From: an uncultured bacterium
GTDB taxonomy: Bacteria > Cyanobacteriota > Vampirovibrionia > Gastranaerophilales > Gastranaerophilaceae
Reading direction: 5' to 3'
Assembly: GCA_902794035.1 (NCBI GenBank)
Contig: CADBFN010000019.1
Span: 1 to 38,112, forward strand
DNA: 38,112 nucleotides
The notes below the pieces were generated by a model. That model was not told where the DNA came from, did not search any database, and saw nothing but the letters and a program-made list of their open reading frames with translations. Shown piece by piece: positions 1-38,112 of the stretch (within the stretch, counting starts at the first letter, position 1; every line of letters begins with the position of its first letter). Both the position numbers and the translations under genes were made by a program.

Positions 1-296
1 GCGCGCGCCGTTGTCCTTAGGCGCGCTAAGAGATTTTTGTCCGAAAGGACAAAAACGTAAGTACTATTTGCACTTATATCTTGTGAGCGGTGCAATGCCT
101 GATGGCATTGCTGTAAGATAGCGTTTTTCTCTTTCTTGGTTCTATTCTTTCTCTTTTCATCGCAAGAAAAGAGAAAGAATGAACTAACAGAAATTATAAA
201 TATATTAATGACGACCGATAATATGTTTTATGTAAAAACGATTGAAATAATAAATTTTTGTATTTATAATGTTTGTCAAATTTGTTAACAAATAGT
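1..296. other. Hairpin-rich non-coding region
   Basis: No coding region is visible here. Bases 1-180 hold successive perfect hairpins. One is 34-42/47-55 (9 bp, GAAA tetraloop). Another is 92-99/104-111 (8 bp, TGAT loop), nested in a weaker 76-81/115-120 stem. The strongest is 144-158/166-180 (15 bp, 7-nt loop), which GTTC/GAAC extends across one bulge. None has a good T-tract, so they look more like a structured or dispersed repeat than terminators. From 181 to 296 the sequence is AT-rich and nothing is recognised. The tuf gene often found upstream of this ribosomal block is not in view. Confidence 0.6.
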
Positions 297-324
297 TTGA
301 TTTTTTTCATGTTTGATATATTAT
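297..324 (+). promoter_or_regulatory. Candidate sigma70 promoter for rpmG
   Basis: A -35 TTGATT (297-302) and a -10 TATTAT (319-324) are spaced by 16 bp. An alternative extended -10 reads TG-A-TATATT (314-322). It would start transcription about 20 nt before the terminator-like hairpin at 346-375, so that hairpin would lie in the 5' leader. Confidence 0.45.
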
Positions 325-345
325 AGCACTATAAGCCGAATTAAA

Positions 346-375
346 AGAGAATGTGAGGAAACCACATTCTTTTTT
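346..375 (+). terminator. Terminator-like hairpin in the rpmG leader (possible attenuator)
   Basis: GAATGTG (349-355) pairs with CACATTC (363-369). A/T pairs extend the stem, and T370-T375 follow. This is the form of an intrinsic terminator. It lies 40 bp before the rpmG start and just after a candidate promoter. It could end an upstream transcript or act as an attenuator of rpmG-tRNA-secE-nusG. Confidence 0.55.
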
Positions 376-416
376 AAAGGTCAAAAAAAAATAAGTAAAA
401 TAAAGGAAATAAAACA

Positions 417-584
417 ATGGGTATCAAAGGAAAATTAGACAAAATGGTAGTTTTAGCATGTGAAGAATGCAAAGAAAGAAACTACACAACAACAAAAAAC
501 AAAAAGACATTAAAAGAAAGAATGGAATTAAACAAATATTGTCCAAAGTGCAAAAAACACACTGCACACAAGGAAACTAAGTAA
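417..584 (+). CDS. rpmG: 50S ribosomal protein L33
   Basis: This short gene encodes 55 residues starting [20 protein letters not shown]. It matches the bacterial L33 family in length, in its basic composition and in two CxxC pairs (CEEC near residues 15-18 and CPKC near 42-45). The pairs mark the zinc-binding (C+) form. L33 sits in the large ribosomal subunit near the E site. A Shine-Dalgarno AAAGGA lies about 9 nt before the ATG. The order rpmG - tRNA-Trp - secE - nusG - rplK - rplA is widely conserved, and this context makes the call secure. Confidence 0.95.
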
Positions 585-593
585 AAGTTAATT

Positions 594-693
594 GTGAATT
601 GTGAGGTGTGAGTTGTCTTTATGAGTGCTTTCGCACTTTTTGTAACCAACAAATTTGTAAAGGTCAATTCACTATTCACAACTCACGATTCAC
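594..693. repeat. Imperfect inverted repeat flanking a small hairpin
   Basis: The 23-nt arm 594-616 (GTGAATTGTGAGGTGTGAGT...) is the imperfect reverse complement of 671-693. Between the arms lies a small stem, AGTGC (624-628)/GCACT (633-637), followed by T637-T641. It fills the whole gap between rpmG and tRNA-Trp. It may be a dispersed repeat, a weak terminator or a tRNA-processing structure. Confidence 0.55.
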
Positions 694-699
694 TCATAT

Positions 700-772
700 G
701 CGTCCTTAGTTCAGTTGGTAGAACGTCGGTCTCCAAAACCGGATGTCGAGGGTTCGAGTCCTTCAGGGCGCG
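700..772 (+). tRNA. trnW: tRNA-Trp (anticodon CCA)
   Basis: A full cloverleaf can be drawn. The acceptor GCGTCCT (700-706) pairs with AGGGCGC (765-771), with one G-T pair, and G772 is the discriminator. The anticodon loop is CTCCAAA (731-737) with anticodon CCA at 733-735. The T-loop motif GGTTCGAGTC is present. The 3' CCA is not encoded. Its place between rpmG and secE is the usual one for tRNA-Trp. Confidence 0.97.
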
Positions 773-794
773 ATTTAAATAAAGGATTAAACAA

Positions 795-1013
795 ATGATG
801 AATGACAATTCAGATAAAAATAAAAACGAGACAATTGAATCAATAAAAGCTTATTTCAAAGGTGTAAAAGCTGAATGGGGCAGAATCAGCTGGCCTGAAC
901 GCAGACAGATTGTAGCAGAAACAGCTTTTGTAATTGTTATCGTTTTCTTTTTTACAGTTGCTATTTATCTCATAGATTTGCTTTTTAAAGGACTTTTAAG
1001 TCTTATCCAATAA
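795..1013 (+). CDS. secE: Protein translocase subunit SecE
   Basis: This is a 72-residue single-span membrane protein. The cytosolic amphipathic part contains the family motif VKAEWGRISWPERRQ (about residues 24-38). A transmembrane segment, IVIVFFFTVAIYLIDLLF, follows at about 47-64. SecE clamps SecY in the Sec translocon. Two adjacent ATGs (795 and 798) could start it; the Shine-Dalgarno AAAGGA at about 781-786 serves either. It lies 22 bp after tRNA-Trp and just before nusG, as in most bacteria. Confidence 0.95.
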   Translation: MMNDNSDKNKNETIESIKAYFKGVKAEWGRISWPERRQIVAETAFVIVIVFFFTVAIYLIDLLFKGLLSLIQ

Positions 1014-1048
1014 ATATTAAACAGAACCGAAAATTAAAAAGGTGGCTT

Positions 1049-1675
1049 ATGACAAACGAAGAAAAAACAATGGAAGAACAACTAAACGAAGACATCGCTG
1101 AAGAAAAAGCGTTGGAACAGGCTGAAGCTGAAGAGCACGAAGCTAAGAAGAACAAGAAAAGATGGTATATCGTACACACTTATTCAGGTTACGAAAACAA
1201 AGTAAAAGTAAACCTTGAAAAACGTGTTGAATACATGAATATGGGCGATAAGATTTTCAGAATCGAAGTACCTCAAAAAACAGTTGTTCAGGTAAAAAGC
1301 GGTAAGAAACAGGAAAAAGAAGAAAAAATCTTCCCTGGCTATGTACTTGTTGAAATGATTATGGATGAAGACAGCTGGTATGTTGTAAGACATACATCAG
1401 GGGTTACAAAGTTTGTCGGTTCGGTTAAGAAACCTATTCCTGTAAGAGAAAGTGAAATCAAAAGAATATTACACAGAACATCATCTCAGGTTGAAAAAGT
1501 TGAACTTGATGTTAAAGTTGGTGATAAAATCAGAATTGTATCAGGTCCGTTTGCAGACTTTGATGCAGATATTATCGAAGTTTACCCTGATAAGTCTAAA
1601 CTTCGTGCAAACGTTTCAATCTTCGGTCGTGAAACGCCTGTTGAATTGGAATATAATCAGATAAACAAATTATAA
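1049..1675 (+). CDS. nusG: Transcription termination/antitermination factor NusG
   Basis: The protein has 208 residues. An acidic N-terminal extension (about 1-36, rich in E and A) precedes the NGN domain, which opens with RWYIVHTYSGYENKVK and contains FPGYVLVEM near residue 95. A C-terminal KOW domain (about 155-208) contains VGDKIRIVSGPF. NusG binds the RNA polymerase clamp and links it to Rho or ribosomes. The Shine-Dalgarno AAAGGTGG lies 5-12 nt before the ATG. The acidic leader is longer than in E. coli NusG. Identity is certain from motifs and context. Confidence 0.96.
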   Translation: MTNEEKTMEEQLNEDIAEEKALEQAEAEEHEAKKNKKRWYIVHTYSGYENKVKVNLEKRVEYMNMGDKIFRIEVPQKTVVQVKSGKKQEKEEKIFPGYVLVEMIMDEDSWYVVRHTSGVTKFVGSVKKPIPVRESEIKRILHRTSSQVEKVELDVKVGDKIRIVSGPFADFDADIIEVYPDKSKLRANVSIFGRETPVELEYNQINKL

Positions 1676-1692
1676 TATGATAGTACAAAAAC

Positions 1693-1724
1693 TGTGGAAG
1701 AGGTCAAGCCTCGTTATTACCACA
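1693..1724 (+). promoter_or_regulatory. Candidate ribosomal protein L1 binding hairpin before rplK
   Basis: Outer stem TGTGG (1693-1697)/CCACA (1720-1724), asymmetric internal loop (AA on the 5' side, GTTATTA on the 3' side), inner stem GAGG (1700-1703)/CCTC (1709-1712), loop TCAAG. L1 is known to repress its own operon by binding an mRNA mimic of its 23S site near rplK. The hairpin ends a few bases before the Shine-Dalgarno AAGGAGA, so bound L1 could block initiation. A second hairpin of the same geometry precedes rplA. Confidence 0.7.
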
Positions 1725-1737
1725 AAAGGAGAAAAAA

Positions 1738-2166
1738 ATGGCAAAAAAAGTAGTAGGAAAAATTAAACTTCAAATTGAAGCCGGAAAAGCAAATCCATCA
1801 CCACCGGTTGGTCCTGCATTAGGTCAGCATGGTGTTAATATCATGGATTTTTGTAAACAATTCAATGCAAAAACTCAGGATAAGGCAGGTTACATTATCC
1901 CTGTTATCATTGATGTTTATGAAGACAGAAGTTTTACATTTGTAATCAAATCACCTCCGGCTCCTGTATTGATTAAAAAAGCTTTGAATCTTCCAAAAGG
2001 CTCAGCAGTTCCTAACAAAGATAAAGTTGGTGAAATTACAAGAGCTCAATTAGAAGAAATTGCAAAAACAAAAATGGACGACTTAAACGCTACAACAATG
2101 GAAGCTGCAGTAAAAATGATTGCAGGTTCTTGCAGAGCAATGGGCGTAACAGTTAAGGAAGACTAG
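1738..2166 (+). CDS. rplK: 50S ribosomal protein L11
   Basis: The 142-residue product has the usual L11 length. The N-terminal domain carries [20 protein letters not shown], with the proline-rich contact region and the [12 protein letters not shown] helix. The C-terminal RNA-binding domain includes [21 protein letters not shown]11 binds the GTPase-associated centre of 23S rRNA. AAGGAG lies upstream of the ATG. It probably shares a transcript with nusG and rplA and is likely controlled by L1 through the hairpin just upstream. Confidence 0.97.
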
Positions 2167-2172
2167 TACAAA

Positions 2173-2201
2173 ATGGAAGGACAAATGTCCGCTAACACCA
2201 T
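2173..2201 (+). promoter_or_regulatory. Second candidate L1 binding hairpin, before rplA
   Basis: Outer stem ATGG (2173-2176)/CCAT (2198-2201), internal loop AA versus GCTAACA, inner stem GGAC (2179-2182)/GTCC (2187-2190), loop AAAT. The 2-nt versus 7-nt asymmetric loop matches the hairpin before rplK, while both stems differ in sequence but still pair, which is covariation. It sits just before the rplA Shine-Dalgarno AAAGGAAA. Confidence 0.65.
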
Positions 2202-2216
2202 GAAAGGAAAATTATA

Positions 2217-2939
2217 ATGAGTAAATTAACTAAAAAACAACAAAAAACTCAACAGATGCTAGAAGGCTTTAATCAGCCGGCAACTGCTGTTGATGCTATA
2301 AAAAAATTACAGGAAATTTCAAAAGAAGTTTCAAAATTCAATGAAACAGTTGAATGTCACATGAGATTAGGAATTGATGTTCGTCAAGCAGATCAGCAAA
2401 TTCGTTCAACAGTTGTATTACCTGCAGGTTTAGGTAAAACTGTAAGAGTTTGTGTTATTGCAAAAGGTGCAAAAGCATCAGAAGCAACTGAAGCAGGAGC
2501 AGATTTTGCAGGTGCAGAAGAAATTATCGATAAAATCGCAGGTGGCTGGTTTGAATTTGATACATTGATTGCAACACCTGACTGTATGGGTATGTTAGGT
2601 AAATTAGGTCGTGTATTGGGACCTAAAGGCTTAATGCCAAACCCTAAAACAGGTACTGTAACAATGGATATTGCAAAAGCAGTTAAAGACGCTAAAGCAG
2701 GTAAAGTTGAATACAGAGCTGATAAACAAGGTATGATTCACTGCCCTATCGGTAAAGTTCAATTTACTGAAGAAGATTTGGTTAAAAACTATGCAACATT
2801 AGCTGATGCAGTTTTGAAATCAAAACCATCTTCTGCAAAAGGTACTTTCGTTAAATCAATTTACTTATCAACAACAATGGGACCTGGAATCAAATTAGAT
2901 CCAAAAACCTTTGCTGCTGAAGTAAAAGAATTGGTTTAA
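2217..2939 (+). CDS. rplA: 50S ribosomal protein L1
   Basis: The product is a 240-residue L1 family protein. Recognisable blocks are [30 protein letters not shown]-like [16 protein letters not shown] (about residues 61-76), and the domain II signature [19 protein letters not shown] (about 137-155). The C-terminal [12 protein letters not shown] is typical. L1 forms the mobile stalk near the E site and represses translation of its own operon. Here the operon ends after rplA at a strong terminator; rplJ and rplL do not follow. Confidence 0.97.
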
Positions 2940-2955
2940 AACGAATAACAAATAT

Positions 2956-2993
2956 AAAAAAAGCACTTGATTTAATAATCAAGTGCTTTTTTG
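2956..2993. terminator. Bidirectional intrinsic terminator
   Basis: A perfect 12-bp stem, AAGCACTTGATT (2961-2972)/AATCAAGTGCTT (2977-2988), has the loop TAAT. T-rich sequence lies to its right and an A-tract (2956-2962) to its left. It lies between rplA and the convergent minus-strand gene ending at 2995, and can serve both. Confidence 0.92.
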
Positions 2994-2994
2994 T

Positions 2995-3270
2995 TTATGC
3001 TGCATATTTCATAAAATTCATATCTTTTAATTTATCTGCAACAATTAAAATATAATCAATTACATTTCTTTCACCATCAGGTTTTGTTTTTGCCTTTTCA
3101 ATAAATGTATCTAAAATCTTAATAGCAATAGTTTTTGCAGGATTTGCTTTATCCTCACTACGAGGCATAATACTTTCTCCTAAAGCAACTGCTTTTGCAA
3201 CAGGAGATTTTGGGGCAACTGCACTGACAGCAGACATGGCGGCTTTAACCGGAGCGACATTCATAGACAT
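2995..3270 (-). CDS. Small protein of unknown function, paralogue of the next gene
   Basis: This is a 91-residue protein with an Ala/Val-rich N-terminus (MSMNVAPVKAAMSAVSAVA) and a helical, charged C-terminus. Its last ~25 residues (ERNVIDYILIVADKLKDMNF...) align with the C-terminus of the upstream neighbour (ERNLADWYVIMQDRINSIPD...), sharing ERN, D at +5 and the terminal KYA. Both genes also have near-identical leaders (GGAAAGGTAGGT here, GGAAAGGCAGGT there) 6-8 nt before the ATG. Only 43 bp separate them, so they are probably co-transcribed and arose by duplication. I know no function; it is likely lineage-specific. No membrane span or signal peptide is clear. Confidence 0.7.
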   Translation of the reverse strand: MSMNVAPVKAAMSAVSAVAPKSPVAKAVALGESIMPRSEDKANPAKTIAIKILDTFIEKAKTKPDGERNVIDYILIVADKLKDMNFMKYAA

Positions 3271-3313
3271 AATCAGACCTACCTTTCCACACTATAAATA
3301 TAACTTTAACGCA

Positions 3314-3652
3314 CTAATTTGCGTATTTTGCGATATCAGGGATACTGTTTATCCTATCTTGCATAATTACATACCAATCAGCAAGATTTCTTTCTGCAGG
3401 AGCCTTATTTTCTGCCTGTTCCAATGCCCTTTTAAACATTCTTTCCTGCATTTTTTTCATAGGATCTTCATATTGTGGTAAAGTTTCATCCATTACCCAC
3501 GGCCTTTTAGGCATAGGTTTTTGTTTCGGAGCAAAAGAGGTATAATCACCTGCCGGTATAACATGCGCATTTGGACCATACTTTTCTTTCAAATCTTTAT
3601 CCATTTGGACAAGTTGAGGGGTCCACGGATTTACTCGCTGGATACTTGTCAT
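3314..3652 (-). CDS. Small protein of unknown function, paralogue of the downstream gene
   Basis: The product has 112 residues. A Pro-rich N-terminal half (RVNPWTPQLVQMDKDLKEKY, then QKPMPKRPW) is followed by a helical half with many Met, Lys and Glu, ending ERNLADWYVIMQDRINSIPD.... The C-terminal block is shared with the 91-residue product at 2995-3270; the N-terminal halves are not alike. The Shine-Dalgarno AAAGGCAGG precedes the ATG. It is the first gene of a likely two-gene transcript that ends at the bidirectional terminator. The conserved C-terminal module attached to different N-termini suggests a shared binding partner, but that is inference. Function unknown. Confidence 0.7.
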   Translation of the reverse strand: MTSIQRVNPWTPQLVQMDKDLKEKYGPNAHVIPAGDYTSFAPKQKPMPKRPWVMDETLPQYEDPMKKMQERMFKRALEQAENKAPAERNLADWYVIMQDRINSIPDIAKYAN

Positions 3653-3762
3653 AAATTACCTGCCTTTCCGCAGCAAAATATTACCTTACACTTCACTTAC
3701 ATGTTCTTTAAAACTTTTAGCACGCAAAAATTGCCAATATTGCAATAAATTGTTACATTATT

Positions 3763-3791
3763 TTAATAATTAAAGAATTATAAGTTATAAT
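3763..3791 (+). promoter_or_regulatory. Candidate promoter for the mannose-6-phosphate isomerase-like gene
   Basis: -35 TTAATA (3763-3768), 17-bp spacer, -10 TATAAT (3786-3791). The start codon at 3809 would lie only about 10 nt after the start of transcription, and no good Shine-Dalgarno is seen (only GGG at 3798-3800). The mRNA may be nearly leaderless. Confidence 0.5.
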
Positions 3792-3808
3792 ATAAATGGG
3801 TATAAATA

Positions 3809-4171
3809 ATGCAGACTGACAATAAAATCGGAGAAAATGTTAATCGTCCATGGGGATATTACAGAGTAATAGCACAAGGCAAAAATTATTCTGTAAAAGT
3901 TATTCACGTTAATACAGGACAAAGTTTATCCGTACAATCTCATAATTACAGATCAGAACATTGGGCGGTAGCCTGCGGAACTGCAAAAGTTATACTAAAA
4001 GACAATGAATTAATTTTGAAAACCGGACAAAGCATTGATATCCCTGTCAAAGCAATTCATTCTTTACAAAATCCTTTTGAAGAAGATTTAGAAATTATAG
4101 AGTTACAATATGGTGAAATACTATCAGAAGATGACATTATTCGTTATTCTGATATATACGGGCGCGTTTAA
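3809..4171 (+). CDS. Mannose-6-phosphate isomerase-like cupin (type II, stand-alone domain)
   Basis: The 120-residue protein matches the C-terminal isomerase domain of bifunctional ManC/GMP enzymes. It starts NRPWGYYRVI (residues 12-21), then has QSHNYRSEHW (about 43-52), whose His and Glu residues are the cupin metal ligands, then IPVKAIHSLQNP, and ends DDIIRYSDIYGR, the family's usual close. It would interconvert mannose-6-P and fructose-6-P or act on a related sugar phosphate. The guanylyltransferase domain usually fused to it is absent. Its 3' end overlaps the convergent gene by 4 bp. The domain call is firm; the substrate is inferred. Confidence 0.85.
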   Translation: MQTDNKIGENVNRPWGYYRVIAQGKNYSVKVIHVNTGQSLSVQSHNYRSEHWAVACGTAKVILKDNELILKTGQSIDIPVKAIHSLQNPFEEDLEIIELQYGEILSEDDIIRYSDIYGRV

Positions 4172-4728
4172 ATTTCATCACAAGATGCAATTCTTACATC
4201 CCGAAAACCATTTATTAAACTCTCTTTGGCTGCAGTGCCTTTTTTAAGCATTTTATCAATATGTTCATTAGAAATTAAAATTTCATCAGTACAAGTTCTG
4301 TATGCCAAATGAGTTGGGCTTTTACCATCTTTAAGCAAAGTTGTCGGAATTTCTAAATATTGTAATAAATCAACAAATTTGTTCCATATATCCTGACTTT
4401 TTTTAGTTTGCTTTGAACCTAACAATACAGCCTGCAAATTTTTATCCTTTAGATCAATATTATTGCGCAAAAAATTTAACACACTACTGAAATGATGATT
4501 ATATTCGTTTGCAGGACTCAAATGCATTAATAATGCCTTATCCCCATTTGTAACCAGACAAGCACTACAATCACAAACTCTGTGGGTGAAAACATCTTTT
4601 GCAATTCTTGAGGTACCAATATCCCAAGGAAAATCAACAAAATTATCCCGATTAAACGAACTTGTCAATTTATTAAAGTCAGACTGCTTAAGAGGAACTA
4701 TTTTCGAGGTAAATGAAATTTCTGTCAT
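4168..4728 (-). CDS. Unknown protein, possibly CheD/CNF1-like Cys-His fold
   Basis: This is a 186-residue protein without signal peptide or membrane span. The central segment CDCSACLVTNGDKALLMHLS (about residues 52-71) places Cys residues some 15 positions before a His. That resembles the Cys...His spacing of the CheD/CNF1 deamidase fold, where a Cys in one strand and a His in the next form the active site. The match is by eye and weak. The N-terminus MTEISFTSK carries the short ISF motif seen in three other proteins here. It is convergent with the isomerase gene. If the fold is right, a Gln-deamidase or effector role is possible; otherwise unknown. Confidence 0.6.
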   Translation of the reverse strand: MTEISFTSKIVPLKQSDFNKLTSSFNRDNFVDFPWDIGTSRIAKDVFTHRVCDCSACLVTNGDKALLMHLSPANEYNHHFSSVLNFLRNNIDLKDKNLQAVLLGSKQTKKSQDIWNKFVDLLQYLEIPTTLLKDGKSPTHLAYRTCTDEILISNEHIDKMLKKGTAAKESLINGFRDVRIASCDEI

Positions 4729-4747
4729 GCTTAATTTATAAAACAGT

Positions 4748-4815
4748 AGATTCTTCGGCTTGTCATTCTGAGCCTTTAGGCGAAGAATCTCAAATTATAA
4801 CGCCTCAGAATGACA
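4748..4815. repeat. Interleaved inverted repeats (dispersed repeat type)
   Basis: Two perfect inverted pairs are interlocked: AGATTCTTCG (4748-4757) with CGAAGAATCT (4781-4790), and TGTCATTCTGAG (4761-4772) with CTCAGAATGACA (4804-4815). The two stems cannot form in the same plane, so the RNA could only fold as alternative hairpins or a pseudoknot. The words resemble dispersed intergenic repeats common in bacterial genomes. Confidence 0.8.
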
Positions 4816-4889
4816 TTTTAATTAATTGTAGTAAAACCGAAAAAATAAAAATTTGCGCAGTTGATTTTTCATAAATTAATGTAAAATAA

Positions 4890-4918
4890 TTGTTAAAGCA
4901 AAATCAATAATTTATAAT
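4890..4918 (+). promoter_or_regulatory. Promoter for hppA
   Basis: -35 TTGTTA (4890-4895), 17-bp spacer, -10 TATAAT (4913-4918). It predicts a leader of about 30 nt containing the Shine-Dalgarno GAAGGAG. Confidence 0.7.
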
Positions 4919-4956
4919 TTATAGTGTAAAAATTCAGATAAAAGAAGGAGAGAAAT

Positions 4957-7365
4957 ATGATTAAAAAATTTATGGCGTTTATGACGTTGTTTATTACATC
5001 TGTTGCTCCTGCTTTTGCAAGTGAAGCAGACTTGGTTGTTCCGAGTATCAAGACAATTTCACCAAACAGTTATACATTACTTTTGGTAGGTCTTTGCATC
5101 TCATTTTTAGGACTTATTTTTGGTCTTTGGAAATTCTCGGAAGTAAAAAAATTAGAAGTTCACTCTGCAATGGCAGCAGTCGGCAACACTATTTTTGAAA
5201 CATGTAAAACTTATCTTGTACAACAGGGTAAATTTTTACTTGCATTAGAAATAGTAATTGGAGCTTGTATTGCGTTTTACTTTGGTTATTTACAGGAAAT
5301 GGGCTGGGCAGGAGTATTAACAATCCTTGGCTGGTCTGTGATAGGTATTTTAGGTTCTTATGCAGTTGCATGGTTCGGAATCAGAATGAACACTTTGGCA
5401 AACGCTAGAACTGCTTTTGCATCATTAAAAGGTAATCCTTTGAATATTCTCAATATTCCTTTAAAAGCAGGTATGAGTATCGGTGTTTTACTTGTATCTG
5501 TAGAGCTTATTATGATGCTTACAATTTTATTATTTGTGCCTGGTAAAATTGCAGGTGCATGCTTTATAGGATTTGCTATCGGCGAATCTTTAGGTGCTTC
5601 TGCTCTGCGTGTTGCAGGCGGTATTTTTACAAAAATTGCTGATATTGGTTCAGATTTAATGAAAATTCAATTCGGTATTAAAGAAGACGATCCGAGAAAT
5701 CCGGGTGTTATCGCTGATTGCACAGGTGATAATGCAGGCGATTCAATCGGACCAACAGCTGATGGGTTTGAAACTTATGGTGTAACAGGTGTTGCTTTGG
5801 TAAGTTTCATTTTACTTGCCGTTTTAGGCGGAGAAAATCAGGTTCAGCTTTTGGCATGGATTTTTGTAATGAGATTTTTAATGATTGTCACATCTGTTGT
5901 GGCATACGGAATAAACGCTTTGTGGGATAAATTTATTTATTCTAAAAAAGCAGAAAAATTTGATTTTGAAGTACCTTTGACAAGACTTGTATGGATTACA
6001 TCAATTCTTTCTATCGGTATGACTTACGGAGTTAGCTGCTGGTTATTGAATCCGTTAGGACATGGAATTTGGTTTATTTTGGCATCAATAATTTCTTGCG
6101 GAACATTGGGTGCAGCTTTAATTCCTGAATTTACAAAAATATTTACATCTCCAAAAGCTAAACACACAGAAGAAGTTGTAACAGCATCAAGAGAAGGCGG
6201 AGCATCTTTGACAATACTTTCAGGCATTGTTTCAGGTAATTTCTCAGGTTTCTGGATTGGCGCGGTTATTGTATTTTTAATGGCACTTGCTTATGTAGCA
6301 AGTACATTTATCCCTGAATCATTGATGCAATATTCTTCAGTATTTGCATTTGGGCTTGTTGCTTTCGGGTTCCTTGGAATGGGGCCTGTAACTATAGCAG
6401 TCGATTCTTACGGACCTGTTACGGATAACGCACAATCTGTTTACGAATTATCTTTAATTGAAGATATTCCAAATGTTGGAGAAGAAATCAAAACTCAATA
6501 TGGTTTCGATGCAGATTTTGAAAATGCTAAAAAATATCTGGAAGAAAATGATGGTGCAGGTAACACCTTCAAAGCAACTTCAAAACCTGTTTTAATCGGT
6601 ACAGCAGTTGTTGGTGCTACTACAATGATTTTCTCACTTATTTTGGTTATCCAAAATACTTTGGGCATCAAACCTGAAATGATTTTGAATTTACTTAACC
6701 CATACACATTGCTTGGCTTGTTGATGGGTGGTGCGGTAATTTACTGGTTCAGCGGTGCTTCTATGCAGGCCGTTACAACAGGAGCATACAGAGCAGTTGA
6801 ATACATCAAAGACAATATCAAACTTGGAGAAGCGGATGAAAAAAGTGCAAATGTCGCAAATTCTAAAGAAGTTGTAAAAATTTGTACTCAATATGCACAA
6901 AAAGGGATGATTAACATATTTATTGCGCTATTTACATTCGCATTAGCTTTGGCATGCTTATCTGCTCCGGGTGAAAAATCACAACTTGCAGTTTCATTCT
7001 TTGTAAGTTATCTTATTGCAATTGCAATATTTGGTCTTTTCCAGGCTGTATTTATGGCAAACGCCGGCGGTTGCTGGGATAATGCTAAGAAAATCGTTGA
7101 AGTTGATTTGGCAGAAAAAGGAACACCTTTGCACGAAGCAACTGTTGTTGGTGATACTGTCGGTGATCCGTTCAAAGACACATCATCAGTTGCAATGAAT
7201 CCTATTATCAAATTCACAACATTATTCGGACTACTTGCTATGGAAATTGCAATAAACGAAAACTTCCGTCAGGTAGCACCTTATGTTGGTATTGTATTTT
7301 TAATTATCGCATTAGTATTTGTAATACGTTCATTCTACGGAATGCGCATTCCAAATAAAAAATAA
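4957..7365 (+). CDS. hppA: Membrane-bound, ion-translocating pyrophosphatase
   Basis: The protein has 802 residues and about 16 membrane spans. It starts with a signal-like segment (MIKKFMAFMTLFITSVAPAFA). The active-site block EDDPRNPGVIADCTGDNAGD then SIGPTADGFETYGVTGVAL lies at about residues 244-282. Its acidic residues bind Mg-PPi in this family. A second block, DSYGPVTDNAQSVYE, is near 487, and a third, GDTVGDPFKDTSS, near 732. It couples PPi hydrolysis to H+ and/or Na+ export. The GPTADGFETYG wording differs from the classic GMAADLFE..., so it belongs to a divergent subgroup such as the Bacteroides-type pumps. GNTFKAT has Lys where K+-dependent enzymes usually have Ala, hinting at K+ independence. 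The ion cannot be told from sequence alone. Confidence 0.93.
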   Translation: MIKKFMAFMTLFITSVAPAFASEADLVVPSIKTISPNSYTLLLVGLCISFLGLIFGLWKFSEVKKLEVHSAMAAVGNTIFETCKTYLVQQGKFLLALEIVIGACIAFYFGYLQEMGWAGVLTILGWSVIGILGSYAVAWFGIRMNTLANARTAFASLKGNPLNILNIPLKAGMSIGVLLVSVELIMMLTILLFVPGKIAGACFIGFAIGESLGASALRVAGGIFTKIADIGSDLMKIQFGIKEDDPRNPGVIADCTGDNAGDSIGPTADGFETYGVTGVALVSFILLAVLGGENQVQLLAWIFVMRFLMIVTSVVAYGINALWDKFIYSKKAEKFDFEVPLTRLVWITSILSIGMTYGVSCWLLNPLGHGIWFILASIISCGTLGAALIPEFTKIFTSPKAKHTEEVVTASREGGASLTILSGIVSGNFSGFWIGAVIVFLMALAYVASTFIPESLMQYSSVFAFGLVAFGFLGMGPVTIAVDSYGPVTDNAQSVYELSLIEDIPNVGEEIKTQYGFDADFENAKKYLEENDGAGNTFKATSKPVLIGTAVVGATTMIFSLILVIQNTLGIKPEMILNLLNPYTLLGLLMGGAVIYWFSGASMQAVTTGAYRAVEYIKDNIKLGEADEKSANVANSKEVVKICTQYAQKGMINIFIALFTFALALACLSAPGEKSQLAVSFFVSYLIAIAIFGLFQAVFMANAGGCWDNAKKIVEVDLAEKGTPLHEATVVGDTVGDPFKDTSSVAMNPIIKFTTLFGLLAMEIAINENFRQVAPYVGIVFLIIALVFVIRSFYGMRIPNKK

Positions 7366-7379
7366 AATACAATTAAATT

Positions 7380-7422
7380 AAAAAATGACCTCTTAGACTT
7401 ATCATCTGCGAGGTCATTTTTT
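7380..7422. terminator. Terminator after hppA, shared with the convergent gene
   Basis: AAATGACCTC (7383-7392) pairs with GAGGTCATTT (7410-7419), with A-tracts and T-tracts on the two sides. It can stop hppA and also the minus-strand gene, whose TGA stop lies inside the right arm. Confidence 0.85.
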
Positions 7423-7962
7423 AGTAATATTAAATTTTCTTTTCTTTCTTTTATCTGGTTCTTTTGGTAAATTTAGATTAATTTCAGTTTCTCTGATTTG
7501 TTTTTGCTCAGTTTTTAAAAATTCAATATAACTTTCTATGATATCTAAATCATATTTTTTTAATTCATTTGCTCTTTGCTTATATAAAGGTATATCATAA
7601 TAGAATTCAGAATATTGCAATCCAACTATTCCAAGCTCATTATATCTGTAATTACCGGTAAACTGATATTTGTTATTATAACAATCCGTAGTATTAAATG
7701 CGAATCTGATAAAATTATCCGGTTCTATGCTCAAAAAATTAAACCCATTTGATTTTAAAATAGTCTCATGATTTGATGAACGATAATTTTCACAATAAAT
7801 CGTATCATATATTATTTTTGTTTTACTATCATAAACAAAATTTGATACAGTAGTATTATACGCAGAATAATTTCTGCGTTTTATTAGTTTAAATTCTTGC
7901 TCATCACTATTTATTGGCTCTTTGTATGTAACTAACTTAAATTCTACATTCATAATATACAA
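7414..7962 (-). CDS. Hypothetical protein
   Basis: The product has up to 182 residues, rich in Tyr and Asn, and no recognised family. The middle holds aromatic-rich text (FIRFAFNTTDCYNNKYQFTG...) typical of beta-sheet proteins. The C-terminus is a charged helix ending in Lys/Arg (PKEPDKRKKRKFNITKK). Two starts are possible, the ATG at 7962 or the one at 7953; neither has a clear Shine-Dalgarno. Base composition is as AT-rich as the surroundings. It lies alone between two terminators, and its stop codon lies inside the hppA terminator. No signal peptide or membrane span is seen. Function unknown. Confidence 0.6.
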   Translation of the reverse strand: MYIMNVEFKLVTYKEPINSDEQEFKLIKRRNYSAYNTTVSNFVYDSKTKIIYDTIYCENYRSSNHETILKSNGFNFLSIEPDNFIRFAFNTTDCYNNKYQFTGNYRYNELGIVGLQYSEFYYDIPLYKQRANELKKYDLDIIESYIEFLKTEQKQIRETEINLNLPKEPDKRKKRKFNITKK

Positions 7963-8007
7963 AATATTATATATTTTATTTTAATTATAATCAAGTACAG
8001 AAATTAT

Positions 8008-8041
8008 AAAAAGCGAATAGCAAAATAGCTATTCGCTTTTT
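8008..8041 (-). terminator. Terminator of adhE
   Basis: A perfect stem, AAAAAGCGAATAGC (8008-8021)/GCTATTCGCTTTTT (8028-8041), has a 6-nt loop. On the minus strand it gives a GC-containing hairpin followed by a U-run, 20 bp past the adhE stop. Confidence 0.9.
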
Positions 8042-8062
8042 AAATTGTACTTATCTAAGAAT

Positions 8063-10753
8063 TTACTTAGATTTTTTTGATGATTTGGCAGGGTAGTAAT
8101 CTCTTACAACACCATTGAATGCGTCGATATAAATTTCTTTTATATCGCTCATCAAAGGATATGCAGGGTTTGCACCTGTACATTGATCGTCAAATGCTAA
8201 TTCAACCATTTCATCAAGTTTTTCGTAGAATTCTTCTTCCGTAACACCGAAATCTTTGATTGAATTAGGTAAGTTGATTGCCTTCATTAATTTATCAACA
8301 GCGTCGATATACAATTCAACTTTTTCGTCTAAAGTTTTACCGCCTAAGCCAAGTTCATCTGCGATTTGAGCGTATTTTTCTTTAGCATTCGGATATTTAT
8401 ATTGAGGGAATGTTGCCTGTTTGTGAGGATAATCAACTGCATTGTATTTGATTATTTGTCTGAATAATAATGCGTTAGCTACCCCGTGTGGTACATGGAA
8501 CATAGCTCCAAGCTTGTGAGCCATTGAGTGGCATAAACCTAAGAATGAGTTTGCAAATGCCATACCTGCAATAGTTGCAGCATAATGCATTTTTTCTCTT
8601 GCCTTAGGGTTATTAGCACCTTCAGACCAAGATGGTTCTAAATATTTGAATACTAATTTAATTGCTTCCAAAGCATTTGAATTTGTAAAGTTAGTAGCCA
8701 TACAAGATACATAAGCTTCAGTTGCGTGAACTAATGCGTCAATACCTGATGCTGAAGTTAAGCCTTTTGGCATGCCATCAACAAAATTAGGATCGATAAT
8801 TGCCATATTAGGAGTCAAAGCATAATCTGCAATTGCATATTTTACATGGCTTTCATCATCTGTAATAATTGCAAATGGTGTAACTTCCGAACCTGTTCCT
8901 GAAGTTGTAGGAATAGCAACCATAGTTGCTTTTTTACCCAAATCAGGAATTGAGCAGATTCTCTTTCTGATATCCATAAATCTCATTGAAATATCAGAGA
9001 AATCTGTATCAGGTTGTTCATACATTAACCACATAATTTTTGCAGCATCCATTGGAGATCCGCCACCTAATGCGATAAATACATCAGGTTCATATGGTTT
9101 AATAATATCCATAGCTTGTTTGATCGTAGATAAAGTCGGATCAGGTTTAACATCAAAGAAGATTTCATGATCAATTCCGATTTCATCCAAAACATTAGTT
9201 ATCGCATCAACAGCACCTGAATTGAATAAGAATCTGTCAGTTACGATAAACGCACGTTTTTTACCTGCCAATTCACGAAGAGCCAAATCAGTAGCGCCTC
9301 TTTTAAAGTAAACCTTTGAAGGAACCTTGAACCACAACATGTTTTCTCTCCTTTCAGCAACTGTTTTGTAGTTAAGTAAGTTTTCTACCCCAATGTTACC
9401 TGAGATAGCATTTTTACCCCAAGAACCGCAGCCTAATGATAATGACGGTTCAAGCTTGAAGTTGTATAAATCACCAATACCACCCTGAGAAGATGGAGAG
9501 TTGATAAGCACACGACAAGATGGCATCAATTCTGCATAATGGTCAATTCTTTCAGATGTTCTAGGATCAGTGTAAAGAACTGAAGTATGACCTGCACCAC
9601 CTTTTGAAACTAATTCATAAGCCATTTTTGAAGCTTCTTCATAGTTTTTAGCTTTATACATAGTCAAAATCGGAGATAATTTTTCTCTTGAGAAAGGATC
9701 ACTCCAATCTACAGAAGGTCTTTCAACTAACAAGATTTTTGAATATTCAGGAATTTCAAAACCTGATAATTCAGCAATCTTAACTGCACTCTGACCTACA
9801 ATCGCAGGATGAGCAGTACCTCTGTTAGGATCGATAAACGGCAAGTCTATCATCTTTTGTTGTTCAGCCTTAGAAACTAAGTATGCACCTCTGTACTGGA
9901 ATTCTTTTTTAACTTCTTCATAAACATCTTCAACAACTACAACAGATTGTTCAGATGCACAAATCATACCATTATCAAATGTCTTTGACATAATAATTGA
10001 AGAAACTGCCATTTTAATATCAGCTGTTTCATCAATAACAGCTGAAGTATTCCCAGGGCCTACACCTAAAGCAGGATTACCTGATGAATAAGCAGCCTTA
10101 ACCATTCCCGGACCGCCTGTTGCCAAAATGCAAGCAATGTCAGGGTGTTGCATAAGTTGTCCTGAAAGTTCTACTGAAGGAACATCTATCCATCCGATAA
10201 TATCTTCCGGAGCACCGGCTTTTACTGCAGCTTCCAAAACAACCTTTGCAGCTGCAATTGTTGATTTTGTAGCTCTTGGGTGTGGTGAAAAGATAATAGC
10301 ATTTCTGGTTTTCAAAGCTATTAATGATTTAAAAATAGCTGTTGAAGTAGGGTTGGTGGTAGGAATAATACCTGCAATCACACCTAAAGGTTCTGCAACT
10401 ATTTTTATTCCGTTTGCTTTATCTTCTTTGATAATACCGCAGGTTTTTGCATTTTTGTGTTTGTTGTAAATATATTCACTTGCAAAATGGTTTTTAATGA
10501 TTTTATCTTCCAAAACACCCATGCCTGTTTCCTCTGCAGCCATTCTTGCCAAAGGAATACGAGCTTTGTCTGCGGCTGTTGCTGCAGCTTTAAAAATCTT
10601 ATCAACCTGTTCCTGAGTGTATGTTGAATAGATTTTCTGAGCTTTTTTAACTCTTTGAATTAACAATTCAAATTGTTCAGCTGAATCTACTACTGTTGAT
10701 TTGTTTAATGCTTTTTCAAGATTTTCAACAGTTTTTTTGTTTTTTGTTGTCAT
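8063..10753 (-). CDS. adhE: Bifunctional acetaldehyde-CoA/alcohol dehydrogenase
   Basis: The 896-residue protein has the full AdhE length. The N-terminal CoA-acylating aldehyde dehydrogenase half has PTTNPTSTAIFK, GGPGMVKAAYSSG and the catalytic Cys in NGMICASEQ (Cys265). The C-terminal iron-dependent alcohol dehydrogenase half has GGGSPMDAAKIMW (near 563), PTTSGTGSEVTPFAII, and the metal-binding GLCHSMAHKLGAMFHVPHG (about 737-755). It reduces acetyl-CoA to ethanol in two NADH steps and usually assembles into spirosomes. AAAGGAG lies before the ATG. It is a single-gene unit with its own promoter, Rex-like operator and terminator. This implies anaerobic fermentation with redox control. Confidence 0.97.
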   Translation of the reverse strand: MTTKNKKTVENLEKALNKSTVVDSAEQFELLIQRVKKAQKIYSTYTQEQVDKIFKAAATAADKARIPLARMAAEETGMGVLEDKIIKNHFASEYIYNKHKNAKTCGIIKEDKANGIKIVAEPLGVIAGIIPTTNPTSTAIFKSLIALKTRNAIIFSPHPRATKSTIAAAKVVLEAAVKAGAPEDIIGWIDVPSVELSGQLMQHPDIACILATGGPGMVKAAYSSGNPALGVGPGNTSAVIDETADIKMAVSSIIMSKTFDNGMICASEQSVVVVEDVYEEVKKEFQYRGAYLVSKAEQQKMIDLPFIDPNRGTAHPAIVGQSAVKIAELSGFEIPEYSKILLVERPSVDWSDPFSREKLSPILTMYKAKNYEEASKMAYELVSKGGAGHTSVLYTDPRTSERIDHYAELMPSCRVLINSPSSQGGIGDLYNFKLEPSLSLGCGSWGKNAISGNIGVENLLNYKTVAERRENMLWFKVPSKVYFKRGATDLALRELAGKKRAFIVTDRFLFNSGAVDAITNVLDEIGIDHEIFFDVKPDPTLSTIKQAMDIIKPYEPDVFIALGGGSPMDAAKIMWLMYEQPDTDFSDISMRFMDIRKRICSIPDLGKKATMVAIPTTSGTGSEVTPFAIITDDESHVKYAIADYALTPNMAIIDPNFVDGMPKGLTSASGIDALVHATEAYVSCMATNFTNSNALEAIKLVFKYLEPSWSEGANNPKAREKMHYAATIAGMAFANSFLGLCHSMAHKLGAMFHVPHGVANALLFRQIIKYNAVDYPHKQATFPQYKYPNAKEKYAQIADELGLGGKTLDEKVELYIDAVDKLMKAINLPNSIKDFGVTEEEFYEKLDEMVELAFDDQCTGANPAYPLMSDIKEIYIDAFNGVVRDYYPAKSSKKSK

Positions 10754-10798
10754 ATTTTTTCTCCTTTATAAAATTATAACATACAATATTTTTTTAAA

Positions 10799-10816
10799 TC
10801 GTGATTTTTTTCACAA
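10799..10816 (-). promoter_or_regulatory. Rex-like operator at the adhE promoter
   Basis: On the minus strand the 18-mer reads TTGTGA-AAAAAA-TCACGA. It differs from the Rex consensus TTGTGA-N6-TCACAA at one base. It begins directly after the -10 TATAAT and covers the expected start of transcription, a classic repression position. Rex senses NADH/NAD+ and controls adhE in many anaerobes. CRP/FNR-type regulators use a very similar palindrome (TGTGA-N6-TCACA), so they cannot be excluded. Confidence 0.7.
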
Positions 10817-10845
10817 ATTATATAGTATTATTTTATACTAAACAA
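10817..10845 (-). promoter_or_regulatory. adhE promoter
   Basis: On the minus strand: -35 TTGTTT (10840-10845), 17-bp spacer, -10 TATAAT (10817-10822), with the Rex-like palindrome immediately downstream. The leader is about 55 nt. Confidence 0.75.
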
Positions 10846-11104
10846 TTTAATAAATCAAGTGTATTTTTTACAATCTTTATATGATATTAATACATAATTT
10901 ATGTTGCAGCTGTAACAATATATTATACATGACTTTTTCTTTGTTCGTACAAATAAATAAAACAATAAATTTATAATATTTAATATATATTATGATTTAA
11001 TGTCTATAACATGTATTATGCAATAAGTGTATTTTATGCACTTTATGACGAAACAGTGTCTGTTAGGCGATTTCGGACATCTTAACAAAAGTTCATAGTA
11101 GGTA
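10846..11104. other. Long AT-rich divergent intergenic region with a GC-richer patch
   Basis: No gene is seen. Most of it is very AT-rich. The exception is 11047-11080, which holds AACAG (11052-11056)/CTGTT (11060-11064) nested in CGAAA (11049-11053)/TTTCG (11071-11075). It lies about 25-55 bp upstream of the -35 box of the next gene, so it could be an activator or repressor site. Confidence 0.45.
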
Positions 11105-11133
11105 TTGACAAATTATTTATTATGATTTATAGT
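11105..11133 (+). promoter_or_regulatory. Strong sigma70 promoter for the small Asn-rich protein
   Basis: Consensus -35 TTGACA (11105-11110), 17-bp spacer, -10 TATAGT (11128-11133). The -35 is perfect and the -10 has one mismatch. Transcription would start near 11140, which places the ATG at 11138 before or at the start site and supports the downstream ATG at 11186. Confidence 0.8.
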
Positions 11134-11185
11134 ATTTATGTCAAATGAAGTGTTGAATTTACACTTAATCAAAAAGGAGGTAACG

Positions 11186-11467
11186 ATGATTACTATAAAC
11201 CCTATAAAAATAAGCACAATAAAACCAATATCTTTTGGTAATAATAACAATAATAATTCAAGAGTAGGTTTAATGAATTTGGATAAAAATTCTAACAATA
11301 AAATCAACTTTGAAAAGGACTTATATATTACTCAACAAGCTGATTTTGTTCATTCAAATCCTTTAAAAGCTCTTGGTTACAGTTTTGTGAAAGCTTATAA
11401 TATACTTTCTACCCCAAAAAGAAATGTAGAAAACAGTAATTATATCCATATTCCATATATGGCATAA
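11186..11467 (+). CDS. Small protein with N-terminal ISF motif, unknown function
   Basis: I place the start at 11186, which has a perfect Shine-Dalgarno (AAGGAGG, 11174-11180) 5 nt upstream; an in-frame ATG at 11138 lies about where transcription starts. The product is 93 residues: MITINPIKISTIKPISFGNN, followed by an Asn-rich stretch and a short helical segment (NPLKALGYSFVKAYNIL). The PISFG at residues 14-18 recalls short N-terminal motifs in three other proteins here. Promoter and Shine-Dalgarno are both near consensus, so expression is likely high. There is no classical signal peptide or membrane span. Function unknown. Confidence 0.7.
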   Translation: MITINPIKISTIKPISFGNNNNNNSRVGLMNLDKNSNNKINFEKDLYITQQADFVHSNPLKALGYSFVKAYNILSTPKRNVENSNYIHIPYMA

Positions 11468-11544
11468 AATATAATTAACTCCTAAAGTATTTACCCCTAT
11501 AAACCCCATAAAACACAGTCGAACAGACTATTACCCCAAAAGAA

Positions 11545-11579
11545 AACTCAAGCAATTTACCCCAACTGCTCGAGTTTTT
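11545..11579 (+). terminator. Terminator of the small Asn-rich gene
   Basis: AACTCAAGCA (11545-11554) pairs with TGCTCGAGTT (11567-11576), one mismatch, followed by a T-run to 11579. Three TTACCCC words (11491, 11531, 11557) lie in the trailer, the last in the hairpin loop. Confidence 0.75.
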
Positions 11580-11609
11580 GTTTTATTAATTATTTTTATT
11601 TTTATTATA

Positions 11610-11638
11610 TTGCACAGTTTTAGAAAATAGGTTAAAAT
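11610..11638 (+). promoter_or_regulatory. Promoter for the cysteine-rich pseudopilin gene
   Basis: -35 TTGCAC (11610-11615), 17-bp spacer, -10 TAAAAT (11633-11638). The expected start, near 11645, is followed by GGAG at 11655-11658, 11 nt before the ATG. Confidence 0.6.
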
Positions 11639-11669
11639 TATAATAAGAATACGCGGAGTTAAATTATTT

Positions 11670-13136
11670 ATGTTTAAATTTATAAACAATATTAAGAAAA
11701 AAGCATTTACCCTGTCTGAATTACTTATTGCATTAGGTGTAATAGGAATTTTAACAGCAATTTTAATGCCTATTGTTTTCAGTTTAGCGCCCGATCAAAA
11801 TGTATTAATGGCAAAAAGGGCATTCTATACCACAGAGACAGTTATAAGTGATTTGCTAAATGATCCTTCCTGCTATCCTAAAATATTATCCCGTGCAGGA
11901 CTTGATGATGGATTGGGATACAATAAATGCAAAAAATGGGGTGGAGAAGAAAATAAAGACTCATTAACTAGTGAAAACAGCGCAGATAAACTTGTAACAT
12001 TGTTTGCTGACAGACTAGATATAAAAGGTTCAATTACAACAGAAAGAAATACAAAATCCTTTAAGACAAAAGACGGGATGAAATGGACATTTTCTCATTT
12101 CAATTTCGCTAACAATGTTCCGGAATCTTACGTTTTATTAACAGTAGATGTAAACGGGGACAAAGATCCAAATTGCGGACAGGCTTCAACTTCAGGTAAG
12201 TGCAAAGAAAGTAACCGTACTAAGGGATTTGATAAATTTACAATGAGAATTTTTGCAAGAGGACGAATACAAATAATCGATTGCTGGGCAGTTATGGCTG
12301 CAAAAGTAGATAAAAAGCTTGTTGGCGATGATGACGTAACTAACTGCAATAAAACTGACAGCGGAACAAGCAAGGAAGAATGCAGCGAAGCACCAACAAG
12401 TCCTGAGGACTTTTGTTGTAATGATGAAAAGTGGAAGAATTCAGAAATTTGTAATTCTTGTGTCACTGAACCAACATCACCGGATGATTATTGCTGCACT
12501 GCAGCTTCAAATTCAAGCTGGATAAATAGTCAGGCTTGCGATCCTTGTACATATACAACACCTTCAGGTCCTAACGATGCATGTTGTCAATCCGGACATA
12601 AATGGCATGGAACTCAGGCCTGCGATATTTGCAGCTCCCCTTACTCACTTGAATGCTGCCTGACAAAAACATCATCCTTAGAATATGGGGATAAATGTTG
12701 TGAACACACACAAATAGCTAATCAGGTCCCTGCCTGCAGGAATCAAAGTATAACTATAAAATCAAAATTTTATGTCTCATCTGAATATTCAAAAGACAAC
12801 AGTACCTGGGGTAAAACAAAAATTACATCAGAATCCACAATAAGTTCAAGTGTACCGTTTAATATTGAAGTTAAATACATCCGCGGTTGTCCAAGCGGCG
12901 TAGGATGCGGAAGTTACGGCGCAGGTATGACATGCACTATAAATTCAGGAAACAAATCCTGCAGTTCAAGTGAAGATTTTGTTACAGGGAATTTTCCATA
13001 CAAATTTGCAATAACAAAACCTGATAAAGCAAAAGGTGGCTTTACCGGATTTAAACCGATTTATACGATTCCTGCAAATTATAAAAATAACTATTCTGTA
13101 AAATTTGAATTCCCGGGGACTTTAGAAATGTATTAA
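11670..13136 (+). CDS. Type IV pilin/pseudopilin-like protein with Cys-rich repeats
   Basis: The 488-residue protein begins with a class III signal: basic KKKA, then FTLSELLIALGVIGILTAIL. Cleavage is expected between Ala and Phe, with the conserved Glu at +5, and the hydrophobic helix forms the pilin stalk. A globular part follows (about 40-235) containing VDVNGDKDPNCG. A cysteine-rich segment (about 237-355) is built of roughly four modules of the form CC-x(9-12)-C-x2-C with TSP[ED]D linkers. The last 130 residues look beta-rich. It is 2-3 times longer than a standard major pilin, so it is probably a surface adhesin or minor pilin. It has its own promoter and is distant from the pilus assembly operon at 28.8-34.7 kb. 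Confidence 0.85.
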   Translation: MFKFINNIKKKAFTLSELLIALGVIGILTAILMPIVFSLAPDQNVLMAKRAFYTTETVISDLLNDPSCYPKILSRAGLDDGLGYNKCKKWGGEENKDSLTSENSADKLVTLFADRLDIKGSITTERNTKSFKTKDGMKWTFSHFNFANNVPESYVLLTVDVNGDKDPNCGQASTSGKCKESNRTKGFDKFTMRIFARGRIQIIDCWAVMAAKVDKKLVGDDDVTNCNKTDSGTSKEECSEAPTSPEDFCCNDEKWKNSEICNSCVTEPTSPDDYCCTAASNSSWINSQACDPCTYTTPSGPNDACCQSGHKWHGTQACDICSSPYSLECCLTKTSSLEYGDKCCEHTQIANQVPACRNQSITIKSKFYVSSEYSKDNSTWGKTKITSESTISSSVPFNIEVKYIRGCPSGVGCGSYGAGMTCTINSGNKSCSSSEDFVTGNFPYKFAITKPDKAKGGFTGFKPIYTIPANYKNNYSVKFEFPGTLEMY

Positions 13137-13157
13137 TTTAAAAAATAATTTACAAAA

Positions 13158-13925
13158 TTACGATTTTATTGTATTTATACGTTCAATTATTTTTTTAATA
13201 TTTTCTTTTTCTTCTTCAGGGATATCCATATTCATGTAATCTTCAAAATATTCTATTGCATCTTCATAATCTTCTCTTGCCATATACAAAATTGCAGCTT
13301 TTTTATATGCAACTGATAACTTATTATTTCTTGCAATAGCTTTTAAAAAATTGGATAAAGCCTTGTCAATTTCATCATTTGCCTGATAAGCTTCACCTAA
13401 ATAATAATATATCCATTCATTTTCGTCTTTATATTCTAATATATTTTCAAAATTTTCTATTGCACTGTCATAGTTGCCTAATTCAAAATACACACGGCCT
13501 AAATCATAATAAGCATCATAATTATCAGGCTGCTTTTCCAAAATATATTCTAACTCATCTATAGCTAAATCTCTTTTAGCATCTTCCATATAAAATCTGG
13601 CAAGATAATGCCTGAAAACCAAATCATCAGGGAGATTTTCGATTGCATATGACAAAATATTTATTCCATCTGCAAATCTGCGTTGTCTGTAGTAAATATC
13701 AACCAAATTAATGTAAGTCTGAGGAATTCTTGAATTAAGTTCAATACTTCTTAAATAATTTTTTTCAGCTTTTTCATCATTGCCCAAATTGGCGTAACAC
13801 AAACCTAAGTTATTATACACCTCAGCATTTGTCGTATCTGTTTCCAATACTGACGTAAATAAATCAGCCGCACCATTCCAGTCTTTATTTTTAAAACATT
13901 CAATTGCTTTATCTATTTTTTCCAT
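13158..13925 (-). CDS. Tetratricopeptide repeat (TPR) protein
   Basis: The 255-residue protein is made almost wholly of TPR units of about 34 residues, at least six. Examples are AEVYNNLGLCYANLGNDEKA (about 34-53) and YDAYYDLGRVYFELGNYDSA. There is no signal peptide. TPRs form a superhelix that binds partner proteins. The ATG is 1 bp past the stop of the lptA-like gene, so it is the third gene of an lptC-lptA-TPR unit and may be translated by coupling. A role as scaffold in LPS export or envelope assembly is inferred from position only. Confidence 0.85.
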   Translation of the reverse strand: MEKIDKAIECFKNKDWNGAADLFTSVLETDTTNAEVYNNLGLCYANLGNDEKAEKNYLRSIELNSRIPQTYINLVDIYYRQRRFADGINILSYAIENLPDDLVFRHYLARFYMEDAKRDLAIDELEYILEKQPDNYDAYYDLGRVYFELGNYDSAIENFENILEYKDENEWIYYYLGEAYQANDEIDKALSNFLKAIARNNKLSVAYKKAAILYMAREDYEDAIEYFEDYMNMDIPEEEKENIKKIIERINTIKS

Positions 13926-13926
13926 T

Positions 13927-14898
13927 TTACAATCCCAAACTTACATTCTCATCAGTATTAGAACCGATATTTTTAATAACTGTTCTTGTATTTCCCTGAG
14001 CATCAAATGTTTTTGGCTTCATAGTCATTTTAATTCTGTCTGCATATATAGTTCTTACGCCCTGAGTAATACTTGAACGTCCAATGAAATTTGCCTCATT
14101 AGGTTTACCGTTTGCACCCGGATACAAGGTAACCTTAGGACCTGCTGCATAATAATCCTGATACCAAATTCTTACATTATTGCTTGCATTAAATATGGAA
14201 CGATTTTGATTATACTCCTGATACCCTGATTTTAAAACCAGTTTTGCTCCATCATCAGTAAATATGCTTGAAGTTGTATTACCTGTTGCTACAATATTTC
14301 CTGTTGAAGCATCATATACAAACCTGTCTGCCATACTTTCATTATTTTCCTGTTTAACTCGTGCATTACCTATCAAAACAAGTCGTTTCAAATCGCCATT
14401 TTTATCGGTAGTGATTTCTGCCGCATTTGAAAAAGTTTCAATATCTTTATATAACATTGTAACAGTACCATTTGCTTTCATAACCCCTGTTTTTGTATTG
14501 TATTCCTGAACATCAGCGTTGATTACAACAACAGGCGTTTTACCATCAAAGACAACTGATTGGGTATCACCTTCTGCGCGTATAATCTTTGTAATCAAAG
14601 AAACTTTCAAAATATTTGCTTTTACTTCTCTTTTTTTATTTTTCTTAATTTCAAACGCATACGGCTTATCGTAAAAAGTTGCAGTATCAAGTTTTTGACC
14701 GTCAATAACATTTACATCTGCATTATCACCGACAACCTTCAATTCATCAATAGTAACTTTTACATCACCATTAAATTTAATTTTGCTGTCTGTTTCGGCA
14801 TAAGACTGATTTTTTGATTCAATAATCAAATCCGAAGCCTGAACCGCAATTCCTGTCAGTATAAGTATGCCTGCTATAAATGATAAAATCTTTTTCAT
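13927..14898 (-). CDS. lptA: LptA/OstA-like LPS transport protein (long form)
   Basis: I place the start at 14898: it is 1 bp past the lptC stop and is preceded by AGGAT inside the lptC end. The upstream in-frame ATG at 14916 has no Shine-Dalgarno. The 323-residue product has a signal peptide (MKKILSFIAGILILTGIAVQA) followed by repeated beta-strand text of the OstA fold, such as KNQSYAETDSKIKFNGDVKV, INADVQEYNTKTGVMKANGT and ADRFVYDASTGNIVATGN. It would bridge LPS from LptC to the outer-membrane translocon. At 323 residues it is much longer than E. coli LptA (about 185), so it probably holds two or more OstA units. Confidence 0.85.
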   Translation of the reverse strand: MKKILSFIAGILILTGIAVQASDLIIESKNQSYAETDSKIKFNGDVKVTIDELKVVGDNADVNVIDGQKLDTATFYDKPYAFEIKKNKKREVKANILKVSLITKIIRAEGDTQSVVFDGKTPVVVINADVQEYNTKTGVMKANGTVTMLYKDIETFSNAAEITTDKNGDLKRLVLIGNARVKQENNESMADRFVYDASTGNIVATGNTTSSIFTDDGAKLVLKSGYQEYNQNRSIFNASNNVRIWYQDYYAAGPKVTLYPGANGKPNEANFIGRSSITQGVRTIYADRIKMTMKPKTFDAQGNTRTVIKNIGSNTDENVSLGL

Positions 14899-14899
14899 A

Positions 14900-15481
14900 T
14901 TATTTTTTATCCTCATAAATTTTTGATGTCGTATGCCCTAATATTTTAAAATTTGTATAATCCGGACTAATAATAATTTTATCAGCCGTTGAAATTAAAG
15001 AATTATCTTTTCTGACTTTAATATGACCTTCTGCAATAATAGGAGCATCTGAACCTGTGTAAGTCAGTTTATCAGCATTCAGAGTAATACCTCCCTCTAT
15101 TGCGATAAAAGTATCTTCATACAAGGTTATAACCTTTGTTTCAGAATTATATGTACCTTTAGAAGATTTTAAACTCATTGTAACATCATTGTCTTTGTAA
15201 AAATTAGCCAAAACGCCATCAAGCTGAGCAATTCCCTGAGTACCTTCCCAATGACCGGTATCTCCGTATATTTCCCAATATTTTTGCTCATTTTTGGTTT
15301 CAGTCAAAATAACGCCTTTTACAATTGCATTTTGATTATTTTGTTTGCCTGCAACCATTTGGCGGTTAAAATCATGCGTTATCAGTTTTGCAGTTGCAAA
15401 TGCCCATAGCAATATACCTGCAACAGCAATACCAAACAAGAGATACACACGCTTTTTCTTTGATAATTTCTTAAAATCCAT
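14900..15481 (-). CDS. lptC: LPS export protein LptC
   Basis: The 193-residue product has one N-terminal membrane anchor (KKRVYLLFGIAVAGILLWAFATA, about 8-30) and a periplasmic beta-jellyroll. Text such as KGVILTETKNEQKYWEIYGD, SSKGTYNSETKVITLYED and ADKLTYTGSDAPIIAEGH is typical of LptC. It receives LPS from the LptBFG ABC transporter and passes it to LptA, whose gene follows by 1 bp. lptB, lptF and lptG are not in the window. With lpxK at 19.1 kb this shows the cell makes and exports a lipid A-based LPS. Confidence 0.88.
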   Translation of the reverse strand: MDFKKLSKKKRVYLLFGIAVAGILLWAFATAKLITHDFNRQMVAGKQNNQNAIVKGVILTETKNEQKYWEIYGDTGHWEGTQGIAQLDGVLANFYKDNDVTMSLKSSKGTYNSETKVITLYEDTFIAIEGGITLNADKLTYTGSDAPIIAEGHIKVRKDNSLISTADKIIISPDYTNFKILGHTTSKIYEDKK

Positions 15482-15546
15482 ACTAAGAATATTATCACAA
15501 AATAAAATTAAAGTCGATATTTACAGAGAATAAAAAACTGATTTAA

Positions 15547-16374
15547 TTATAGGTTTTGAAGAGCATTTTTACTGCTTTCCATACTTTCTTTAAGCATCTT
15601 TTTAACAATATCACCCTGCGTATCAAGCATTTTACAGACTGTTTCGATATTTCTTACTTTTGTAGAAAGAATTACGTCAGCATTACTTGTAATATTACCT
15701 GTAATATTTTGATATGCCGCAAGAGCTGCAGAAGTTGTACCCTGCATCAGGTTACCCAAAACTGTGGTACCTGCGCCATATACACCCAAATAAGGAGAAA
15801 TTGCGGTTAATAAACCTCCAAAGCCGGAAATTGTACTTGCGACAGGCATTACAACATTTGAAGAAATACGTCCCATACCACTTCCGGTACCAATACCATA
15901 TGCAGCCGCGCTTGCAATATCTGCAACACCCGCAACATTTGAAGCATATCCTGTTGCAGTTCCGCTTGTTGAAAAACCGCTACTGCCCCATCCGTTTAGA
16001 ACACTTGATGCTCCGCCTGTTGCTAAGCCGTAAACTGACGAAATAGAAGCCGCACCATTTGGGAATCCTGAATAATTATACAAAGAATCAACACCATATG
16101 CAGTGCCTGTATTTCCTTTTGAATAATACGAAGTCCCCGGAACATTCATAGTTTCAGATCCGCCAAATACAGTAGCAAAAGAAGATGGCGCCAGTAAACT
16201 TGCCATATTATATATCAGATTACCACAAGATTCAAAACCGGTTCCGGTTCCGCTGCCTGATACAGTTAAATCACGCAGTCTGTCATAAGTTTCCCAAAGA
16301 ACTGCTTTTGCATCTCCGCTTGCTGAACTTAATCTGTTTGCTATTACCAATTCGCTATCGTATCTGTATGACAT
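15547..16374 (-). CDS. Gly/Ser/Ala-rich protein of unknown function
   Basis: The 275-residue protein begins MSYRYDSELVIANRLSSASG, with a helical start. A long low-complexity middle (about 35-215) is rich in Gly, Ser, Ala, Tyr and Thr, and a helical C-terminus (about 225-275) ends MLKESMESSKNALQNL. There is no Sec signal, yet the composition resembles surface or filament proteins. It follows the coiled-coil gene at 16435-17502 by 60 bp on the same strand and is probably co-transcribed with it. The helix-variable-helix plan recalls flagellin-like or T3SS-substrate proteins, but I see no defining motif. Function unknown. Confidence 0.7.
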   Translation of the reverse strand: MSYRYDSELVIANRLSSASGDAKAVLWETYDRLRDLTVSGSGTGTGFESCGNLIYNMASLLAPSSFATVFGGSETMNVPGTSYYSKGNTGTAYGVDSLYNYSGFPNGAASISSVYGLATGGASSVLNGWGSSGFSTSGTATGYASNVAGVADIASAAAYGIGTGSGMGRISSNVVMPVASTISGFGGLLTAISPYLGVYGAGTTVLGNLMQGTTSAALAAYQNITGNITSNADVILSTKVRNIETVCKMLDTQGDIVKKMLKESMESSKNALQNL

Positions 16375-16434
16375 ATTTCAAAACCTCTTATTTTATTGTT
16401 ATTAAAGTAAATATAAAATCTATTAATTATAATG

Positions 16435-17502
16435 CTAACTTTCAAATGTTTTAAATGTACCTTCAATGTTTTTAGATATAACTTTGTGGACGGCATCCAT
16501 TTCAGTTTGGAGTGCATTTTGTTCTGTATCAAGTTGTTTTAGCCGTAATTCCAAAGTTCTGTCCTCTGTCTGAATTTGTTCTGTTTTTGCATTTATTTCC
16601 TGAACTCTCTGTTCATAAACTTGTTTTTGATAATAATAATTATTCATTGCATCATTATAAGCATCATCATCCGTTTGAGTTGAAGTTGTAAGGTTATAAA
16701 CCGCACTTGATTTTTCTAACTGAATAGTTGTTGCACGACCGCTTGCATCATACTCAACTACTGCATATTTAGAAAGTGTTTGTTTAACTGTCTGATTTGC
16801 AGCATAATATGAATGTAACGCCTCGTCAGGATTCTGAATACAATATTTTAATGTATCATATGTTCCTGCATCACCATCTATAACAAAATTAATATTTTTT
16901 TGATTATCAGTCCAGAAGAACAAGTTTGCATAATCTGCAGGATCATCAGATCTTGTACCCGGGGTTGGATTAATTTCTTTCCATTTTTTACCTACAGTAC
17001 TATCAGGCCAATCTGTAGCAATTTGTTCTAACGCAACCATATATGTTGCCCATTCATCACTTTTCGAGTCACAATCTTTTAAACAAGTCAATTTTTTTGT
17101 ACCTACCATATAATATGGCTGTTCACCTTCAGGCGGGTTTTCAACATATTGAACCTGAGGTTTGGAATTAGTATTTCGGATACCTTTATATTGAATAACA
17201 TCAGCAGTATATGTAACATAAGAATTATAATGAATACCGTCATCCGGATCAGTATAATCAGCTGCCTGAATTTCGGTTATGGTTTTTGTACTGTCGCCAA
17301 TATCAAACGTATATTTCGTTTTGGTAAATTCAGTAGTACTTGGAGGCACAGGAACATCCATCTGATATAATCTGTTCCATAATTCTGAACTTTGGTTTGA
17401 CAACGCAGTTCTGGCTTGGTTAATCTGCTGTCCTTCATATTCTACGTTAGTTTTTCTTGCAGCAAGTGAAATCCATCTTGCCTGAGATGCTGCCATGCCC
17501 AT
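16435..17502 (-). CDS. Coiled-coil-ended protein of unknown function, filament-like plan
   Basis: The protein has 355 residues. The N-terminus MGMAASQARWISLAARKTNV, then EYEGQQINQARTALSNQ, is a helix; the middle (about 50-270) looks globular and Thr/Tyr-rich. The C-terminus (about 280-350) is a heptad-like coiled coil containing QRVQEINAKTEQIQTEDRTL and ending ISKNIEGTFKTFES. Helical ends around a variable middle are the plan of flagellar and other axial proteins, yet no flagellar genes are present. I believe MGMAASQAR starts recur in this bacterial group. AGAGGT lies before the ATG. It is probably in an operon with the Gly-rich gene downstream. Function unknown. Confidence 0.75.
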   Translation of the reverse strand: MGMAASQARWISLAARKTNVEYEGQQINQARTALSNQSSELWNRLYQMDVPVPPSTTEFTKTKYTFDIGDSTKTITEIQAADYTDPDDGIHYNSYVTYTADVIQYKGIRNTNSKPQVQYVENPPEGEQPYYMVGTKKLTCLKDCDSKSDEWATYMVALEQIATDWPDSTVGKKWKEINPTPGTRSDDPADYANLFFWTDNQKNINFVIDGDAGTYDTLKYCIQNPDEALHSYYAANQTVKQTLSKYAVVEYDASGRATTIQLEKSSAVYNLTTSTQTDDDAYNDAMNNYYYQKQVYEQRVQEINAKTEQIQTEDRTLELRLKQLDTEQNALQTEMDAVHKVISKNIEGTFKTFES

Positions 17503-17685
17503 AATTACTACCTCTTTCTTACATTTATTTTTCTGCCTGCTGTACTTTTAATTATTTTTTTTCAAAAGTCAACACAGCCTAAAATAATTATATAGCATAT
17601 ATTAATTTTTATGGGACAAATACACCAAAAATCAACTATCTGGATGATTTTTTGACCATTTAATGGTTTTTATCAATAGAAAAAC

Positions 17686-17713
17686 TTTACATATTTAATA
17701 TTTTTCTGATAAT
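17686..17713 (+). promoter_or_regulatory. Promoter for the MCE-lpxK-nth operon
   Basis: -35 TTTACA (17686-17691), 16-bp spacer, -10 GATAAT (17708-17713). The leader is about 25 nt, with GAAAGG before the ATG at 17745. Confidence 0.55.
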
Positions 17714-17744
17714 ATATCTTTGAAGATAAATTGAAAGGTTTACA

Positions 17745-19112
17745 ATGAAATTTTCCTCATCATTTAAAGTAGGTTTACTAACAATAGTAGCATTATGTAT
17801 GCTCGTAGGTACAGTTTTGAAAGTTAAAGGGCGTGCATTTTCTTCAGCACCGAGAATTGAAATACAATTCAAAGATGTAAACGGACTGCGTGCAGGTGCC
17901 GGAGTTCAAATGATGGGTTTAAAAGTAGGACAGGTAGAAGAGATAACACCGGTTGTAAAAGATGAAAACAGCTATGTAAAAGTTAAATTTGTTATAACAA
18001 ATCCGGGTGTCAGTATTCCTAAGGCTTCTTCTTTTTCAATTCAACAATCAGGAATTATCGGTGAATTATTCTTAGAAATAACACCGCCAAAAACAAAAAC
18101 AATATATATACCTATGTCAAAAAAAGATTTATTATTTAAAAATGACAAGGTTCAAATGAAATTAAGCGGGGAATATTATGATGTCGGAGTAATTAAAAGT
18201 GTAGATGTTATTCCGAGGGATTCTGTTCCTTATAATTATAAAAACAACATTCCGACAGCTTATGCTTATAAAATAGATTATTTTATAAACATGCCGGGAC
18301 TTGTACCTCCTGAATTTTTAAGAGGTTCTGCACAAAAAGATAAAAATACATATAAACTAAGACTTGTAGCTTTGGATGATACTCCATTATTATATCCAAA
18401 GCAGGATTCTCCATACACAATTTTAGAACCTATGAGATTATCTGATTTCATGGATTGGCAGTATAAAGCTGCGGAAACACTGACTGAAACAAACAAAAAA
18501 CTTAATGATATTTTAACAGACAGAGTTATTGAAGATTTGAAAAAGACTATTGCTAACATGAACCAATTAAGCGCAAGATCTACTGAAACATTAGATAAAG
18601 TTGATAATTTGCTTGATTCATCAAGAGAAGATATCAACAGATTACTTGAAATGACCCATCAGGCAACTGACGATTTTTCAAGATTATCTAATAACATTAA
18701 CAATTTAATCGGCGATCCTAAGTTCAAATCAACAATAATATCAACAGCAGATTCTGTTGACAGATTATCAAAGAACCTGAACAAAATTATGGACGCAGCT
18801 GATGCTGAAGAAACAGGTAAAAATATTAAAATTATCTCTCAAAATCTTGCACAAATCAGTGAAAGTGTAAATGCAATGACAAGTGACGGCAAGTTAAAAT
18901 CACAATTAACATCAGCAATAACAAATATAAACAGCGCTATGGCTCAAATGTCAGTTGCACTTGAAACTGTTAATAATGTTGATCCAAATAATAAACAACA
19001 GGTTTCTGACTTGAAAGTTATAGTTCAGGATACAGTTTGTATTACTGAAAACTTAAAGAAATTCTCTGAAAAATTAAATAAAAGATTCTTATTATTCAGG
19101 TTATTATTCTAA
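17745..19112 (+). CDS. MCE/MlaD family lipid-transport protein
   Basis: The 455-residue product has one N-terminal membrane anchor (FKVGLLTIVALCMLVGTVL, about 7-25). An MCE domain follows (about 35-115) with the family text VNGLRAGAGVQMMGLKVGQV and SGIIGELFLEITPP. The C-terminal half (about 245-450) is a long helical coiled coil (DNLLDSSREDINRLLEMTHQ). Such proteins form hexameric rings or tubes that move phospholipids between membranes; cyanobacterial and chloroplast TGD2 are relatives. Its stop is 1 bp before the lpxK start, so envelope lipid transport and lipid A synthesis are co-expressed. No MlaE or MlaF gene is adjacent. Confidence 0.88.
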   Translation: MKFSSSFKVGLLTIVALCMLVGTVLKVKGRAFSSAPRIEIQFKDVNGLRAGAGVQMMGLKVGQVEEITPVVKDENSYVKVKFVITNPGVSIPKASSFSIQQSGIIGELFLEITPPKTKTIYIPMSKKDLLFKNDKVQMKLSGEYYDVGVIKSVDVIPRDSVPYNYKNNIPTAYAYKIDYFINMPGLVPPEFLRGSAQKDKNTYKLRLVALDDTPLLYPKQDSPYTILEPMRLSDFMDWQYKAAETLTETNKKLNDILTDRVIEDLKKTIANMNQLSARSTETLDKVDNLLDSSREDINRLLEMTHQATDDFSRLSNNINNLIGDPKFKSTIISTADSVDRLSKNLNKIMDAADAEETGKNIKIISQNLAQISESVNAMTSDGKLKSQLTSAITNINSAMAQMSVALETVNNVDPNNKQQVSDLKVIVQDTVCITENLKKFSEKLNKRFLLFRLLF

Positions 19113-19113
19113 T

Positions 19114-20133
19114 ATGGAAAATTTAAAAACTAAAATTACAAAAATGCATTACACCCGCAATCCTGAAGGATTTATCTTTGAAATACTAAAATTCTGTTCG
19201 TATTTCTACGGGTTGGGAGCAGCATTTAAAAATTTTGTTTACGATAAAAGAATCATAAAGCCCAAAAAAGTTAATGCTTTTGTTATTTCAGTCGGCAATA
19301 TGACTACCGGCGGTGTAGGTAAAACCCCTGTAGTTTCAGAAATTGCCAAATATTACATAAATAAAAACAAAAAAGTTGCCATAGTTTCAAGAGGATATGG
19401 CGGGAAATTAAATAATAAAAACATAAATCTTATATCAGATGGCAAGAGCATATTTTATGAAGCACAAGAAGGCGGAGATGAACCTGTCTGGCTTGCACAA
19501 AATACACCTGAATGTCTTGTATTCACATGCAAAAACCGGTATAAAGCCGCTAAATTTGCAGTAGAAAAATATGGTGCAGAGATAATAATACTTGATGATG
19601 GTTTTCAACACCGAAAACTTCACAGAGATTTGGATATAGTTTTGATGGATAGTGTCAAAGGTTTCGGCAACGAACAACTCCTGCCGGCAGGCCCTTTAAG
19701 AGAAGGAGCTGAAGCACTTGACCGTATTGATAAACTTGTTATTGTCAGCAAAAGTATTAACCATGAACTTGCGCACAAAGTCGCAAAAATAATGCAAAAA
19801 AGATTAAAACTTAAAACGCAGGTCTGTTATACGGAACCTGATTATGTATATAACATTAAAACAGGTCAGAGACTAATGGAAGGGATAGATGCAACCGCAA
19901 TTTGTGCAATCGGGCAGCCTCAGCAATTCTATGACTTTTTAAATGATTTTAATATAATAAATACCATTACATTTGATGACCACCATCAATATATACCAAC
20001 TGACATAATAGATATTTCAGGCAATATTATAACCACAGAAAAAGATGCCGTAAAACTGGAACGTTTTGAAAGAGATAATATATACGCATTAAAATTAAAA
20101 ACAAAAATTGATGTTGAGGAATTGCTCAAATAA
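19114..20133 (+). CDS. lpxK: Tetraacyldisaccharide 4'-kinase
   Basis: The 339-residue protein is a membrane-associated P-loop kinase that phosphorylates the 4' position of the lipid A precursor. The Walker A SVGNMTTGGVGKTPVV lies at about residues 58-73. The family signature LDDGFQHRKLHRDLDIVLMD is at about 160-179, and TTEKDAVKLERF lies near the C-terminus. An N-terminal helix anchors it to the inner membrane. The ATG at 19114 follows the MCE stop by 1 bp, and the last base of its stop codon is the first base of the nth start. Identity is firm. Confidence 0.95.
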   Translation: MENLKTKITKMHYTRNPEGFIFEILKFCSYFYGLGAAFKNFVYDKRIIKPKKVNAFVISVGNMTTGGVGKTPVVSEIAKYYINKNKKVAIVSRGYGGKLNNKNINLISDGKSIFYEAQEGGDEPVWLAQNTPECLVFTCKNRYKAAKFAVEKYGAEIIILDDGFQHRKLHRDLDIVLMDSVKGFGNEQLLPAGPLREGAEALDRIDKLVIVSKSINHELAHKVAKIMQKRLKLKTQVCYTEPDYVYNIKTGQRLMEGIDATAICAIGQPQQFYDFLNDFNIINTITFDDHHQYIPTDIIDISGNIITTEKDAVKLERFERDNIYALKLKTKIDVEELLK

Positions 20134-20762
20134 TGGTTGATATTGATAAAATAGTAACTACACTTGAAAAAGCCAAACAACCCCAAAGCGAATTTGTAAA
20201 GCTTATGGATTCATTTAAAGATCCTTATCTGGTCTTAATAGCCTGCATTTTAAGCCTGAGAACAAATGACAAAACCACATATCCTGCTACATTACGGATG
20301 CTGAAACTTGCCAAAAATCCGCAGGAAATGGCAAAGGTTAAGGTCGAAGATTTAGAAAAAGCTATTTATCCTGTTGGTTTTTACAAAAATAAAGCAGGAC
20401 AAATAATTGAATTATCAAAAATTTTGGTTGAAAAATATGAAAGCAAAGTTCCATGCGATATTGATGAATTATGCAAATTTAGGGGAGTCGGGCGTAAAAC
20501 AGCTAATCTTGTTTTATCAGAAGGATTTAATACTCCTGCAATTTGCGTTGATGTCCATGTGCACAGAATATTTAACCGTATTGGTTATTTAAAAACAAAA
20601 ACTCCGGAAGAAACAGAATTTGCATTGAGAGAAAAATTACCCAAAAAATACTGGATTCCAATTAATTCTCTGCTTGTTACTCATGGTCAAAATATTTGCA
20701 AGCCAATTAAACCGCTTTGCAGTAATTGTCCTGTTGAAAAATATTGCAGAAAACAAATATAA
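20133..20762 (+). CDS. nth: Endonuclease III
   Basis: The 209-residue product is the size of E. coli Nth. The helix-hairpin-helix LCKFRGVGRKTANLVLSE holds the catalytic Lys (about residue 120). VDVHVHR provides the catalytic Asp (about 139). Four cysteines at 189, 196, 199 and 205 (C-x6-C-x2-C-x5-C) bind the [4Fe-4S] cluster. It removes oxidised pyrimidines and cuts at abasic sites in base excision repair. The start overlaps the lpxK stop by one base (TAATG), which implies translational coupling. The 3' end contains a promoter for the next gene. Confidence 0.96.
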   Translation: MVDIDKIVTTLEKAKQPQSEFVKLMDSFKDPYLVLIACILSLRTNDKTTYPATLRMLKLAKNPQEMAKVKVEDLEKAIYPVGFYKNKAGQIIELSKILVEKYESKVPCDIDELCKFRGVGRKTANLVLSEGFNTPAICVDVHVHRIFNRIGYLKTKTPEETEFALREKLPKKYWIPINSLLVTHGQNICKPIKPLCSNCPVEKYCRKQI

Positions 20763-20772
20763 ATGATATAAT
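20744..20772 (+). promoter_or_regulatory. Internal promoter at the end of nth
   Basis: -35 TTGCAG (20744-20749), 17-bp spacer, -10 TATAAT (20767-20772) preceded by TGA, an extended -10. It overlaps the nth stop codon region and would give the DUF2339 gene a very short leader with a perfect AGGAGG (20785-20790). Confidence 0.65.
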
Positions 20773-20794
20773 AAACCTCAAAACAGGAGGTTAT

Positions 20795-22891
20795 ATGTTT
20801 GCTTTTATATTATTTATAATAGTATTAATCTGGGTTGCATATCTGCAAGATCGCATTAATGTATTAACCGTAACTATTCAGGATTTGAAAAGAATATTGA
20901 ATTCCGGTTCGGCAGAAATTAACAAAAACGCTTTACAACCCGAGCCCGACCAATACACAGAAGCTCCGGCTCCTGTCTGTACTCCTGCTCAAATTGCGGA
21001 ACAACCAACAGAAGAAATTAAAGAACCTGAAATTCAGGATATTCAAAATATTGCTATAGAAACTCAAAAAGAAAGCTTTGACCTGCAAAAAGCGTTATTA
21101 GGCAATATATTTAATAAAATCGGAGCTTTGGCAATAATTGTCGCACTGATTATATTTATCAAACTTGTTTCACCATATATTGTTATAACTCCGCTTATGA
21201 AAGTAATATTTGCGTATTTGGCAGGCTTAGGACTTGTTGGCGGAGGATTTTATCTGCACAGAAAAGAAAATCTGAAAAATTATGCGGAAGTCATGCTCGG
21301 AACAGGCTTTGCGGATTTATTTATAACCACTTTCTGTGCATATACAATATTTGATTTCCTGAATACTCCTGCTGTAATTGCGATAGGTACAATTCTTTTG
21401 ATTGTAACATATCTGATTGCGGATAAAATGAAAACTCTTTCTATGCTTATTATCGGTTTAATCGGTGCATATCTCACCCCGTTTTGTGCTAAAGCAGGAA
21501 CCAATGCTGTTCTTTCTTATGTAATTTTTATAAATATGTTGTCAGTGATATTTACAATGAAGAATAAAAGCACAAATTGGATAAATATTATTAATTTGTT
21601 TATGTCAATGTTAGTGTTCCTTTGCTATTCTTACGGCAGTACTATGAGTATTGTTTATCCTTTAATTTTGTGGGGAACTTATATAATTTATGACGTTCTG
21701 CGCGAAAAAGATAACGATATAGATAATGTTGTATGCTACATAAATTACGGAATTTTGACGTTATTTTCAACAATTATATTTAAAGATGCATATAATTATC
21801 TTGCAATTTTACTTGGTGTAACGGCATTATGTTATTTTGGTTTGTCGTTTTATTCAAGAAAACTTCAAAATAATTTGTACAGATTTTATGAATATTCTGC
21901 ATTAGTTAATATTTGGTTAGTTGTATTCTTCCTGTTCAATACCTTCCAAAGTGCAATAGCATGGTCAATACTTGGCTTGGCAATAACAATAATTATACAA
22001 AAATTCAATGCTTCACACTTAAAAGGCGGTCTGATATGGTATTATACAACAGCTATTATAGCAACTTTGAATGCCAGATATATGGGAAATAACTGCCTGA
22101 TTACAGTTTATAATCCAATATTTAATATCAGAACACTTTTATTTGCCTTTCCGATTTTATCAATGATAATTTCAGCATTTATGCTTAAAAAAGACTACCA
22201 CAAAATACACAATCTGCTCGTTTTTAGCGGAATGACTCTCGGGTATATATATCTGACGGGAGAAATTAATTCTATTTTATCAAAATCACTTCATGACAAT
22301 GATTTGCTAAAATTCAACCGTAATATGATAAATATTATTATAGGTTTTTGTTATGCTCTCAATTCAAAAAGACTTGGGAAAACAAACGATTCAATGTTGT
22401 TTAATATTGCAGGATTGATTATCTTTGGCGGCACACTTATTGCGCTGATGATTTGTTCATATTTTTACTACGGTTCATATATTGTAATTTTTAATATGAA
22501 AGTTGCAGCTTTTGCAATTGCAATAGCAACTTGCTATATATTTGCAAAATGGGATAAAACTGATATTTATAAATACATTGGAATAATCCTCGGATTTTTA
22601 ATATGCCATAGCGAAAGTAATCAGATTTATGCACAAAACTCGGGTATGAAATATGTCATATCACTTTCATGGGTGTTGTATTCGGGAATTACAACCATTA
22701 TTGGTATATTAAAAAACAAGAAATATCTCATTAATACGGGTATAGCACTAATTATATTGTCAATACTTAGAATATTTATATATGATCTTGCAAATGTCGA
22801 AGCGATTTACAAATTAGTCGCATTTTTGGCTTTGGGTATTATATTAATGCTTGTTTCATATATATACACAACAAATAAAAATAAACAATAA
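20795..22891 (+). CDS. DUF2339 family multi-span membrane protein
   Basis: I place the start at 20795: AGGAGG lies 4 nt upstream, whereas an earlier in-frame ATG at 20744 is inside nth. The product has 698 residues. An N-terminal membrane helix (MFAFILFIIVLIWVAYL) runs into a short coiled coil. A Pro/Glu-rich linker follows (about 45-100). The rest is close to 20 hydrophobic spans, with the family start FNKIGALAIIVALIIFIKL followed by GLVGGGFYLHRKENLKNYAE. DUF2339 proteins are widespread and their function is not known; a role in envelope or transport is often supposed. The gene has its own promoter but may also be read from the MCE-lpxK-nth transcript. Confidence 0.85.
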   Translation: MFAFILFIIVLIWVAYLQDRINVLTVTIQDLKRILNSGSAEINKNALQPEPDQYTEAPAPVCTPAQIAEQPTEEIKEPEIQDIQNIAIETQKESFDLQKALLGNIFNKIGALAIIVALIIFIKLVSPYIVITPLMKVIFAYLAGLGLVGGGFYLHRKENLKNYAEVMLGTGFADLFITTFCAYTIFDFLNTPAVIAIGTILLIVTYLIADKMKTLSMLIIGLIGAYLTPFCAKAGTNAVLSYVIFINMLSVIFTMKNKSTNWINIINLFMSMLVFLCYSYGSTMSIVYPLILWGTYIIYDVLREKDNDIDNVVCYINYGILTLFSTIIFKDAYNYLAILLGVTALCYFGLSFYSRKLQNNLYRFYEYSALVNIWLVVFFLFNTFQSAIAWSILGLAITIIIQKFNASHLKGGLIWYYTTAIIATLNARYMGNNCLITVYNPIFNIRTLLFAFPILSMIISAFMLKKDYHKIHNLLVFSGMTLGYIYLTGEINSILSKSLHDNDLLKFNRNMINIIIGFCYALNSKRLGKTNDSMLFNIAGLIIFGGTLIALMICSYFYYGSYIVIFNMKVAAFAIAIATCYIFAKWDKTDIYKYIGIILGFLICHSESNQIYAQNSGMKYVISLSWVLYSGITTIIGILKNKKYLINTGIALIILSILRIFIYDLANVEAIYKLVAFLALGIILMLVSYIYTTNKNKQ

Positions 22892-22929
22892 ATTATCGTC
22901 AAACGATTATATATAGTGTATTTAACCTC

Positions 22930-22957
22930 TTGCAAGAATATATTTTTAATGTAAAAT
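22930..22957 (+). promoter_or_regulatory. Candidate promoter for the acyl-CoA/ACP synthetase
   Basis: -35 TTGCAA (22930-22935), 16-bp spacer, -10 TAAAAT (22952-22957). A TATAAT at 22963-22968 is an alternative -10 without a matching -35. Confidence 0.4.
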
Positions 22958-22992
22958 AACATTATAATAACATTGGAAAGAGGGATTAATAT

Positions 22993-24681
22993 ATGGCGCA
23001 GAAGTATGAAAATATATTCTCATTATTGGAAAAGACAACCACATTAAATCAGAAAAAAGTTGCACTGGGAATGAAAACACTATGGGGTTGGAATGAATTT
23101 ACTTATAAAGGATTAAGCCTTTTATCAGAAAGACTTGGCGCATATTTAATCAATGATTTGCAAATTCCTAAAGGAGAAAAATTAGCAATTTTATCTGAAT
23201 CATTACCGGAATATGGTGTTTGCGTATTCGGTTCAGTTTTGGCAGGTTTAACTATTGTTCCTTTAGATAACAAATTGACAATATATGAATTAACATCAAT
23301 ACTTTCAAGTTGTGAACCTACAGTTTTGATGTGCTCAAGTAAAAACTATAACAGAGCAAAAGAATTACAAGATAAAATTCCGTCAATTAAACATATAATT
23401 TTGATGGAAGCATCAGAGCATGAAAGTAAACAAACTCCAAGTTTGTATTCGATACCTGCAAATTATAAAGCAAAATGGAGACGTCGTCCATTACATGATA
23501 CAGCATTGATAATATATACCTCAGGTACAACAGGAGCACCAAAAGGAGTTCAGACAACATATAAAAACATGCTTGCCCAAATGTACGGAATGAGAAAAAT
23601 ATTACAAAGCATGATGCCAAAAGACGGAGATATGAGATTATTATCAATCTTGCCTATGAATCACTTGTTTGAAATGACAGTAGGATTTTTTACAATGCTT
23701 ACTCATGGTTACTCAGTTTACTATACAAGCAGTTTAAAACCTAAAGATTGTCTTGATATTATGCAGGAGAAAAAAATCAGATTTATGGTAACTGTACCTG
23801 CATTTTTAAAACTTTTGAAATCACATTTTGAATCAGAAATCAATAAAAAATCTGCGATGTACAAATTTATGTACAATCTGAAATATCATTTGGCAAAATT
23901 TATGCCATTCTACATAAGACGATTGATGTTCAGAACAATACACAGATTATACGGCAGACATTTTTACGGATATATATCAGGCGGAGCGCCATTAGATCCG
24001 ATTGTAGGAGCATGGTTTAAAAGAATAGGTGTAAGAATATTCCAGGGATATGGTTTATCAGAAACAAGTCCTGTTGTATCTATGTGTTACACCCCAAATC
24101 AGGATAACACCCGTTCTGTAGGTCCGATTTTAGATTCGTATGATGCAAAAATAGACCCTGATACCGGAGAATTACTTGTTAAAGGGCCATCCGTAATGAA
24201 AGGTTACTACGGCAGACAAGATTTGACAGACGAAGTATTGGAACCGGATGGATGGTTCCACACAGGTGATATTGCTGAAATTCGCAAAGGATTACTCTAT
24301 ATAACAGGTCGTATTAAAAATATGATAGTATTATCAGGCGGGAAAAAAGTATTTCCTGAAGAAGTTGAAACTGTTATGCAGCAAAGCGATAATTTCGCGG
24401 AAGTTTGTGTTGTCGGCATGCCAAAATCAGGCGGTGAAAAAGACGGATGTGAAGAAATTGTTGCAGTAATTGTACCAAGCGCAGAATACGCTTCAACTTT
24501 TGAAGATGAAGAGAAATTAGAAATTGCGGTTAAGGCTGAAGTAAAACAATTATCAAATCAACTTGCACCGTATAAACGACCAATTAATATAGTCGTAAGA
24601 ACGCAAACTTTACCAAGAACGGCAACAAGTAAAATCAAACGTAAAGAAGTTAAAGCTCTTTTAACAGAATGCGTAAAATAG
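22993..24681 (+). CDS. AMP-binding long-chain fatty acid CoA (or ACP) ligase
   Basis: The 562-residue protein is a member of the adenylate-forming ANL superfamily. Core motifs are LIIYTSGTTGAPKGV (about 171-185, phosphate binding), GYGLSETSPVVS (about 352-363), GWFHTGD (about 419-425), and GRIKNMIVLSGGKKVFPEEVE; the C-terminal lysine motif is PRTATSKIKRKEV (about 540-552). It activates a fatty acid with ATP and transfers it to CoA or acyl carrier protein. Cyanobacterial relatives often act as acyl-ACP synthetases that recycle membrane fatty acids. GAGGGA lies before the ATG. It stands downstream of the envelope lipid genes but has its own promoter. The exact acceptor is not visible. Confidence 0.88.
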   Translation: MAQKYENIFSLLEKTTTLNQKKVALGMKTLWGWNEFTYKGLSLLSERLGAYLINDLQIPKGEKLAILSESLPEYGVCVFGSVLAGLTIVPLDNKLTIYELTSILSSCEPTVLMCSSKNYNRAKELQDKIPSIKHIILMEASEHESKQTPSLYSIPANYKAKWRRRPLHDTALIIYTSGTTGAPKGVQTTYKNMLAQMYGMRKILQSMMPKDGDMRLLSILPMNHLFEMTVGFFTMLTHGYSVYYTSSLKPKDCLDIMQEKKIRFMVTVPAFLKLLKSHFESEINKKSAMYKFMYNLKYHLAKFMPFYIRRLMFRTIHRLYGRHFYGYISGGAPLDPIVGAWFKRIGVRIFQGYGLSETSPVVSMCYTPNQDNTRSVGPILDSYDAKIDPDTGELLVKGPSVMKGYYGRQDLTDEVLEPDGWFHTGDIAEIRKGLLYITGRIKNMIVLSGGKKVFPEEVETVMQQSDNFAEVCVVGMPKSGGEKDGCEEIVAVIVPSAEYASTFEDEEKLEIAVKAEVKQLSNQLAPYKRPINIVVRTQTLPRTATSKIKRKEVKALLTECVK

Positions 24682-24761
24682 ATTTTAATTTTGTTAGTGA
24701 TATAATTAAAATGAAAACATAGAGAAGTATTGCAATCAATGGGGGCAATATTTACTCCTTA

Positions 24762-25120
24762 GGATGTAGCACTCTGCATATCCTTACCCCTCGCCCACAA
24801 AGTCATTAGGGTGGGCGAGGGAAGAAAATCAAAACGAAGAATGAGTTTTAGATTTTCGGGTGAGGGAATGAGGGGTAGCGCACCGTTGAAAACGAAAGTT
24901 TTCAACTTGACAACTTAATAGCGGGATGTAGCACTCTGCCGACGAGGACAATTGAGTATTGTCCGAGGAGAGGGGTAGCGCACCGTTGAAAACGTATGTT
25001 TTCAACTTGACAACTTAATAGCGGGATGTAGCACTCTGCCGACGAGGACAATTGAGTATTGTCCGAGGAGAGGGGTAGCGCACCGGTGAAAACGAAAGTT
25101 TTCAACTTGACAATTTAATA
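24762..25120. repeat. tRNA-Pro-derived tandem repeats, 100-bp period
   Basis: Two full units (24921-25020 and 25021-25120) differ at only 4 of 100 positions and run straight into the tRNA-Pro gene. Each begins with the tRNA 5' end (GCGGGATGTAGC), continues with a hairpin-bearing insert (GGACAAT/ATTGTCC stem), and resumes the tRNA D-arm text GGTAGCGCAC. It ends with a 9-bp GTTGAAAAC/GTTTTCAAC hairpin whose loop varies (GAAA or GTAT). A partial third copy covers 24869-24920 and a fragment GGATGTAGCACTCTGC lies at 24762-24777. Between these, 24789-24820 has a CCTCGCCCAC/GTGGGCGAGG inverted repeat. Confidence 0.9.
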
Positions 25121-25121
25121 G

Positions 25122-25198
25122 CGGGATGTAGCGCAGCTTGGTAGCGCACTTCGTTCGGGACGAAGGGGCCGCAGGTTCAAATCCTGTCATCCCGACCA
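25122..25198 (+). tRNA. trnP: tRNA-Pro (anticodon CGG)
   Basis: The acceptor CGGGATG (25122-25128) pairs with CATCCCG (25188-25194), with discriminator A25195 and an encoded CCA (25196-25198). The D-stem is GCGC/GCGC. The anticodon stem CTTCG/CGAAG holds the loop TTCGGGA, anticodon CGG at 25156-25158. The T-arm is GCAGG-TTCAAAT-CCTGT. CCA is encoded here but not in the tRNA-Trp of this window. It is followed by a terminator. Confidence 0.96.
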
Positions 25199-25394
25199 TT
25201 TCAAAGACTAACAACAGTTAGTCTTTTTTTTTGGATGCCAGGATTACATCCTGAGCACGCACGCAGTTTTTAAGCACAATAAATTGTGCTAAAAACTAGC
25301 TGGCTGCATACCTTTATTGTACGGCTCGATTTCTCGCCTACAATATCGGTATCATCCCGACCAGTTCAAAGACTAACGACAGTTAGTCTTTTTT
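25187..25394. repeat. Direct repeat of the tRNA-Pro 3' end plus terminator
   Basis: The 43-nt segment 25187-25229 (tRNA acceptor 3' strand, CCA and terminator) recurs at 25352-25394 with two mismatches. The 122-bp interval (25230-25351) holds three hairpins: CAGGAT/ATCCTG (25239-25253), a long GTTTTTAAGCACAA/TTGTGCTAAAAAC stem (25266-25296), and ATTGTA..TACAAT (about 25316-25343). It resembles an att-site duplication, or the same tRNA-derived repeat process as upstream. No integrase gene is near. Confidence 0.85.
25203..25230 (+). terminator. Terminator of tRNA-Pro
   Basis: AAAGACTAAC (25203-25212)/GTTAGTCTTT (25217-25226) with a 4-nt loop and a long T-run. A second near-identical copy lies at 25368-25394. 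Confidence 0.92.
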
Positions 25395-25415
25395 ATTATC
25401 AAACCACATATTTAC

Positions 25416-26171
25416 CTATTTTAAATCTTCGTCAAAATACCCGACTATATATTTAAAAGATTTTAACACTGAATCAATATCCATTATTCTGGTTTCATTA
25501 GAACGTTTTTCCTTTAAAGAAACAATGCCGTTTTTATAATCCACATCTTCTAATATATAAACATGCCAACGTCTGTTATCAAGTTTTTTTATACCGGTAG
25601 CTATTAGAATACTGTGATTTTTATCAGTATCCATGCGTTTAAAAAGTTCCAAAACTTCATTTTTATGACTTCTCAAATCAAGATTTATACTTGATTCAGC
25701 AATATTTATTGTAGGTTCTTTTCCTGTAAATATTTTCAAAAAATGAGATGGTAAATTATTTTCAAAATCATAATTTTTGAATACTCGTGTCAATCGACAT
25801 ATAAGAGGTTTTGATTTATATTTTTTTTCATAATTATCTACAGAAATATCGACACTTCTTACTATAGGATCATTTTGGATATTGTATAATTTTTCGTATT
25901 TTTTAACAACATTATCAACAGGAATAGAATATTTTTCCTTAACACCATTTGGACTATATAAATAACAATTTATCAAATCATGATTATTATTGTCATGGGT
26001 AATTTGATTTTGGAGCACTTTTACACCGTTTTCGGTTCTGGAAAGAGCTTCTAGCGAATTTATCAAATAACAGTCACTAAGGTGCTGTCTTGAATACTTT
26101 AAACCTTCAATTTCACTATTAGTAATTGAAGACTTAAATGATAAATTTGTAAAATCTAAACTACACTTCAT
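25416..26171 (-). CDS. Calpain-like cysteine protease candidate
   Basis: I take the start as the ATG at 26171 (26177 and 26246 are alternatives; none has a good Shine-Dalgarno), giving 251 residues. SRQHLSDCYLINSLEALSRT (from about residue 27) resembles the calpain active-site text GDCWLLAALASL, with the presumed nucleophile Cys34. RRWHVYILEDVD (about 200-211) resembles the His strand (His203), and Asn225 lies 22 residues later, so the Cys-His-Asn order and spacing fit peptidase family C2. The usual NPWG around the Asn is missing. The N-terminus has LSFKSS (residues 10-15). It would be an intracellular or exported papain-fold protease; the call is from pattern only. Confidence 0.6.
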   Translation of the reverse strand: MKCSLDFTNLSFKSSITNSEIEGLKYSRQHLSDCYLINSLEALSRTENGVKVLQNQITHDNNNHDLINCYLYSPNGVKEKYSIPVDNVVKKYEKLYNIQNDPIVRSVDISVDNYEKKYKSKPLICRLTRVFKNYDFENNLPSHFLKIFTGKEPTINIAESSINLDLRSHKNEVLELFKRMDTDKNHSILIATGIKKLDNRRWHVYILEDVDYKNGIVSLKEKRSNETRIMDIDSVLKSFKYIVGYFDEDLK

Positions 26172-26243
26172 AAACATCTTAAAACAAAATACATAAAAAA
26201 ATTGCGCAGAAAAAATTTTAGCAGAAAAAATTGTTACAAACAA

Positions 26244-26271
26244 CAAAAAAATAATACCTTTACAGGTATTA
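26244..26271 (-). terminator. Terminator of the small helical gene
   Basis: TAATACCT (26252-26259)/AGGTATTA (26264-26271) with loop TTAC; the A-run at 26244-26251 becomes a U-run on the minus strand. It lies between the gene at 26324-26638 and the protease gene. Confidence 0.8.
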
Positions 26272-26323
26272 CTTTCTGTTTAGTGCCTAAAGCACTTATT
26301 TTAAAGTTTAATCCTGATGAAAA

Positions 26324-26638
26324 TTATTTTTCAATATCAAGATTACTTTCACCGGCTTGAAGCTGTTTTTTCATGATGTTGTTCATTACAGCATCTACTA
26401 ACAACTCATAGGATTTCTTGTTTTCTATTCCGGGAAATTCCTCTTTGAGTTGGCTTCTGACCATCGCTTCCAGCTCTTGTCTGTCAGAAAACATTTCTAC
26501 ACCACTAATAGATTCCAAATAATCTGTAGTGCTTTTATCTAGTTGCGTTTTATTCGCATATTCCTGTAATCTCGATTTTGGAGATACAGTTTCTTTAATC
26601 TTTTGTACAAGCTTCAAATTTTTTATTCTGTCAAACAT
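26324..26638 (-). CDS. Small helical protein of unknown function
   Basis: The start is set at the ATG at 26638 because GAGGCGG lies 7 nt upstream; the longer reading begins with a GTG inside that site. The product has 104 residues: MFDRIKNLKLVQKIKETVSP, then charged helices (DRQELEAMVRSQLKEEFPGI) with no Cys, and an acidic tail. No signal peptide, membrane span or known domain is recognised. It is a single-gene unit with its own terminator, between glyS and the protease gene. Function unknown. Confidence 0.65.
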   Translation of the reverse strand: MFDRIKNLKLVQKIKETVSPKSRLQEYANKTQLDKSTTDYLESISGVEMFSDRQELEAMVRSQLKEEFPGIENKKSYELLVDAVMNNIMKKQLQAGESNLDIEK

Positions 26639-26742
26639 GATTTTCCGCCTCACACATTCACTTCTTGTATTATTTTAAAGTACCGTCAAAGAATTAATTG
26701 ACTACTTTACATATTATCGTTACAATAATTTACAAATACATC

Positions 26743-28731
26743 CTACAATTTGCTGAAATCTGCCAAATAATCGTATTTTCCCTTTAATAAAGACAACAAC
26801 GAAATTCTGTTATTTTTTACATTTTCATCTTTATCCATAACTAATACGTCATCAAAGAATTTTGTAACAGTTGAATTTAATTTTTCTAATTTATCAAGAT
26901 ATTGTTTATAATCATTTGTTATATTAATAGCTGAAATCTCGTTATAAAGCTCTTTCTCAACAGGTTCAACAAAATACTTTTCATCAACTGTCGCAGATTT
27001 TGAATCTTTAATTATTTTTATAACTCTGTTTGCATTTTCTAACAATTTAGGAGCATCTAGTTTTGAAACAATTTCAACTCTTTTTACATAATCGGCAATA
27101 TCTGAAAGCGGATTATTATTAGAGCATGCATCCAATACATTCTTACTGTATCTGTCAGCCAAGAAGATAATCAGCCTTTGAATAAAAAATTCATTTACTT
27201 CATCTGCGCAATCTCTTTGAACCGGTAAACCTTTCAAAGCAGACTTAATATATTTATCAACATCAATTTTTAAATTAGCATCCAGAATAGTTCTGATAAC
27301 GCCTAAAGCTGCACGTCTAACCCCCAGCGGATCAGATGATCCGGTAGGTTTTTTACCTGCAGCAAAGACCGCACAAATAGTATCAATTTTATCGGCAATA
27401 CCAACTATTTGTCCTTCTATTCCTTTTGCTGTTTCACTTTCCGCATTTATCGGGAAATAATGTTCTTTAATACCCTGAACTACTTTTTCATTTTCGTCTG
27501 AAACTCTTGCATAATCAGAACCGATATAACCCTGCAATTCTGTAAATTCAAACACAAGATGAGTTGTCAAATCAGCTTTACACAATAAGGCAGTTCTTTC
27601 AACATCAGCAGAATTCAATCCCAAATCAGAGCAAATATCTTTAGAAAGTTTGATAAGACGCTGAGTTTTATCATACATTGTACCCATTCCTTTTTGGAAT
27701 GTAACGCCTTTAAGACTTTCAACATAATCAACAAGAGGTTTTTTGGTGTCTTCTTTAAAGAAAAATACCGCATCATCTAATCTTGCTTTAATTACACGAA
27801 CATTACCTTCTTTAATATTTTTAAATTCTGTTCCGATATAATTTGCCATTGTAATAAATTTATTTATTAATTTACCGTCTTTATGAAGTGCAAAATATCT
27901 TTGATGAGAACTCATTACTGTAACTGTAACTTCTTCAGGAATAGTCAAAAATTCCTCATCAAACTCACACATTACAGGAACAGGATATTCCGTAATAAAA
28001 GTAACTTCTTCAAGCAAATCGTCTGTATAATAAGGTACGGCACCGATTTTTGCAGCTTCTTGCTGAGCTTTTTTAATAATTAATTCTCTGCGCTCATTCT
28101 GATCTACAATTACGCAGGCATTACGCATTGTTTCAATGTAATCCTCAGGACGGCCAACTATTACATTCTGAGCCGCAAATCTGTGACCTCTTGTATAAAT
28201 AGAAGATTCTTTATCGATAATTTTTATTTTAACTTCTTCACTATCTAATATTGAAACAATCCATTTTATAGGGCGGGAGAATTTATCATCATTATATCCC
28301 CATCTCATAAAATGTGCCCCCTGAAGTTTCATAAATATAGACGGAACATTTTGTGCCAGTAATTCTTTAATATCTTTTCCGAGAATTTTAATTTTTGCAA
28401 AAACATAATTATTTTCTACATACAAAGAATCAGGAGAAACATTATTTTTCTTAGCAAAACCTTCACCTGCTTTTGTTACATTACCGTTTTCATCAAAAGC
28501 TATATTAGCAATAGGACCTTTAATAATTTTTTCTTCATCTGCTGTTTTATTTTCCAATCCATACACTAAAACAGCAAGACGACGCGGAGTTGCATAGACT
28601 TTTATATTATCAAATTTTACTTTATTTTCATTTAAAAATTTTGTAAAACCATCATTCAGTTGTGCTATTGCCTGCGGAATAAACTTATAAGGTAATTCTT
28701 CCGTTCCTACTTCTAATAAATATGTACTCAT
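26743..28731 (-). CDS. glyS: Glycyl-tRNA synthetase beta subunit
   Basis: The 662-residue product begins MSTYLLEVGTEELPYKFIPQ, the hallmark of the bacterial beta subunit. It continues with KVYATPRRLAVLVYGL (about 44-59) and the HD-like middle including YDKTQRLIKLSKDICSDLGL and FTELQGYIGSDYAR. GSSDPLGVRRAALGVIRTIL lies near 466, and a C-terminal helical tRNA-binding domain follows. It works with the alpha subunit GlyQ in an alpha2beta2 enzyme that charges tRNA-Gly. glyQ is usually just upstream but is absent here; pilC lies there instead. The gene has its own near-consensus promoter. Confidence 0.95.
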   Translation of the reverse strand: MSTYLLEVGTEELPYKFIPQAIAQLNDGFTKFLNENKVKFDNIKVYATPRRLAVLVYGLENKTADEEKIIKGPIANIAFDENGNVTKAGEGFAKKNNVSPDSLYVENNYVFAKIKILGKDIKELLAQNVPSIFMKLQGAHFMRWGYNDDKFSRPIKWIVSILDSEEVKIKIIDKESSIYTRGHRFAAQNVIVGRPEDYIETMRNACVIVDQNERRELIIKKAQQEAAKIGAVPYYTDDLLEEVTFITEYPVPVMCEFDEEFLTIPEEVTVTVMSSHQRYFALHKDGKLINKFITMANYIGTEFKNIKEGNVRVIKARLDDAVFFFKEDTKKPLVDYVESLKGVTFQKGMGTMYDKTQRLIKLSKDICSDLGLNSADVERTALLCKADLTTHLVFEFTELQGYIGSDYARVSDENEKVVQGIKEHYFPINAESETAKGIEGQIVGIADKIDTICAVFAAGKKPTGSSDPLGVRRAALGVIRTILDANLKIDVDKYIKSALKGLPVQRDCADEVNEFFIQRLIIFLADRYSKNVLDACSNNNPLSDIADYVKRVEIVSKLDAPKLLENANRVIKIIKDSKSATVDEKYFVEPVEKELYNEISAINITNDYKQYLDKLEKLNSTVTKFFDDVLVMDKDENVKNNRISLLSLLKGKYDYLADFSKL

Positions 28732-28767
28732 GTTCTATCCTTATTATATATGTAACATCTTACGATA

Positions 28768-28796
28768 ATTATAGTAAAAGCAAACAAGATTGTAAA
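28768..28796 (-). promoter_or_regulatory. glyS promoter
   Basis: On the minus strand: -35 TTTACA (28791-28796), 17-bp spacer, -10 TATAAT (28768-28773). It lies in the gap after pilC, so glyS is separate from the pilus operon. Confidence 0.75.
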
Positions 28797-28827
28797 ATTA
28801 ATTTTGTGCAGACGACAAAATAATACT

Positions 28828-30051
28828 CTACATACCCATATAAGATGCGAACAACGGTAAATATAATGCGGAAGCCAATACCAAAACTATTGTACCGATA
28901 ACAACAAGCATTATAGGTTCAATCATTTTAGTCATTACATCAATAATATTATCTAAAGCCTTATCAATATAACTTACTGCCTGACCTAACATATCACCCA
29001 AACGCCCTGATTGTTCACCTGTTGCAATCATAAATAATATCATTTTAGGCATTGTTCTTGTTGCACGCAAAGCAGCAGATAAATGCTGACCCTGTTGAAT
29101 TTTTACTGCAGCTTCTCCAACTTTTTGCTCTAATGTGTGATTAGTTAATGTCATATTTGCCAGATACAAACATTCCAAAATCGGAACACCCGCATCATAA
29201 GCAACCTGCATGACCGCAATAAAGTTTGCAAAGTTTGAAAACTGAATTAATTTAGACAATAAAGGCACTTTTAAAACAAATTCATCAATTTTATACTTAC
29301 TCGGTTTCCACCTGAAAACAAAATTAATCCCAACTATTGCAACAATAAATGCAGCAGGAATTGCTACCCAATTTTGCTTTAAGGTAATACCTATATCCAT
29401 TAATACCCGTGTAATCCAAGGCAACTGCATACCCATTTGGTCAAACATATCTTTAAATACGGGGAATACAAATACTAACATGACAATTACAATAAAAATA
29501 GCAAGCAAAATTACAAATGCTGGATACATCAATGCACCAATAACTTTTGATCTGATATTTGCCTGTTTATTAAGCAAATCTAAAAGTCTGTCCAAAGTTT
29601 TTTCCAGTTCACCGGCATCTTCACCTGTTTTTACAAGACCGATATATACATGCCCGAATTGTTCGGGATATTTTGCAATAGTACCGGCAAATGTACCCCC
29701 ATTCATAATTTGTCTTCTTAATTCTGCCGCAACCTGACGCATTTTCAATTTTGCAGCGTCATTTTCAATAAATAACAATGATTCAATAATCGGAATACCT
29801 GCACTTGCAAGAATTTGCAATGTAGATGTAAAATCAATTTGCTCTCCTAAACCCATTTTTGGCATTTTTGCGAGTGCTTTTTTGCCGCCTTGTTGTTTTT
29901 TTTGGGTTGTATTTTCTTCAATAATTGAAGTCGGTGTAAGCCCTAATGAACGAATCTCGGTTCGTGCATCGCGCATACTCGTTGCTTCAACCTTACCTTT
30001 TACAATATCACTTGTACCATTTTTATATGCTGTATAATTATATATCGCCAT
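28828..30051 (-). CDS. pilC: Type IV pilus/type II secretion inner-membrane platform protein (PilC/GspF)
   Basis: The 407-residue product matches the PilC/GspF family: N-terminal GKVEATSMRDARTEIRSLGL, then two repeated cytoplasmic helical domains. The first has FTSTLQILASAGIPIIESL (about 73-91) and the second FIAVMQVAYDAGVPILECL. Three membrane spans include VILLAIFIVIVMLVFVFPVF and the C-terminal LVVIGTIVLVLASALYLPLF. It is the platform turned by the PilB ATPase during pilus extension. Its ATG is 1 bp after the pilB stop. It is the last gene of pilP-like - pilQ - pilB - pilC. Confidence 0.94.
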   Translation of the reverse strand: MAIYNYTAYKNGTSDIVKGKVEATSMRDARTEIRSLGLTPTSIIEENTTQKKQQGGKKALAKMPKMGLGEQIDFTSTLQILASAGIPIIESLLFIENDAAKLKMRQVAAELRRQIMNGGTFAGTIAKYPEQFGHVYIGLVKTGEDAGELEKTLDRLLDLLNKQANIRSKVIGALMYPAFVILLAIFIVIVMLVFVFPVFKDMFDQMGMQLPWITRVLMDIGITLKQNWVAIPAAFIVAIVGINFVFRWKPSKYKIDEFVLKVPLLSKLIQFSNFANFIAVMQVAYDAGVPILECLYLANMTLTNHTLEQKVGEAAVKIQQGQHLSAALRATRTMPKMILFMIATGEQSGRLGDMLGQAVSYIDKALDNIIDVMTKMIEPIMLVVIGTIVLVLASALYLPLFASYMGM

Positions 30052-30052
30052 A

Positions 30053-32101
30053 TTATTCGCCCGCTATACCCAAGACTCTGACAAATTCGTTGATAGTAGT
30101 TACACCGTTTAATATATGTTTGATACAGGAAGCATTCAATGTCGTCATACCATGATCAACTGCGCACTCCTCTATTTCCAAATCATGAGCACCTTGTGCA
30201 ATAAGTCGTTTTATTTCCTTGGTAATAGGCATAATTTCATATATACCAAGTCTTCCTCTGTAACCCTGGAAATTACAATGATTGCATCCTCCGGCCTTAT
30301 ATAAAGTAGTGTTCATTAATTTTTCAATTTCATCTTCATCAAGCGTTATACGCATAGCTTCCTCACGCGTGCAATGATATTCTTCTTTACAATCATCGCA
30401 AAGTCTTCTTACAAGACGCTGAGCAACAACACCTGATAACGTTGAAGATACCAGATAATCTTTTGCACCCATTTCAATCAAACGGGTAACAGTAGCTGCG
30501 GCTGAATTTGTGTGAACCGTACTTAACACAAGGTGACCTGTTAAAGCTGCTGATATAGCAGTTTCTAATGTTTCATAGTCACGAATTTCACCGATTAATA
30601 TAATATCAGGGTCCTGACGTAAAATTGCTCTCATACATGAAGCAAACGTGATACCTGCTTTTACGTTTACCTGAGATTGATTTATACCGTCAAGTTTGAT
30701 TTCTATAGGGTCTTCAATCGTTGTAATATTAACTGATTCATCATTTAAACTTTTTAAAATAGAATACAGAGTTGTAGTTTTACCTGAACCTGTAGGACCT
30801 GATGTTAAAATAATACCGTTAGGACAGGATACCATTCTTGTAATTTCTTCCAAATCCTGAGCATTAGCACCCGTAAGCCTTATGACTTTATCCTCCGATT
30901 TTAAACTGACAGCAGGGGCCAAAATACGAATTACAACCTTTTCTTTCCCTGATACTGGCAGCGTATTGATACGAAAGTCATAGGTACAATCTTTATAAGG
31001 CATTGAAAAAGTACCATCCTGAGGACGTCTTTGTTCAGCAATATTCATTCTCGATAGAACTTTGAAGCGTGTAATAACTGCAGATTCAGCTTTGTCAGGA
31101 ATATCTATAGTTTTTTGCAAAATACCATCTTTTCTGTATCTTACGATATAACCATTCAGTCTTGGTTCAATATGAATATCTGAAACTTTATTATCTATAG
31201 CATTGGTTATAATTTGGTTTACAAATTTTGCAACCGTACCTGTTGAAACCAATAATTCTGCATCAAGCTGATCAGTAAGACTCAATTCCGATCCGGACTC
31301 TATTGTTTCTGTTTTTATCTGTTCCAAAATTCTTTCTGTTTGCTTTTTACGTTTTGAAAAAAATACTTCTAAAGAATTTTGAAACTCATAGTGAGTCATT
31401 AAAAGTTGTTTTGGATTTTGACCTGTAATATAAATAATTGCTTTTAAAATATCCTGCTTCAAAGGTTTTAAAACACCGACAGTTAAGGTTTTACCGTTTG
31501 AAGAAATCGGAATTACGGAATTTGTACGAATAAAATCTTCAGGCAATATATTTATATAATTTTTTTGTTCCTGTAATTGCTCTGCGGAAACAAGTTTATA
31601 CCCTGTTTGTTCTCCCAATGTAGCTTTTAAATCTGCTAAAGTTATATATCCCAATTCATACAAAGTAGAACCAATAGGAGCTCCGGTAACTTTTGATTCA
31701 GCAAGAGCTTCATCTAATTGTTCCTGAGTAATTAATTCTTTTTTTAAAAGTAATTCCCCGAGCATTCCACCTACGGGCTCAGATACCATCACAGGGGCGT
31801 CTTTTCGCTGTTCAATCTGTGGGAAATCTTCTTTAATTTGTTCTTCTTCAAGAAAATCACTCAATAATTCCTGTAAATCATCATCCCCGCCAACTGGCAT
31901 AAATCTTATCGGATTCGGAAAATATCTTTTTAATAACTGACTTATCCGCTCCATATTAGATTTTTTTGAAACAGCAACAAACAATTGTCCCTGACGAATA
32001 CTTATTGGAACAAAACGCATTTTGCTCATTGCTATTTTGTCCATTTTTTCTATGATAGTTTTATCTATACTATTTTTTATTCTTGATATAACTTCATTCA
32101 T
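30053..32101 (-). CDS. pilB: Type IV pilus/type II secretion assembly ATPase (PilB/GspE)
   Basis: The product has 682 residues. An N-terminal MshEN-type domain (about 110-180) includes GGMLGELLLKKELITQEQLD. The catalytic core has Walker A TSGPTGSGKTTTLYS (about 431-445), an Asp box, Walker B DPDIILIGEIRD (about 493-504) and the His box LSTVHTNSAAATVTRL. A tetracysteine zinc site (CDDC near 564 and CNHC near 603) marks extension ATPases rather than PilT. It powers pilin polymerisation. MshEN domains often bind cyclic di-GMP; whether this one does is not shown. It lies between pilQ and pilC. Confidence 0.95.
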   Translation of the reverse strand: MNEVISRIKNSIDKTIIEKMDKIAMSKMRFVPISIRQGQLFVAVSKKSNMERISQLLKRYFPNPIRFMPVGGDDDLQELLSDFLEEEQIKEDFPQIEQRKDAPVMVSEPVGGMLGELLLKKELITQEQLDEALAESKVTGAPIGSTLYELGYITLADLKATLGEQTGYKLVSAEQLQEQKNYINILPEDFIRTNSVIPISSNGKTLTVGVLKPLKQDILKAIIYITGQNPKQLLMTHYEFQNSLEVFFSKRKKQTERILEQIKTETIESGSELSLTDQLDAELLVSTGTVAKFVNQIITNAIDNKVSDIHIEPRLNGYIVRYRKDGILQKTIDIPDKAESAVITRFKVLSRMNIAEQRRPQDGTFSMPYKDCTYDFRINTLPVSGKEKVVIRILAPAVSLKSEDKVIRLTGANAQDLEEITRMVSCPNGIILTSGPTGSGKTTTLYSILKSLNDESVNITTIEDPIEIKLDGINQSQVNVKAGITFASCMRAILRQDPDIILIGEIRDYETLETAISAALTGHLVLSTVHTNSAAATVTRLIEMGAKDYLVSSTLSGVVAQRLVRRLCDDCKEEYHCTREEAMRITLDEDEIEKLMNTTLYKAGGCNHCNFQGYRGRLGIYEIMPITKEIKRLIAQGAHDLEIEECAVDHGMTTLNASCIKHILNGVTTINEFVRVLGIAGE

Positions 32102-32125
32102 TTATCTAGTTTAAATCGTTTGTTA

Positions 32126-34000
32126 TTATAAATCCAAATCTGTAATTTCTGAAGCATCTTCGGAATCAACAATTATTTGAGGAGTAATCATAATTACCAT
32201 TTCTTCTTTGCTTCTTGTAGTTCCTGTACTTCTGAAGAACATACCAATGAAAGGCAAATCACCTAAGAACGGAATTTTAGTAACATTTTTTGCTTCAACT
32301 TCCTGAATCATACCACCGATAATTAAAGTTTCACCATCTTTAATTCTGATACCTTTTAATGTTAAGTTTCTTCTTTGAAGTAAAGTTGCAGCCAAATCTC
32401 TTTGACCTTCAACCTCACCACCTGTATATAATTGGGAAGCAATAGTACTGTATTCAGGATTAATATCTAAAGTTACATATCCGTCAGGACTAATAAACGG
32501 TGTAATTGTAACTTTTATACCATTATCACTTTGAATATCATAATCCTTTTGAACCTGTGAAGAACCGGTACCTGTAGAGTCCAAATACTGAGATGTAACT
32601 TTTGATACATAATCAGATGTCAAGTCAATAACTGATTCCTGACCATTTGTAATCAGAATACGTGGATTTGCTAAAACACGTCCTTTACTATTTTCTACCA
32701 AATAGTTAATTGTCCATATTAACTGTGGAGAGCTGCTCCATTGACCATAAGAAATATCTCCTTCTGTATCTTTAGAAGTAGAAGTTCCTGAACCCATAGC
32801 CTGTTCACTGAATCCATGTCCTGCAAAGAAAATCGGATAATTTTTCCCGCCGCCGGAACTTGCGGTTCTTATACCGTCTTTAGCATTAAATGAGATATGT
32901 TTACTCATATATTGCCAGGTATTATCAAATGTTTTACTGCCGGATTCAGATAATGAAATAATCTGAACCTCTAAATAAGCCTGAGGGGCTTTCAAATCAT
33001 TTGCAGCAATATAATCTTTTATCATTTCCAATTGAGTAGGAGAACCACCGATAATCTGAATCATGCCTATAGTTGGGAAATATGAAACAGTCATATTTTT
33101 AAATGGTAAAGAAGCTAAATCTTCAGCATCAGCTTTTTGTTCAACTGAACATAACAACTTCCCACCTCCGATAGACAGCCCTTCTCCACCGCCGCCGACA
33201 CTTAAAGAATCAGAAGCAAAACCCGTAGGGACACCGGCAGCACCACCGGTTGATCCTTCTCCTCCATTACTCATAAAGGAAGGAACCAGAGTAGAACATA
33301 TCAAACCAGCCATTTCAGCAGGAGTAACATGATTTACTTTAAAATTTGTAATAGGAGGTTTTTTATCAAATTGTTCTATTACTTTTTGAGCCAACATAGC
33401 ATCAGAACGTGTTCCCATAACCAGTAATTCATTATTAGCAGGGTTTGTGGTAACTACAGGTTTTGATGATGCTCCGGGACTTATACCGGTTTTATTAAAT
33501 ATATTTTTGTTTAAGAAATCTGCAATTGACGCAGCACTTACATACTTAACAGGAACAATAATAATATCTTTTGAGCCTGCAGATGCATCAATTTCTCCTC
33601 CTTCTCCTTCTTCACCGGCCATTACCACAAGTGTATTACCCTGAATAGAATATTTTAACTTATTAGTTACAATTACCAGATTCAATGCTTTTTGTAAAGT
33701 TACATCAACCAAATCCATTGTAACTGTACCCTGAACATCCTGAGCGAATATTATATTCATACCTGCCTGATCAGCAAACATTCTCAAAACCTGAGTAACA
33801 TCCGCATCTCTAAGACTCAGATTTACGATTGAATCTGCATTTTTAATTTGAGTTTCAGAATTAATATCCATTGATTTTATTGATTGTTCCGAACGGATGA
33901 CAGGAGAACCCTGAGCATAAGCTAAAGGACCGGTTCCCATCATTAAAAATGAAACTGCCATTATACTTGCGATAAATTTTGCACCAATTTTATTTTTCAT
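32126..34000 (-). CDS. pilQ: Outer-membrane secretin (PilQ/GspD family)
   Basis: The 624-residue product has a signal peptide (MKNKIGAKFIASIMAVSFLM, then a run ending in AYA, about 1-29). An STN domain (about 48-118) contains LRDADVTQVLRMFADQAGMN. An N-domain has IIIVPVKYVSAASIADFLNK, followed by a Gly-rich loop (about 225-265). The C-terminal secretin core (about 430-615) includes ITPFISPDGYVTLDINPEYS and LQRRNLTLKGIRIKDGETLI. It would form the gated channel through which pili cross the outer membrane. The Shine-Dalgarno GGGAGC is before the ATG. The pilP-like lipoprotein gene is 26 bp upstream. Confidence 0.94.
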   Translation of the reverse strand: MKNKIGAKFIASIMAVSFLMMGTGPLAYAQGSPVIRSEQSIKSMDINSETQIKNADSIVNLSLRDADVTQVLRMFADQAGMNIIFAQDVQGTVTMDLVDVTLQKALNLVIVTNKLKYSIQGNTLVVMAGEEGEGGEIDASAGSKDIIIVPVKYVSAASIADFLNKNIFNKTGISPGASSKPVVTTNPANNELLVMGTRSDAMLAQKVIEQFDKKPPITNFKVNHVTPAEMAGLICSTLVPSFMSNGGEGSTGGAAGVPTGFASDSLSVGGGGEGLSIGGGKLLCSVEQKADAEDLASLPFKNMTVSYFPTIGMIQIIGGSPTQLEMIKDYIAANDLKAPQAYLEVQIISLSESGSKTFDNTWQYMSKHISFNAKDGIRTASSGGGKNYPIFFAGHGFSEQAMGSGTSTSKDTEGDISYGQWSSSPQLIWTINYLVENSKGRVLANPRILITNGQESVIDLTSDYVSKVTSQYLDSTGTGSSQVQKDYDIQSDNGIKVTITPFISPDGYVTLDINPEYSTIASQLYTGGEVEGQRDLAATLLQRRNLTLKGIRIKDGETLIIGGMIQEVEAKNVTKIPFLGDLPFIGMFFRSTGTTRSKEEMVIMITPQIIVDSEDASEITDLDL

Positions 34001-34026
34001 ATTCGCTCCCGATTGATCTTTCGTAT

Positions 34027-34740
34027 TTAAATTTTTCTACCGCCAAATCTTTCTTCCAGCCTGTATATATCAGTTTGGTTTGTATTGATACCATCTTTGG
34101 TAAACAATTCTCCGATTGCAGCCGAATAAACATTTGAACCCATTGCCGCTGTCACCCAAGTTGGACTTATCTTAACTATTTTGTATTCCTGACCTATTAT
34201 TTTGTCACCGGGTCTTACAAGATAATCTTTGTTTTCAACATTTATTATGGCTGAAGGTGCTTCAGTATTGTACATAATACCAACGACCTTTGTTTTGGTA
34301 ATTTTTGTTGCAACTGTTCCTGACGCTAAAGAGGTTGGTGGAACAGGTAAATTAAAGCTGTAAGGACTAATGTCGTCAGCTTCTCTTATAGAATAATTTT
34401 GTAACTTTTTAAGTTGTCTGATTTTTGAATTTGTCGCATTTGCTTCCGCAATCGCAGATCTTCTGGCTTTTTCATATTCAATCATTTCATTATAAGGCAT
34501 AAACGGATTGCTTCTGCCAATTGAAACTACATCGTAAGAAACCATTTTGCCGGGAGCATTATTTTCTTTTACATCAACATTTACAGTATTTTGAGCTGTT
34601 TTTGAAGCTAAATAAACAGGTTGATATTCTTGCAAAGCTTCTTTTTTAGTTCCACAACCGCTCAATAATATTGTCATAATCACAAATACAGACAATATAC
34701 AAAAAATATTTCTTATTTTTAAGTTTATGTACTTTCTCAT
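34027..34740 (-). CDS. PilP/GspC-like lipoprotein of the pilus operon
   Basis: I choose the ATG at 34740; the longer reading starts with a TTG. The product is 237 residues with a lipoprotein signal ending LLSGCG (Cys near 29). A Pro/Asn-rich and helical linker follows, with SIGRSNPFMPYNEM. The C-terminal beta domain (about 150-215) includes VVGIMYNTEAPSAIINVENK, DYLVRPGDKIIGQEYKIVKI. That domain resembles the PilP/GspC HR domain that contacts the secretin, and its place just before pilQ fits. pilM, pilN and pilO are not adjacent as they are in many species. The role as periplasmic link to PilQ is inferred. Confidence 0.75.
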   Translation of the reverse strand: MRKYINLKIRNIFCILSVFVIMTILLSGCGTKKEALQEYQPVYLASKTAQNTVNVDVKENNAPGKMVSYDVVSIGRSNPFMPYNEMIEYEKARRSAIAEANATNSKIRQLKKLQNYSIREADDISPYSFNLPVPPTSLASGTVATKITKTKVVGIMYNTEAPSAIINVENKDYLVRPGDKIIGQEYKIVKISPTWVTAAMGSNVYSAAIGELFTKDGINTNQTDIYRLEERFGGRKI

Positions 34741-35019
34741 CTTACCCGTCAAGTCTTATATTCGGTTATTATATACAATTAGAGTAATAACCATTCTAAC
34801 AATAATAATATCATATTTAGCAATATTGGGCAAAATTAGGGGTAATAATCATATATTTGAAGTATATTATCCTAAATCTCAATAAATACAAGTATTTCCC
34901 CTGTTTATATTTCGTAACAGATTATAAATGCTTAAAATATTTCAATCCATTGATTGATATCGATTATATAAATTTTTAAATTAATTCACCTTATTGTCTT
35001 TTTTTTATCAGCGAATAAC

Positions 35020-36351
35020 ATGTACTTGATTATGGATTGTAAAAAAGTATCTTATACATTACCCTTTAAGGGACTCAATATTTATAACGCAACCTCTTAT
35101 GTTCAGGATCATACATTGATAAACAGAGGAATAACTACGCTTGGAGGAAGCACATTCCCTCAATGCGCGATGTCAAATAATAAATATGAAGCTCAGGAGC
35201 GGGCATTGATGGGAGGAATATACTTTATTGCATCATACCTGACTCCTGTATTATTAATTCCTCTTTACAATAAACATTTTCTTAAAAATAAAGGAATTAT
35301 CAGCTCACTAAAAGGAGCCGAAAAGAAAATAATACAAGTTTCAAAAAGATATCTTACTCCTGATGCGAATTTAAAGGAAGGTTTAGAAAAAACCGCAAAA
35401 ATTTTTGACGAAAAAAACGGGACAAATGAACATCAAAAAGCATTTGAAAAAATTTATAATAAATACAATAATCCTGATAAATTAAAAAAAGATTTACTCT
35501 CAGTACACGAAAAAGTTTTAATGACAGATTTTATAACAACAGGTGCCATGTGGTCTGCAATACCATGGATTGCAACAGAATTTACCCAAAGCAGAACAAA
35601 AAGAAAAGACTTTTCTGCAGGTTTTGAATTAAAAAAAGACAACTCAAAATCTGATGAAGAAGTTAAAAAATCCAAGATGAAAAAACTAGCCTGGAATATA
35701 GCATTTTCAGTAATTCCCGGAATTATATTTGCAAAAACAATAACAAAAGGACTGAGTTCTAAAAGTACAAATCCATTATTACAAAAAATAGCAAAAAATC
35801 CGCATAATTTTGATTATACCTCAGGCACCAACATGTCAAAAACAATCTACGCCGCAATCTGGATTTTATCAAGTTTTCCTGCAAAAATAATATCATCAAG
35901 AGATTCAAATGAACGCAAAGACAGAGCTTTGAGAGATATCGGTTTATTCACAATGTTTTTTGGCGGAGATTTTTTAATCAATAATATTGCAGGCAGAATC
36001 GCAGACAAAATTTTCGGAACAAAAATCATGAATGACGAAGGTAAAAAATTAAATTTCTTCCAAAAATTTAAAATGCCATTGCGTAATTTCAGAACGCTTG
36101 ATCAGGCAAAAGATATTTCGCCTGAAGTATTAAAAAAGACAAAATCCATAGGAGCGGGACTGTACTGGTTCTCATTACTTACCAATACTGCCCTGATAGG
36201 CTTTGGATTACCAAAGATATTAAACAAATTTTTACGTCATAATATTGAAAAAGAAAAACAACAAAACATTTCAAATTTTGACCTTGCATTCAAAGGTAAG
36301 ACATCAATGCAAAAATTTATTTTACATTCAAAAGAAATAACCACAAACTAA
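35020..36351 (+). CDS. Multi-span membrane protein of unknown function with FKG motifs
   Basis: The product has 443 residues from the ATG at 35020, or 439 from 35032; neither has a Shine-Dalgarno. The N-terminus (MDCKKVSYTLPFKGLNIYNA) holds LPFKG, and a similar LAFKG recurs near the C-terminus. Hydrophobic segments include GGIYFIASYLTPVLLIPLY (about 66-84), TGAMWSAIPWIATEF, the stretch around NIAFSVIPGIIFA, IWILSSFPAKII, DIGLFTMFFGGDFLINNIA and GAGLYWFSLLTNTALIGFGL, separated by Lys-rich loops. This suggests six or so membrane-associated segments. No known family is recognised; I believe such proteins are typical of this bacterial group. Function unknown. Confidence 0.75.
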   Translation: MYLIMDCKKVSYTLPFKGLNIYNATSYVQDHTLINRGITTLGGSTFPQCAMSNNKYEAQERALMGGIYFIASYLTPVLLIPLYNKHFLKNKGIISSLKGAEKKIIQVSKRYLTPDANLKEGLEKTAKIFDEKNGTNEHQKAFEKIYNKYNNPDKLKKDLLSVHEKVLMTDFITTGAMWSAIPWIATEFTQSRTKRKDFSAGFELKKDNSKSDEEVKKSKMKKLAWNIAFSVIPGIIFAKTITKGLSSKSTNPLLQKIAKNPHNFDYTSGTNMSKTIYAAIWILSSFPAKIISSRDSNERKDRALRDIGLFTMFFGGDFLINNIAGRIADKIFGTKIMNDEGKKLNFFQKFKMPLRNFRTLDQAKDISPEVLKKTKSIGAGLYWFSLLTNTALIGFGLPKILNKFLRHNIEKEKQQNISNFDLAFKGKTSMQKFILHSKEITTN

Positions 36352-36451
36352 GTTATTCTGAACTTTCGAAGCAAACCAGCCAAAATCGCAGTCAATTTTT
36401 CGCAATAACAAATTAGTATATGCTTTACCCCTAGCCTGCAGCATCATTTTG

Positions 36452-37083
36452 GCGGGTGAGGGTTGAATTTGTATTATTAGCAATTTAATGTGTATAAACA
36501 AACCATTGCAAAAAAGATACATGTCATTACGAGGAGGGCAAAGGATTGCCCGACGAAGTAATCCAGCTTTTTATTACATTAATTTTAAAAAGTATATTTT
36601 ATTCTGATTTTGAATTATAAAACAACTGGATTGCCACGCCCTGACGGGCTCGCAATGACAATTTTTTTATTTCTCCCCGAGGGGGAGAGAAATTTTTCAA
36701 TGTGAGAAATTTATTTCGAACATTTGAAAAATGAGAGAGGGTTAGATTAAAAATCAACCCCTCACCCCACCCCTCTCCCTTTGGGAGAGGGAGCAGTTCT
36801 TGAAATTTTAATTTCATAGAAATGCGGGAGAGGGTTGAATTTGTATTATTAGCAATTTAGTGCGTAGAAATGCATCCTAAATTACTATTTCAAATATTTT
36901 GTTGGGTTTCATTACATTTCACACAACCTACCTACTGCAATATTGTGAATGCCAACAATTGACCCCTCACCCCACCCCTCTCCCATTGGGAGAGGGAGCA
37001 GTTCTTGAAATTTTAATTTCTTAGAAATGCGGGTGAGGGTTGATTTGATGGGATTGCCACGCCCTGACGGGCTCGCAATGACA
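36452..37083. repeat. Cluster of dispersed non-coding repeats between two genes
   Basis: The 734-bp gap at 36352-37085 has no credible gene and is made of repeat copies. A 47-nt word at 36452-36498 recurs at 36824-36870. An 82-bp unit at 36757-36838 recurs at 36962-37043 with three mismatches; each copy has an internal CTCCC/GGGAG hairpin and outer CCCTCACCC/GGGTGAGGG-type arms. A 33-bp word at 36628-36660 recurs exactly at 37051-37083, ending 2 bp before the stop codon of the pilin-like gene. This is the style of MITE or REP clusters. Confidence 0.9.
36523..36659. repeat. MITE-like element with inverted ends
   Basis: GTCATTACGAG (36523-36533) and CTCGCAATGAC (36649-36659) are near-perfect inverted ends. 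Next to them ATTGCCC/GGGCAAA-type and TGACGGGC words can pair in internal hairpins. The 137-bp body is AT-rich in the middle and codes for nothing. Its right end exists as a solo copy at 37051-37083. Confidence 0.7.
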
Positions 37084-37085
37084 AA

Positions 37086-38112
37086 TTACAAATCACCCAC
37101 ACAAACAGCCCTGAAGTTCGCACGAAAACGATCACTGCCGTAGTGTCTAGTCGAACCAGAAAGGGAGAAACCCCGGTTGTACACGTCGATGGAGCTGTAC
37201 TCACGGCCTGACCACAAGTTGTACCAGGAGGAGCCTAAGCCGGAAAAGCTCTCAGGCAGTTTGCTGAAATCAGGGGTACCAGTGCATCTGCCAAGTCCTG
37301 TACCATAATAATTGTCATCACAGGTTGGGTAAATTGTTTTAGCTAGAGCGTATAAATCATCTTCTGTTGGCATATTTTGGACTCCGCCACACTTTTCAAC
37401 CGCTGCAGCCCAGTAATCTGTATCATAACCACATTTTTGGATTCCTAATGATTCCTTTTTAGCTTCGCATTGTGCTTTGGTCATTGGAGTTGTTATTACC
37501 TGTGGTTCCCATTTGTCAAATTGACGGCGTTTGGCTAATTTTTCTGCGTCTGTTAGTTCTCTAAGTGCACCAATTTGGGCAAGTCCTGCGTTTGTTGCAG
37601 GTTCGACCGTTCCGTTATGGAATACTATAGGATATACATCTCCGATTTTTGAACCCGTTGTTTTTAAAGTACATGGTGTGTAAACATCTAATGAAGATGT
37701 ACCGTCTGCACAGGTTACTTCTTTATTTGGCAAGCTTACTCCATTTACATCTATAAATCCGATACAGTTTTTTAGTCCGTTTTCGTCTGTAAGAATTGTT
37801 TTATTGATTGTTTGACCGCTTTCAAGGCTACAGCGTTTGGCGTTTGGATTAAAGCCGACTATTGAACCGTCTGCTAAAGTATAAAGCAGAAAATTAGTCG
37901 GGTCAAAACCGTCTGTCTTTTTAGTAAATTGGTATTTGGAATTAAAAATTGAACCATTTACCTCTCCATACACTCCCATATAATTTTTGGCTGAAAGTGT
38001 ACTATTAAACAACGCGCACATTGTTGATTGAGAATCTGAAAATTTATCACTTCCGCAGGTTGAAGGGTCGCTATCATATGTTATTGAACCGTAATCCATA
38101 TCATACTGAGCC
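37086..38112 (-). CDS. Pilin-like surface protein, 5' end outside the window
   Basis: The frame stays open to the window edge (codons for A, Q, Y, D precede the Met at 38099), so the true start lies beyond 38112. The visible ~341 residues have paired cysteines and text such as CALFNSTLSAKNYMGVYGEV, NCIGFIDVNGVSLPNKEVTC, typical of the globular part of pseudopilin-like proteins in this group. The C-terminus contains SFSGLGSSWYNLWSGREYSS and ends FRAVCVGDL, the form of a C-type-lectin/DUF1566-like fold. Its last ~130 bp look like a DGR variable region. The prepilin signal, if any, is not in view. Probably a displayed, ligand-binding protein. Confidence 0.8.
   Translation of the reverse strand, partial: AQYDMDYGSITYDSDPSTCGSDKFSDSQSTMCALFNSTLSAKNYMGVYGEVNGSIFNSKYQFTKKTDGFDPTNFLLYTLADGSIVGFNPNAKRCSLESGQTINKTILTDENGLKNCIGFIDVNGVSLPNKEVTCADGTSSLDVYTPCTLKTTGSKIGDVYPIVFHNGTVEPATNAGLAQIGALRELTDAEKLAKRRQFDKWEPQVITTPMTKAQCEAKKESLGIQKCGYDTDYWAAAVEKCGGVQNMPTEDDLYALAKTIYPTCDDNYYGTGLGRCTGTPDFSKLPESFSGLGSSWYNLWSGREYSSIDVYNRGFSLSGSTRHYGSDRFRANFRAVCVGDL
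37092..37262 (-). other. Candidate DGR variable region (3' end of the pilin-like gene)
   Basis: On the coding strand the segment from the Trp codon at 37224-37226 to the stop is GC-rich compared with the rest of the gene (31/60 and 34/60 G+C in 37141-37200 and 37201-37260, against 22/60 in 37321-37380). In the 31 codons at 37113-37205, 25 end in C or T. That is expected if AAC/AAT codons of a template were mutated at their adenines. Residues are the usual diversified set (R, S, I, D, Y, N, G, T, H), with Trp, Phe and Val-Cys-Val-Gly fixed. No template repeat or reverse transcriptase lies in the window. Confidence 0.6.

Follow-up and report, generated by a model that had tools for sequence, protein, structure and literature searches.

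Pilin-like genes with poly-G leaders and the probable variable repeats of a diversity-generating retroelement: a candidate two-layer system of surface diversification in an uncultured bacterium

The stretch of 38,112 nucleotides analysed here (the window), which is contig C19 of the draft genome of an uncultured bacterium (G000; 1.785 Mb, 47 contigs, 94.5% complete), ends in a pilin-like gene whose 3' end is very probably (at a rough 0.83) a variable repeat belonging to a diversity-generating retroelement (DGR) on the chromosome, which acts in trans on a whole family of genes for pilin-like surface proteins. Read from its sequence, the genome demonstrably holds one AAC-rich template with an adjacent Avd gene, one gene for a DGR-type reverse transcriptase (RT), and 3' ends with a variable repeat in 13 places; in 11 of these, the departures from the template sit mainly on its adenines. 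On a wider reading, whose odds are judged somewhat better than even, this belongs to a two-layer diversification of the cell surface, with about 18 pilin-like genes switched by G tracts, one DGR that rewrites up to 13 lectin-like tips in trans, and a changing hypermutated subset on display. The host of the window probably belongs to the Melainabacteria group and appears to live in gut or rumen.

The RT and Avd would copy the template RNA and make errors at A, and the resulting cDNA would take the place of the 3' end of any family gene, whereby the ligand face would be rewritten on a predicted C-type-lectin-like tip domain carried by a type IV (pseudo)pilin stalk. Slipped-strand changes in the G tract would switch single family members on or off. 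It is likely that the two layers would work together, slippage selecting the pilin and the DGR rewriting its tip.

The window gene, the template and the variable repeats

The frame of the window gene (Table 1) is still open where the contig ends, and its variable repeat stops 6 nt short of the other end of the frame, stop codon included, which places it at the 3' terminus of the target. The repeat has 53.8% GC, the remainder of the gene 38.8% and the window 33.5%, in agreement with the GC-rich, codon-atypical switch that a preliminary description of this DNA had noticed at the 3' end of the gene. The 25 NNY codons that it had counted among the 31 codons at 37113-37205 are confirmed by a recount, and the Trp, Phe and FRAVCVGD residues said to frame the segment are present in the translation. 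In the 16 other coding sequences of the window, 8 of 7659 overlapping 31-codon windows also reach 25, and the window gene upstream of the repeat has up to 24 NNY codons per 31; the NNY count by itself is weak evidence for a DGR variable region. The DGR reading of the segment is lifted well above chance by the recurrence of the same 3' end 13 times in the genome, together with an AAC-rich template. Of the extent first proposed, 37092 to 37262, homology to the template covers 37092-37234, which is slightly shorter than claimed. The 50 nt in front of the repeat are identical at 42-44 of 50 positions to nine of the 12 paralogues (the others being C18a with 36/49, C6b with 31/50 and C29 with 29/44), and the FRAVCVGD block has a single non-A difference to the template (positions 119-140). 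Searches with the window target gave no family in Pfam and no match among PDB sequences, and a fold search of BFVD had no match at E 0.001. Downstream of the target, at 36620-37085, an intergenic repeat, gattgccacgccctgacgggctcgcaatgac, is present twice, as is a CCCTCACCC-type repeat; the former is found also behind the targets C9, C21 and C6a.

Table 1. Features of the window that bear on the candidate variable repeat, with the evidence for each.
Feature	Position	Strand	Basis
Inner-membrane platform protein (T2SSF)	28828..30051	-	PF00482, E 4.3e-45
Assembly ATPase (T2SSE, MshEN)	30053..32101	-	PF00437, E 1.2e-122
Secretin of type IV filament / type II secretion system	32126..34000	-	PF00263, E 4e-39
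Probable DGR target gene, pilin-like, 341 codons present	37086..38112	-	ORF 37086-38111; 5' end off contig
Conserved 3' block FRAVCVGD of variable repeat	37092..37115	-	Alignment
Probable variable repeat, 143 nt	37092..37234	-	Homologous to 140-nt template repeat G000:C18:1215-1354
Inner part of variable repeat	37114..37194	-	14/16 non-A differences; template positions 41-118; coordinates taken from template alignment, approximate to a codon
Conserved 5' flank of variable repeat, FSKLPESFSGLG	37235..37284	-	Last 50 nt before repeat

When the genome was searched with the 3' end of the window gene, 14 strong matches were obtained, itself included, of which 13 are 3' ends of paralogous genes (the window's counted) and one is the template; the search from the template side recovers the same set, and viral contigs contained no exact match to a repeat pattern. 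The template repeat on C18 sits outside the target genes, has 38 of its 39 A at codon positions 1 or 2 in the frame of the targets, and in this frame consists of AAC or AAT in 14 of 46 codons. In eleven of the 13 variable repeats, the mismatches with it number 11-21 at A and 0-6 at non-A positions per repeat. Pooled over these 11 repeats, 187 of 429 A cells (43.6%) and 30 of 1108 non-A cells (2.7%) differ (Fisher 5e-86, which is not a true probability because the cells share ancestry), and variable columns make up 35/39 of the A and 21/101 of the non-A positions. The near-copy that the preliminary description had proposed to look for, with mismatches at adenines only, is thus found as a 140-bp copy as far as most targets are concerned, but the window's own repeat departs from this pattern at 16 non-A positions. 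C18a, the target gene next to the template, consists of two parts separated by a frame break, and C6a has a single N and an 87-nt tandem repeat inside the target gene (L036:337-445), likely an assembly join.

The pilin-like reading, already put forward from the window alone, is supported by N_methyl motifs on paralogues and by the type IV filament genes nearby (Table 1). The prepilin motif PF07963 reaches 22.4 and 22.5 bits in C3:133041 and in the in-phase gene C37 (cut-off 21.2), and 20.0 and 19.6 bits, under this cut-off, in two genes of the genus genome G021; TIGR02532 is over its cut-off in two of three genes scanned. The tip of the window gene overlaps by 40 nt with the right end of C30 and the left end of C24, both of them poly-G leaders with a prepilin motif on the contig tip, and the C6a tip does likewise. 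The same pilin stalk occurs in C3:6319 and C20:5012 (L148, L153) with other C-terminal domains, where there is neither a G tract nor a variable repeat.

The repeat of the window fits the present template poorly, with mismatches at 19 of the 39 A and 16 of the 101 non-A positions (hypergeometric p 1.1e-4), which is far from clean, and it carries a 3-nt insertion relative to the template. The other poor fit is C6a, with 19 A and 22 non-A differences. The window gene belongs to the family, but because 16 non-A positions differ, its variable repeat does not read as a clean product of the assembled template. Compared with C6a, the window gene is identical at 742 of 859 positions upstream and at 94 of 140 in the repeat (Fisher p 1.2e-7); with the other paralogues, the contrast is small (68-83% upstream over 78-843 aligned positions, 70-80% in the repeat). 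The non-A differences may be read as the result of writing from another template with AAT codons, which would have been lost, replaced, or be absent from the assembly; in a search of the own genome and the 46 genus genomes for such a second template, none was closer than the known template and variable repeats.

The main rival to this reading, with odds that fall a little short of even, is a retired copy that was once written by the DGR, is no longer overwritten and has since drifted by ordinary mutation. Ten of the 16 non-A differences are at third codon positions, eight of these being C to T, which together with the 3-nt insertion would suit such drift, as does the presence in the family of stable paralogues without template-like ends (C3:133041), but uniform drift would hit the flanks too, and 14 of the differences lie in the inner part, with only one in the first 40 template positions and one in the last 22. 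Moreover, C6a shares five of the 16 exactly, which suggests a different template common to both, although C6a has six in the first 40 positions, and the C22 and C20 repeats, which also contain one extra codon, nevertheless show no non-A difference. Far less credible, to the point of being nearly negligible, is an origin of the 3'-end differences in duplication, gene conversion and positive selection with no retroelement involved: the family has plainly been expanded by duplication and the flanks are common to the copies, but the substitutions focus on the adenines of a copy that is not a target, this copy adjoins Avd in a genome that has a DGR RT, and the same adenine focus recurs in the genus genomes G021 and G005 with other templates. 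Writing by a DGR, for the window repeat perhaps from another template, remains the preferred reading.

Retroelement machinery and its relatives

With its template, its Avd and its DGR-type RT, the genome supports the DGR variable region that had been proposed for the window, and template (C18) and RT (C30) indeed lie outside the window, as anticipated. The RT was expected beside the template; a DGR-type RT is present in the genome, but on a different contig, and it is Avd that follows the template. There is one RVT_1 gene in the genome. Its protein matches phrog_1423 (E 8.5e-99), which is labelled just 'Reverse transcriptase', and by far the closest solved structure is 8ub7 (E 1.5e-34; the next has 1.4e-09), presumably the BPP-1 DGR complex. 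The protein has the motifs IGNLTSQ and YVDD, of which the SQ is taken here to mark DGR RTs. NCBIfam gives weaker RT families, all under cut-off, the best being a group II intron RT with 104/300 bits, and PADLOC gives 56 families, with general RT homology first. The Avd-like gene downstream of the template is recognised by PF22296 (55.9 bits, cut-off 40) and phrog_3206 (E 1.7e-25), and by NCBIfam NF033474 with 62.7 bits, under its cut-off of 80. On the 5' side of the template there is a non-coding stretch with hairpins, CAGGGAGTGC..TTTTTATCACGT.. (L026:1080-1214, also L126 and L086), whose conservation extends over G000 and G005 and, in altered form, to G021. RNAalifold predicts 34 pairs in it, 7 of which are changed on both sides in at least one sequence (three sequences only), and Rfam finds two tRNAs only and no match to this element; the stretch may be part of the DGR RNA.

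Some match to the RT is found in 10 of the 46 genomes of the genus (own included), with strong matches in the own genome, in G021, in G005 (three copies) and in G025 (partial, two stops counted). Relatives of the RT in assembled genome contigs come from five loci, namely SIG32, RUG12020, Staskawiczbacteria (two) and Clostridia, of which SIG32, from the Cyanobacteriota/Melainabacteria group, has an RT of 63% identity; viral contigs contain one relative, with 36% identity. In G021, the RT and a target are on C36, and template and Avd occupy the end of C8, next to genes for ribosomal proteins whose names were read from the sequence without a family search. Relative to the template of that genome, the C36 target has 15 A and 1 non-A differences, and a second target on C19 of G021 has 16 A and 8 non-A differences. 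G005, which is another species, carries target, Avd, template and RT consecutively on one contig, with an 8-G tract joined to this complete DGR, and its repeat and template mismatch at 18 of 45 A and 2 of 79 non-A positions. Two further DGR-like RTs of 52-55% identity are on G005:C75 and C7 (L085, L087); no AAC-rich template was obvious in the stretches scanned near the further G005 RTs and the SIG32 RT (L080).

Poly-G leaders and the layout of the system

The 5' end of C6b, used as query, gives 29 matches; the leader is part of 18 of them, and in 16 of these 18 family 5' ends there is a G tract between the start codon and the prepilin motif. The tract is an uninterrupted run of 9-15 G in 14 of them and G3AG8 in C6b and C13, with the reservation that tract lengths come from draft assemblies and may be off by one; the C7 and C28 leaders are without tract and have an open frame. 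The numbers 18 and 13 are counts of ends and not of whole genes, because most 5' ends are not linked to 3' ends in the assembly. Runs of at least 9 G occur 14 times in the G000 assembly, always in leaders of the family. Among the 14 tract genes that have the pilin motif on the contig (C12 and C33 stop before the motif and were left out of the frame test), two are in phase (C37, C17) and 12 are out of phase. Tract and template-like repeat are found together on one contig in C6b (G000), C36 (G021, 10 G) and C75 (G005, 8 G), and the contig tips of C13 and C29 overlap by 97 nt. Three complete paralogues of the own genome that are without tract have a C-terminus that is not template-like, save for some 20 nt at the end of C3:133041 that do match, and there are repeats without tract in C19 of G021 and C36 of G006. 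The leaders of C4, C17, C13, C38 and C28 (L143, L149, L150, L155, L158) have about 65-200 extra codons before the prepilin motif, which look like intergenic repeats translated as protein (..RHSERSEESPELS..).

Poly-G was also considered as a DGR-specific element, which was rejected: runs of at least 9 G are present in 41 of the 46 genus genomes, and because of this the switch must be wider than the DGR. At 29 poly-G loci, one per genome, a prepilin motif follows within 900 nt downstream in six, in one of them behind a stop, and at some of the 29 the G run is directly followed by long open frames of a different phase. Many such runs per genome are found in G001 (154 overlapping 9-mers), G004, G013, G014, G029, G043 and others. 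It is possible that a store of phase-variable genes extends across the genus.

Both the layout of the DGR and the switch can be interpreted differently. RT and template-Avd are on different contigs with different neighbours in G000 (C30, C18) as well as in G021 (C36, C8), as would be expected if they were two remote loci of a trans-split DGR, which is a tentative alternative of limited probability. Repeats break assemblies at such places, however, and in both genomes the contigs end in or just past a target copy or no more than about 300 nt from the template; all parts are on one contig in G005, and the tips of C30 and C18 share an exact 22-nt dovetail. As this 22-mer occurs at five places, a single cassette RT-target-template-Avd that is broken across C30 and C18 is likely but not shown. 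As for the leaders, slippage occurs on long G runs, and the tracts could be bypassed in this way by polymerase or ribosome with constant expression, or they could be decayed leaders or artefacts of sequencing and assembly, in all of which cases they would be no switch. This is considered unlikely: the tract lengths do come from drafts, and in C4 and C13 the leader is interrupted between the tract and the pilin motif, but in the other 12 of the 14 genes the frame of the pilin can be followed back to the tract without a stop, and ahead of the tract there is a start codon that has purine-rich sequence upstream. The tract is moreover at the same site in G021 and occurs with other flanks in G005. 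A two-colour sequencing artefact in particular is thought unlikely because continuous sequence flanks the tracts on both sides, as seen at 14 places.

Comparison with known systems

In the basic DGR scheme, nothing decides which of many diversified copies is displayed; were every copy to have its own frame switch, that choice would be made. The logic of choosing a copy recalls the repertoires of antigenic variation, but here each member would be randomly mutagenised. If the system is real, surface recognition, phage attack and host binding become testable in a probable non-photosynthetic relative of cyanobacteria, which to our knowledge has not been grown in culture. Such systems may be under-counted, because draft assemblies tend to break at these genes.

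With the DGR of the Bordetella phage BPP-1, the system shares RT, Avd, template, an adenine-focused 3' variable repeat and a target whose end is predicted to be lectin-like. It differs in that no phage context is seen, that one template would serve up to 13 dispersed targets, that the stalk is a pilin and not a tail fibre, and that Avd comes after the template.

Multi-target DGRs with remote paralogues and pilus tips varied by DGRs are already in print (PMC7517822, PMC3521204, PMC6642488, PMC12632263), and the comparison also took in PMC8144416 and PMC10907252. The cyanobacterial DGRs with remote variable proteins (PMC7517822) likewise combine one DGR with dispersed paralogous targets and 3' variable repeats, but their targets are mostly predicted to be cytosolic, whereas those described here are prepilin-like and have poly-G leaders. 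The tip pilins of gut Bacteroides, as cited in PMC12632263, are likewise pilus-like adhesin tips of a host-associated bacterium that are rewritten by a DGR, but these are type V pili that start as lipoproteins, and here it is a type IV prepilin motif. Duplication of targets, and stable paralogues beside diversified ones, some of them elsewhere in the genome, are also described for multi-target DGRs in PMC3521204 and PMC6642488. The 13 repeats per template found here compare with up to four in the DiGReF set, with larger counts in PMC6642488, and PMC10907252 reports a single genome in which nine DGR loci account for 15 targets. One paper contrasts the mechanisms of DGRs and contingency loci. 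No report of DGRs in the Melainabacteria group and none of DGR targets under a homopolymer switch was found in the literature searched, which has most subscription journals outside of it and makes for a weak absence. Because no report of the latter kind was found, the new element here would be the pilin family that combines both layers, the feature of the window itself being of a known type.

The poly-G contingency loci of Campylobacter and Neisseria have, like the family described here, a G tract near the start of a surface gene that sets the frame, and the difference is that in the present case genes of the same family are also targets of a DGR.
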